Shown: positions 1 to 43,803 of the stretch, in pieces
How positions within the stretch are numbered: position 1 is the first letter of the stretch
How the letters are laid out: each line of letters begins with the position of its first letter
NCBI GenBank assembly: GCA_902786345.1
Contig: CADACB010000012.1
Location: 1-43,803, forward strand
Direction: 5' to 3'
DNA from: an uncultured Ruminococcus sp.
GTDB taxonomy: Bacteria; Bacillota; Clostridia; Oscillospirales; Acutalibacteraceae
DNA length: 43,803 nucleotides
Notes under the pieces: generated by a model
Seen by the model: the letters and a program-made list of their open reading frames with translations, nothing else
Database searches by the model: none
What the model was told of the DNA's origin: nothing
Translations under genes and position numbers: made by a program

Positions 1-141
1 TGGACAAAGGTAAAGGGCTATTCAACCGCCACAACAGCCAAGGTAACACCTAAGGCAGCAACAAGCTATACAGTCAGAGTAAAGGCTAAGGACGCAGCCG
101 GAAATGTTGTCAATAAGGACTTTACTGTTAAGGTTTCCTAA
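1..141 (+). CDS. C-terminal end of a secreted/surface protein (partial)
   Basis: An open frame runs from base 1 to a TAA at 139-141 and gives 46 residues; the 5' end lies outside the window. The residues are Lys/Thr/Ala-rich with alternating beta-strand character, including TSYTVRVKAKDAAGN and a final FTVKVS. This resembles the last repeat of fibronectin-III-like or triple-tyrosine-type domains at the C-termini of Ruminococcus surface proteins. No catalytic or anchoring motif (no LPXTG, no dockerin) is visible in the piece seen. The family assignment is from general resemblance only. A strong terminator follows 22 bases after the stop. Confidence 0.6.
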   Translation, partial: WTKVKGYSTATTAKVTPKAATSYTVRVKAKDAAGNVVNKDFTVKVS

Positions 142-163
142 AGCTGATAGATACATATGAATT

Positions 164-213
164 AAAAAGCTCCCTCATTCCCGATTATATTCGGTTATGC
201 AAGGGAGCTTTTT
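164..213 (+). terminator. Rho-independent terminator after the partial surface-protein gene
   Basis: A 12-bp stem (AAAAAGCTCCCT at 164-175 with AGGGAGCTTTTT at 202-213) ends in a run of T. The 26-nt loop contains a smaller CCGA/TCGG hairpin. It lies 22 bases after the stop codon. Confidence 0.85.
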
Positions 214-243
214 ATGTTATTAATTGAATTTTTTTTGAAAATC

Positions 244-288
244 CTAAATCAGCGATACAACACTGTATGGTGTGTGTTGCTGATTTAG
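244..288. repeat. Long inverted repeat
   Basis: CTAAATCAGC at 244-253 pairs perfectly with GCTGATTTAG at 279-288. Inside, AACAC at 259-263 can pair with GTGTT at 274-278. It lies in gene-free sequence with no good T-run, so its role is unknown. Confidence 0.6.
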
Positions 289-390
289 TTTATAAGCCGC
301 TGTGATAGACGTTATAATACTATTTATTTTTTAAAACATAAGACAAAAATCTAAGCGAAGCACCATCTAAAAAAACTTTACACATAATGA

Positions 391-466
391 CGGGTGCAGG
401 GGCTTAGTCCCTGCCGGGGTCAAGGGTGAGAAACCCTTGTGGGTTTCAGGGCAACGCCCTGATTAT
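391..466. repeat. GC-rich triple-hairpin intergenic element
   Basis: Three hairpins stand in a row within 66 bases: GCAGGG.../...CCCTGC (396-414), CAAGGGT/ACCCTTG (421-439) and CAGGGC/GCCCTG (447-461). The GC content is far above the flanks. The pattern resembles dispersed GC-rich palindromic elements common between genes in ruminococci. Only one copy is seen in this window, so calling it dispersed is inference. Confidence 0.6.
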
Positions 467-540
467 TATATTCAGGACGCTTATCAATAGTCGTAGAGTA
501 GATCAAAAACGAGTGACAGCTGCTTCTCGTTTCTGTGATA

Positions 541-582
541 ATAATAAAACAGACCATACATCTTACGAAGTATGGTCTGTTT
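541..582 (-). terminator. Strong terminator on the minus strand
   Basis: A 12-bp stem (AAACAGACCATA at 547-558 with TATGGTCTGTTT at 571-582) is followed, reading leftwards, by TTTTATTAT. It could terminate htrA (stop at 707). It also lies just downstream of a consensus minus-strand promoter at 620-648. Confidence 0.75.
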
Positions 583-619
583 AGCAGGAGAAAATTATGA
601 AAATTTACTTGCTGTAATG

Positions 620-648
620 ATTATATTACATTTTTTTGTATTTGTCAA
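620..648 (-). promoter_or_regulatory. Perfect-consensus minus-strand promoter with no gene behind it
   Basis: Read on the minus strand there is TTGACA (648-643), a 17-bp spacer and TATAAT (625-620). A start near 613 would give only about 70 nt of RNA before the terminator at 547-582. No open frame of useful size follows on the minus strand to the window edge. Confidence 0.6.
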
Positions 649-706
649 CCACAATTTTATAAAAACAGTTAACTTTTGAACGTCAGGTGAAAATAATTAT
701 ATGTTG

Positions 707-2212
707 TTATTCCATAAAATATCTGTACCAGTCGTCATCGTTATTGAAGCCATATCCGTTTGAGCCGTTTGAACTGCCAGAGTTACCGGGGTTGAAACCA
801 TTACTGTATTTACCCTCGGATGATTTATCTGATTTTGCTTCGCCAAGCTCAACGTTTATATCTTCTTCTTTACCATCGCGTGAGATCGTAATTGTAACTT
901 TATCGCCTGCTTTGTGTTTGAGCACGGCAGCACTCATTTCAGAGCTTGATTTAACCTCTTTGCCGTCAAATTTTGTTACCATATCGCCAACAGTCAGACC
1001 GGCTTTTTCAGCAGCACCGCCGCTTGTTATTGAGGAGATATAAACACCCTGTTTATCAACACCATAGCGTTTCATTGCATTTTCTGAGAGTACATCTGTA
1101 AGAGTAACGCCAAGAGCAGCTCGTCCTGATACATAACCCTTTTCTTTAAGGTCACCTATAATGTTCTTTACATTATTTATCGGTATAGCAAAACCGATAC
1201 CCTCAACAGTTGTACCACTGTTTGTCATAATTGACTTTGCAACAACTATTCCGATAAGGTTACCGTTCTCGTCAAACATACCGCCGCCTGAATTGCCGGG
1301 GTTGATAGCAGCATCTGTCTGCAAAAGCTCCATAGTCTGTCCGTCAATTTTAATGTTGCGGTTAAGAGCGCTTACAATACCCTTTGTTACAGTACCGCCA
1401 AGCTGTCCAAGCGGGTTTCCTATAACGATGGATGTCTGACCTACATTAAGCTTTGAAGAGTCTCCGAGTGCAGCAACTGTAAGATTATCTGCTTCAATCT
1501 TTATTAGTGCCACATCGAAGGTTTCGTCAGAACCAATAACCTTAGCTTCATAAGATTTGCCGTCTGTTGTTCTTACATTGACATTTGAAGCGTCCTCTAT
1601 AACATGGTGATTGGTTACGATATATCCATCTGCTGAGATAACAACACCGCTTCCTGCGCCTTGGGTTACATATTGTCCATAGAAAGAACTGTATGAAGTT
1701 GATTCTGTTGTTATTTCAACTACTGAGTCTTTTATTTCTGCCACAACTTCTTCTATAGATGATTTTGTTTTATCTGTATTTGAAGCTTCAATTACTGTAA
1801 GACCTGAGTCATTGCCCTCAGAGGTAGAAGCAGCTACAGATTTTCCTTCTACGGTGGTTGAGACTGTTTTTACCTTTGTTTCGGAATTACCTCCCATAAT
1901 GTATGAACCAAGAACGCCGCCGCCAAATCCAAGGCAAACCGCAAGAGCAAGACTGCAGGCAATAAGAGCAATTTTTCTGCCTTTTTTTGTTTTCTTGGTT
2001 TTTGAAGAAATTGCTGAACTGCTTTGTTCAGCAAACTGTGAGGTATAGTGTTCATAGCTGTAAGCAGGTTTTTTTTCAATTACTATCGGTTTAGCGTTTA
2101 CTTTTGGTATTTCAACCTCTGATGTAGACTGTGAAGCGTTAAAACTGTCGTTATTTTGTTCTTTTGGATCAGAATGGCTGAAGATGTTATTGTTAAATTC
2201 TTTTTCACTCAT
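707..2212 (-). CDS. htrA: HtrA/DegP-type membrane-anchored serine protease with PDZ domain
   Basis: Envelope quality-control protease (S1C family) that degrades misfolded exported proteins. The 501 residues begin with a hydrophilic cytoplasmic N-terminus (1-80), then one membrane segment (about 80-106) and a chymotrypsin-like domain with the triad His203 (TNHHV), Asp233 (FDVALI) and Ser308 (GNSGG). A single PDZ domain follows at about 365-455. The last 35 residues are a Gly/Asn/Ser-rich tail ending in an acidic/aromatic patch, which is unusual for the family. GGAGG at 2221-2225 supports this start. It is probably a single-gene unit with its own promoter (2294-2322) and the terminator at 541-582. 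Orthologues are usually stress-induced, but no operator is recognisable here. Confidence 0.95.
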   Translation of the reverse strand: MSEKEFNNNIFSHSDPKEQNNDSFNASQSTSEVEIPKVNAKPIVIEKKPAYSYEHYTSQFAEQSSSAISSKTKKTKKGRKIALIACSLALAVCLGFGGGVLGSYIMGGNSETKVKTVSTTVEGKSVAASTSEGNDSGLTVIEASNTDKTKSSIEEVVAEIKDSVVEITTESTSYSSFYGQYVTQGAGSGVVISADGYIVTNHHVIEDASNVNVRTTDGKSYEAKVIGSDETFDVALIKIEADNLTVAALGDSSKLNVGQTSIVIGNPLGQLGGTVTKGIVSALNRNIKIDGQTMELLQTDAAINPGNSGGGMFDENGNLIGIVVAKSIMTNSGTTVEGIGFAIPINNVKNIIGDLKEKGYVSGRAALGVTLTDVLSENAMKRYGVDKQGVYISSITSGGAAEKAGLTVGDMVTKFDGKEVKSSSEMSAAVLKHKAGDKVTITISRDGKEEDINVELGEAKSDKSSEGKYSNGFNPGNSGSSNGSNGYGFNNDDDWYRYFME

Positions 2213-2293
2213 TATTAAAACCTCCGATTAATTATAGTGTTTTTATTACTTACTTATGTTTTGTAAGATTGTCTTTTTCCTTTCGATGGTTAT

Positions 2294-2322
2294 ATTATAA
2301 CACTTTGAATTTTTTATGTGAT
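2294..2322 (-). promoter_or_regulatory. Putative htrA promoter
   Basis: On the minus strand, ATCACA (2322-2317), a 17-bp spacer and an extended -10 TGTTATAAT (TATAAT at 2299-2294) predict a start near 2287 and a leader of about 75 nt. Confidence 0.5.
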
Positions 2323-2389
2323 AATAAATTTGATATTTTATAAAGATAATTTATTAAGTTATCCTTAATTTTTTTTAAGATTTTAACTT

Positions 2390-3610
2390 TTACTCTGATG
2401 TTTTTTCGGATAATTTACTGTTTCTCATATCAAGCAGCTTATCAAGCAGCTTATGAGCAGCCTCTGATTTACTGAGCAGATCAAGTTCCTCACAATCGTC
2501 ATGAGTGATGAGAGTTATTTTGTTTGTATCTGTTCCAAATCCTGAGCCTCGTTCATTTATGCTGTTGGCAGCTATTATATCGCAGTTTTTTGAAATCAGT
2601 TTTTTTCTTGAATTGTGTATGAGATCACGTGTTTCCATTGAAAAGCCGCAAATCAGCTGGGCTTCATTTTTATTTTTTCCTGCGTATTCAAGAATATCAC
2701 GCGTACGCTTAAGAGGCAGGTATATTTCGCCGTCATTTTTTTTAATTTTATGTTCGCTGTATTCGGCAGGAGTATAATCTGCAACAGCAGCTGACATTAT
2801 AAGTACATCATATTTGTTGTTTTGTTGGGAAACAGCTCTGAACATATCCTCAGCTGACCGCACGTGTATAATGTTAGTAAAATATGGCGGGTCTATACTG
2901 ACAGGACCGCTTATCAGCGTTACATCAGCACCTCTGTAAGCTGCCGCCTGTGCAATAGCGTAGCCCATTTTTCCGGTGGAATGATTTGTTATAAAACGCA
3001 CCGGATCAAGTGCTTCAGCAGTAGGGCCTGCTGTAACTGTCAGCCTTATACCGTTCATATCTTTTTTGTATTCTATTTGTCTTTTTATGTATGCTATTAG
3101 AGTTTTGGTGTCCGGCAGTTTTCCTTTGCCGTTGTCACCACAGGCAAGGCGACCTGAATCAGGCTCGATTATTACAAAACCGTGTTTTTTCAATTTTTCG
3201 ATGTTTTCCTGTACGATCGGATTTTTATACATAAATGTATTCATAGCAGGTGCAATTATAATATCGCATTTGGCAGCAAGAACCATAGTAGTAATCATAT
3301 CATCTGCTATGCCGTTTGCAAGCTTTCCTATGACATTTGCCGTTGCAGGCGCAATGATAAATATATCTGCTCTTTGAGAAAGTGCAACGTGTTCTACGTT
3401 GAATTCAAAATTTCTGTCAAATGTATCGGTAAGACATTTGTTTCCGGTAAGCGTTTCAAAGGTTATAGGATTAATGAAATTAAGAGCATTTTTTGTCATT
3501 ACAACGTTGACATTACAACCCTCTTTAACAAGATCGCTCACAAGCTGAGCAGATTTGAAGGCGGCAATTCCTCCGGTAACTCCTACAACTACAGTTTTTC
3601 CCTTCAGCAT
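2390..3610 (-). CDS. coaBC: Bifunctional phosphopantothenoylcysteine decarboxylase / phosphopantothenate-cysteine ligase
   Basis: Carries out two successive steps of coenzyme A synthesis: ligation of 4'-phosphopantothenate to cysteine (CoaB), then FMN-dependent decarboxylation (CoaC). Its 406 residues match the usual fused form. The N-terminal CoaC domain (1-180) shows the flavin-binding GVTGGIAAFK, the catalytic His74 (NVEHV), PAMN at 121-124 and the clamp Cys157 (LACGDNGKG). The CoaB domain starts near 188 with TVTAGPTAEALDPVRFITN and includes the conserved STGKMG. GGAGG stands 7-8 bases before the ATG. It lies downstream of nothing on its strand and reads toward htrA across a 177-bp gap. 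Confidence 0.96.
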   Translation of the reverse strand: MLKGKTVVVGVTGGIAAFKSAQLVSDLVKEGCNVNVVMTKNALNFINPITFETLTGNKCLTDTFDRNFEFNVEHVALSQRADIFIIAPATANVIGKLANGIADDMITTMVLAAKCDIIIAPAMNTFMYKNPIVQENIEKLKKHGFVIIEPDSGRLACGDNGKGKLPDTKTLIAYIKRQIEYKKDMNGIRLTVTAGPTAEALDPVRFITNHSTGKMGYAIAQAAAYRGADVTLISGPVSIDPPYFTNIIHVRSAEDMFRAVSQQNNKYDVLIMSAAVADYTPAEYSEHKIKKNDGEIYLPLKRTRDILEYAGKNKNEAQLICGFSMETRDLIHNSRKKLISKNCDIIAANSINERGSGFGTDTNKITLITHDDCEELDLLSKSEAAHKLLDKLLDMRNSKLSEKTSE

Positions 3611-3771
3611 TTTTATACCTCCGAAATGTAAAGCGTCAGATGTTCAGTGTTTGCATTGTTTGTTTAAATGTAAAGTAATATAAAAGATAGTTCTGCCAGA
3701 TGATTTATATTCAGGTTCAATTTACAATACCCAATATATCACAATATATCAAAAAAGTAAATACGACATTA

Positions 3772-3800
3772 TTGTATTTCCTGACGAAATATGTTAAAAT
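3772..3800 (+). promoter_or_regulatory. Promoter of the PHP-phosphoesterase/GH3 operon
   Basis: TTGTAT (3772-3777), a 17-bp spacer and TAAAAT (3795-3800) predict a start near 3807, 25 nt before the ATG at 3832. Its position argues against any translation start upstream of 3832. Confidence 0.55.
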
Positions 3801-3831
3801 TTTATCATATACAGATACAGGCAGTGATAAT

Positions 3832-4611
3832 ATGTTAAGCAACTTTCACACACATACCAAAAGATGCCTTCACGCTTACGGCAGCGAAGAGGATTATGTA
3901 AAATCAGCAGTTGACAGCGGACTTGAGCTGTTGGGATTTTCCGACCACGCTCCGTTTCCTGATTATGATTTTGGTTACAGAATGCCATATAGTGAGCTTG
4001 AAGAATACCTTGCTGAAGTTAACAGACTCAGAGAAATATATAAAGATAAGCTTACAATTTTCAAAGGACTTGAAATTGAATATCATCCAAAATATTCCGA
4101 TTATTACAAAATACTTCTTGAGGATATGAAGCTGGATTATCTTCTTTTGGGTGAGCATATGTATACCGAATCATCCGGCGAAATAAAGAATATCTTCTTT
4201 GCAGAATCAACAGATGATTATTTAAGCTATGCTCAGTCAGTGTGTCAGGCGATAGAAACCGGATTTTTTGCTGTAGTTGCACATCCTGATATAATGTTTA
4301 TTAACGATCATAAATGGGATAATAATTGCGAGAAGGCTTGCAGGCTTATCGCAGAGTGTGCTTCGGCTAACGATGTGATACTTGAATTTAACGCTAATGG
4401 GTTCAGAAGGAACAAAATGTTGTATTCAGACGATATTGTGCGTTATCCTTATCCGCATAAGCTCTTCTGGGATATTGCAAAAAAAGAGGGCGTCAGGGTT
4501 ATTGCAGGTTCAGACTGTCATTCACCTGATCAGATGTATGACGAATATATGAAAAAAGCTGTGCATACAGCTCAGGAATTTGGTTTAAAGTTTGTTTCTA
4601 CCATATTTTAA
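3832..4611 (+). CDS. PHP-domain phosphoesterase, HisK (histidinol-phosphatase)-like
   Basis: A 259-residue metal-dependent phosphoesterase of the polymerase-and-histidinol-phosphatase superfamily. The metal ligands are visible in order: His6 and His8 (FHTHT), His39 (SDHAPF), Glu81/Glu83 (GLEIEYHP), His109 (LGEHMY), His151 (VAHPD) and Asp228/His230 (GSDCHSP). The length fits monofunctional Firmicute HisK/HisJ. No other histidine genes are near, so the substrate may be a different phosphate ester. The frame is open further upstream, but ATG 3832 is preferred because the conserved FHTH motif begins at residue 5 and a promoter lies within the would-be extension. The ribosome site is weak. The stop overlaps the ribosome site of the next gene, 11 bases away. 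Confidence 0.85.
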   Translation: MLSNFHTHTKRCLHAYGSEEDYVKSAVDSGLELLGFSDHAPFPDYDFGYRMPYSELEEYLAEVNRLREIYKDKLTIFKGLEIEYHPKYSDYYKILLEDMKLDYLLLGEHMYTESSGEIKNIFFAESTDDYLSYAQSVCQAIETGFFAVVAHPDIMFINDHKWDNNCEKACRLIAECASANDVILEFNANGFRRNKMLYSDDIVRYPYPHKLFWDIAKKEGVRVIAGSDCHSPDQMYDEYMKKAVHTAQEFGLKFVSTIF

Positions 4612-4622
4612 GGAGTTTTTTT

Positions 4623-5909
4623 ATGAAAAAGATAAGAATTTTTAAGACATTATTGTCTTCGTTGTTGACGGGTATTATCATATTATCTTCTTCAGGCTGC
4701 GGTTCTCATAAAACCGAAACAGAAAGCAAGGCTGATAAAAGCTCTGTTTCCTCAAACAGTACAGTTGTATCAAAATCAGAAAGCTCTATTTGGTATCCGA
4801 GCAGCTATGTTGCTGTGAATGCGGAAAGTTCTGAGGAATCATCTGTAAAGGAAGCAGTCTATCCCTCAGAATGGGATGATAATGGGATTTTTTCACCTTA
4901 TTATGAAAAGGCGTATAAAATGTTGAGAGAAATGTCCTTGGATGAAAAAATAGGACAGATGTTTTATTCAAGCTGTCCTGAAAAATTCGGGGGAGATTAC
5001 GCAAGACAATATCATCTTGGCGGATACGTTCTTTTCGGATCTGATTTTGAAGATAAGAGTAAAGATAAGGTAATAGAGAATGTTTCATCATATATAAATT
5101 CTCAGAAAGTACCCATGACGATCTCGGTTGATGAAGAGGGTGGAACGGTTACAAGGATTGGTGCGAAGAAGGCTTTGTCTGATCACGAATTCCGGTCACC
5201 GCGTGAGCTTTATGAAGAGGGCGGTATTGAGCTGATAAAGAAGGATGCAGAGGAAAAGTCAAAGCTTCTGAAGTCACTTGGAATAGATGTTAATCTGGCA
5301 CCTGTATGTGATATATCTGTAAAAGAAAGCGACTTTATGTATGACCGCTCATTGGGACAGAATGCAGAGATAACTTCTGAATTTGTAAGTGCTGTTACTG
5401 AAATAAGCCAGAACAATGGTGTATCCGTAACGCTCAAGCATTTTCCGGGCTATGGAAACAACAATGATACACATACCGGAATTGCAATTGACAACAGAAG
5501 CTATGAGAGCTTTGAGAAAAAAGATTTTCTGCCGTTTAAAGCCGGTATAGATGCAGGAGCACATCTTGTTATGGTAAGCCATAACATAGTCAATTGTATG
5601 GATAGCACAAAGCCTGCTTCGCTGTCTGCTGATGTTCATAAAATATTGCGTGAAGAGCTTGGCTTTACCGGAATAATAGTAACGGATGATCTTACGATGG
5701 ATGCAATAAAACAGTACAGCGGACAATATACTCCGGCAGTTGCGGCAGTTCTTGCGGGAAATGATATGATAGCAATAGGCAATACAATGCTTGAAGAATC
5801 AATAACCTCTGTTAGGGAAGCAGTTAACAGTGGAGTAATAGATGAAAAAATTATCGACCACGCTGTTATGAGAATACTTGCGTGGAAATATTCAAAAAAT
5901 ATGATGTAA
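4623..5909 (+). CDS. nagZ: GH3 beta-N-acetylglucosaminidase-like lipoprotein (NagZ family)
   Basis: Probable extracytoplasmic glycoside hydrolase family 3 enzyme removing N-acetylglucosamine from cell-wall or glycan fragments. The N-terminus is a signal sequence with LSSSGC (Cys26), a lipoprotein-like cleavage site although the -3 residue is Ser rather than Leu. A Ser/Glu-rich linker (27-80) precedes the TIM barrel (about 95-428). Diagnostic motifs are SVDEEGG (168-174), KHFPG (272-276), the Asp282-Thr-His284 catalytic dyad typical of NagZ, and VTDDLTM (353-359) with the nucleophile Asp. AAGGAG at 4610-4615 overlaps the previous stop, so the two genes form an operon. A promoter for the following RNA lies inside the last codons of this gene. 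Confidence 0.9.
   Translation: MKKIRIFKTLLSSLLTGIIILSSSGCGSHKTETESKADKSSVSSNSTVVSKSESSIWYPSSYVAVNAESSEESSVKEAVYPSEWDDNGIFSPYYEKAYKMLREMSLDEKIGQMFYSSCPEKFGGDYARQYHLGGYVLFGSDFEDKSKDKVIENVSSYINSQKVPMTISVDEEGGTVTRIGAKKALSDHEFRSPRELYEEGGIELIKKDAEEKSKLLKSLGIDVNLAPVCDISVKESDFMYDRSLGQNAEITSEFVSAVTEISQNNGVSVTLKHFPGYGNNNDTHTGIAIDNRSYESFEKKDFLPFKAGIDAGAHLVMVSHNIVNCMDSTKPASLSADVHKILREELGFTGIIVTDDLTMDAIKQYSGQYTPAVAAVLAGNDMIAIGNTMLEESITSVREAVNSGVIDEKIIDHAVMRILAWKYSKNMM
5878..5905 (+). promoter_or_regulatory. Promoter inside the 3' end of nagZ
   Basis: TTGCGT (5878-5883), a 16-bp spacer and TATGAT (5900-5905) predict a start near 5912, directly before the structured RNA. Confidence 0.45.
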
Positions 5910-5911
5910 GC

Positions 5912-6122
5912 TTATTTTTTCATATTTTCAGAAAGCAGACACATCCGATATGCGGCACAAGAAGCTAAGCTGAAGTCTTTGTGGGGAGTCGTGGCAAAGA
6001 GCTGACAAAATCTGCCGTTTAAAGTTATAGCATAACAACGCTCAGAACAGTACAATAAAGAATAATTTTCTATAAAAAGTTTAGCCGTCAAGTGGGGTAA
6101 TACCCTGCCTGACGGCTTTGAT
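5912..6122 (+). ncRNA. Structured non-coding RNA, raiA-motif-like
   Basis: About 210 bases between convergent genes hold a chain of mutually compatible helices: CATAT/ATATG (5921-5925 with 5948-5952), GCAGA/TCTGC (5935-5939 with 6011-6015), CTTTG/CAAAG (5977-5981 with 5995-5999), GAGC/GCTC (5999-6002 with 6040-6043), GTTAT/ATAAC (6024-6028 with 6032-6036) and a strong terminal hairpin AGCCGTCA/TGACGGCT (6083-6090 with 6110-6117). A promoter stands at 5878-5905 and no open frame fills the region. Words such as GGGGAGTCGTGGCAAAG and the purine-rich loops resemble, from memory, the raiA-motif RNA of Firmicutes. The family name is inference; the helices are seen directly. The RNA seems to end at its own terminator-like hairpin. 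Confidence 0.6.
6083..6121. terminator. Bidirectional hairpin terminator (nagZ/RNA and degV)
   Basis: AGCCGTCA (6083-6090) pairs with TGACGGCT (6110-6117), and an inner GGGTA/TACCC extends the hairpin. T-rich sequence flanks both sides (TTTGATAC on plus, AAACTTTTTAT on minus), so it probably ends both convergent transcripts. Confidence 0.6.
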
Positions 6123-6232
6123 ACTTGTATTATTAACGGATTTTGCGGTTGCTCTGCGGATTTTTTATCGTACTTTGAGTTAAACTATACACTTATATTT
6201 TGTGTAAAATTACCTTACTGTAAAAACAGTCT

Positions 6233-7105
6233 TTATTTTGTGATTTTTGAGCAGGCAATTGCGAGTGATCCGGGACCGATGTGACAGCCAATGCTTAAAG
6301 AAAGCGGTTCACCTCTTAATTTAAAACCGGGGAAGGAGCTTTCAATTTCCTTTTTCCAGCGATCAACCTCGTCACCTGGCATATCTGAATAAGAATACAT
6401 AAGTGTCATTTCCCCGTTTTCAACGTATTCCTTAAAACGGCTGTCAAAGTCCTTATGCATAGCGTCAAGCATACTTTCCTTTGCTGCCTTTATACCTCTG
6501 CAACGGGAATATGCATCAAGCTTTTCCCCCTGTATTTGCAGCACAGGCTTAAGGTTCATAACGTTGGCTATAAGTGCGCCTGCGGTTGTTATTCTTCCGC
6601 CCTTTTTTAGGTACTTAAGATTGTTGACCATAATATAAATGCTTGATTCAAGCTTTTCTTCCTCAAGCCTTTTCTTGATTTTTTTACCCGGGATTCCCTG
6701 ACTTGCCATTGCAGCAGCATCCATAACAGACTGATATTGAGTAACCGATATTCTCTGATTATTGACAACATGTACTCGTCCGCCAAAATCCTTTGCCATA
6801 AATGAAGCTGTTGTACATGAACTGCTCAAACCTGATGACATAGGTATGTATACAAGCTCGTCGTAATCCTTAAGTATATTTCTCCAGAAATCGGTAAGCT
6901 CTTTTGGTGAGGGCTGAGTTGTTGATACCGTTGTTTTTGAGTCAGAAATAAGCTTATAGAAATCCTTCTGAGAAAGATCTATTTCTTCATAATATTGTTT
7001 GTCGTTTACCTGAAAAGACATAGGCAGAACGAATACACCGGATTTTTTTGCTCTTGATTGTGTGATACCGCTGTTGCTGTCGGTTGCGATAGCAGTTCTT
7101 GACAT
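6233..7105 (-). CDS. DegV-family fatty-acid-binding protein
   Basis: Cytoplasmic lipid-binding protein; characterised members (FakB) present fatty acids to the kinase FakA for phosphorylation. The 290 residues show ATDSNSGI near the start, the loop TTQPSP (62-67) and SSGLSSS (90-96), which line the carboxylate-binding site, then a C-terminal domain with the conserved GPGS. Two ATGs are possible. The upstream one (7114) touches the GGGAGG at 7115-7120 with no spacing; the second (7105) has a normal 9-base spacing, so it is chosen. No fakA is in the window. It is transcribed alone, toward the terminator at 6083-6117. Confidence 0.9.
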   Translation of the reverse strand: MSRTAIATDSNSGITQSRAKKSGVFVLPMSFQVNDKQYYEEIDLSQKDFYKLISDSKTTVSTTQPSPKELTDFWRNILKDYDELVYIPMSSGLSSSCTTASFMAKDFGGRVHVVNNQRISVTQYQSVMDAAAMASQGIPGKKIKKRLEEEKLESSIYIMVNNLKYLKKGGRITTAGALIANVMNLKPVLQIQGEKLDAYSRCRGIKAAKESMLDAMHKDFDSRFKEYVENGEMTLMYSYSDMPGDEVDRWKKEIESSFPGFKLRGEPLSLSIGCHIGPGSLAIACSKITK

Positions 7106-7147
7106 TGATCTCATCCTCCCGATAAAGCTGTATAGTAATTATTTTAC

Positions 7148-7156
7148 ATTATAACA
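7148..7156 (-). promoter_or_regulatory. Extended -10 element for degV
   Basis: Minus-strand TGTTATAAT (7156-7148) predicts a start near 7141 and a leader of about 36 nt. No good -35 box is seen at the right distance. The rest of 7160-7440 is AT-rich gene-free sequence in which I see no feature. Confidence 0.4.
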
Positions 7157-7448
7157 ATATTAAGTATATAATATTTATCGTCAAATATCAATTGATTTTT
7201 TATTTTCGGGAAATTATAATAAATAATGTGAGACAGAGTTTTTTTAAGCTATTTTGCAGTGAACTGATTAAATGGATTACGGAGATCAGTTTTTAAATCT
7301 GACAGCTGAGATCTTATAAACTTATTCTTTTGAAAATTGTTTTGAAGGTATATTGTTATAAATAAAATGTTCAGCAGTTTTAGGAAAGGTTTTTTAAAAT
7401 GTAACTGCCATATCAGAATTGATTTTCGTGTAAATGAATGACTGCTTA

Positions 7449-7477
7449 TTGACTTTGTAAAAGGTTAATAATATGAT
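7449..7477 (+). promoter_or_regulatory. Promoter of the binding-lipoprotein gene
   Basis: TTGACT (7449-7454), a 17-bp spacer and TATGAT (7472-7477) predict a start near 7484, about 37 nt before the TTG start. Confidence 0.6.
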
Positions 7478-7520
7478 ATAAAGAAAAGGAATATATAAAA
7501 TTCTGGGGGGAATATCAGAG

Positions 7521-9125
7521 TTGAACATTATAAAAAAAATTGTATGTCTGCTTGTATGTGCGGTCTTGACTTTTATGACTTCGGCGTGTAAAAACAGAAC
7601 TCCCGTTCCACAGGATGAAATTATATATTATATGATAAGTACCGAACCGGAAACGCTTGATCCTCAGATAGCGAATGATTCGGCTTCAAAAATGATAATT
7701 ATGAACATATTTGAAGGACTTGTGCGTATTGATGAAAATGAAGATCCTATACCCGGAGCTGCCGAAAGCTGGGATATATCGGAAGGCGGTACAGTATATA
7801 CCTTCCACCTGAGAAAGGATGCACACTGGAGTAACGGTGACAGTGTAACTGCGGAGGATTTTCTTTTCGGACTGCAAAGAACCATTCATCCTCAGACGGG
7901 TTCAACAAGTGCAGGTACATTGTTTTCCATAAGGAATGCTCAGGCTGTTAACAGCGGTCAGGCTGATATTTCAAAGCTTGGTGTTTATGTATTGGATGAT
8001 TTTACTTTAAAGATAGAGCTTGATGATAATTATCCCGGTTTTCTTCCTCTTCTTGCAACAGCTCCGGCAATGCCGTGTCACAGAGAATTTTTTGAGCAGA
8101 CCGGAGGTCAATATGGACGTGAAAGCAGGAAGCTTATCTCTAACGGAGCGTTTTACATACGTGAGTCCGGCTGGGAACACGGTGAATATATAAATCTTCG
8201 CAGGAACGGCGAATATTCCGGCGAGTCAGAGCCGATACCTGCGGGTGTGAATATTGAGATCTCTGAGCGTCCTGAAAATGTGTGCGGTGCCATACTCAGC
8301 GGAAAAACAGATTGTTATGCTCTTCCGGCTGCGGAACTGAAAAGTGCACAGGAAAACAAATTTCATATAACATCATTTGGAGATACAGTGTGGGGTATAG
8401 CCTTCAATACACAAAATGATATATTGAAAAGCTCTGATGTCAGAAAAGCACTTCTGTCAGCTCTTGACAGAAAATATATTTTAAAGGAACTTCCGGAGGG
8501 ATGTACCGTTACAAATGAGATTATTCCTGAGGGTGCACAGCTTAACGGAATATCATACAGAAAATCGGCAGGCTCTGTGATGAACATATCGTATTCCGAT
8601 AAGTCGTCGGACGCTTTAAAAAAGGCATTAAAAAAACTTAACGCTGATTCCCTGCCCAAGCTGTCTATTTTGTGCACTGATGATGAGCCTACTCAGAAGA
8701 TAGTAAACAACATAATAGAAACATGGAACAGTATTACCGGAAATTATATAAATAAAACACCCGTCTCCAGATCTGAGCTGAATGATATGATAATTACGGG
8801 AGAATACCGTGTTGTTGTTGCACCGCTTATCTCTGATGGAGAAAGTCCGGTTGATACACTTGAGCTTTTCAGGTCCGACAGTAAATATAATATAGCTCAG
8901 CTGACAGACGTAGCATATGATAAGCTATTGAACAATATACAGCTTAAGCGTACTTCTGTTGACAAAGTGATCAGTGCTGAAAAATATCTTTGTGATAACG
9001 GAATATTTTATCCACTCTATCTTGAAAGCAGATACTATGCTTGTGCATCAAACGTTACAGGAATTATATTTCACCCTTATGGTGCCGAAGTGGATTTTTT
9101 CAGTGCTGCTAAGGTACGTCAATGA
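7521..9125 (+). CDS. Family 5 solute-binding lipoprotein (oligopeptide/OppA type)
   Basis: Extracellular substrate-binding component of an ABC importer for peptides or similar solutes. The 534 residues begin with a signal peptide ending in TSAC (Cys23, lipidation site), then the SBP_bac_5 signature: EPETLDPQIANDSASK, FEGLVRIDENEDPIPGAAESW and FHLRKDAHWSNGDSVTAEDF. Length and domain order are normal. Translation probably begins at TTG 7521, 10 bases after the GGGGGG at 7505-7510; no in-frame ATG lies near the signal peptide start. No permease or ATPase genes flank it, so it must share a transporter encoded elsewhere or act as a sensor. The substrate cannot be told from the sequence. Confidence 0.9.
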   Translation: MNIIKKIVCLLVCAVLTFMTSACKNRTPVPQDEIIYYMISTEPETLDPQIANDSASKMIIMNIFEGLVRIDENEDPIPGAAESWDISEGGTVYTFHLRKDAHWSNGDSVTAEDFLFGLQRTIHPQTGSTSAGTLFSIRNAQAVNSGQADISKLGVYVLDDFTLKIELDDNYPGFLPLLATAPAMPCHREFFEQTGGQYGRESRKLISNGAFYIRESGWEHGEYINLRRNGEYSGESEPIPAGVNIEISERPENVCGAILSGKTDCYALPAAELKSAQENKFHITSFGDTVWGIAFNTQNDILKSSDVRKALLSALDRKYILKELPEGCTVTNEIIPEGAQLNGISYRKSAGSVMNISYSDKSSDALKKALKKLNADSLPKLSILCTDDEPTQKIVNNIIETWNSITGNYINKTPVSRSELNDMIITGEYRVVVAPLISDGESPVDTLELFRSDSKYNIAQLTDVAYDKLLNNIQLKRTSVDKVISAEKYLCDNGIFYPLYLESRYYACASNVTGIIFHPYGAEVDFFSAAKVRQ

Positions 9126-9159
9126 TATGGTTAATTCGATAAATACTTTTTTAATATAT

Positions 9160-9187
9160 TTGAATTTTTGTAAAAATGTGCTATAAT
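9160..9187 (+). promoter_or_regulatory. Promoter of the cytidylate-kinase-like operon
   Basis: TTGAAT (9160-9165), a 16-bp spacer and an extended -10 TGCTATAAT (TATAAT at 9182-9187) predict a start near 9194. Confidence 0.65.
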
Positions 9188-9213
9188 TATAAAAAGTATA
9201 CGGAGGTGTTTTT

Positions 9214-9828
9214 ATGGTTATAACGATTGCCAGACAATACGGAAGCGGAGGCAGAGCTATAGGAAAGGCGCTGGCAGAGGATCTGAAGATTCCATTCTAT
9301 GATAAAGAGCTTTTGACGATTGCCGCAAAAGAAAGCGGAGTAAGCCCCGAAATATTTGAAAAATATGACGAGAAGGCTTCAAACAGTCTTTTATATTCGC
9401 TTTCTATGGGTGCGGCAGCAACTATCGGAAGTGAATATGGGATTTCTCCTAATATTTCAATGAATGACAGAATATTTCTTATTCAGCACGATATTATAAA
9501 AAAGGTGTCTGCTGATCCGTGTGTAATTGTGGGAAGATGTGCCGATTATGTACTTGCCGACAGAAAGGATTGTTTCAGGCTGTTTATATATGCGGATATT
9601 GAAAAGCGTATAAAATATGCTGTAGATGTTCACAATGTGCCTCGTGACAAGGCAAAGTCTGTTATAAGCAGGGTAGATAAATCAAGGGCAAATTATTATA
9701 ATTATTATGCATCGGGTAAATGGGGCGATCCTGTAAATTATAATCTCTGTATCAACAGCGGTGAGCTTGGTGTATCGCGATGTGTGGAACTTATCGAGTA
9801 TTACCTGCGTCTTCGTGGTGCAATATGA
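9214..9828 (+). CDS. Cytidylate kinase-like family protein
   Basis: A 204-residue P-loop kinase of the Cytidylate_kin2 type. The nucleotide loop is GSGGRAIGK (10-18), preceded by ITIARQY. Further family features are VIVGRCADYVL near 108-118 and the basic lid region RVDKSRANYYNYY ahead of a conserved Trp-Gly-Asp. These proteins are common in Firmicutes, but their true substrate is mostly untested, so classical CMP kinase activity should not be assumed. GGAGG at 9202-9206 supports the ATG. It is the first gene of a unit; the next gene overlaps its stop by 4 bases (ATGA). Confidence 0.88.
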   Translation: MVITIARQYGSGGRAIGKALAEDLKIPFYDKELLTIAAKESGVSPEIFEKYDEKASNSLLYSLSMGAAATIGSEYGISPNISMNDRIFLIQHDIIKKVSADPCVIVGRCADYVLADRKDCFRLFIYADIEKRIKYAVDVHNVPRDKAKSVISRVDKSRANYYNYYASGKWGDPVNYNLCINSGELGVSRCVELIEYYLRLRGAI

Positions 9829-10325
9829 TGAAGTCCATTATAAAAGTGTTGTGCTGTATTTCCGCTGTTGGCTTGTTGGGATTATCAGGCTGCGGCGAAA
9901 AAGAAAAAGAAATAAAGCCTGAAAAAAATGATTTTTTGGTATCGGCTGCCGACAGCGAACAGCAAGAAAAGATAAACGAGGTTGTTAATGCATATCTTCA
10001 GGCATTGGAGCATAACAGTATGTCTGAGCTTATGGCGTGTGCAGCAGAGGATTGTTCCCTGTGTAATGACGAAACAGCATTTTACGATATGACTACAGGT
10101 CTTTCGTCTGCAAGACTTGATAATATTGATTTCGAGAATATGCAGATAAAGAAGGATGAAATGCTGATAACGGTTGATTATACGCTTATTTACTCTGGGT
10201 CGTTTATGGATGGAGAGGGAAGTATATGTTCCCCCGGAGAATATAGTACTAAAGAGCTTTTTCTGATTAAAGTTATAAACGATGAATACAAAATAAGCAG
10301 CACTGAAAAGACTGCTGCGGGATAA
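9825..10325 (+). CDS. Small lipoprotein with NTF2-like region (hypothetical)
   Basis: A 166-residue predicted lipoprotein with a hydrophobic signal ending in LSGC (Cys23, a good lipobox with Leu at -3). After a charged Lys/Glu linker, residues from about 45 on (KINEVVNAYLQALEHNSMSEL) look like the first helix of an NTF2/SnoaL-like fold, followed by alternating strands. The function is unknown. The ATG at 9825 overlaps the previous stop in ATGA and has no clear ribosome site, which suggests translational coupling. The frame is open upstream, but the lipoprotein signal fixes the start here. Confidence 0.75.
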   Translation: MMKSIIKVLCCISAVGLLGLSGCGEKEKEIKPEKNDFLVSAADSEQQEKINEVVNAYLQALEHNSMSELMACAAEDCSLCNDETAFYDMTTGLSSARLDNIDFENMQIKKDEMLITVDYTLIYSGSFMDGEGSICSPGEYSTKELFLIKVINDEYKISSTEKTAAG

Positions 10326-10339
10326 GGGAAGATGTCGCA

Positions 10340-10594
10340 ATGAAAAAATATATCTTTCTAGGAAGATCAGACGGAAATAAATTCTGTATAAAGGGACTTG
10401 ATGCTTTTTCTCACAAATGGCAGTCACAGGGGGAATGCGATATAGTGCTTGATCCTGAGGATAAAACGCCTTACAGCTTTTCAAAATACAGAATAATTAC
10501 TGAAAGCGGAGAAATTGAATTTCTTGCCGGTAAATTCAGAGATGATATGTGGGGTTTTTACTGTGAACAAAATGAGGATGATTTTCTTTTTTGA
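10340..10594 (+). CDS. Hypothetical small protein, 84 residues
   Basis: I do not recognise this family. The protein is acidic and aromatic-rich, with no signal or membrane segment, and reads like a small beta-rich cytoplasmic domain (KKYIFLGRSDGNKFCIKG...; WGFYCEQNEDDFLF at the end). AAGGGAAG lies about 8 bases before the ATG and only 14 bases separate it from the lipoprotein gene, so it is probably cotranscribed. Codon use resembles the neighbours, which supports a real gene. Confidence 0.6.
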   Translation: MKKYIFLGRSDGNKFCIKGLDAFSHKWQSQGECDIVLDPEDKTPYSFSKYRIITESGEIEFLAGKFRDDMWGFYCEQNEDDFLF

Positions 10595-10695
10595 ACACAT
10601 ATAAGCCGCGATACCATAATCTACAGACAGAGAGCAGTGAAAATATACTCTGTATGATGATATAAAACATTTAAAAACTTGAGGAGATAATTATT

Positions 10696-11364
10696 ATGAA
10701 TGAAGAGCTTAAAATTGAAAATTTGCTTGACTTATCGAAAACAATAGCAGCTCAGATATTTGATGGACTTACATATCCTTGGGAGGCCCTTCCAAAAATA
10801 TCTGAGTTTATAGCAAAGCTTGGTGAAACACTTCCGCCTGATGAGTATGAAAAAAGAGGAGATGACATATGGATCTCAAGAAGTGCTAAGATAGCAGAGA
10901 GTGCTTATCTTCACGGCCCTCTTATAATATGTGATAGTGCCGAGGTACGTCATTGCGCATTCATAAGGGGAAGCGCGATTGTAGGAAAAGGTACTGTTAT
11001 AGGTAATTCAACAGAGCTGAAGAACTGTATTATTTTTGATAATGCTCAGGTGCCCCATTATAACTATATAGGAGATTCCATACTTGGATATAAGGCTCAT
11101 CTTGGTGCAGGAGCAATAACATCTAATCTAAAGTCAGACCGCAGTATTGTAACAATACCAATCGAAGAGGGTAAAATTGATACCGAGCTTAAAAAGTTTG
11201 GGGCAATTGTGGGAGATAATGTTGAAATAGGCTGTAATTCGGTTTTGAATCCCGGAACGGTTATAGGCAGAAATTCGACTGTATATCCTCTTTCTATGGT
11301 GAGGGGAACTGTGCCTGCTGACAGTATCTATAAAAAGCAGGGCGAGGTAGCTGAAAAAATCTGA
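10696..11364 (+). CDS. Left-handed beta-helix hexapeptide-repeat protein (GlmU-C-like)
   Basis: A 222-residue protein whose middle and C-terminal parts are hexapeptide repeats of the acyltransferase/nucleotidyltransferase type (IVGKGTVIGNSTELKNCIIFDNAQVPHYNYIGDS). The sequence around HYNYIGDSILGYKAHLGAGAITSN closely follows the acetyltransferase region of GlmU, including the sugar-contacting His/Tyr/Asn. The N-terminal 60 residues are helical and there is no pyrophosphorylase domain, so it is about half the length of GlmU. Similar stand-alone proteins are often labelled UDP-N-acetylglucosamine pyrophosphorylase, but only the acetyltransferase-like half is present. A GAGGAG ribosome site precedes the ATG. 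Confidence 0.82.
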   Translation: MNEELKIENLLDLSKTIAAQIFDGLTYPWEALPKISEFIAKLGETLPPDEYEKRGDDIWISRSAKIAESAYLHGPLIICDSAEVRHCAFIRGSAIVGKGTVIGNSTELKNCIIFDNAQVPHYNYIGDSILGYKAHLGAGAITSNLKSDRSIVTIPIEEGKIDTELKKFGAIVGDNVEIGCNSVLNPGTVIGRNSTVYPLSMVRGTVPADSIYKKQGEVAEKI

Positions 11365-11388
11365 GTTTGCTTAAGGAGAAGGGTTCAG

Positions 11389-11934
11389 TTGGAATATATA
11401 GATTTGTATGATATGCACAGAATACCAACGGGAAAAACCATTTTAAGGGGTTCACCTGTTCCTGAGGGTATGTATCGTGTTGTAGTACATATATGCATAT
11501 TCAACAGTAAAGGTGAAATGCTTATTCAACAGCGCCAGAGCACAAAAAAGCATTTTCCTGATATGTGGGATATATCAGTTGGCGGTCAGGTTTCATCCGG
11601 CGAAACAAGCGAGCTTGCTGCACAGCGGGAAATTTATGAAGAGCTTGGGTTGGATATTGATATGTCAGATATGCGTCCGCTTGCATCAATGAGCTTTAAT
11701 GAGGGTTATGATGACGTTTATGCCGTAATATCCGATGTACAGCTTTCGCAGCTTATCCTTCAGAAGGAAGAGGTTAAGGCGGCAGATTGGGCAGACAAAG
11801 ACAAAATATTCGCTATGATAAAGGCAGGTACATTTATACAGTATAATTTTGAATATATAGCAATGCTTTTTTCACTGCGTGATCAGATAGGTACATTTGA
11901 GCAAGATGACTTATGGAATGAAAGTGATTCATAA
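11389..11934 (+). CDS. Nudix hydrolase (IPP-isomerase-like/YfcD subfamily)
   Basis: A 181-residue Nudix protein. The complete box is present: G66-x5-E72-x7-REIYEELGL (80-88). The N-terminus (EYIDLYDMHRIPTGKT) and the WDISVGGQVSSGE context match the subgroup related to isopentenyl-diphosphate isomerase, whose members hydrolyse nucleoside-diphosphate derivatives; the substrate here is unknown. The start is TTG at 11389, with AAGGAG at 11373-11378 ten bases before it. It ends the unit that began at 9214: a very strong terminator follows at 11973-11998. Confidence 0.9.
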   Translation: MEYIDLYDMHRIPTGKTILRGSPVPEGMYRVVVHICIFNSKGEMLIQQRQSTKKHFPDMWDISVGGQVSSGETSELAAQREIYEELGLDIDMSDMRPLASMSFNEGYDDVYAVISDVQLSQLILQKEEVKAADWADKDKIFAMIKAGTFIQYNFEYIAMLFSLRDQIGTFEQDDLWNESDS

Positions 11935-11972
11935 TAATAAACAAAATTTTAAGAAAGTAACGTATACATACC

Positions 11973-11999
11973 AAAAAACAGCCCCAGGGCTGTTTTTTT
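11973..11999 (+). terminator. Strong terminator after the Nudix gene
   Basis: AAAAAACAGCC (11973-11983) pairs with GGCTGTTTTTT (11988-11998) around a CCAG loop and ends in seven T. Confidence 0.92.
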
Positions 12000-12105
12000 G
12001 AGCCAATAAATCATAGAGCTTGTGAACAGAGCAGTTCCTGTTCAATTTATTAACATCAGCGGGACGAGGAAAATAGTTTGATTTTACAAAAAACAATATT
12101 GCGTT

Positions 12106-12175
12106 GGTATTCGTCCAATGCGGTCACGCACAGCGAACGCAGCCGCGAACACATTCCGCCGCGGTCACGCGGATA
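12106..12175. repeat. GC-rich intergenic block related to the right-end repeats
   Basis: Within the 314-base gap 11935-12248, about 70 bases are GC-rich and contain TGCGGTCACGCAC, AGCGAACGC, CGCGAAC and a second GCGGTCACGCGG. The first three words recur, reverse-complemented, in 43641-43740. The remainder of the gap holds only the terminator and a small GAACAG/CTGTTC hairpin (12024-12043). Confidence 0.5.
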
Positions 12176-12183
12176 GAAAAACA

Positions 12184-12212
12184 TTGCTTTTTATGAAGGA
12201 TTATGATAATAT
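12184..12212 (+). promoter_or_regulatory. Possible promoter of nspC
   Basis: TTGCTT (12184-12189), a 17-bp spacer and TAATAT (12207-12212) lie 37 bases before the ATG. The match is moderate. Confidence 0.35.
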
Positions 12213-12248
12213 TTTTATTGTTGAAAAAAGATAAAGAGGGGATAAGAA

Positions 12249-13394
12249 ATGCTCAGTGAACGTATGAAGAATATTATGTCACTTCCAACACCCTGCTATG
12301 TAATTGATGAAAAAGCGCTTGTTGATAATCTGAAGATTCTCAGGTATGTTGAAAAACAGACAGACTGTAATGTTCTGCTTGCACAAAAAGCATTTTCGGC
12401 ATATCACGTGTATCCTTTGATCTCAGAGTATATAAGTGGTACAACCTCAAGCGGTATTTTTGAGGCACAGCTTGCTTATGAGGAAATGGGTAATAAACAA
12501 ATACATGTCTATTCGCCGGCATATAAGGATGAGGATTTTGACAGATTGCTTGAAATCTGTGACCATATTGTGTTTAATTCTTTTTCTCAGTGGAAGCATT
12601 TCAGAAGCAAAGCCCTTAAGCATTCAGAGGTGGAGTTTGGTCTTAGGATAAACCCCGAATATTCGGAAATTGAAACCGATATATATAATCCGTGCTTTAA
12701 AAATTCAAGACTTGGAATAACAATCGGAAATTTTGAGGAAAATGAACTTGAAGGAATAAGCGGACTACATTTTCATACAATGTGTGAGCAGGGTTCTGAT
12801 ACGCTGGAAAGAACGTTAAAGGTGGTTGAAGAAAAGTTTGGCAAGTATTTTTATAAGCTGAAATGGCTTAATTTCGGAGGCGGACATCACATCACAAGAC
12901 CGGATTATGATGTAGAAAAGCTCATTCAATGTATCAACTATATAAAAAATAAATATGACCTTGAGGTTTATATTGAACCCGGAGAAGCTGTTGCCCTTAA
13001 TGCAGGCTACCTTGTTACCTCAGTGCTTGATATAATAAATAATAATATGGATATTGCAATTGTAGATACCTCTGCTGCTTGTCATATGCCTGATGTGCTG
13101 GAAATGCCATACAGACCCTTAATTATAGATTCTGATGAGCCTGATGTTCTTCCCTTTACATATCGTCTTGGTGCACCAACCTGCCTTGCAGGAGATGTTA
13201 TAGGTGACTATTCATTTGAAAAGCCACTGAATATCGGTGATAAGCTGATATTTACAGATATGTCAATATATTCAATGGTGAAGAACAATACCTTTAATGG
13301 TATGCCGCTGCCATCTATTTATCTTTTGAAATCCAATGGGAATACAGAATTGCTGAAGCAGTTTGGGTATAAAGACTTTAAACGTAGATTATAA
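12249..13394 (+). CDS. nspC: Carboxynorspermidine/carboxyspermidine decarboxylase
   Basis: PLP-dependent fold-III decarboxylase making spermidine or norspermidine from its carboxy form, the last step of the alternative polyamine pathway. Of 381 residues, Lys47 (LLAQKAFS) is the PLP lysine, His175/His177 lie in GLHFHT, GGG (210-212) binds the phosphate in LNFGGGHH, EPGEA is at 243-247, and Cys312 (PTCLAGD) lies at the active-site interface. HMPDVLEMPYRP (279-290) is diagnostic of NspC against diaminopimelate decarboxylase. The partner carboxynorspermidine dehydrogenase, normally adjacent, is absent from this window. AGAGGGG precedes the ATG. It is followed after 30 bases by an AEC transporter. 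Confidence 0.93.
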   Translation: MLSERMKNIMSLPTPCYVIDEKALVDNLKILRYVEKQTDCNVLLAQKAFSAYHVYPLISEYISGTTSSGIFEAQLAYEEMGNKQIHVYSPAYKDEDFDRLLEICDHIVFNSFSQWKHFRSKALKHSEVEFGLRINPEYSEIETDIYNPCFKNSRLGITIGNFEENELEGISGLHFHTMCEQGSDTLERTLKVVEEKFGKYFYKLKWLNFGGGHHITRPDYDVEKLIQCINYIKNKYDLEVYIEPGEAVALNAGYLVTSVLDIINNNMDIAIVDTSAACHMPDVLEMPYRPLIIDSDEPDVLPFTYRLGAPTCLAGDVIGDYSFEKPLNIGDKLIFTDMSIYSMVKNNTFNGMPLPSIYLLKSNGNTELLKQFGYKDFKRRL

Positions 13395-13424
13395 TAAAAA
13401 AGGAATTATAAAGAAGGAATTCAA

Positions 13425-14354
13425 ATGCTGGATAATTTTATAACAGTAGGCACACAGGTATTAGAACTTTTTATTCTTATCGCAATAGGCTATTTGTGCG
13501 GCAAAACAAAAATGCTCAATGATAAAACCGTTAAATCCATAACAGACATAGTGCTCTATATTGTATGTCCGTGTGTTATTATTGAAAATTTTATACGTCC
13601 CTTTGATCACGGAATGCTTGGCGGTCTTCTTATGACAGGAGCGGCTGCATTCTGTATACATATAATTGCTATTGTTGTGGCTATGCTTGTGTTTCACGAT
13701 AAAACACCGGAAAGAAACAGGGTATACCGTTTTGCATTGATTTTTTCAAACTGCGGATATATGTCGCTCCCTATGCAGCAGGCGATCCTTGGATCTGACG
13801 GCGTGTTTTTCGGGGCAGTTTACATAGTGGTGTTTAACATTGTTATGTGGACCTTCGGAGTCTGGCTTTCAAGCGGAGACGGAAAATCTTTGTCAGCAAA
13901 AAAGATACTGCTCAATCCGTGTATTATTGGTATGGCGGTTGGTTTTGTAATATTTCTCACCTCTCTGCCGATGCCTGAAATAATTGTAAAGCCAATCGGC
14001 TTTATGGCTGATCTTAATACACCGCTTCCGATGATGATAGTAGGCTATTATCTTTCACAGACAAAAATTTCCGACGCTTTCAAAGACGGAAAGGGTTTTA
14101 TTTGCGTATTATTCAGACTTATTGCAATACCGCTGCTTGCATTCGGAGGAATGATGCTTTGCGGAATAAGAGGTACAGTTCTGGTAACCTGTGTTATTGC
14201 AGCTTCTGCACCGGTTGCAGCGGCAACAACAATGTTTGCTGCAAAGTTTGATAATGATGCAAAGCTGTCTGTAAATCTGGTTACGCTTTCAACATTGTTT
14301 TCCGTAATAACAATGCCGCTTATTGTAGGCTTTGCAAGAACTGTAGGAGGATAA
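13425..14354 (+). CDS. AEC (auxin efflux carrier) family transporter
   Basis: A 309-residue integral membrane carrier with about ten hydrophobic segments arranged as two five-helix repeats. Family features include an N-terminal helix with IAIGYLCGKTKMLND, the FSNCGYMSLPMQQAILG segment with its Asn/Gly-rich crossover, and a C-terminal VIAASAPVAAATTMFAAKF crossover. Characterised bacterial members move organic acids such as malate; the substrate here is unknown. It sits 30 bases after nspC and 32 before ligA, so it is probably cotranscribed. A link to polyamines is only positional. AAGGA lies 6-7 bases before the ATG. Confidence 0.88.
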   Translation: MLDNFITVGTQVLELFILIAIGYLCGKTKMLNDKTVKSITDIVLYIVCPCVIIENFIRPFDHGMLGGLLMTGAAAFCIHIIAIVVAMLVFHDKTPERNRVYRFALIFSNCGYMSLPMQQAILGSDGVFFGAVYIVVFNIVMWTFGVWLSSGDGKSLSAKKILLNPCIIGMAVGFVIFLTSLPMPEIIVKPIGFMADLNTPLPMMIVGYYLSQTKISDAFKDGKGFICVLFRLIAIPLLAFGGMMLCGIRGTVLVTCVIAASAPVAAATTMFAAKFDNDAKLSVNLVTLSTLFSVITMPLIVGFARTVGG

Positions 14355-14368
14355 TGATATAAAAATGA

Positions 14369-16387
<2,019 letters not shown>

Positions 16388-16401
16388 GGCGAATATAAAA
16401 G

Positions 16402-17670
16402 ATGTTAAAAAAATTTTTCAGAGCCTATTCAAAAAAGGCTTTGCATCATATACTTAAATTCTTGAAATGGACGTTAATATCAATTATAACAGGATCTGTT
16501 GTAGGCAGTTTAAGCACACTTTTTGCATTTTGTATGAATACGGCAACGGATTATCGTACAGAAAACGGTTATATGCTTTTTTTCCTTCCTTTGGCAGGAA
16601 TAGTAACAGTTTTTTTATACAGTATTTTTAAATATAAAAACGACAAAGGCACTAACCTTGTTTTATCGACCATACACGCAAAAAGTGAAATACCGTTCAG
16701 GATGGCACCTCTTATTTTTACAGCGACAATTCTTACCCATCTTTTCGGAGGTTCTGCCGGACGAGAGGGTGCAGCTCTTCAATTAGGAGGCAGTGTAGGA
16801 AATCAGCTTGGACGATGGTTCAGACTTGATCCTGCTGATAAGCGTGTTGTAGTTCTTGCCGGTATGAGTGCTGCATTTTCTGCTGTTTTCGGTACACCTA
16901 TGGCAGCTGCACTGTTTTCAATGGAGGTTGTCAGTGTTGGTGTAATGTATTATGCAGCCCTTGTTCCTTGTGTGTTTTCTTCTCTTATCGCGGCATATAT
17001 TGCATCGCTGTTTGGTGTAAAGGAAACTTCTTTTACAGCTATAAAGTTCCCCGGTATGACGATCTTTGGTGCTGCTGAAACAATAATACTTGCTGTGTTG
17101 TGTGCACTGTTGAGTATTATATTTATAGTAATGCTGCACAAGACAGGCGATCTGTTCAGAAAATACCTTAAAAACCCTTACATAAGAATTTTTCTTGCAG
17201 GCTGTGCAATAGTTCTTCTTTCTGTTATTTTCAATACACGAGATTATAACGGTGCAGGTCTTCCGGTGATCGCAAAGGCAGTAAATGAAGGGCAGGCTGT
17301 TCCGTATGCTTTCATTTTAAAAATGATATTTACAGCTATTACAATAGAGGCAGGCTTTCGTGGGGGCGAGATTGTTCCGTCATTTTTTATTGGTGCAACC
17401 TTTGGCTGTACCTTTGGCAGTCTGATCGGATTTTCACCATCGGTATGTGCCGCAGTTGGGCTGATAGCTGTGTTCTGTGGAGTTACAAACTGCCCGATCA
17501 CCTCTATGCTGATCAGTTTTGAATTATTTGGTGACGGGGGAATTTATTATTTTATGATTGCGATAGCTGTAAGTTATTTTATGTCCGGCTATTACGGACT
17601 TTATAAGGATCAGACTATTGTATATTCTAAGTATAAGGCAAGATACCTTAATCGTAAAACACGTCAATAA
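16402..17670 (+). CDS. CLC-family anion transporter, CLC-F-like branch
   Basis: A 422-residue membrane protein with the CLC fold. Instead of the chloride-channel GSGIP motif it has GTNLV in helix D context, then GGSAGREGAALQLGG with the gating Glu (GREG) and GFRGGEIVP in place of GGIFAP. These resemble, from memory, the fluoride/proton antiporter branch (CLC-F: GNNLI, GREGT, GGEVTP). However, the Thr expected in the last motif is Val here and the GREG follower is Ala, so substrate preference is uncertain. No fluoride riboswitch fits in the 14 bases after ligA. A weak GAGG lies 12 bases before the ATG. A hairpin terminator follows the stop. Confidence 0.88.
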   Translation: MLKKFFRAYSKKALHHILKFLKWTLISIITGSVVGSLSTLFAFCMNTATDYRTENGYMLFFLPLAGIVTVFLYSIFKYKNDKGTNLVLSTIHAKSEIPFRMAPLIFTATILTHLFGGSAGREGAALQLGGSVGNQLGRWFRLDPADKRVVVLAGMSAAFSAVFGTPMAAALFSMEVVSVGVMYYAALVPCVFSSLIAAYIASLFGVKETSFTAIKFPGMTIFGAAETIILAVLCALLSIIFIVMLHKTGDLFRKYLKNPYIRIFLAGCAIVLLSVIFNTRDYNGAGLPVIAKAVNEGQAVPYAFILKMIFTAITIEAGFRGGEIVPSFFIGATFGCTFGSLIGFSPSVCAAVGLIAVFCGVTNCPITSMLISFELFGDGGIYYFMIAIAVSYFMSGYYGLYKDQTIVYSKYKARYLNRKTRQ

Positions 17671-17684
17671 AGTATCTTTAAAAT

Positions 17685-17724
17685 GAAAACGGACTCTATA
17701 CATTCTGTGTATGAGTCCGTTTTC
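17685..17724 (+). terminator. Hairpin terminator after the CLC gene
   Basis: GAAAACGGACTC (17685-17696) pairs perfectly with GAGTCCGTTTTC (17713-17724), and the loop-side TATACA/TGTGTA extends it. The T-run is four bases. The rest of the 274-base gap holds only the promoter at 17884-17912. Confidence 0.7.
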
Positions 17725-17883
17725 CTGCATAACTGTACATTCAAAATCAATGCTGTCCGGCTGCGTTTTATTTTCTGTTATTCGTTCCGGGAATCTTATT
17801 TTTATATTATTGATTGTTATTGCCAATAATTTGTCGTAATTTTTAAACGATATTGTAATCATACCGAAAATATCTTTAATTCA

Positions 17884-17912
17884 TTGACAAAGATAAGATA
17901 AAAATTTATAAT
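17884..17912 (+). promoter_or_regulatory. Perfect-consensus promoter of the surface-polymer operon
   Basis: TTGACA (17884-17889), a 17-bp spacer and TATAAT (17907-17912) predict a start near 17919 and a leader of about 26 nt. Confidence 0.8.
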
Positions 17913-17944
17913 AATACAGAATTAAATGTATAGGAATGTGTGTT

Positions 17945-19054
17945 ATGACGGTTTCACTTTGTATAATCGCATATAATGAAGAAAGTTCATTGGACGCTCT
18001 TTTAAAGCAGGTTAAGGCTCAGACATATCCTTGTGATAAGCTTGAACTTGTTTTTGTTGACAGCTGTTCTGAGGATAATACCAAGCAGATATTTACTGAT
18101 TTCAGAGATAATAATAAGGATAACTATATTGATATAAAGGTGCTTGATAATCCAAAGAAAAGTCAGGCAGCAGGCTGGAACACGGCTATAAAGTCTGCAA
18201 TGGGTGATGTTATAATAAGACTGGACGCACACGCAGAGATACCTGAAAATTTTGTTGAAAATAATGTAAAGCTTATACAAAGCGGAGAGGATGTCTGCGG
18301 AGGAGCACGTCCTAACAAAATAGATTCTCCTACACCTGTAAAGAAGATGCTCTTTCTTGCTGAAAGCTCTATGTTTGGCAGTTCAGTTGCCGGTTACAGA
18401 CGAAAGAACAGTGAAAAAAAATATGTTGACTCCGTTTTTCACGGTGCATATAAAAGAGAAGTTTTTGAAAAAACAGGCGGCTTTAATGAAAATCTTGGAC
18501 GAACAGAAGACAATGAGCTGCACTACAGAATCCGGAAGGCAGGTTATAAGATCTGTCAGGGAAGCAATATAATTTCATATCAGCATATAAGAGGTGATAT
18601 GTCCTCTATGCTGAAACAAAAATACGGTAATGGAAAATGGATAGGCCTGACGCTCGGAGTGTGTTACGAATGTCTTTCGGCATTTCATTTTGTACCGTTT
18701 TTCTTTGTGTTGATACTTATTTGTTCACTGCTGCTTTTTGTCAGCGGATTTATAACCGGAAATCTCTGGATGATAACGCCTTTTTTAATGTTGATGAGTG
18801 TTTATCTTGCTGCTGACATCATAATGACTCTGGCGGCAATTATAGGATCAGAAAAAAAGCATATGGTTCAGTTTTTACTGCCCTTTGTTTTCTTTCTTCT
18901 TCACCTGTCATACGGATGGGGAACGATAGTTGGTATTGTTAAAATGCCGTTTTGGAAAAGAAAACTCGGCAGTGATGCTGAAGAAGAGATTGAAAATGTC
19001 AGAAATTGTGTTATAAGAAATTCAAAGGAAAGATCTGCGGAGGTAGATGAATGA
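17945..19054 (+). CDS. GT2 glycosyltransferase, membrane-anchored (ExoA-like)
   Basis: First gene of the surface-polymer operon; a GT-A inverting transferase probably adding a sugar to a lipid-linked intermediate on the cytoplasmic face. The 369 residues start with SLCIIAYNEESSL (4-16) and FVDSCSEDNT, then the metal-binding DAH (94-96) replacing DxD, and GGFNENLGRTEDNELHYRIRKAGY with the catalytic ED. Three or four hydrophobic segments (about 235-330) anchor the C-terminus. ATG 17945 is preferred over the in-frame ATG 17936, because AGGA at 17932-17935 is directly adjacent to the latter but nine bases from the former. The stop overlaps the next start by 4 bases. Confidence 0.9.
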   Translation: MTVSLCIIAYNEESSLDALLKQVKAQTYPCDKLELVFVDSCSEDNTKQIFTDFRDNNKDNYIDIKVLDNPKKSQAAGWNTAIKSAMGDVIIRLDAHAEIPENFVENNVKLIQSGEDVCGGARPNKIDSPTPVKKMLFLAESSMFGSSVAGYRRKNSEKKYVDSVFHGAYKREVFEKTGGFNENLGRTEDNELHYRIRKAGYKICQGSNIISYQHIRGDMSSMLKQKYGNGKWIGLTLGVCYECLSAFHFVPFFFVLILICSLLLFVSGFITGNLWMITPFLMLMSVYLAADIIMTLAAIIGSEKKHMVQFLLPFVFFLLHLSYGWGTIVGIVKMPFWKRKLGSDAEEEIENVRNCVIRNSKERSAEVDE

Positions 19055-19926
19055 ATACAACAACCGTACAAAAGACAAAGAAAGGTTTCTTCGGCAGACT
19101 CTGGGACGGTATGGCAGCTATTCCAAGAGAACACAGGGGATTTGGCAAACAGGTTTTTATGCTTGCCAAGAATGATCTTATAAAAACATATAAGGGCGCT
19201 ATAATCGGTCCGTTCTGGGCTGTAATGAAGCCGCTGTTTCAGCTTTTTGTTTATTGGTTTGCATTTTCCGTCGGACTTCGCGGCGGTGCAGACAGACTTG
19301 AACACGGAATAGGCTTTTTTGTTTTTATTATGGTGGGCTTTCTGCCGTGGACATTTATGAGTGAGGCAATTTCAAAAGGCTCAAAGTGTATCAGAAATAA
19401 TAAGCAGTTTGTAAATAAGATCTCATTTCCTGTTTCAGCAATAATGACATATACAACGATGGCAAAATTCTATGTTCAGATATTTTTGTTTTCTCTTGTA
19501 TATTTATATCTTGCAATTGCAGGCTTTACCCCCAGTCTTTATAACCTGCAAATAATAATGTATATGATAATGATGTTCGTGTTTTTCCTTGCACTTGTGT
19601 GGTCGCTTGCACCGATGAGCGCCTTCAGCAAGGATTTTGAAAGTCTGATAAATACTGTAATGTCAGGTTTGTTCTGGCTTTCAGGCGTATGCTTTGATTC
19701 ATATACCATAGATAATGAGTTTATAAGAAAAATTCTGCTTTTTAACCCGATGACATATTTCTGTAACGGTTTCAGAAAAGCACTGATATATAACCAGTGG
19801 TATTTTGAGGGATTTTATAAGCCAAATTACGAAAATCTCATATTTGTTGCCGAATTCATACTGGTGATTTTTCTTGGTATGTTCAATTATAACCGACTTA
19901 AAAAACGTCTTCCTGACGTTTTATAA
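19051..19926 (+). CDS. ABC-2 type polysaccharide/teichoic-acid export permease (TagG/Wzm type)
   Basis: A 291-residue membrane subunit of an ABC exporter for lipid-linked surface polymers. It has a cytoplasmic N-terminal amphipathic region (ELAKNDLIKTYKGAIIGPFWAVMKPLFQL in outline), six hydrophobic segments and the typical NKISFPVSAI and LFNPMTYFCNGFRKAL segments of the family. The start overlaps the preceding stop (ATGA), showing tight coupling to the GT2. Its ATPase partner (TagH/Wzt), normally the adjacent gene, is missing; the next gene is a polyol-phosphate transferase. The ATPase must come from elsewhere in the genome. The substrate is inferred from context only. Confidence 0.88.
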   Translation: MNTTTVQKTKKGFFGRLWDGMAAIPREHRGFGKQVFMLAKNDLIKTYKGAIIGPFWAVMKPLFQLFVYWFAFSVGLRGGADRLEHGIGFFVFIMVGFLPWTFMSEAISKGSKCIRNNKQFVNKISFPVSAIMTYTTMAKFYVQIFLFSLVYLYLAIAGFTPSLYNLQIIMYMIMMFVFFLALVWSLAPMSAFSKDFESLINTVMSGLFWLSGVCFDSYTIDNEFIRKILLFNPMTYFCNGFRKALIYNQWYFEGFYKPNYENLIFVAEFILVIFLGMFNYNRLKKRLPDVL

Positions 19927-19956
19927 TAATTTGATTTGCAGACGGAGGTTTCAGTA

Positions 19957-21156
19957 ATGGAGGAAACTTTTTTTCAAAAGCTGCAAAGAGTTAAAATAGG
20001 GGATATAGGTCATATATTCCTTTTTTTAATTGCCCTGCCTGTTTCGCTTATCTACAGACTTTTCAGAAAAAATATCTGGCTGATATGCGACAATAAAAAT
20101 GAGGCACGTGATAATGGTTATCACCTGTTCAGATATATATGTGAGAATCATCCTGAGCAAGATGTTGTATATGCTATCAGTAAAAAATCAAAGGATTACA
20201 GCAGAGTAAAGGATCTGGGTAAAACAGTAAATTATGGCACACTCAGACATTGGATAATATATCTGTCTGCTAAAAAGAATATCAGCTCACAGAAGGGCGG
20301 CAAGCCTAATGCGGCTGTCTGTTATTTTCTGGAGGTAAACAGGATTCTCAGAAATACGAGAGTTTTCCTTCAACACGGAATAATACATAATAACAATGAA
20401 TTTCTTCATTATAAAAATACAATGATGAAGATGTTTGTTGTCAGCACACAAAGAGAATATGAATTTGTATGTGATAAATTTGGTTATCCGGACGGAGCTG
20501 TAAAAAAGCTTGGGCTTTGTCGTTTTGATAAGCTTCATCAGGTGAAAGTAAAGACAAAACAAATTTTACTGATGCCTACTTGGAGAAGCTGGATAGCCAC
20601 TCCCACGTCTGCTTCATCTGATATTGAAGATGTTTCTGATTTTAAAAACACCGTATACTATAAAGCATGGAGTGAATTTCTGAGTAGTCAGCGTCTTGAA
20701 CGTATACTTGAAGAAAACGATCTGGAACTTGTTTTCTATCCTCATCGTGATATGCAGAGCTTTCTTGATAGCTTTAATATAAAAAATAACCGTATAAAAA
20801 CTGCGAAATTCCCTGAATATGACGTTCAGGAGCTTTTGAAGGAATCAGCATATCTTATAACTGATTATTCAAGCATTGCGATGGATTTTGCATATATGAA
20901 TAAACGTCTTATGTATTATCAGTTCGATTATGATGATTTTCGTAAGGGACAATATCCGGAAGGATATTTCAGCTATGAAAAGGATGGTTTCGGCAAAGTA
21001 TGCTATACTTTGGAAGATACGCTTGCAGAAATTGAAAATGCTGTAATTGATGGTTTTGATAATCCTGAAGAATATCAAAAGCGTCATAATGAGTTTTTTG
21101 ATCTTTATGATACAAATAACTGCCAAAGAAATTATAATGCTATAAAGGAATTATAA
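19957..21156 (+). CDS. CDP-glycerol glycerophosphotransferase-family protein (TagB/TagF-like)
   Basis: Transfers a polyol-phosphate (classically glycerol phosphate from CDP-glycerol) onto a membrane-bound glycan. The 399 residues have a hydrophobic N-terminal helix (about 19-35) for membrane attachment, then a GT-B-like Glyphos_transf domain with LQHG (138-141), LLMPTWR (204-210), YPHRDM (261-266) and TDYSS (302-306), the conserved residues known to matter in TagF. The in-frame TTG at 19936 is rejected for ATG 19957, which has GGAGG at 19944-19948 eight bases upstream. The actual polyol donor is unknown; no tagD-like CDP-glycerol synthase is in the window. Confidence 0.88.
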   Translation: MEETFFQKLQRVKIGDIGHIFLFLIALPVSLIYRLFRKNIWLICDNKNEARDNGYHLFRYICENHPEQDVVYAISKKSKDYSRVKDLGKTVNYGTLRHWIIYLSAKKNISSQKGGKPNAAVCYFLEVNRILRNTRVFLQHGIIHNNNEFLHYKNTMMKMFVVSTQREYEFVCDKFGYPDGAVKKLGLCRFDKLHQVKVKTKQILLMPTWRSWIATPTSASSDIEDVSDFKNTVYYKAWSEFLSSQRLERILEENDLELVFYPHRDMQSFLDSFNIKNNRIKTAKFPEYDVQELLKESAYLITDYSSIAMDFAYMNKRLMYYQFDYDDFRKGQYPEGYFSYEKDGFGKVCYTLEDTLAEIENAVIDGFDNPEEYQKRHNEFFDLYDTNNCQRNYNAIKEL

Positions 21157-21167
21157 TTTTGTTTTCG

Positions 21168-21196
21168 TTGACAGTAATTTACATATATGTTATGAT
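21168..21196 (+). promoter_or_regulatory. Internal promoter ahead of the Stealth gene
   Basis: TTGACA (21168-21173), a 17-bp spacer and TATGAT (21191-21196) sit in the 101-base gap after the TagB-like gene and predict a start near 21203. It can drive the second half of the locus independently. Confidence 0.7.
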
Positions 21197-21257
21197 TATC
21201 TAATACGGATATTGTCATTTATAAGCATTAAGTTGAAAGAACGGTGATGTCTTGGAT

Positions 21258-22250
21258 ATGATAGATTTTGTAATACCTTGGGTTGACGGTAACGATCCCG
21301 AATGGCAAAAGGAAAAGGCACATTATAATCCTTCCTCAATGTCTGAAAGCGGTTCTGCTGTGCGTTACAGAGATTGGGATAATCTTCAGTATTGGTTCAG
21401 AGGCGTAGAAAAATTTACACCTTGGGTAAATAAGATACATTTTATAACCTGGGGACATATTCCTTCGTGGCTAAACACCGATCATCCAAAGCTTAATATT
21501 GTAAATCACCGTGATTATATACCTGAAAAGTATCTTCCAACTTTCAGTTCACATACTATAGAGCTTAATATGCACCGTATCAGCGGTCTTTCAGAACAAT
21601 TTGTTTATTTTAATGATGATATGTTTATTACCAAGCCAATGAAGGAAGAGGAGTTCTTTAAAAACGGACTTCCCTGTGATACCTTCGGACTGAACTGTAT
21701 ATATTTCGGACACGATAGTGCAGGACATTTTAACGGATCAAATATGGAGGTCATCAACACTGAGTTTAAAAATAAAAAGGCAATAAAAAAACGCGATTTT
21801 CGTAAATGGTTCAATATAAAAAACGGCTTGAAGATAAATGTCAAAACTGCAATGCTGAATATGTGGGAGTGGTTCCCGGGTTTTCATTATAATCATCTTC
21901 CCACAAGTTTTCTGAAAGAGACTTTTGATGAGGTGTGGGAGAAATATTATGATGTGCTGGATAAAACATCAAATGATAAATTCAGAAGGGAATCAAATGT
22001 AAACCAGTGGCTTATGAAATACTGGCAGCTTTGTACGGGTAAATACAGTGTTCGTTCAGACAAATTCGGAAACTGCTTTCATATCAGTGAAGAGAATTTT
22101 GACGAACTGTGTAGGGCAATTTCAAAGCAGAAATATGAAATGATCTGTGTTAATGACACCCCGAGAACGATAAATTTTGATGAGAAAAAACAGATTGTGA
22201 ATGGATGCTTTGAAAAAATTCTTCCTGATAAATCCGGTTTTGAAGTTTAA
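21258..22250 (+). CDS. Stealth-family sugar-phosphate (capsule) phosphotransferase
   Basis: Stealth proteins transfer hexose-1-phosphate from a nucleotide sugar, building phosphodiester-linked glycans. The 330 residues carry the four conserved regions: CR1 IDFVIPWVDGNDPEW at 2-16, CR2 from DNLQYWFRGVEKFTPWV to YFNDDMF, CR3 HLPTSFLKETFDEVW and CR4 NDTPRTINFDE near the end. TTG at 21252 is an alternative start two codons upstream, but ATG 21258 is better spaced from the weak GGTGATG at 21243-21249. It indicates that the polymer made here contains sugar-phosphate linkages, consistent with the neighbouring polyol-phosphate transferases. Confidence 0.92.
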   Translation: MIDFVIPWVDGNDPEWQKEKAHYNPSSMSESGSAVRYRDWDNLQYWFRGVEKFTPWVNKIHFITWGHIPSWLNTDHPKLNIVNHRDYIPEKYLPTFSSHTIELNMHRISGLSEQFVYFNDDMFITKPMKEEEFFKNGLPCDTFGLNCIYFGHDSAGHFNGSNMEVINTEFKNKKAIKKRDFRKWFNIKNGLKINVKTAMLNMWEWFPGFHYNHLPTSFLKETFDEVWEKYYDVLDKTSNDKFRRESNVNQWLMKYWQLCTGKYSVRSDKFGNCFHISEENFDELCRAISKQKYEMICVNDTPRTINFDEKKQIVNGCFEKILPDKSGFEV

Positions 22251-22274
22251 ATTTTATGTTTTGGAGTGAAAAAA

Positions 22275-23420
22275 TTGAAATTTGATAAAAACGATACATC
22301 TGCCATTAAGGGTTTGGCTATATTGTTTATGATGCAGCACCATAACTTTTGTTCGCTTGACAGGTTTGATGACTTTACAGTTAACTTCTTTCCCTTTTCA
22401 CAATCTGCAATTGTCACATTCTCAAATTTTCTTAAGATATGTGTTGGAATGTATGTGTTTCTCAGCGGTTACGGACTGACTGTATCACTGAAAAAATATA
22501 ACAGTGACAATACTCTGAATGGAAAACAGTATAAGGATTATCTTTATCGAAGACTCTGGAAGCTTATGGCAGGCTATTGGGTTATCTACATTCTGGGTTT
22601 TGTCATAACACTTATAGTTAATCAGAGGCCTTGGGAAGTATACTTCGGTAAGGGAATAATAACCGGTATGTACAGCATTGCAGCGGACATATCCGGACTT
22701 GCATATCTTTTCAATACACCGACTCTTAACGGTACGTGGTGGTATATGACACTGGCTATATTCATAATTCTGATATTGCCGTTCATTGCAGGACTGATGA
22801 AAAAATACGGTCCGCTTCTTGTAATGATGCTATGTCTTTTCATACCCCGTATAATATCGTTTTATGTTCAGCTCCAGCCTGATAATAAAGCAAATATTTC
22901 ACGCTGGTTTTTTGCAATAGTTCTTGGTATGATATGTGCACAGTATGACCTGCTGGCTAAGGCAAAGGGCTTTATGATAACAAAAAATAAATATTTAAGC
23001 AAGCTGATAAAATTTGTATTGTATACAGGCTTGCTTGTTGTCTTATACTATACAAGAGTTACACTTCACAAAAAGGGATATTCGTCAATGGCATATGAGC
23101 TTACGGATAACATAATCCCGGCATTTGTGGTATACTACTGTTATGAGTTTGTTGTTGGCATACCCATACTCCGACAGATACTTATGTTCTTGGGAAAACA
23201 TTCAATGAATATCTTCCTGCTGCATACCTTTATAAGACAGTATCTGCTCAGAGAGTTTATATATTCATTCAAGCATTTTGCATTAATAACACTCGTTTTA
23301 CTTGTTCTGTCTTTGGCAGTATCTGTATTTATAGAGCTGCTGAAAAAGTATTCCGGCTTTAATAAGCTTATAGGTTTTGTTGATAAGAAGATCTCTGAAG
23401 GAGTATCAGAAAGGACATAA
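22275..23420 (+). CDS. Acyltransferase family 3 (OafA-like) membrane protein
   Basis: A 381-residue integral membrane acyltransferase (Acyl_transf_3) with about ten hydrophobic segments. The family hallmark is in the first helix: IKGLAILFMMQHHNF, with the conserved basic-Gly-x and the double His. LGKHSMNIFLLHTFIRQY near the C-terminus is also typical. Such enzymes O-acetylate surface glycans using acetyl-CoA. GGAG at 22263-22266 lies eight bases before TTG 22275; the upstream in-frame GTG 22266 overlaps the ribosome site, so TTG is chosen. It forms a tight group with the Stealth gene (24-base gap) and the next transferase (4-base gap). Confidence 0.88.
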   Translation: MKFDKNDTSAIKGLAILFMMQHHNFCSLDRFDDFTVNFFPFSQSAIVTFSNFLKICVGMYVFLSGYGLTVSLKKYNSDNTLNGKQYKDYLYRRLWKLMAGYWVIYILGFVITLIVNQRPWEVYFGKGIITGMYSIAADISGLAYLFNTPTLNGTWWYMTLAIFIILILPFIAGLMKKYGPLLVMMLCLFIPRIISFYVQLQPDNKANISRWFFAIVLGMICAQYDLLAKAKGFMITKNKYLSKLIKFVLYTGLLVVLYYTRVTLHKKGYSSMAYELTDNIIPAFVVYYCYEFVVGIPILRQILMFLGKHSMNIFLLHTFIRQYLLREFIYSFKHFALITLVLLVLSLAVSVFIELLKKYSGFNKLIGFVDKKISEGVSERT

Positions 23421-23424
23421 TAAA

Positions 23425-26115
23425 ATGGACAGGAATATCAAAGATAAGCTTTTTTCATTTGTTATATATACATCCAACGAACATTACAATACCACTATAG
23501 ACAGCCTGATTTCTCAGGATATTGAAGACGACAGCAATATACAGATCATATTGTTGAAAAACAGCAGCTTTAACGCAGATAATTATCTATCCAATATAAG
23601 TACCGGCATAGAAATAACAGTTGCAGACGGAGAGTTCAGCAATGTTACTGATGCATATACATCGGCACTGAAATATATAAAGGGAAAGTATGTCTGTTTT
23701 ACAGAATGCGGAAGCACATATTCGTCGAATGTTATAAGCGAAGTCACCTCTGTTGTAGAAAGCAGTACAGTTAAGCTTGTTTCAATTTTATCGGATATTT
23801 CAACAGGCAATCAGAATGCACTTGAGATAAACAGGGGCTTCAGGGGTAAGTCAGGAATGATAGATCTGAATGAAAAATATAATATCCCATTTATGTTTCT
23901 TTCAAATCTTTTTATCAACACAGAGTTAAAGCTTGAATTCAGCAAGGATATAAAAACAGAAGAGCTTGTACAAAGTGATTTTATGTTCAGAATTTTTGAT
24001 CAGTCACAGACTATGTATCTTATACGAAGAAAGAACACATTTGTTTCACTGTATACTGCAAGCAGATATGTATATAATTTTTATGAGGATTTCAGATATT
24101 CACTTTCCGACCAGAAAGCTTTCTTTGATAATTTTGTATATGAAAATCTGAACAGTCGTCAGGAAAGTGCAGGCTATGTTCCAAGATATGTTCAGTATAA
24201 TATTATGAAGTATCTGTGCTGGACAATAGCAGTTCCGGGTGCAGAGGATATTTTTGCGTCTGTAATGTCTGTCCATGCGTTCAAGGCATATCTCAAAAAA
24301 GTGCTTATGTATATTGATGACAATGTTATCAATAACTGCGGACTGATACTTGCATACAGATATGTATTATTCAACACAAAATATGACGGACACTCCCGCT
24401 TTATTGAAGCTCCGTTTGCTAAAAAAATGTATTATAACAATACAAAGCTTTGTGAGATGTCAGAAAATGCAACAACCATAGAATTTGTTACACTTGAAAA
24501 AAACAGGCTTGTTCTTCACGGCAGAGTTAAGTATATCGGATGCAGTAAGGAAGAATTCAGGGTTTTTGCATTGATCAACCGTGAAAAAAAGGTATTTGCC
24601 AGAGATCTTGGATATAATTACAACACCAATGTATGGAAAGAAAACGTATATAGCGGAACATCTTTTGAGGTAGAGATCGATCTGACAGAGTATGACGAAT
24701 GTGCAATAGAAATATTCAGTGTGAATAATGGAGATATTGTAAAAAGGAGAGGGCTGAGGTTCGGTAAGTTCTCGCCTCTGGCTTCAAATGTTCCTGATTG
24801 CTATTATTATTCTCAGGGAAGAATTATGACATATAACAGAGGTTCGTCATCAATCATTATCGAGAGAGCATCGGGATTCAAAAAATTCAAAAAGGAAATA
24901 AAATATCTCAGGACATTACGCAGGCTTAAAAATGATTATGCGTCACACGCTTATCTTGCAAGAATTTTGTATCATTTCTCCAAGCCGTTCCACAGAAAGA
25001 AGATATGGCTTATTTCAGACAGAACTAACAGGGGAGATGACAACGGCGAAGCATTCTTTAAGTATATGCAGACCGTAAAAAACCGAAAAATAAAGTGTTA
25101 TTTTGTAATTGACAAAAAATCAGATGAGGGCAAGCGTCTTTCAAAAATCGGAAAAACAATTTCTACAAATTCCAAAAAGCATAAGATGTATCATCTGATG
25201 AGTTCTTATGTTATTTCATCACAGGGAAACAACCCTGTTGTTAATCCGCTGTTGGGAGGAAATATCTATTATCGTGATATTTTATGTAAGCTTAGGTTTG
25301 TATTTTTGCAGCATGGTGTAACAAAGGATGATATTGCAGGCTGGCTTAATTTGTATAACAGAAATATTTTTGGATTTATAGTGACTACCAATCCGGAGTA
25401 TAAATCTATTTTTGATTACGATTATTTCTATAAGCCAGAAAATGTATGGCTTACCGGTATGCCGAGAAATGACCTGCTTTATCACGATGAAAAGAAGTAT
25501 ATAACTATTATGCCCACCTGGAGAAAGTCTCTTATGACAAAGCCAGACCCTGTAACGGGTATCTGGATCATCAGGGATGACTTCAAGGAGAGCAAATATT
25601 TTCAGTTCTATAATTCCCTTCTTAATGATGAAAGGCTTATAAGTGCTGCCAAAAAATATGGTTACACCATATGCCATAAGCCTCATCCGAATATAGAGCC
25701 GTATATAGATATGTTTGATAAAAATGATGACGTAATGTATTTTTCAACAGATAAGCCATACAGGGAAATTTTTGCGGAATCAGATCTTATGCTTACCGAT
25801 TACTCCTCAGTTGCGTTTGACTTTGCATATCTTGGCAAGCCTATAGTTTATGCCCAGTTTGATAAACAGGCATTTTTCAGCGGAGAGCACTCATATACGG
25901 CAGGTTATTTTGACTATGAGCGTGACGGCTTTGGAGATGTTACTTATGATCTTGACAGTACAGTCAACTGCCTGATAGAGTATATGAAAAACAATTGTGA
26001 ACCAAAGGCTGAATATCTTGAAAGAATACACAATACCTTTGCTTTTCTTGATAGGGATTGCTGTAAAAGAGTTTATGAAAAGCTTATTGAAAATGAAAGC
26101 TTCAGTAAAAAATGA
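23425..26115 (+). CDS. Large GT2-like / CDP-glycerol glycerophosphotransferase fusion
   Basis: An 896-residue multidomain protein. Residues 1-220 look like a GT-A GT2 fold (FSFVIYTSNEHYNTTIDSLISQ), but the place of the metal-binding DxD reads TECGS (93-97), so this domain may be inactive or use another mode. Residues about 345-480 appear beta-rich. The C-terminal third (from about 525) is a Glyphos_transf domain with LQHG near 628, MPTWRKSL near 695, HKPHPN near 750 and TDYSSVAFDF near 791, like TagF/TarF-type polymerases. AAAGGA lies nine bases before ATG 23425; an in-frame upstream start at 23377 would overlap the acyltransferase gene and is rejected. It is likely to extend or cap the polyol-phosphate chain. 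Confidence 0.88.
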   Translation: MDRNIKDKLFSFVIYTSNEHYNTTIDSLISQDIEDDSNIQIILLKNSSFNADNYLSNISTGIEITVADGEFSNVTDAYTSALKYIKGKYVCFTECGSTYSSNVISEVTSVVESSTVKLVSILSDISTGNQNALEINRGFRGKSGMIDLNEKYNIPFMFLSNLFINTELKLEFSKDIKTEELVQSDFMFRIFDQSQTMYLIRRKNTFVSLYTASRYVYNFYEDFRYSLSDQKAFFDNFVYENLNSRQESAGYVPRYVQYNIMKYLCWTIAVPGAEDIFASVMSVHAFKAYLKKVLMYIDDNVINNCGLILAYRYVLFNTKYDGHSRFIEAPFAKKMYYNNTKLCEMSENATTIEFVTLEKNRLVLHGRVKYIGCSKEEFRVFALINREKKVFARDLGYNYNTNVWKENVYSGTSFEVEIDLTEYDECAIEIFSVNNGDIVKRRGLRFGKFSPLASNVPDCYYYSQGRIMTYNRGSSSIIIERASGFKKFKKEIKYLRTLRRLKNDYASHAYLARILYHFSKPFHRKKIWLISDRTNRGDDNGEAFFKYMQTVKNRKIKCYFVIDKKSDEGKRLSKIGKTISTNSKKHKMYHLMSSYVISSQGNNPVVNPLLGGNIYYRDILCKLRFVFLQHGVTKDDIAGWLNLYNRNIFGFIVTTNPEYKSIFDYDYFYKPENVWLTGMPRNDLLYHDEKKYITIMPTWRKSLMTKPDPVTGIWIIRDDFKESKYFQFYNSLLNDERLISAAKKYGYTICHKPHPNIEPYIDMFDKNDDVMYFSTDKPYREIFAESDLMLTDYSSVAFDFAYLGKPIVYAQFDKQAFFSGEHSYTAGYFDYERDGFGDVTYDLDSTVNCLIEYMKNNCEPKAEYLERIHNTFAFLDRDCCKRVYEKLIENESFSKK

Positions 26116-26449
26116 TTTTTTGATATGACTTGCTGTATAATATTTTGCGTTGGATTTTCAGGACAACAATGATAAATTCAGGCATTTAATCGTTGCAGTT
26201 CATTGTTTGTACTCTTAATCAGAGACGCAGGTTTCCGCGTAAGATTTGTGGGTTGTTCTACTATGACGATCTTCTTGTTATGATTAAACAACAACTGATG
26301 TCACACGTTGTAAGAAAATCCAAAATTATTTCAGAACGGTATCAACATGTGCGACAGTTGATTATATTAAAATCAATACGGTGCTGTTTATCTGTCCTGT
26401 GCGGTAACGTACCCTTACAAAAATGTAACTTTTAAATACTGAAAATTCC
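26116..26449. other. Gene-free stretch between the two halves of the polymer locus
   Basis: No convincing gene: the longest frame, 26193-26435, lacks a ribosome site. A TTGATT/AATCAA inverted repeat lies near 26357-26376 and no real terminator is visible. The stretch ends at the promoter of the MBOAT unit. Confidence 0.5.
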
Positions 26450-26478
26450 TTGATATTGGCAAATCAATGGAGTAAAAT
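26450..26478 (+). promoter_or_regulatory. Promoter of the MBOAT-DHHW-FkbH-ACP unit
   Basis: TTGATA (26450-26455), a 17-bp spacer and TAAAAT (26473-26478) predict a start near 26485, 45 nt before the MBOAT start. It gives the cassette its own transcription start. Confidence 0.65.
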
Positions 26479-26529
26479 AAAGTAGTTATGAAAGTTATGT
26501 AAGAAAAAGAAGTTAAAAGGAGAAATATA

Positions 26530-27972
26530 ATGGTTTTTGCGGATTTGTTTTTCTTGTATTTTTTTCTTCCTCTGTGTCTGATCTGCTACTTTGTAAGTAA
26601 AAAGCTCAGAACAAAGAATCTGATACTAATAGTTTTTTCTCTTGTTTTTTATGCGTGGGGAGAACCGCTTTGGGTAATACTTCTATTGTTCAGTGCGGCA
26701 TTTAACTGGTTTTCCGGACTTATGATAGAAGCGAACCGTAAAAGCAAATGGGCTAAGCTGGTTGTTGCCGGAGCGGTAACGGTCGATATTTTGCTGTTGG
26801 TGATATTCAAATACAGTGGTTTTCTGGTGGAAAACATCAACGGGCTTTTGCATATTTCAATACCTGTTCCGCAAATATCATTGCCGATTGGTATCAGCTT
26901 TTTTACCTTCCAGGCAATATCCTATGTTATAGACTGCTATTGGGAGACTGTAACTACACAGAGATCCTTCAAGAAATTTTTGCTCTATTTATCGCTGTTT
27001 CCTCAGCTTATCGCAGGTCCTATTGTCAGATACAGCGTTGTTGAAAACGAGATCAATAAGCGTAAATCGACTATGTCAGATATAAGTGAGGGTGCGCTGA
27101 GATTTATTGTAGGTCTTGCAAAGAAGGTTATTATAGCTAATAATCTTTATGCAATTGTAAAGCAGTTCTATGGGGATGTTAATGCTAACCAGTATAATGA
27201 TATTTCGTCTATGTCATTTCTCGGAACGTGGTTTGTTGTGATTGCATATTCGCTTTATGTGTATTTCGATTTCAGCGGTTATTCCGACATGGCTATCGGA
27301 CTTGGACGTATATTCGGATTCCATTTTGACGAAAACTTTAAATATCCGTTTATTTGTAAGACTATCAGCGAATTCTGGCAGAGATGGCACATTTCACTCA
27401 GCTCGTTCTTCAGGGACTATCTCTTTTATGCACCGATATTCGGTAAGCCAAGAAAATATGTAAATCTGTTCCTTGTATGGTTCTGCACGGGTTTGTGGCA
27501 CGGTGCGGCGTGGAATTACATTTTCTGGGGATTATATTTCGGAGCATTCCTGCTACTTGAAATTAAGATCGGAAAAAAGAAAATGAAGAAATGGCCCTTA
27601 TGGCTGACACATATATACAGTAAGCTTGTTATCGTGATAGGCTTTGGTATTTTCTGTTTCTCAGATATGGGGCAGCTCGGAAACTTCTTTATGAATATCA
27701 GCGGACTGGGAATGCTTTTCCACGGAAATGCATTTGCAGATACAGTAACGTGGAGTACATTTGTCAAGAACATTTTCCTGATAATTGCGGCAATAATTGT
27801 TTCAATGCCTGTGCTTCAGTATATCAAGAAATTCTTCTTTGAATGGGGTAATAATGTTGTTTATACAACAGGAAAGGTGTTGGCGTCTGTAGGCTGTGCT
27901 TATCTTCTTGTGATGTCAAGCATACTGCTTGTAGATTCAACGAATAACCCGTTCCTGTATTTCCGTTTCTGA
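26530..27972 (+). CDS. MBOAT-family O-acyltransferase (AlgI/DltB-like)
   Basis: A 480-residue polytopic membrane protein that passes an acyl group across the membrane to an extracytoplasmic acceptor. Features: an N-terminal LILIVFSLVFYAWGEP typical of AlgI/PatA/DltB, SLPIGISFFTFQAISYVID (117-135), FPQLIAGPIVRY (157-168), FDFSGYSDMAIGLG (246-259), WQRWHISLSSFFRDY (283-297, His287) and GLWHGAAWNY (321-330) with the invariant catalytic His324. AGGAG at 26518-26522 is seven bases before the ATG. AlgI/PatA proteins usually use acetyl-CoA, DltB uses D-Ala-DltC; here an ACP lies three genes downstream, which favours an ACP-borne donor (inference). Confidence 0.93.
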   Translation: MVFADLFFLYFFLPLCLICYFVSKKLRTKNLILIVFSLVFYAWGEPLWVILLLFSAAFNWFSGLMIEANRKSKWAKLVVAGAVTVDILLLVIFKYSGFLVENINGLLHISIPVPQISLPIGISFFTFQAISYVIDCYWETVTTQRSFKKFLLYLSLFPQLIAGPIVRYSVVENEINKRKSTMSDISEGALRFIVGLAKKVIIANNLYAIVKQFYGDVNANQYNDISSMSFLGTWFVVIAYSLYVYFDFSGYSDMAIGLGRIFGFHFDENFKYPFICKTISEFWQRWHISLSSFFRDYLFYAPIFGKPRKYVNLFLVWFCTGLWHGAAWNYIFWGLYFGAFLLLEIKIGKKKMKKWPLWLTHIYSKLVIVIGFGIFCFSDMGQLGNFFMNISGLGMLFHGNAFADTVTWSTFVKNIFLIIAAIIVSMPVLQYIKKFFFEWGNNVVYTTGKVLASVGCAYLLVMSSILLVDSTNNPFLYFRF

Positions 27973-27988
27973 TATGAGGAGAGAAAAA

Positions 27989-29479
27989 ATGGAGAATAAA
28001 ACAAATAGAAACAGCAATGTTCAGAAAAAGAAAAGCTATAATTCATATAAGCGTTCAAGTATCAGGAAATTTTCTTCGATGATCTCACTTGTCATACTTA
28101 TACCTGTTTTTGGTCTGGCTGCAATTTTTCTCTTGGTATTTCCGCGTTCCGATGAATCAATGATAGAAAAAAGAAAGCTTACATCGTTTCCGGAATTTAC
28201 ATTCGAGAATTATTTTAACGGAAAATTCACAAACGGTATAAACCAATGGTACACTGATACTGTTCCTTTTCGTGATGATTTCAAGAATATGGGCAACAGC
28301 TTTAAGGGCGCGTTTGGGATAACTACCGATGATACGATAAATGCTGTCGGCAACTTGAAAAAGGTTGAAAAAAATAAACCAAAATCACAGACGAATAAAA
28401 CCGACAGCAGCAAAACTGAAAACAGCAGTGCTCAAGGCAGCAGATCTGAAAACAGTACAGCCGAAAGCAGTAAGCCTGTTGAGGAATCAAAGCCTGAGGA
28501 AAATTCATCACAGAAGGACTATACCAAGGAAGACGCCGAATATACGGTCGAAAATGGTGTTATTGTTGTCAAGCAGGACGGACATTACAGAGGACTTGAG
28601 CTTTTTGGAGGCGGCACAGGAAATTCATATGTTGAGGCACTCAATACGCTCAGGGGTAAGCTTGACAATAAAATAAAAATGTACTCTATGATAGCACCTC
28701 TTGCAAGCGAATATTATACACCTGCTAATTATACGGATTATACGGCAAATCAGAAGGAATATTTTGATGATCTTGCGTCAAGACTTGATAAGGGTATTAC
28801 AAGCATTGATATTGACTCTGTACTTGCAAAACATGTTGAAGAGCCTATATATTGCCGTACTGACCATCACTGGATGCCGCTTGGAGCATATTATGCTGCT
28901 CAGGAGTTTGCAAAAACCGCAGGGGTAGATTTCAAGGATTTGAGCACATTTAAATCTGAAACAATCAGTGGATTTGTTGGTACAATGTATGCCTTCTCGG
29001 GAGGAGATATTAATATCAAAAATGATCCTGAGGACTTCACATACTATATCCCTGATAATTACTCAAAGTGTAAGACAGATTTCTATAATACATCTTTTCA
29101 ATTTGACTATACAGGCACTTACTTCAAACAGGTGGGTGATCCTCAGTCAAACGCATATCTGACATTCTTCGGTGGTGATGAACAGATTGTAAAGATCAGA
29201 ACCAATGTTAAGAACGGAAGAAAGCTTATTGTTATCAAAGATAGTTATGGCAACGCTGAGCCGGGATATTATATGAATTCCTTTGAGGAAATATATATTG
29301 TAGATATGCGTTATTTTAATCTTAATCTTGTTGATTTTATAAATCAGATGAAGATCACTGACGTTTTGTTCACAATGGTAACCTATTCAGCGTTTGGCGG
29401 TAATGCCGATAATCTTATGACTTTGATTGAACAGAATCCGGGTCAGACTATAGTTGACGGTTATAATCCGGAAGACTGA
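27989..29479 (+). CDS. DHHW/AlgX-AlgJ-like membrane-anchored SGNH-type protein
   Basis: A 496-residue single-pass protein with a basic N-terminus, membrane segment at about 30-51, a Ser/Lys/Glu-rich low-complexity linker (128-178) and an extracytoplasmic catalytic domain. The family signature TDHHW is at 291-295, with KDSYGN (417-422) supplying the SGNH-type Ser419. Such proteins partner MBOAT proteins (AlgI-AlgJ/X, PatA-PatB; DltD is an analogous partner) and complete acyl transfer to the glycan. ATG 27974 is in frame, but AGGAGAG at 27977-27983 lies inside that extension and serves ATG 27989. Seventeen bases separate it from the MBOAT stop. Confidence 0.9.
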   Translation: MENKTNRNSNVQKKKSYNSYKRSSIRKFSSMISLVILIPVFGLAAIFLLVFPRSDESMIEKRKLTSFPEFTFENYFNGKFTNGINQWYTDTVPFRDDFKNMGNSFKGAFGITTDDTINAVGNLKKVEKNKPKSQTNKTDSSKTENSSAQGSRSENSTAESSKPVEESKPEENSSQKDYTKEDAEYTVENGVIVVKQDGHYRGLELFGGGTGNSYVEALNTLRGKLDNKIKMYSMIAPLASEYYTPANYTDYTANQKEYFDDLASRLDKGITSIDIDSVLAKHVEEPIYCRTDHHWMPLGAYYAAQEFAKTAGVDFKDLSTFKSETISGFVGTMYAFSGGDINIKNDPEDFTYYIPDNYSKCKTDFYNTSFQFDYTGTYFKQVGDPQSNAYLTFFGGDEQIVKIRTNVKNGRKLIVIKDSYGNAEPGYYMNSFEEIYIVDMRYFNLNLVDFINQMKITDVLFTMVTYSAFGGNADNLMTLIEQNPGQTIVDGYNPED

Positions 29480-29497
29480 ATTTAATAAAAAAACTAC

Positions 29498-29538
29498 AGG
29501 CTATATACGGCAGATTAAAATCTGTCGGTTAGCCTTTA
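29498..29538 (+). other. Hairpin between the DHHW and FkbH genes
   Basis: AGGCTA (29498-29503) pairs with TAGCCT (29530-29535), enclosing CGGCAGAT/ATCTGTCG (29508-29515 with 29520-29527, one GT pair). Only short T-runs follow, so it could attenuate or mark RNA processing rather than terminate. Confidence 0.5.
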
Positions 29539-29569
29539 TGTTTATTACAAGCGGAAAAGGAGAGGAAAT

Positions 29570-31363
29570 ATGAAGGAGCTTGAATATCCCTTTGATTCTG
29601 AATATATAATAAAAAAGAGAAAATCCATAAAACGTACGCTGCTGTCTGATGGAAGCAGCAGGCTTAAAAAGAAGATCGCAGTTTTTGGCGGATCAACAAC
29701 TAATGATATAGTTGTATATCTTGATCTGTTTCTTCTTCACCACGGAATTGAAGCGGAGTTCTATCAGTCTGAATATGCACAGTATTGGCAGGACGCAATG
29801 TTTCCAAGTGATGAGCTTTTAAGCTTTGCTCCTGATATTGTTTTTATTCATACTACAAACAGAAATATAAGCACTTATCCTGATACGTCTATGAGCAGAG
29901 ATGACGTTGACGCACTGTTAGAAAATGAGTATCTCAAGTTTGAGCAGATGTGGCAGAAAATTTCAGATACCTATCATTGTCCTATAATACAGAATAACTT
30001 TGAGATGCCTTTTTACCGCATTATGGGGAATAAGGACTGCAGTGATTACAGAGGACACTCCAATTTCCTTACAAGATTGAATACAAAATTCTATGATTAT
30101 GCTGATCGTACAGAGGGCTTTTATATAAACGATATTAACTTTATCTCAGCTTCTTACGGACTTAAGGCGTGGAGCGACCCCTCATATTGGAATATGTATA
30201 AATATGCAATGTGTGTTGATGCTATTCCTGAATTTTCGTCCAATCTTGCAAATATCATAAAATCCGTTTTTGGAAAAAACAAAAAAGCACTTGCTCTTGA
30301 TCTAGATAATACACTCTGGGGCGGAGTTGTCGGAGATGACGGAGTTGACGGTATACAGATCGGTCAGGAAACCGGTGTATCACAGTCTTATTATGAATTT
30401 CAGTCATATATAAAGTCACTGAAATCGCTTGGAGTTATTCTTACTGTATGCTCTAAGAATGATCACGAAAACGCCATTGCAGGACTTAATCACCCTGAGG
30501 GCGCTCTCAAGCCGGATGACTTCATTATTATAAAAGCAAACTGGGAAAATAAGGACAGGAATATTGCAGAAACCGCAGCAGAGTTGAATATTTTGCCTGA
30601 TGCGATTGTGTTTGTTGACGATAATCCTGCTGAAAGGGCTATTGTACAAGCACAGCTGCCGGGTGTGAATGCGCCTGTTATGGATAGTGTTGAGAATTAT
30701 ATAACCACAATTGATCGTAACGGATATTTTGAAGTTACGAATTTCAGCGAGGATGATCTCAAGCGTAATGAAATGTATAAGGCAAATGCACAGAGAGCGG
30801 CTCAGCAGGCAACATTTACGGATTATAAAGATTATCTTTTGAGTCTTGATATGACTGCTGTGATTGATGATTTTCTGCCTGTTTACCTGCAAAGAATAAC
30901 TCAGCTTTCAAATAAAAGCAATCAATTCAATGTGACTACAAAGCGTTATACTGCTACTGAAATGGAGGCAGTTTTTGAAAGTAATGATTATATTCGTCTT
31001 TATGGAAAGCTTGTTGATAAGTTCGGAGATAACGGCGTTGTATCGGTTGTTATCGGCAAGAAGGACGGAACCGTTCTCAATATGGAGCTGTGGCTTATGA
31101 GCTGCCGTGTTCTTAAAAGAGATATGGAGCTTGCAATGCTTGACCGACTGGTTGAACGATGCAGGGAGCAGGGAATAAAAACAATAAAAGGATATTACTA
31201 TCCTACAGCCAAAAACAATATGGTAAAAGAGCTTTATGGTTTTTTTGGGTTTGATAAGATAAGCGAAGACGAATCGGGCAATACTGTATGGCAACTTGAG
31301 GTTGATTCCTACAAAAACAGAAATCAGGTTATTAAAGTTGAGGATAATTCCTCTATACAATAA
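29570..31363 (+). CDS. FkbH-like HAD-IIIC enzyme (predicted glyceryl-ACP loader)
   Basis: A 597-residue three-part protein. Residues 35-220 look like an SGNH/flavodoxin-like region (IAVFGGSTTND). Residues 238-360 are the HAD-IIIC core with DLDNTLWGG (244-252), the FkbH-specific CSKN (Cys294) and FVDDNPAER (348-356). The C-terminal 430-580 region resembles a GNAT fold. Characterised FkbH-type enzymes take D-1,3-bisphosphoglycerate, remove phosphate and load the glyceryl group through the conserved Cys onto the phosphopantetheine of an ACP. An ACP gene starts 19 bases downstream. A GGAGAGG ribosome site precedes the ATG. The loaded group here is inferred from family knowledge and could be another phospho-hydroxyacid. 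Confidence 0.9.
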   Translation: MKELEYPFDSEYIIKKRKSIKRTLLSDGSSRLKKKIAVFGGSTTNDIVVYLDLFLLHHGIEAEFYQSEYAQYWQDAMFPSDELLSFAPDIVFIHTTNRNISTYPDTSMSRDDVDALLENEYLKFEQMWQKISDTYHCPIIQNNFEMPFYRIMGNKDCSDYRGHSNFLTRLNTKFYDYADRTEGFYINDINFISASYGLKAWSDPSYWNMYKYAMCVDAIPEFSSNLANIIKSVFGKNKKALALDLDNTLWGGVVGDDGVDGIQIGQETGVSQSYYEFQSYIKSLKSLGVILTVCSKNDHENAIAGLNHPEGALKPDDFIIIKANWENKDRNIAETAAELNILPDAIVFVDDNPAERAIVQAQLPGVNAPVMDSVENYITTIDRNGYFEVTNFSEDDLKRNEMYKANAQRAAQQATFTDYKDYLLSLDMTAVIDDFLPVYLQRITQLSNKSNQFNVTTKRYTATEMEAVFESNDYIRLYGKLVDKFGDNGVVSVVIGKKDGTVLNMELWLMSCRVLKRDMELAMLDRLVERCREQGIKTIKGYYYPTAKNNMVKELYGFFGFDKISEDESGNTVWQLEVDSYKNRNQVIKVEDNSSIQ

Positions 31364-31382
31364 AATCAAAGGAGAATGAATA

Positions 31383-31628
31383 ATGGATACAAAAACAATT
31401 TATGCAAGACTCAATAAGGTTTTTCGTGATGTATTCGATGACGACTCTATTACCGTAAACCCAAAGACAACAGCAGATGATATTGATGATTGGGACAGCC
31501 TTGAGCATATCACTCTTATCAATGCTGTTGAAAAGGAATTCAAAATGAAATTTAAAATGGGTGAAATATCCTCTATGAAAAATGTAGGTGAAATGGCACA
31601 GATAATTGCTGCAAGAGCAAAGGGCTGA
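31383..31628 (+). CDS. Acyl carrier protein of the MBOAT/FkbH unit
   Basis: An 81-residue phosphopantetheine-binding carrier with the attachment serine at Ser39 in DDWDSLEHITL. Size, acidic helix II and spacing to the C-terminal helix are standard. It is not located with fatty-acid genes but directly after the FkbH-like loader, so it is probably a dedicated carrier, the counterpart of DltC in D-alanylation. AAAGGAG precedes the ATG. A strong terminator at 31702-31733 closes the unit. Confidence 0.92.
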   Translation: MDTKTIYARLNKVFRDVFDDDSITVNPKTTADDIDDWDSLEHITLINAVEKEFKMKFKMGEISSMKNVGEMAQIIAARAKG

Positions 31629-31701
31629 TAATTATTTCATATAATATCTGTTGCACATAAATTATGACAATGTTTTGAATTGGATGATTTAACAGAGTTT
31701 G

Positions 31702-31733
31702 AAAACGGCTGCTAAAAAAATGCAGCCGTTTTT
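31702..31733 (+). terminator. Terminator of the surface-polymer locus
   Basis: AAAACGGCTGC (31702-31712) pairs with GCAGCCGTTTT (31722-31732) around a TAAAAAAAT loop and ends in five T. Confidence 0.88.
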
Positions 31734-31797
31734 GTGTTTCTTCAAAGCTATATACTATCAAAAATGCAATATATTGACAACAATCCTGCATAGATTA

Positions 31798-31826
31798 TTG
31801 ACACAAAAAATATTTCGATATATAAT
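31798..31826 (+). promoter_or_regulatory. Perfect-consensus promoter of ilvE
   Basis: TTGACA (31798-31803), a 17-bp spacer and TATAAT (31821-31826) predict a start near 31833. The leader of about 29 nt leaves no room for a T-box or leader-peptide attenuator. Confidence 0.8.
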
Positions 31827-31861
31827 ATAGTTGTTAATTTTATTGAAAGGAAGTCCTTACA

Positions 31862-32887
31862 ATGGATAAGAAAAATATTGACTGGTCAAACCTTGGCTTC
31901 GGTTATATTAAAACCGATAAGAGATATGTTGCCAATTATACAAACGGAGCGTGGGATGAAGGAGCTCTTATTGATGACGATACAATTAATATGAGTGAAT
32001 GTGCCTGTGTTTTACAGTATGCTCAGACTGTATTTGAGGGCTTGAAGGCATATACTACTGAAAAGGGGGAAACGGTTGTTTTTCGTCCTGATCTTAATGC
32101 TGAACGTCTTGCAAATTCGGCGAGAAGAATGGAAATGCCTGTATTCCCTGAGGAAAAATTTATTGATGCCGTTGAACAGGTAGTAAGTGCAAATAAGGCT
32201 TATGTTCCTCCATATGGAACCGGTGCTACTCTTTATCTGCGTCCCTTTATGTTCGGTATAAATCCGGTTATCGGTGTTAAGCCGGCAGATGATTTTCAAT
32301 TCAGGATTTTTGCAACTCCGGTTGGTCCTTACTTCAAGGGAGGAGCAAAACCTATTACAATAAAGGTATGTGATCTTGACAGAGCAGCTCCTCACGGTAC
32401 AGGATATATTAAAGCAGGTCTTAACTATGCAATGAGCTTACACGCTATTGTTACTGCTCATAAAGAGGGCTTTGACGAGAATATGTATCTTGACTCAGCA
32501 ACAAGAACAAAGGTAGAGGAAACAGGTGGTGCAAACTTCCTCTTTATTACAAAGGATAATAAGGTTGTTACACCTAAGTCTGACAGTATACTTCCTTCAA
32601 TAACAAGACGTTCGTTGATGGTTGTTGCAAAAGACTATCTTGGTCTTGAGGTTGAAGAACGTGAAGTATATTTTGATGAGGTCAAGGATTTTGCAGAATG
32701 CGGTCTTTGCGGTACGGCAGCTGTTATTTCTCCTGTAGGAAAGATCAATGATCACGGTAAGGAGATATGCTTCCCAAGTGGTATGGAGAAGATGGGCCCC
32801 GTAACTCAGAAGCTTTACGACACACTCACCGGTATCCAGATGGGCAGAATAGAAGCTCCAAAGGGCTGGATAAAGGTTATAGACTGA
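31862..32887 (+). CDS. ilvE: Branched-chain amino acid aminotransferase
   Basis: PLP-dependent fold-IV aminotransferase interconverting Leu/Ile/Val and their 2-oxo acids. The 341 residues fit the class common to Firmicutes and eukaryotic BCATs. Seen are QYAQTVFEGLKAY (52-64), FRPDLNAERLANSARRM (74-90), the PLP lysine Lys184 in GTGYIKAGLNYA, ETGGANFLFI downstream and CGLCGTAAVISPVG with the CXXC redox pair near the active site. AAAGGAAG precedes the ATG. It is monocistronic, with its own consensus promoter and a hairpin terminator shared with the convergent ABC exporter. Confidence 0.95.
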   Translation: MDKKNIDWSNLGFGYIKTDKRYVANYTNGAWDEGALIDDDTINMSECACVLQYAQTVFEGLKAYTTEKGETVVFRPDLNAERLANSARRMEMPVFPEEKFIDAVEQVVSANKAYVPPYGTGATLYLRPFMFGINPVIGVKPADDFQFRIFATPVGPYFKGGAKPITIKVCDLDRAAPHGTGYIKAGLNYAMSLHAIVTAHKEGFDENMYLDSATRTKVEETGGANFLFITKDNKVVTPKSDSILPSITRRSLMVVAKDYLGLEVEEREVYFDEVKDFAECGLCGTAAVISPVGKINDHGKEICFPSGMEKMGPVTQKLYDTLTGIQMGRIEAPKGWIKVID

Positions 32888-32909
32888 TTAATTTACATAT
32901 AAAATTTCA

Positions 32910-32947
32910 GGGCGGTACAGTTAAAATACTGTGCCGCCCGTTCTTTA
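32910..32947. terminator. Bidirectional terminator between ilvE and the ABC exporter
   Basis: GGGCGGTACAGT (32910-32921) pairs with ACTGTGCCGCCC (32928-32939, one GT pair) around TTAAAA. T-rich sequence lies on both sides. Confidence 0.8.
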
Positions 32948-32952
32948 TATAT

Positions 32953-34695
32953 TTATGCATTGCTGGCTGCAAATTGAGAATTATACAGCTTGTTATAAAA
33001 TCCCTTCTTTTCCATAAGTTCATTATGATTTCCTTGTTCAATAACGTTTCCGTCCTTCATAACAAGAATGACATCAGCTTCTTTGATTGTAGAGAGTCTG
33101 TGTGCAACTATAAAGCTTGTTCTGCCTTTCATCATATTGTTGAATGCTTTTTGTATACGAATTTCTGTTCTGGTATCAATACTGCTTGTAGCCTCATCAA
33201 GGATCAGCATAGGCGGATCACAAAGCATTACTCTTGCAATACACATAAGCTGGCGCTGCCCCTGAGAAAGATTAGAGCCTTCTTCTGAGATGATTGTGTC
33301 ATATCCGTCAGGCATACGTTCAATAAAGTGGTTAATATAAGCTCTTTTTGCAGCAGACTTTACATCTTCTATAGAAGCGTCGGGTTTACCATAGGCAATA
33401 TTGTCACGTACACTTGCATTATACAGCCAGCTTTCCTGAAGCACCATTCCATACATAGAACGCAGCTCGTCACGTTTCATTTCGTAAATACTTTTTCCGT
33501 CTATTTTAATATCACCATTGTCTACATCATAAAAACGCATCAACAGGTTGATCAGTGTAGTTTTACCGCAGCCCGTGGGACCTACAATGGCAATTTTACT
33601 TCCGGGTTTGACGTGAAGATTAAAATTTTTAATAAGCTTCTTCTCAGTGGAGTAAGAAAAGTCAACGTTTTCAATATCTATCCTGCCCTTACATCCGGAA
33701 ATGTGATCAGCATTTTTAATGTCGGGCTTCTGATCGGGTTCGTCAAGCAGTTTGAATATTCTGTCTGCGCCTGCCAAAGCTGTCTGAAGCTGGGGGATAA
33801 CTCCTGTTACCTCGTTGAATGGCTTTGTATATTGATTTGCATATGTAATAAAAGCTGAAATTTGTCCTACAGTCAGAGTATTATTTATAACGCTTACTGC
33901 ACCTGTGATACAGACGGCTGTTGTTACTATACCGTTTACAAACCGTGTGCTTGGATTGGCAAGGGATGAATAGAACTGGGACTTTTTTCCGCAGATATAA
34001 AGACGTGAATTAATTTCTTCAAAATTTTTCTGAGCTTCATCTTCATATCCAAATGCCTTTACAAGCTTTTGTTGACCTACATATTCATTAATATAAGCAC
34101 TTATTTCGCCCTGAGTTTCTGACTGCTCCTTAAATTGTTTTTGTGACAGCCGGGTTATAAACGCAGCAACAAACATAGAAAGCGGAGTGATTATTACAAC
34201 CACAATAGCAATAAAAACATTCAGAACTATCATAAAAACAAGTGTGCATATGATCATCACAAGTCCTGAGAAAAGCTGTGTTATACCCTGAAGAAGTCCG
34301 TCACCCACAGAATCAGTGTCATTGATTATCCTGCTTATTAAATCACCGTGAGGATGTCCGTCAATATATTTAAGAGGAACTGAATTAAATTTTTTAAAAA
34401 CATCACGCCGCATATCCCTTATAGTAAAATAGCTGACCTTGTTAATGCAAAGATTCATCATCCATTGAAATACAGAACCTGAGAGAACGGTTATAGCTGT
34501 CATTAAAAGAAGCTGATAAATTCCGGCAAAGTCAACATTATTCTTTCCGACAGCCTTGTCAATTGCAAGTCCTATCAGCACAGGGGCAGTTAGGTTGAGT
34601 ATAACATATAAAAGAGCAAAAATCATTGCACCTATCATACTTTTACGATAGGGAACAGCATACTTCAGTATTCTTTTGATTATACCCTTTTTCAT
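32953..34695 (-). CDS. ABC exporter half-transporter, subunit with the consensus ATPase Walker B
   Basis: A 580-residue type IV ABC exporter with six membrane helices (about 20-310) and one nucleotide-binding domain. Walker A is GPTGCGKT (372-379), Walker B ends Asp500-Glu501 (catalytic Glu present), but the signature is LSQGQ (476-480) instead of LSGGQ. It starts 4 bases inside the preceding gene (ATGA) and is translated second. Together the two form a heterodimeric exporter of the BmrCD/TM287-288 type; such pumps export drugs, peptides or lipids. The substrate is unknown. Confidence 0.93.
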   Translation of the reverse strand: MKKGIIKRILKYAVPYRKSMIGAMIFALLYVILNLTAPVLIGLAIDKAVGKNNVDFAGIYQLLLMTAITVLSGSVFQWMMNLCINKVSYFTIRDMRRDVFKKFNSVPLKYIDGHPHGDLISRIINDTDSVGDGLLQGITQLFSGLVMIICTLVFMIVLNVFIAIVVVIITPLSMFVAAFITRLSQKQFKEQSETQGEISAYINEYVGQQKLVKAFGYEDEAQKNFEEINSRLYICGKKSQFYSSLANPSTRFVNGIVTTAVCITGAVSVINNTLTVGQISAFITYANQYTKPFNEVTGVIPQLQTALAGADRIFKLLDEPDQKPDIKNADHISGCKGRIDIENVDFSYSTEKKLIKNFNLHVKPGSKIAIVGPTGCGKTTLINLLMRFYDVDNGDIKIDGKSIYEMKRDELRSMYGMVLQESWLYNASVRDNIAYGKPDASIEDVKSAAKRAYINHFIERMPDGYDTIISEEGSNLSQGQRQLMCIARVMLCDPPMLILDEATSSIDTRTEIRIQKAFNNMMKGRTSFIVAHRLSTIKEADVILVMKDGNVIEQGNHNELMEKKGFYNKLYNSQFAASNA

Positions 34696-36422
34696 CTGTT
34701 CCTGACCTCCTCTTCCTTAAGCTGTGACAGGCAGATTTCCCTATAGATACTGCAGTTATCAAAAAGCTCATTATGTGTTCCTATACCGGCTATTTCTCCG
34801 TTATCAAGAACTAATATCTTGTCTGCATATCGTACCGTACCTACACGCTGCGAAACCATAATGACAGTCATATTTTTTGTTTCTTCATTAAGCGCTCTGC
34901 GCAGTGCAGCATCAGTAGCAAAATCAAGCGCACTTGCACTGTCGTCAAGTATCAGTATTTCAGGTTCGGCAACTAATGCACGGGCAATTGTCAGACGCTG
35001 GCGCTGTCCGCCCGAAAGATTTTTTCCGCCGGCAGAAAGCATCTTATTTGTTTTTTCAGGGAAATTATATACAAATTCATATGACTGAGATATTTTCAAA
35101 GCTTTTTCAATTTCCTTATCTGTTGCGTTTTTCTTGCCCCATTTCATATTATCCTTTATTGTACCTGAGAAAAGCTCTGCTTTCTGTGGGACAATGCCTA
35201 TCTTTTCTCTGAGATTTTTAAACGAATAATCTTTTACATTAACTCCGTTGATCAGAAGCTCACCTTCGGATACATCATAAAAACGCGGTATTAAATTCAC
35301 CAGGCTGCTTTTGCCTGAACCTGTACCTCCGATAATTCCTATTGTTGAACCTTTTTTGACCGTAAAGCTAATATCTTTCAAAGCGTATCCGCTGTTCTCA
35401 TAACCGAAGGAAACTTTGCGGAATTCAATAAACGGTGCATTTGTGTTTTCCTTTGCCGTATTTTCATTTTCTGTAACAGATGGTTTTGTGTCGAATACTT
35501 CATTTACTCTTGAAGCAGAGGCAGAAGCCTTGGTAAAAATAACGACCAAATTTGAAACAACAATCATAGCAAGCAATATCTGCGTCATATAGTTAACAAG
35601 AGCGATTATCTGTCCCTGCATCAATGTACCTTCCGATACAAATACTGATCCAAACCATACAATGGCAATTATAGCAGCCTGAGCTATAATGTAAGTGACA
35701 GGATTAAGAAGTGCGGAAAGCCTTCCCACTGTAACGGACGTGTGAGCAAGCTCATCATTTTTTTCGTCAAAACGTTCTTCTTCATTTTGTTGTCTGCTAA
35801 AAGCACGTATAACCCTGTTGCCTGAAAGATTTTCCCTTGATATAAGAGATACCTTGTCAAGCCTGCTCTGGATTTTTTTGAAGAACGGAACAGAGCGGTT
35901 CATAATTATAAACAATACCAGTCCAATCAGCAATGCTGCCGCAAAGAATATCAGTGAAAGTTTAATATCAATAGTCATTGCCATTATAAGTGCACCGACA
36001 ACAAGGAAGGGTGCACGTATAACAAGTCTTATCAGCATTGCAACTGCCAGTTGAAGCTGGTTGACATCATTTGTCATTCTTGTTATCAGGGATGGTATTC
36101 CTATTTTATCAAGTTCACTGTGTGAGAATGTATTGATATGACGGAACATTTCATTTCTGACTTTAGTTCCGAAGCCTTGTGAAGCAATTGATGCGGATTT
36201 CTGACAAACAAGCGCACTGCATAGACCCAGCACGCCAAGTAATATCATCAGACCACCTTTTTGAAGAACATAGTTTACATCATTATTTTTTACACCATTG
36301 TCTATAATGTCAGCCGTTATCAGTGGGATAAACAGTTCAAAAATTGCCTCGATAAGCTTGCATAAAGGACCGATTGTCAGCTGTATTTTATAATTTTTTA
36401 AAAATCTTCTTAATCTGAACAT
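34692..36422 (-). CDS. ABC exporter half-transporter, subunit with the degenerate ATPase site
   Basis: A 576-residue partner of the overlapping gene. Six membrane helices (about 15-300) precede an NBD with Walker A GGTGSGKS (365-372), a consensus signature LSGGQ (469-473) and Walker B ILDDSAS (491-497), where the catalytic Glu is Asp494. In the dimer, this Asp faces the LSQGQ of the other subunit, giving one degenerate and one consensus ATP site, exactly as in known asymmetric exporters. First gene of the pair; its promoter region (36470-36498) contains a repeated AACATCCGG motif. The ribosome site is a modest AAAGAGATG. Confidence 0.93.
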   Translation of the reverse strand: MFRLRRFLKNYKIQLTIGPLCKLIEAIFELFIPLITADIIDNGVKNNDVNYVLQKGGLMILLGVLGLCSALVCQKSASIASQGFGTKVRNEMFRHINTFSHSELDKIGIPSLITRMTNDVNQLQLAVAMLIRLVIRAPFLVVGALIMAMTIDIKLSLIFFAAALLIGLVLFIIMNRSVPFFKKIQSRLDKVSLISRENLSGNRVIRAFSRQQNEEERFDEKNDELAHTSVTVGRLSALLNPVTYIIAQAAIIAIVWFGSVFVSEGTLMQGQIIALVNYMTQILLAMIVVSNLVVIFTKASASASRVNEVFDTKPSVTENENTAKENTNAPFIEFRKVSFGYENSGYALKDISFTVKKGSTIGIIGGTGSGKSSLVNLIPRFYDVSEGELLINGVNVKDYSFKNLREKIGIVPQKAELFSGTIKDNMKWGKKNATDKEIEKALKISQSYEFVYNFPEKTNKMLSAGGKNLSGGQRQRLTIARALVAEPEILILDDSASALDFATDAALRRALNEETKNMTVIMVSQRVGTVRYADKILVLDNGEIAGIGTHNELFDNCSIYREICLSQLKEEEVRNR

Positions 36423-36469
36423 AATATCATCTCTTTATTTCTGCATAATTTATTAATATCTTTTTATTT

Positions 36470-36505
36470 ATTCTATAACATCCGGATGAAATCGTCAACA
36501 TCCGG
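36470..36505 (-). promoter_or_regulatory. Exporter promoter with two AACATCCGG operator-like repeats
   Basis: On the minus strand TTGACG (36498-36493), a 17-bp spacer and TAGAAT (36475-36470) form a promoter. AACATCCGG occurs on the plus strand at 36477-36485 and again at 36497-36505, exactly 20 bp apart (two helix turns). The first copy is part of a perfect palindrome CATCCGGATG (36479-36488) inside the spacer. No regulator gene is adjacent. Confidence 0.5.
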
Positions 36506-36672
36506 CGGCAAACTGCCACACCCATGTTCTTAATTCGCTCGATTGGATTTTCTGAGCAATAACCGTTGTCACGCGGTATAAACTTCATTAATTATTTCAC
36601 AATATCCTGTTTTTACATAACAAAGAAGGTGTTACTATTCGCAAGAAGCTGTTTATAAAAAACGGAATAATA

Positions 36673-38124
36673 ATGTCCTTTTCTGCATTGCTTATCAGAA
36701 GTATGGGGATGATGTTCAGAGTATTTCTTACTGACACTATAGGTGCTGAAGGAATCGGACTTTACCAGCTTATAATGAGTGTATATCTTGTTTTTGCTTC
36801 GGTATCAACGGCAGGTATATCGCTGTGTGCAACAAGGCTGTTTGGAGATTTTTATTCTGCCGGAAAAATAAGCCGGGCAAAATATTCGGTAGAACGATGT
36901 ATACTTATGGCTTTTTTGTCGGGGGTAATACTTAGTACAATAATGTTTTTGGCATCAGATATATTTGCAAATTACCTTCTTAATGAAAAACGTACCGCAC
37001 CGGCACTTAGGCTTCTTGCACCAAGTCTGCCTTTTATGGCTGTATCAGCTTGTATAAGGGGATATTTTGTTGCCCGAAGAAAAACTCTGCAAACCTCAGG
37101 AGAACAAATTCTTGAGCAGATCATAGAGATGGGTGTGTTTATATTCGTATTTTCATATTATCGTCCGTCAACACTTGAGGCTTCTTGTACGGCAGCAGTA
37201 TTCGGAACAAGTGCAGCAGAATTTGTTTCTTTTATATACTCGATTTTATGCTATAGGTTGGATATAAAGAGATTTAATTGTCGTTCTGAACGTGTAAACT
37301 CTCTTTTCAGACTTGTGATGCCGGTCGCATTGCCGGTTACGGCAAACGCAGCCTTAAGAAGCGGATTATCTGCTGCCGAAAACGCACTGATACCTTACGG
37401 TCTGAAACGATACGGAAGTTCTGACAGTAATGCCCTTGCACAATACGGTATAATCAGCGGAATGTCAATGACTGTTCTTGTGTTTCCATCAGTATTTATT
37501 ATACCCTTTGCAATGCTTATTGTGCCTGAGATTGCAGAAGCTGTTGTATTAAAGCATAACAAAGGAATAAAGCATATGACCGAAAAAATGGTTTCAATTA
37601 CATTGCTGTATTCTATACCTGTAACGGTATGCTTCATTTTCTTTGCAGTACCGCTGTGTAATATGATTTTCGGAAACGAACAGGCTGGAACATATCTTGC
37701 CGTTCTTGCTCCTGTTGTTCCGCTTATGTATATGGATTCAGTGGTTGACGGTATTTTAAAGGGACTTAACGAACAGACAAGTTATCTGATATTTAATACG
37801 ATAGATTCCGCAGTAAGGGTTCTGCTTACGTATATATTACTGCCGCATTTCGGAATATATGGTGTTATTGCAGTGATAATTATAAGTGAACTTCTTAATA
37901 CATTTCTCAGTGTTGCAAGGCTTATAAAAATTACCAGCTTCAGACTTTGTGTTTTTGACGATATTATACGTCCGTTAATATGTATTCTTATACCGTGCCT
38001 GTTTTTAAGATTGCTTCCGGAATCTGATGTTTCAGGAGGTTCTTCAATAATAAAAATTATTATTGCCATTTTATTTTATCTACTCGCAGTTAAATACACA
38101 AAGATAAGCCGGACTGAAAGCTGA
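36673..38124 (+). CDS. spoVB: SpoVB/MVF-family polysaccharide or lipid-linked precursor flippase
   Basis: A membrane flippase of the MOP superfamily, related to stage V sporulation protein B, which is needed for spore-cortex synthesis. At least 483 residues with about 14 hydrophobic segments; typical segments are LTDTIGAEGIGLYQLIMSVY near the start, ACIRGYFVARRKTLQTSGEQILEQI and LVFPSVFIIPFAMLIVPEIAEA. ATG 36673 is the first ordinary start, but the open frame upstream encodes RKKLFIKNGII, which looks like the missing family N-terminus, and AAGAAGGTG at 36623-36631 precedes an ATT at 36637. The true start may therefore be ATT 36637. The 3' end lies within a bidirectional hairpin. Confidence 0.88.
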   Translation: MSFSALLIRSMGMMFRVFLTDTIGAEGIGLYQLIMSVYLVFASVSTAGISLCATRLFGDFYSAGKISRAKYSVERCILMAFLSGVILSTIMFLASDIFANYLLNEKRTAPALRLLAPSLPFMAVSACIRGYFVARRKTLQTSGEQILEQIIEMGVFIFVFSYYRPSTLEASCTAAVFGTSAAEFVSFIYSILCYRLDIKRFNCRSERVNSLFRLVMPVALPVTANAALRSGLSAAENALIPYGLKRYGSSDSNALAQYGIISGMSMTVLVFPSVFIIPFAMLIVPEIAEAVVLKHNKGIKHMTEKMVSITLLYSIPVTVCFIFFAVPLCNMIFGNEQAGTYLAVLAPVVPLMYMDSVVDGILKGLNEQTSYLIFNTIDSAVRVLLTYILLPHFGIYGVIAVIIISELLNTFLSVARLIKITSFRLCVFDDIIRPLICILIPCLFLRLLPESDVSGGSSIIKIIIAILFYLLAVKYTKISRTES

Positions 38125-38136
38125 CAGTCCGGCTTA
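38105..38136. terminator. Hairpin spanning the spoVB stop, shared with the LysM gene
   Basis: TAAGCCGGACTG (38105-38116) pairs perfectly with CAGTCCGGCTTA (38125-38136); the spoVB stop codon lies in the loop. It separates two convergent genes and can end both transcripts. Confidence 0.75.
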
Positions 38137-38148
38137 AATATTTTAATG

Positions 38149-38814
38149 CTATTTTCTTATAATTATTACCTGGTCAGGATATATCAGGTCCGGATTGGTA
38201 ATTCTGTTAAGATTTATAAGATAGGGAACACTTACACCATACATTCTTGCAATCTTCCATAGTGAATCTCCGCTTTTTACAATATATTCAAGTCTGCCTT
38301 CATTATTGTTCTCAGCGGGGATTAATATTGTTTGTCCTTCATTAATAACATCCGGGTTACTTATATTGTTTAATTCTGCAAGGGTACTTGTTTTTGTGTT
38401 GTTATCTGCTGCTATACCCGAAAGCGTATCGCCGCTCTTTACAGTGTAGCTTTGAGGTCTTTTTACCGGCACATAGTAAAGAGGTATTTTAAGAACCTGT
38501 CCTTCATTGATTTCATTCGGATTATCAATATTATTAAAAGCTGCAAGCTTCTGAACGTTTATACCATATTTTGAAGCGATTTCTGCAAGAGTATCACCGC
38601 GCTTGACTATATAATCCGTAGTAGCCTGCCGATCGTTTTCTTTCTTCATTTTCGGAATTTCTGAAACAGGAATTCTGAGGAGCTGTCCCTCGTATATAAC
38701 ATCCGGATCAGCAATTCCGTTATATCTTGCTATCATATTAACGGTTGTGAAATATTTTTTTGCAATATTAAAAAGCGTATCGCCCTTTCGGACAGTGTAT
38801 ATAACTGTATCCAT
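38149..38814 (-). CDS. Four-LysM-repeat protein without signal peptide
   Basis: A 221-residue protein made almost entirely of four LysM domains (about 4-49, 67-112, 120-166, 174-220), each starting with a YTV/YIVK.GD(T/S)L motif and ending in IP or an equivalent. LysM domains bind N-acetylglucosamine-containing glycans such as peptidoglycan or spore cortex. No signal peptide, membrane segment or catalytic domain is present. That suggests action inside the cell, for example on the forespore side, as for spore-coat LysM proteins; the convergent spoVB neighbour fits this but does not prove it. GGAGGG precedes the ATG. Confidence 0.88.
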   Translation of the reverse strand: MDTVIYTVRKGDTLFNIAKKYFTTVNMIARYNGIADPDVIYEGQLLRIPVSEIPKMKKENDRQATTDYIVKRGDTLAEIASKYGINVQKLAAFNNIDNPNEINEGQVLKIPLYYVPVKRPQSYTVKSGDTLSGIAADNNTKTSTLAELNNISNPDVINEGQTILIPAENNNEGRLEYIVKSGDSLWKIARMYGVSVPYLINLNRITNPDLIYPDQVIIIRK

Positions 38815-38865
38815 AGCTTTCCCTCCGATTCATTATATGCTTATAATTTTATTTATGTTAATGGT

Positions 38866-38894
38866 TTGTAAAATTACAGAATGTATGTTAAAAT
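38866..38894 (+). promoter_or_regulatory. Promoter of the pseudouridine synthase gene
   Basis: TTGTAA (38866-38871), a 17-bp spacer and an extended -10 TGTTAAAAT (TAAAAT at 38889-38894) predict a start near 38901, leaving a leader of only about 9 nt. The divergent LysM promoter must overlap this region. Confidence 0.5.
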
Positions 38895-38909
38895 AATGAC
38901 GGTGATTTT

Positions 38910-39629
38910 ATGGCATTACAAAGAACAGACAAAATTTTGTCATCACAAAATATCGCAAGCAGAAGTGAAATAAAGTCTATGATAAAATCCGGAAGAATAA
39001 CGGCTGACGGAAATACAGTAAAACGCCCTGAGGAGAAATATGATCCGGACAACACTGAATTTGCCGTAGACGGCGTCAGAATAAATTTCAGAAAATATTT
39101 GTACATAATGATGAATAAGCCCCAGGGAGTTTTATCTGCAAGTAATGACAGATATGAAAAAACAGTTATTGATCTGCTGCCTGAAAATTTAAGAAGGAAA
39201 GACCTTTTTCCGGCAGGGAGGCTTGATAAAAACACGGAAGGCTTTATTCTTATAACTAATGACGGTGAGCTTTCACATAAAATGCTGTCTCCTAAAAGCC
39301 ACGTATATAAGCTCTATGAAGCTCAGACTGACCGCGATCTGACAGATGATGACGTTAAAGCCTTCAGTAAAGGTATAAAAGTAGGAGAGCTTTCTTTTAT
39401 GCCTGCTGAAATGAAAATAACGGGCAGGAACAAGGCACTTGTAGAGATCTGTGAGGGAAAGTTTCATCAGATAAAAAAGATGTTTATGGCTGTGGGTGCA
39501 GAGGTTATTTCACTTAAAAGACTCAGGATAGGTCAGGTTCATCTGGATGAGAGTCTGTCTCCGGGGGAATGCAGAGAGCTTGAACCTCAAGAAATCATTG
39601 ACATATTAAGTCTAAATCACGGAATTTAA
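38910..39629 (+). CDS. RsuA/RluB-family pseudouridine synthase
   Basis: Converts a uridine in ribosomal RNA to pseudouridine. The 239 residues begin with an S4 RNA-binding domain (TDKILSSQNIASRSEIKSMIKSGRITADG in outline, 6-34) and continue with the RsuA-type catalytic domain: MMNKPQGVLSA (67-77), AGRLDKNTEGF (102-112) with catalytic Asp106, and KFHQIKKMFMAVGAEVISLKR near 180. It resembles RsuA (16S) more than RluB, but the target site cannot be decided by reading. Only a weak GGTGA precedes the ATG and the predicted leader is very short. Confidence 0.92.
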   Translation: MALQRTDKILSSQNIASRSEIKSMIKSGRITADGNTVKRPEEKYDPDNTEFAVDGVRINFRKYLYIMMNKPQGVLSASNDRYEKTVIDLLPENLRRKDLFPAGRLDKNTEGFILITNDGELSHKMLSPKSHVYKLYEAQTDRDLTDDDVKAFSKGIKVGELSFMPAEMKITGRNKALVEICEGKFHQIKKMFMAVGAEVISLKRLRIGQVHLDESLSPGECRELEPQEIIDILSLNHGI

Positions 39630-39729
39630 TTGAAAAAATCGTATGCAATATGCACAAATTCAGGCAGTTAATTTTGTCTTATGTGAATTATATCTAAACT
39701 GAGCAGTTAGATTTTAGTAAAAAAAAGTA

Positions 39730-39758
39730 TTTCATTTTTGGAAAAAATCTGTTATAGT
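39730..39758 (+). promoter_or_regulatory. Putative promoter of the MsmX/UgpC-type ATPase
   Basis: TTTCAT (39730-39735), a 17-bp spacer and an extended -10 TGTTATAGT (TATAGT at 39753-39758) predict a start near 39765. Confidence 0.45.
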
Positions 39759-39818
39759 ATTAGTGTTGAATATTGATTTCAAATACGCTTTCAATACAGC
39801 GAACTCAGGAGGAAAATT

Positions 39819-40931
39819 ATGGCAAGTGTATCTTTAAGAAACGTTTATAAAATCTATGACGGAAACGTTGTAGCTGTTAGTGACTTTAACCTTGAGATCG
39901 AGGATAAAGAGTTTATTATCTTCGTTGGTCCTTCCGGTTGCGGTAAGTCAACAACTCTTCGTATGATCGCAGGTCTTGAGGATATTTCAAAGGGTCAGCT
40001 TTATATAGGTGATGTTTTGGCTAACGATATTTCACCAAAGGACAGAGATATAGCAATGGTGTTCCAGAACTATGCTCTTTATCCGCATATGACTGTATTT
40101 GATAATATGGCTTTCGGTCTTAAGCTTCGTAAAACTCCCCCGGAGGAGATCAGAAGACGTGTTGAAGAAGCTGCAAGATCTCTTGATATAGCTCATCTTC
40201 TTGAGCGTAAGCCTAAGGCTCTTTCCGGTGGTCAGAGACAGCGTGTTGCACTTGGTCGCGCAATCGTTCGTGATCCTAAGGTATTCCTTCTTGACGAGCC
40301 TCTTTCAAACCTTGATGCAAAGCTCAGAACTGCCATGAGAACAGAGATTTCTAAGCTCCATAAAAGACTTGGAACAACATTTATTTACGTTACACATGAC
40401 CAGACAGAGGCTATGACAATGGCTGACCGTATCGTTGTTATGAAGGACGGATTTATTCAGCAAGTTGATACTCCTCAGAATCTTTATGAAAGACCTTGTA
40501 ACCAGTTCGTTGCAGGATTTATGGGTACACCTCAGATGAACTTCATTGATTCTACAATAGTAAGATCAGGCGACGATTATGGTATTCAGTTCGGCAGATA
40601 TACAATTCCTCTTCCTGAGTCCAAGAATAAGAAAAATATTCTTTCACACTTTGTAGGCAAAGAGGTTGTTCTCGGTATTCGTCCTGAGGATGTACACGAT
40701 GAGCCTGAGTTCCTTGAAAGATCAGAAGAGAGCATTATTGAGGCACAGGTTGAAATTACTGAGCTTATGGGTAATGAGATCTATCTCTACCTCGGAATCG
40801 AGGGTACATCTGCTGTTGCCCGTGTTGATCCTTCATCAACCGCAGAGGCTGGAGAGACAATTGAGATTGCTTTCGATGTTGAGAAAATTCATATCTTTGA
40901 TAAAGAAACAGAGAGAACAATTACAAACTGA
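39819..40931 (+). CDS. ugpC: Multi-sugar ABC importer ATPase (MsmX/UgpC type)
   Basis: Cytoplasmic ATPase that energises carbohydrate ABC importers. The 370 residues have Walker [10 protein letters not shown] (37-45), Q-loop Gln83, LSGGQRQR (135-142), [14 protein letters not shown] (157-170), the switch His193 and a C-terminal TOBE domain (about 235-360), all normal for the family. No sugar-binding protein or permease genes are adjacent, which is typical for MsmX-like ATPases shared by several importers. AGGAGG precedes the ATG closely, and codon choice is more biased (many CTT, CGT, GGT) than in its neighbours, suggesting high expression. Confidence 0.95.
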
Positions 40932-40948
40932 TTATTAGTGACTGTTTT

Positions 40949-40977
40949 AAGGTCTGCACTTGGTGCAGACCTTTTTA
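40949..40977 (+). terminator. Terminator after the sugar ATPase
   Basis: AAGGTCTGCAC (40949-40959) pairs with GTGCAGACCTT (40963-40973) around TTG and ends in five T. Confidence 0.92.
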
Positions 40978-41130
40978 TGTTGTAAAATTATTGACAGTTT
41001 GTCATACGATAAGTATAAAATAAGTCGATAAAATTCTATTAAATTCTGAATCTTATGGAAATATAGCTGCATTTGGTTTTTAGAAAGATACTTCTCTTTT
41101 TGAAAAAGTGAGGTATGCTTTGTGAAATAA

Positions 41131-41160
41131 CAAAAAGGACTGTCTTGAGAGACAGTCCTT
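41131..41160 (-). terminator. Terminator of the glycyl-tRNA synthetase gene
   Basis: AAGGACTGTCT (41135-41145) pairs with AGACAGTCCTT (41150-41160) around TGAG; reading leftwards it ends in TTTTTG. It lies 20 bases after the minus-strand stop. Confidence 0.9.
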
Positions 41161-41180
41161 CGTAGGTGTTTTTTATAAAA

Positions 41181-42557
41181 TCAGAATTTTATTTTTTCGT
41201 TGATATATTCAACAAGCTTATCTATTGCAACTCTTTCTTGTGCCATAGTATCACGGTCGCGAACGGTAACACATCCATCCTCAAGACTGTCGAAGTCGTA
41301 TGTAATACAGAACGGAGTGCCTATTTCATCCTGACGACGATAACGCTTGCCTATAGAACCTGCATCATCATAGTCTGTCATAAAGCTTTTTGAAAGCATT
41401 GTGTAAACTTCATCAGCTTTTTCAGAAAGCTTCTTTGAAAGAGGGAGAACTGCAGCTTTGAATGGAGCGAGTGTGGGATGAAGATGAAGTACGACTCTGG
41501 TGTCTTTTTCGTCGATTTTTTCTTCGTCATAGGCTTCAACCATAATTGCAAGGAACAAACGCTCTACACCAAGTGAAGGCTCAATAACATAAGGAACATA
41601 TTTTTCATTGGTCTGAGGATCAAAATATTCAAGTGCCTTGCCGCTTGTATTGATGTGCTGGGTAAGATCATAGTCGGTTCTGTCAGCAATACCCCAAAGC
41701 TCACCCCAGCCGAACGGGAAGAGATATTCAAAGTCAGTAGTAGCCTTTGAATAGAATGAAAGCTCCTCCGGATCGTGATCGCGGAGTCTGAGATTTTCCT
41801 CTTTAATGTTGAGGGAATAGAGCCAGTCACGGCAAAAGCTTCTCCAGTAAGCAAACCATTCAAGGTCGGTGTCAGGCTTGCAGAAAAATTCAAGCTCCAT
41901 CTGCTCAAATTCACGAACACGGAAAATGAAGTTGCCGGGAGTGATCTCATTACGGAATGATTTTCCGATCTGTGCAACGCCAAAAGGAACTTTTTTTCTG
42001 CTTGTTCTCTGAATATTTGCAAAGTTTACAAAAATACCCTGAGCTGTTTCCGGGCGAAGATAAAGCTCATTTTTTGTATCTTCGGTAACACCCTGAAATG
42101 TTTTGAACATAAGGTTGAACTGACGAATATCAGTGAAGTTATGCTTACCGCAGTTTGGACAGGGTATCTGCTTTTCGTTTATGTATTCCGTCATCTTATC
42201 GTTTGACCAGCCGGCAACATTGGTGCCGTCAAAATCTTCGATAAGATTATCAGCACGATGGCGTGTTTTGCATTCTTTACAGTCCATAAGAGGATCAGAG
42301 AAACCTCCGAGGTGGCCGGATGCTATCCATGTCTGCGGATTCATAAGTATGGCTGCATCAAGACCAACGTTGTATTTATTTTCCTGAACGAACTTTTTAA
42401 GCCACGCTGCTTTGATATTATTTTTAAGAGCCATACCAAGCGGACCATAATCCCATGTGTTTGCAAGACCGCCGTATATTTCAGAACCGGGATATACAAA
42501 GCCTCTGCCTTTACAAAGGGCAACAATTTTTTCCATTGTTTTTTCAGTATTCTTCAT
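41181..42557 (-). CDS. glyS: Glycine-tRNA ligase, single-chain class II type
   Basis: Charges tRNA-Gly. The 458 residues are the alpha2-type enzyme, not the alpha2-beta2 form. Seen are the N-terminal [26 protein letters not shown] outline, a zinc-binding pair (CKECKTRH and CPNCGKH), motif 2 [23 protein letters not shown] and motif 3 [15 protein letters not shown], then the anticodon-binding domain. GGAGG is 8 bases before the ATG. No T-box lies in the short leader, so regulation by uncharged tRNA is not evident. A good promoter is at 42591-42619. Confidence 0.97.
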
Positions 42558-42590
42558 TTATCTTTCCTCCGTTGTAAATCAGATACAATG

Positions 42591-42619
42591 ATTTTAACAC
42601 TTTTCTTTGTTAACTTCAA
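42591..42619 (-). promoter_or_regulatory. Promoter of the glycyl-tRNA synthetase gene
   Basis: Minus-strand TTGAAG (42619-42614), a 17-bp spacer and extended -10 TGTTAAAAT (TAAAAT at 42596-42591) predict a start near 42584. Confidence 0.65.
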
Positions 42620-42624
42620 TAGAA

Positions 42625-42668
42625 AATTTATAATTAAAGCTTTTTCAATTTATAATTAAAGTTTTTTC
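42625..42668. repeat. 22-bp tandem duplication at the 3' end of the SDR gene
   Basis: Two directly adjacent 22-bp copies (42625-42646 and 42647-42668) differ at one base (C40 versus T62 of the local count). The second copy contains the SDR stop codon (42656-42658), the first lies just upstream of the next promoter. Confidence 0.85.
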
Positions 42669-43573
42669 TGATGTTTGATTTTGGTATCAATAAACTTTGT
42701 GTATTGTTTGCGGTTATAAATGCTGTGAAGATTGTTTCTGTACCATTTAAATTCTTCCTGTAAGCCTTGCATCAACGGAATGGTATCGGGCATTAATTTG
42801 TTTTGTTCTGATACATCTAAAACATACTCATAATCATAGAAACAGAAATAATCCCTTTGGGGTACAGATTTTTCAACGCTGACAAAGTTAATGTCTTTTC
42901 CTGCTGCCTTATAACATATCTTAACCCATTCTTTTACAGTTACAATTTCTTTATTACCAACATTAAAAATATGATTTTCAGGGTGTTGCTTCAGCAATAT
43001 TTCGATAAATCTGCACAAATCGGCAACATTGAAAAATTGCAGTTTCATTTCTCCGTTTTCCGGAATGTAGAATTCTCTGTTCTGCATTGCACAATCGAAC
43101 GGAAATGCTTCACGATATAGATTCTCATATATACCATAAAAATACGGGGGACGAAGAATATATGCGTTAGGAACTCGTTTTGAGAGGTATTGTTCCGCTT
43201 TTAGTTTATTTGTACCATAATCGCCCCAAACAGAGTTATAGCCACAAACCTGTTTTTCAGTAAAAGGTTGTGGATTTGTTTCGGGATAAACTGCACTTGA
43301 ACTAATAAAAACATAATCATCAAAGGTAATACCCGAATCCAGTAGTTTGCGGATATGCTCATCTGTATATGCTGTAATGTCAAGGATTACATCAAAATGT
43401 TTTCCTTTAAGATTATCACCTAATTGTGCCCTGTCACAACATATAAGATTAACACCATCAACTTGATCTCTGCTGCCACGATTGAGTACAGTTACGTCAT
43501 TTCCTGATTTAACAAAATACTCTGCTGCAAATTTGCTTACGAATGTTGTACCACCAGTAATTAATATTTTCAT
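42656..43573 (-). CDS. NAD-dependent epimerase/dehydratase-like extended SDR protein
   Basis: A 305-residue Rossmann-fold protein of the atypical/extended short-chain dehydrogenase group. The nucleotide loop reads TGGTTFVSK at the N-terminus, lacking two of the three glycines of the usual TGGTGFIG, as in the subgroup related to RNA-binding CSP41-like proteins. Catalytic-type residues are visible as FISSSAVYP and YGTNK (Tyr-x3-Lys). The substrate is unknown, and both sugar-nucleotide chemistry and non-catalytic roles are possible. The frame is open to 43627, but AAGGAGGAG lies about seven bases before ATG 43573, which starts the Rossmann strand. It is followed by glyS on the same strand but has its own promoter. 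Confidence 0.85.
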   Translation of the reverse strand: MKILITGGTTFVSKFAAEYFVKSGNDVTVLNRGSRDQVDGVNLICCDRAQLGDNLKGKHFDVILDITAYTDEHIRKLLDSGITFDDYVFISSSAVYPETNPQPFTEKQVCGYNSVWGDYGTNKLKAEQYLSKRVPNAYILRPPYFYGIYENLYREAFPFDCAMQNREFYIPENGEMKLQFFNVADLCRFIEILLKQHPENHIFNVGNKEIVTVKEWVKICYKAAGKDINFVSVEKSVPQRDYFCFYDYEYVLDVSEQNKLMPDTIPLMQGLQEEFKWYRNNLHSIYNRKQYTKFIDTKIKHQKKL

Positions 43574-43607
43574 AGTCTCCTCCTTGCAGAAAAATATTAC
43601 TAAATTC

Positions 43608-43636
43608 AATATATCATATTCTGACAATCATTTCAA
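43608..43636 (-). promoter_or_regulatory. Promoter of the SDR gene
   Basis: Minus-strand TTGAAA (43636-43631), a 17-bp spacer and TATATT (43613-43608) predict a start near 43601. It directly abuts the GC-rich tandem repeats. Confidence 0.6.
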
Positions 43637-43639
43637 TAT

Positions 43640-43720
43640 CGGGTGCGTGACCGCACAGGACAATTCGCGGTGCGTGTCCGCACAGGACAGTTCGCGGTGC
43701 GTGTCCGCACAGGACAGTTC
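43640..43720. repeat. Three tandem 27-bp GC-rich repeats, each a hairpin
   Basis: Copies at 43640-43666, 43667-43693 and 43694-43720. Copies two and three are identical; copy one differs at a few bases. Each contains GTGCG-N4-CGCAC, able to form a hairpin, followed by AGGACAGTTC. There are no spacers, so it is not CRISPR. After 43720 the sequence runs GCGATCGCGTTCGC and then ordinary AT-richer DNA to the window end, where no gene is seen. Confidence 0.9.
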
Positions 43721-43803
43721 GCGATCGCGTTCGCTAACGCTCACTCTGTTTATCCAAACCAAACATACGCTGATCGCAATTCTCCCTTCCACGCACTCCT
43801 TGC

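Follow-up and report, generated by a model that had tools for sequence, protein, structure and literature searches.

A four-gene cassette with an FkbH-type loader looks like a variant of Dlt-type surface acylation

The window analyzed here is a 43,803-nucleotide stretch of DNA from an uncultured Ruminococcus sp. (assembly GCA_902786345.1, contig CADACB010000012.1). On its + strand lie four genes in the order MBOAT, DHHW, FkbH and ACP, all with open frames (Table 1), and residue alignment shows that the catalytic residues are retained in all four proteins. Order, families and catalytic residues thus agree with the cassette described in the initial annotation, which had also placed the unit downstream of surface-polymer genes; these were found, and comprise glycosyltransferase (GT2), exporter and glycerophosphotransferase-like genes. 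The claim of a single promoter-to-terminator unit was borne out at one end. A strong hairpin closes the cassette, a call that rests on folding, as a simple pattern scan for terminators did not list it. The promoter is a bare consensus match and must be regarded as weak, because the region holds 28 promoter-like sites against 22.2 (sd 5.3) expected in shuffles, and the sigma-70 class is not above chance. Another hairpin, between DHHW and FkbH, is a possible attenuator or processing site; no further copies were found in the genome and it is not a repeated element.

Table 1. Features of the cassette and its upstream neighborhood in the window
Feature	Position	Strand	Support
Surface-polymer genes: GT2, ABC-2 exporter, two CDP-glycerol glycerophosphotransferase-like, Stealth, acyltransferase-3	17936..26115	+	Pfam
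Promoter-like site TTGATA-17-TAAAAT	26450..26478	+	10/12 consensus matches
MBOAT, membrane O-acyltransferase, DltB-like, 480 aa	26530..27972	+	PF03062 87.4 bits (cut-off 27)
MBOAT His287 codon	27388..27390	+	Aligns with DltB His289; H 33/38 MBOAT rows, N 4, gap 1
MBOAT residues 300-310	27427..27459	+	Aligned to DltB 302-312, DltC contact segment
MBOAT His324 codon	27499..27501	+	Aligns with DltB active-site His336; H 36/38 rows, gap 2
DHHW-family (SGNH superfamily) transferase, one N-terminal hydrophobic segment	27989..29479	+	PF14286 172 bits (cut-off 25)
DHHW motif codons	28862..28873	+	D 39, H 38, H 41, W 41 of 43 rows
Nucleophile Ser codon, KDSYGN	29243..29245	+	S 41/43 rows, gap 2
Strong RNA hairpin between DHHW and FkbH	29491..29543	+	MFE -20.8 kcal/mol, z -4.4, 0/200 shuffles as low
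FkbH-like loader, 597 aa	29570..31363	+	TIGR01686 263.3 bits (cut-off 146.65); FkbH_N PF21211 45.6 bits (cut-off 27)
HAD catalytic motif DLDNT (Asp244, Asp246)	30299..30313	+	D244 and D246 in 62/63 rows
Cys512 codon (MSCRV), GNAT-like domain	31103..31105	+	C 62/63 FkbH rows
Acyl carrier protein, 81 aa	31383..31628	+	PDB 2lml 73 bits
ACP Ser39 codon, 4'-phosphopantetheine site (DWDSLEH)	31497..31499	+	S 49/49 ACP rows
Intrinsic terminator hairpin with T-rich tail	31701..31733	+	MFE -19.3, z -5.3

The first gene product belongs to the MBOAT family by its Pfam match and conserved histidines, and both residues singled out earlier, His287 and His324, are present; the counterpart of the latter, DltB His336, is an active-site residue (PMC11035591). 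The protein scores about 76 bits against the DltB structures 6bug and 8jem. Its partner qualifies as a DHHW protein by the PF14286 match, the DHHW block (present as annotated), a DxR block and the nucleophilic serine. It gives 299.5 bits with PDB 4nzk and 26 bits with the PatB1 structure 5v8d. No DltD match was obtained for it in Pfam or NCBIfam; it matches DHHW and AlgX models instead. Of two candidate starts, ATG 27989 is likelier than ATG 27974 because AGGAG precedes it, and the nucleophile annotated as Ser419 keeps that number when counted from the former but becomes Ser424 when counted from the latter.

The loader shows an SGNH-fold FkbH_N domain (about residues 31-235), a HAD-IIIC phosphatase domain (about 235-390) and a GNAT-like domain (about 428-580), with a pLDDT of 89.2 for the AlphaFold model. 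It was compared, motif by motif, with an FkbH from a PKS cluster, and carries what marks the family: the TIGR01686 match, HAD DxDxT (within the annotated DLDNTLWGG), S(K/R)N, DD and the SCR cysteine. Regarding the acyl-enzyme residue we disagree with the earlier emphasis on the CSKN cysteine. That residue, Cys294, is kept in just 31 of 63 FkbH rows, as opposed to 62 for Cys512, and the single row lacking the latter comes from half of a split gene; a Streptomyces FkbH encoded in a PKS cluster has a counterpart of Cys512 as well. Judged by this conservation, Cys512 is the likelier candidate for the glyceryl-accepting cysteine. The N-terminal SGNH/GDSL domain, on the other hand, was not taken as a transferase because its block-I serine varies (in L033 and L037 it is replaced by Cys or Ala-type residues). 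As for the carrier, the annotated Ser39 is in place, although the PP-binding score of 19.9 bits falls barely below the 20.8 cut-off. Its closest solved structure is PDB 2lml, which we take to be GmACP3, a specialized carrier associated with LPS genes in Geobacter; to our knowledge, the function of GmACP3 is not established.

The parallel drawn in the initial annotation with the Dlt system (DltA-DltC-DltB-DltD), which D-alanylates teichoic acids, is supported. Both have a carrier, a DltB-like MBOAT with both histidines and a membrane-anchored SGNH-superfamily partner, and the cassette would share the logic of cytoplasmic loading and extracytoplasmic transfer. Several differences set them apart. 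First, the loader is an FkbH protein (SGNH-fold, HAD and GNAT) instead of the adenylating ligase DltA. Second, the transferase is of the DHHW family instead of DltD. Third, the MBOAT, whose sole NCBIfam match is DltB, fails the curated cut-off for that model (162.2 versus 375 bits). The cassette looks like a variant on Dlt-type acylation with a different loader; no account of such an FkbH-ACP-MBOAT-SGNH cassette was found in the open-access literature searched. To us it looks like a machine that loads a small acid from sugar breakdown, probably glycerate, for attachment to a molecule on the cell surface, and comparable sets occur in many other bacteria.

Is the set conserved? The survey covered 295 genomes of the order, with 48 long-FkbH loci including that of the window; besides the latter there were 65 FkbH matches over the cut-off, of which G102:C59, G136:C25, G280:C12 and G067:C25 were left out of the locus comparison. 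A cassette-type ACP lies within 200 bp of FkbH in 44 of the 48 loci. Where 5.5 kb was available on both sides, 25 of 35 survey loci hold ACP, MBOAT and an SGNH-type partner; among the fully flanked loci of the database set, only 23 of 48 do. MBOAT was not within 5.5 kb at 15 of the 48 survey loci and at 25 of 80 database loci (the latter checked at locus level), some of these being contig ends. Reading genome by genome, each of the 30 that have a window-type MBOAT (at least 52% identity) is FkbH-positive, compared with 57 of 295 genomes passing the cut-off in the whole survey (hypergeometric 1.4e-25, a figure that ignores relatedness). These co-occurrence counts are not phylogenetically independent. 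Conservation of the cassette exceeds chance.

The genes need not be neighbors. FkbH lies well apart from the window-type MBOAT in nine of the 30 genomes, which are clear cases; in G067, G284 and G225 the contigs are broken, and the two genes may be apart there too. Regular separation of FkbH or ACP from MBOAT and DHHW had been named as evidence against the cassette; the reading withstands most of this test, as a matching MBOAT occurs elsewhere in 10 of 10 such genomes checked. True exceptions exist, such as L038, an FkbH-ACP locus that has other partners and is followed by an SDR gene. G042 and G189 have the ACP beside MBOAT-DHHW and FkbH elsewhere. When the FkbH-less genomes were ranked by MBOAT, loci from 15 of the 16 that came next were examined, and none had a cassette-type ACP in the stretch retrieved. 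Near MBOAT-less loci, a protein of about 444 residues (c7) was considered as a hidden MBOAT, which a profile comparison did not support (hhalign probability 0.9). Likewise, for the SGNH-like partner c5, whose assignment rests on motifs and on GDSL or DUF459 matches below the cut-off, homology to DHHW found no support when the profiles were compared (probability 0.0).

These counts bear on a simpler account, in which MBOAT and DHHW carry out plain O-acetylation and FkbH and ACP serve some other process. It has precedents. PatA1/PatB1 (Bacillus cereus SCWP O-acetylation) and CcsH/CcsI (proposed for clostridial cellulose) likewise pair an MBOAT with a DHHW protein bearing the DHHW, DxR and Ser motifs; the characterized DHHW enzyme PatB1 acetylates SCWP, and the accounts of both systems, in their accessible text, describe acetyl transfer and name neither FkbH nor ACP (PMC9487903, PMC7710045). 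DHHW proteins are, moreover, far commoner than FkbH in the survey (222 versus 64 of 295 genomes). A passenger role for FkbH and ACP is nevertheless opposed by the confinement of the window-type MBOAT to FkbH-positive genomes, by the coupling in trans, with the ACP staying beside MBOAT-DHHW where FkbH is elsewhere, and by the MBOATs themselves.

We take the PatA/AlgI type to be defined by the lack of a carrier and by a segment of IPLGG(N) type that follows the first histidine. The comparison covered the loader-less MBOAT loci of the order, which show an IPLGGN-type segment and no carrier; their MBOAT-DHHW pairs differ in this from the window MBOAT, which reads YAPIFGK in the segment and has a linked ACP, and so falls outside that type. 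Across all MBOATs compared, an IPLGG-like pattern is missing in 86 of 90 with ACP or FkbH within 6.5 kb and present in 33 of 43 without; the remaining ten of the 43 all come from FkbH-positive genomes, and L120 and L175 are exceptions to the rule. The corresponding DltB residues, 302-312, touch the carrier DltC (PMC11035591). Since the window-type MBOATs form a single clade, the change in them may reflect ancestry and not function. From this signature and the homology to DltB, the carrier is predicted to feed the MBOAT. We consider plain O-acetylation with passenger genes quite improbable.

We judge it likely that the cassette encodes a pathway for transmembrane O-acylation that resembles Dlt but uses another kind of loader. 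In such a pathway, AcpS would first add phosphopantetheine to Ser39 of the ACP. FkbH would bind D-1,3-bisphosphoglycerate, its HAD domain would strip the phosphate, and the glyceryl group would pass, probably via Cys512 of the GNAT-like domain, to the ACP, giving D-glyceryl-S-ACP, as family chemistry suggests. By analogy to DltC on DltB, the loaded carrier would dock on the MBOAT, at its cytoplasmic helix between His287 and His324, and the acyl group would cross the membrane. On the far side, the membrane-anchored DHHW protein, with its putative Ser-Asp-His triad, would receive it and join it in ester linkage to a hydroxyl group, either on a surface glycan or on a polymer of teichoic type.

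The identity of the acyl group is drawn from the FkbH family, whose members make glyceryl-ACP from 1,3-bisphosphoglycerate (PMC3679948, PMC7489565); the window protein is predicted to do the same. A modified version keeps the ACP-fed export machine but has glyceryl-ACP first converted, e.g., to a lactyl or other hydroxyacyl group. Some relatives do carry genes between FkbH and ACP that would alter the acyl group (a MaoC dehydratase and an SDR in L158; a split transketolase and MaoC in L125), and unlinked tailoring enzymes remain conceivable for the window. FkbH and ACP adjoin directly, however, in the window and in near relatives such as L063, L070 and L113, and we hold conversion to be unlikely here.

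Could FkbH-ACP instead feed a polyketide or peptide pathway encoded at some other genomic location, its linkage to MBOAT being incidental? Known FkbH enzymes do act in PKS/NRPS pathways (the two sources above), and some FkbH homologs adjoin PKS or KAS III genes. PKS FkbH-ACP modules (methoxymalonyl-ACP, tetronates) and aeruginosin-type NRPS FkbH domains share the DxDxT, DD, S(K/R)N and SCR motifs with the window protein, and the PKS cases likewise use a small separate ACP. Their pathways, however, include oxidation, methylation, KAS III and PKS genes. None of these adjoins the window cassette, whose output is a membrane acyltransferase; no PKS or NRPS gene appears among the 19 window genes scanned, in keeping with the annotated lack of polyketide genes. 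The genome-wide search was for NRPS condensation domains and found none, which speaks against service to an NRPS pathway, FkbH-ACP is repeatedly paired with MBOAT and SGNH-type partners, and MBOAT-linked FkbH copies adjoin glycan genes on two alphaproteobacterial plasmids. We regard an incidental linkage as highly improbable.

Within the preferred reading, that of a Dlt-like pathway fed by FkbH, the acceptor is a separate question. A glycerophosphotransferase-like gene lies directly 5' of MBOAT in L106, L107, L108, L109 and L113, which favors the polymer of the upstream genes. Since only these five near relatives have it, the acceptor may be another envelope component, such as peptidoglycan, a glycolipid or a secondary cell-wall polymer; several of the other relatives scanned have DNA polymerase/transporter, VanW, integrase, GGDEF or histidine-kinase neighbors and no polymer genes beside the cassette. 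We regard such an acceptor as a serious possibility, if not quite an even one.

The same genome encodes, on contig C42, a separate Dlt-like operon of AMP-ligase, ACP, MBOAT and SGNH-like protein, the ligase scoring 300.2 bits to TIGR01734 (cut-off 559.85). Relatives of this MBOAT/SGNH-like pair carry FkbH-ACP instead, consistent with loader exchange. We lean, with reserve, toward a broader proposal: FkbH-ACP may be a module of general use that draws on glycolysis to load acyl groups for the O-acylation of surface polymers, and so a third activation besides acetyl-CoA and ATP-dependent adenylation. On three or more occasions it would have combined with distinct Bacillota MBOAT lineages that have SGNH-type partners (the window, L033 and C42-like clades), and it would also have entered comparable sets in Alphaproteobacteria (S. 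meliloti, Rhodobacteraceae SC52), with a matching change in the carrier-docking helix; it would tie envelope modification directly to the level of 1,3-bisphosphoglycerate. In S. meliloti, the plasmid set is intact in strain RCAM1750 and FkbH matches as one piece in strain 2011, whereas the 1021 record splits it into two overlapping frames; among cultured relatives, Eisenbergiella tayi (L150) carries FkbH-ACP-MBOAT. If the proposal is right, a glycolytic acid would decorate, without adenylation, the surface of many clostridia of the gut and of some bacteria from soil and the sea, FkbH enzymes would gain a role beyond natural-product synthesis, a hydroxyacid ester would be predicted on clostridial polymers, and a sequence signature would separate carrier-fed MBOATs from others.

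A glycerate ester on a bacterial exopolysaccharide has a precedent in gellan gum (Kuo 1986, via PMC4432689). In the text consulted, no enzymes were named for it. The gellan ester is L-configured, whereas 1,3-bisphosphoglycerate would give D-glycerate.

The four families of the cassette (an MBOAT, a DHHW transferase, a FkbH-like loader and an ACP) were supported by Pfam and NCBIfam searches, the ACP being marginal in Pfam (19.9 versus a cut-off of 20.8) and clear against PDB 2lml (73 bits). The window is the complete contig C12 of a genome of 2.35 Mb in 75 contigs, and the closest named FkbH relatives, among the matches listed, come from uncultured Ruminococcus and Clostridia MAGs. Upstream, across a gap of ~415 bp, lie polymer genes assigned by Pfam to GT2, an ABC-2 exporter, two CDP-glycerol glycerophosphotransferase-like proteins, Stealth and acyltransferase-3. 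A glycerophosphotransferase-like gene, 31–81% identical to the window's, also precedes the MBOAT in five near relatives; in other relatives, unrelated genes rather than polymer genes adjoin the cassette, so the predicted acceptor may be something other than the polymer made upstream. The DHHW-FkbH gap holds a strong hairpin (29491-29543, z -4.4; one copy genome-wide), which could set the ratio of the membrane parts to the loader and carrier. The FkbH N-terminal domain (FkbH_N, 29570-30275) has an SGNH/GDSL-esterase fold, with PatB among its matches, and its block-I Ser is not invariant.

Features of the cassette region and of the related gene sets
Feature	Position	Strand	Arrangement and remarks
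MBOAT	26530-27972	+	first of four head-to-tail genes
DHHW	27974/27989-29479	+	second of four head-to-tail genes
FkbH	29570-31363	+	third of four head-to-tail genes; NCBIfam family confirmed
ACP	31383-31628	+	fourth of four head-to-tail genes
Terminator hairpin	31701-31733		3' of ACP; strong by RNA folding, absent from a simple terminator scan
ilvE	after terminator hairpin		own sigma-70 match, 12/12, at 31798-31826
Own-genome C42 operon	L101 896-5356		TetR-like gene, AMP-ligase, ACP, MBOAT, SGNH-like protein
Rhodobacteraceae SC52 plasmid			ACP-FkbH-MBOAT-partner; adjoins sulfotransferase genes
S. meliloti RCAM1750 plasmid	L230 815-5849		MBOAT-partner-ACP-FkbH; near glycosyltransferase and capsular polysaccharide gene
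Niveispirillum plasmid			FkbH-ACP-WcbI-SDR
Paroceanicella plasmid			ACP-FkbH and methyltransferase; no MBOAT among annotated genes
Pseudalkalibacillus and Streptomyces NBC_00523 plasmids			FkbH-ACP next to KAS III

The initial annotation saw in this one locus a Dlt-like system possibly attaching glycerate to a surface glycan, and suggested counting the co-occurrence of its families. Among 295 genomes surveyed across the order, 64 carried FkbH (TIGR01686), 57 of them with a match above the cut-off; 66 matches, the window's included, exceeded it, and the 60 stretches fetched cover 61 of the other 65. Neighbours were scored by profiles built with the proteins of the window as seeds. A long, window-like FkbH was present at 48 of 61 loci (window counted), with an ACP within 200 bp at 44, an MBOAT within 5.5 kb at 33, a DHHW protein at 30, and c5, an alternative partner family classed as SGNH-like from sub-threshold hits and motifs, at 10. 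ACP, MBOAT and DHHW occurred together at 22, rising to 32 when either partner was accepted. Where at least 5.5 kb was available on both flanks (35 long-FkbH loci), the counts were 33 for ACP within 3.5 kb, 25 for MBOAT and 25 for DHHW, and the full set with either partner was present at 25/35. The 13 remaining loci, not of the long type, had ACP at three, MBOAT at four and neither DHHW nor c5 at any. Since MBOAT genes are few (two in the window's genome, one to six in 15 relatives), we estimate that chance would place one within ~6 kb in roughly 1–3% of cases. The original observation and its main idea hold, and are better supported than they could be from one locus alone.

A database contig scan gave at least 592 stretches, at least 585 of them confirmed, and the best 80 were kept, at least five of which repeat the order survey (L115, L118, L136, L143 and L170). 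Among these best 80, ACP lay within 3.5 kb at 71 (within 200 bp at 64), MBOAT was near at 55, DHHW at 29 and c5 at 17; ACP, MBOAT and either partner coincided at 39. For the 48 full-flank loci within the same 80, the figures were 44 (41), 32, 17 and 11, with 23 combined. Among the names in the record titles are Lachnospiraceae, Oscillospiraceae, Erysipelotrichaceae and Bacilli; one MAG contig each is titled Treponema, Synergistaceae and Endomicrobiellum.

At 15 of the 48 long-FkbH loci of the order survey, several of them short contigs, MBOAT was absent within 5.5 kb. Ten (L045, L046, L056, L057, L062, L066, L067, L068, L071 and L082) were followed by a genome-wide search. The initial annotation had regarded FkbH or ACP regularly apart from MBOAT and DHHW as evidence against its reading; all ten genomes had an MBOAT elsewhere, of the window clade in nine (in G219 both genes are near contig ends) and of the L033 clade in G178 (L082), but L038 is a real exception, with FkbH-ACP followed by an SDR in a genome (G191) counted with six MBOATs. 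The distant loci of G042 and G189 (L188, L190) read MBOAT-DHHW-ACP, with an ACP of the cassette type. In the database set, 25/80 loci lacked a near MBOAT as judged at the locus only, and four of these have one at 5.9–6.2 kb. A family of ~444 residues with a weak DUF308 match (L062 12262-13596; kin in L046, L067, L068 and L071) adjoins DHHW-FkbH-ACP sets whose MBOAT sits elsewhere; hhalign did not support its being an MBOAT itself.

The coupling is also seen at the genome level. The window MBOAT matched 30 of the 295 genomes at 52–100% identity (≥461 bits), two matches spanning residues 97/98-480 only and that of G277 having an internal stop, and all 30 genomes are FkbH-positive. Below these, starting with G170 (449 bits, 49%), the ranking runs through genomes lacking FkbH as far as G133, whose FkbH is short. 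The hypergeometric tail is 1.4e-25, a figure that ignores relatedness and uses a threshold set at the gap seen afterwards. MBOAT is away from FkbH in nine of the 30 (G189, G042, G136, G280, G219, G108, G159, G211 and G181), and in G067, G284 and G225 the two are on separate, partly broken contigs. The FkbH domains of G136:C25 and G280:C12 lie within open frames of 1,082 and 1,075 codons, possibly multidomain fusions. For comparison, the 16 FkbH-less genomes that follow by MBOAT rank were considered; with G086 left out, each of the other 15 supplied a stretch of 6–12 kb (L208-L222). These contained no cassette-type ACP, yet 13 had clear DHHW neighbours; the ACP therefore goes with FkbH, not with the MBOAT-DHHW pair.

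A quick-method tree of 130 MBOAT rows places the window type in a single 49-row group (SH-aLRT 100), nested among MBOAT-DHHW pairs that lack a loader. Two other FkbH-linked groups fall apart from it: one comprises L033-L036 together with the unlinked L194, and the other resembles the MBOAT of the genome's own C42 operon and is paired with c5. This separation into three groups suggests that the FkbH loader was recruited by MBOATs at least three times. The C42 operon is predicted to be a second carrier-based acylation system of this genome, which may or may not use D-alanine: its ligase scores 300 bits against the DltA model TIGR01734, under the cut-off of 559.85. The MBOATs of L043, L058 and L065, arranged FkbH-ACP-MBOAT-c5, are 39–41% identical to that of C42, closer than to the window's; thus export pairs of one kind occur with either loader. 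Across the 122-row FkbH tree, the DHHW partnership requires five changes, against 40.2 in shuffles. With modest support, the orphan FkbHs of L045 and L066 group next to that of L043, a locus with c5 as partner; such a placement would be consistent with replacement of the loader.

According to passages of PMC11035591, DltC touches Met302, Val305, Ile306, Met309 and Lys312 of DltB, in or near helix HC. These align with residues 300-310 of the window MBOAT, YAPIFGKPRKY. At the same place, the 15 comparison loci from FkbH-less genomes show an IPLGG-like segment (IPMGG in L222, FPLGG in L220), which we read in the alignment as shorter by one residue. The pattern P[LMIF]G[GS][NSKR] was scored in 133 distinct MBOATs, after dropping identical sequences and rows without a recognised two-His segment, linkage being an ACP or FkbH within 6.5 kb. 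It was absent from 86 linked MBOATs and present in four, and present in 33 unlinked ones and absent from ten; the sequences are related, so these counts are not independent. Two of the four (L077, L110) are window-clade members reading YVPIGGK, and L120 and L175 are true exceptions. All ten unlinked, pattern-less MBOATs are in FkbH-positive genomes (G178, G108, G136, G280, G181, G219, G159, G225, G067 and G211). A stricter pattern (130 rows) gave absent/present counts of 86/2 linked and 18/24 unlinked. For members of the window clade, shared descent could be enough to account for the change. At L080, L083, L084 and L087, a short FkbH without a cassette-type ACP lies beside an MBOAT, whose first His is replaced by Asn in L080, L083 and L087; a further neighbour there belongs to a protein family in which a scan of L083 showed a polysaccharide deacetylase domain and the sequence of L080 shows SGNH-like motifs.

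As the cassette has no tailoring gene, its gene content makes glyceryl the likeliest group transferred. Some Clostridia carry genes between FkbH and ACP, namely a MaoC dehydratase and an SDR (L158 5848-7006) or a split transketolase and MaoC (L125 10791-12973); the acyl group is therefore probably different there, and may be remodelled before export. In L044 (4703-7360; scanned), with kin in L047 and L049, the gene after ACP encodes a xylose-isomerase-like TIM barrel fused to an AMP-binding enzyme.

The cassette resembles Dlt in its predicted working mode, carrier-fed transmembrane acylation. However, its loader is not an adenylating ligase, its MBOAT scores under the DltB cut-off and it has no DltD partner; it is thus Dlt-like in predicted function and outside Dlt by these three criteria. 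Regarding its parts, the DHHW enzyme PatB1 is described in sections of PMC9487903 as an extracytoplasmic O-acyltransferase, and an excerpt of PMC7710045 proposes that an MBOAT/DHHW pair of clostridia carries out cellulose O-acetylation. No FkbH-ACP-MBOAT surface system was described in open-licence full text, titles or abstract starts, among the matches listed (subscription papers and preprints lay outside this scope). FkbH and MBOAT met in open-licence full text only in papers on aeruginosin-type peptides, in one of which glycerate is loaded on an NRPS by FkbH and the product is modified by a separate MBOAT.

In plasmids, 119 of 72,556 records carried FkbH, some of them from outside Bacillota; a Subdoligranulum record, having no annotated genes, was left unscored. 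The partner proteins of the SC52 and S. meliloti sets carry GSS/GGS and D..H motifs and have no significant Pfam match; the c5 profile matches the former (E 4.7e-5) but not the latter. From these motifs, we infer that both are SGNH-type. The S. meliloti partner is annotated 'TonB-dependent receptor', a label not supported by the Pfam scan. S. meliloti 1021 has the same MBOAT and ACP, its FkbH being recorded as two overlapping frames, and the S. meliloti set offers a cassette-like system in a tractable plant symbiont.
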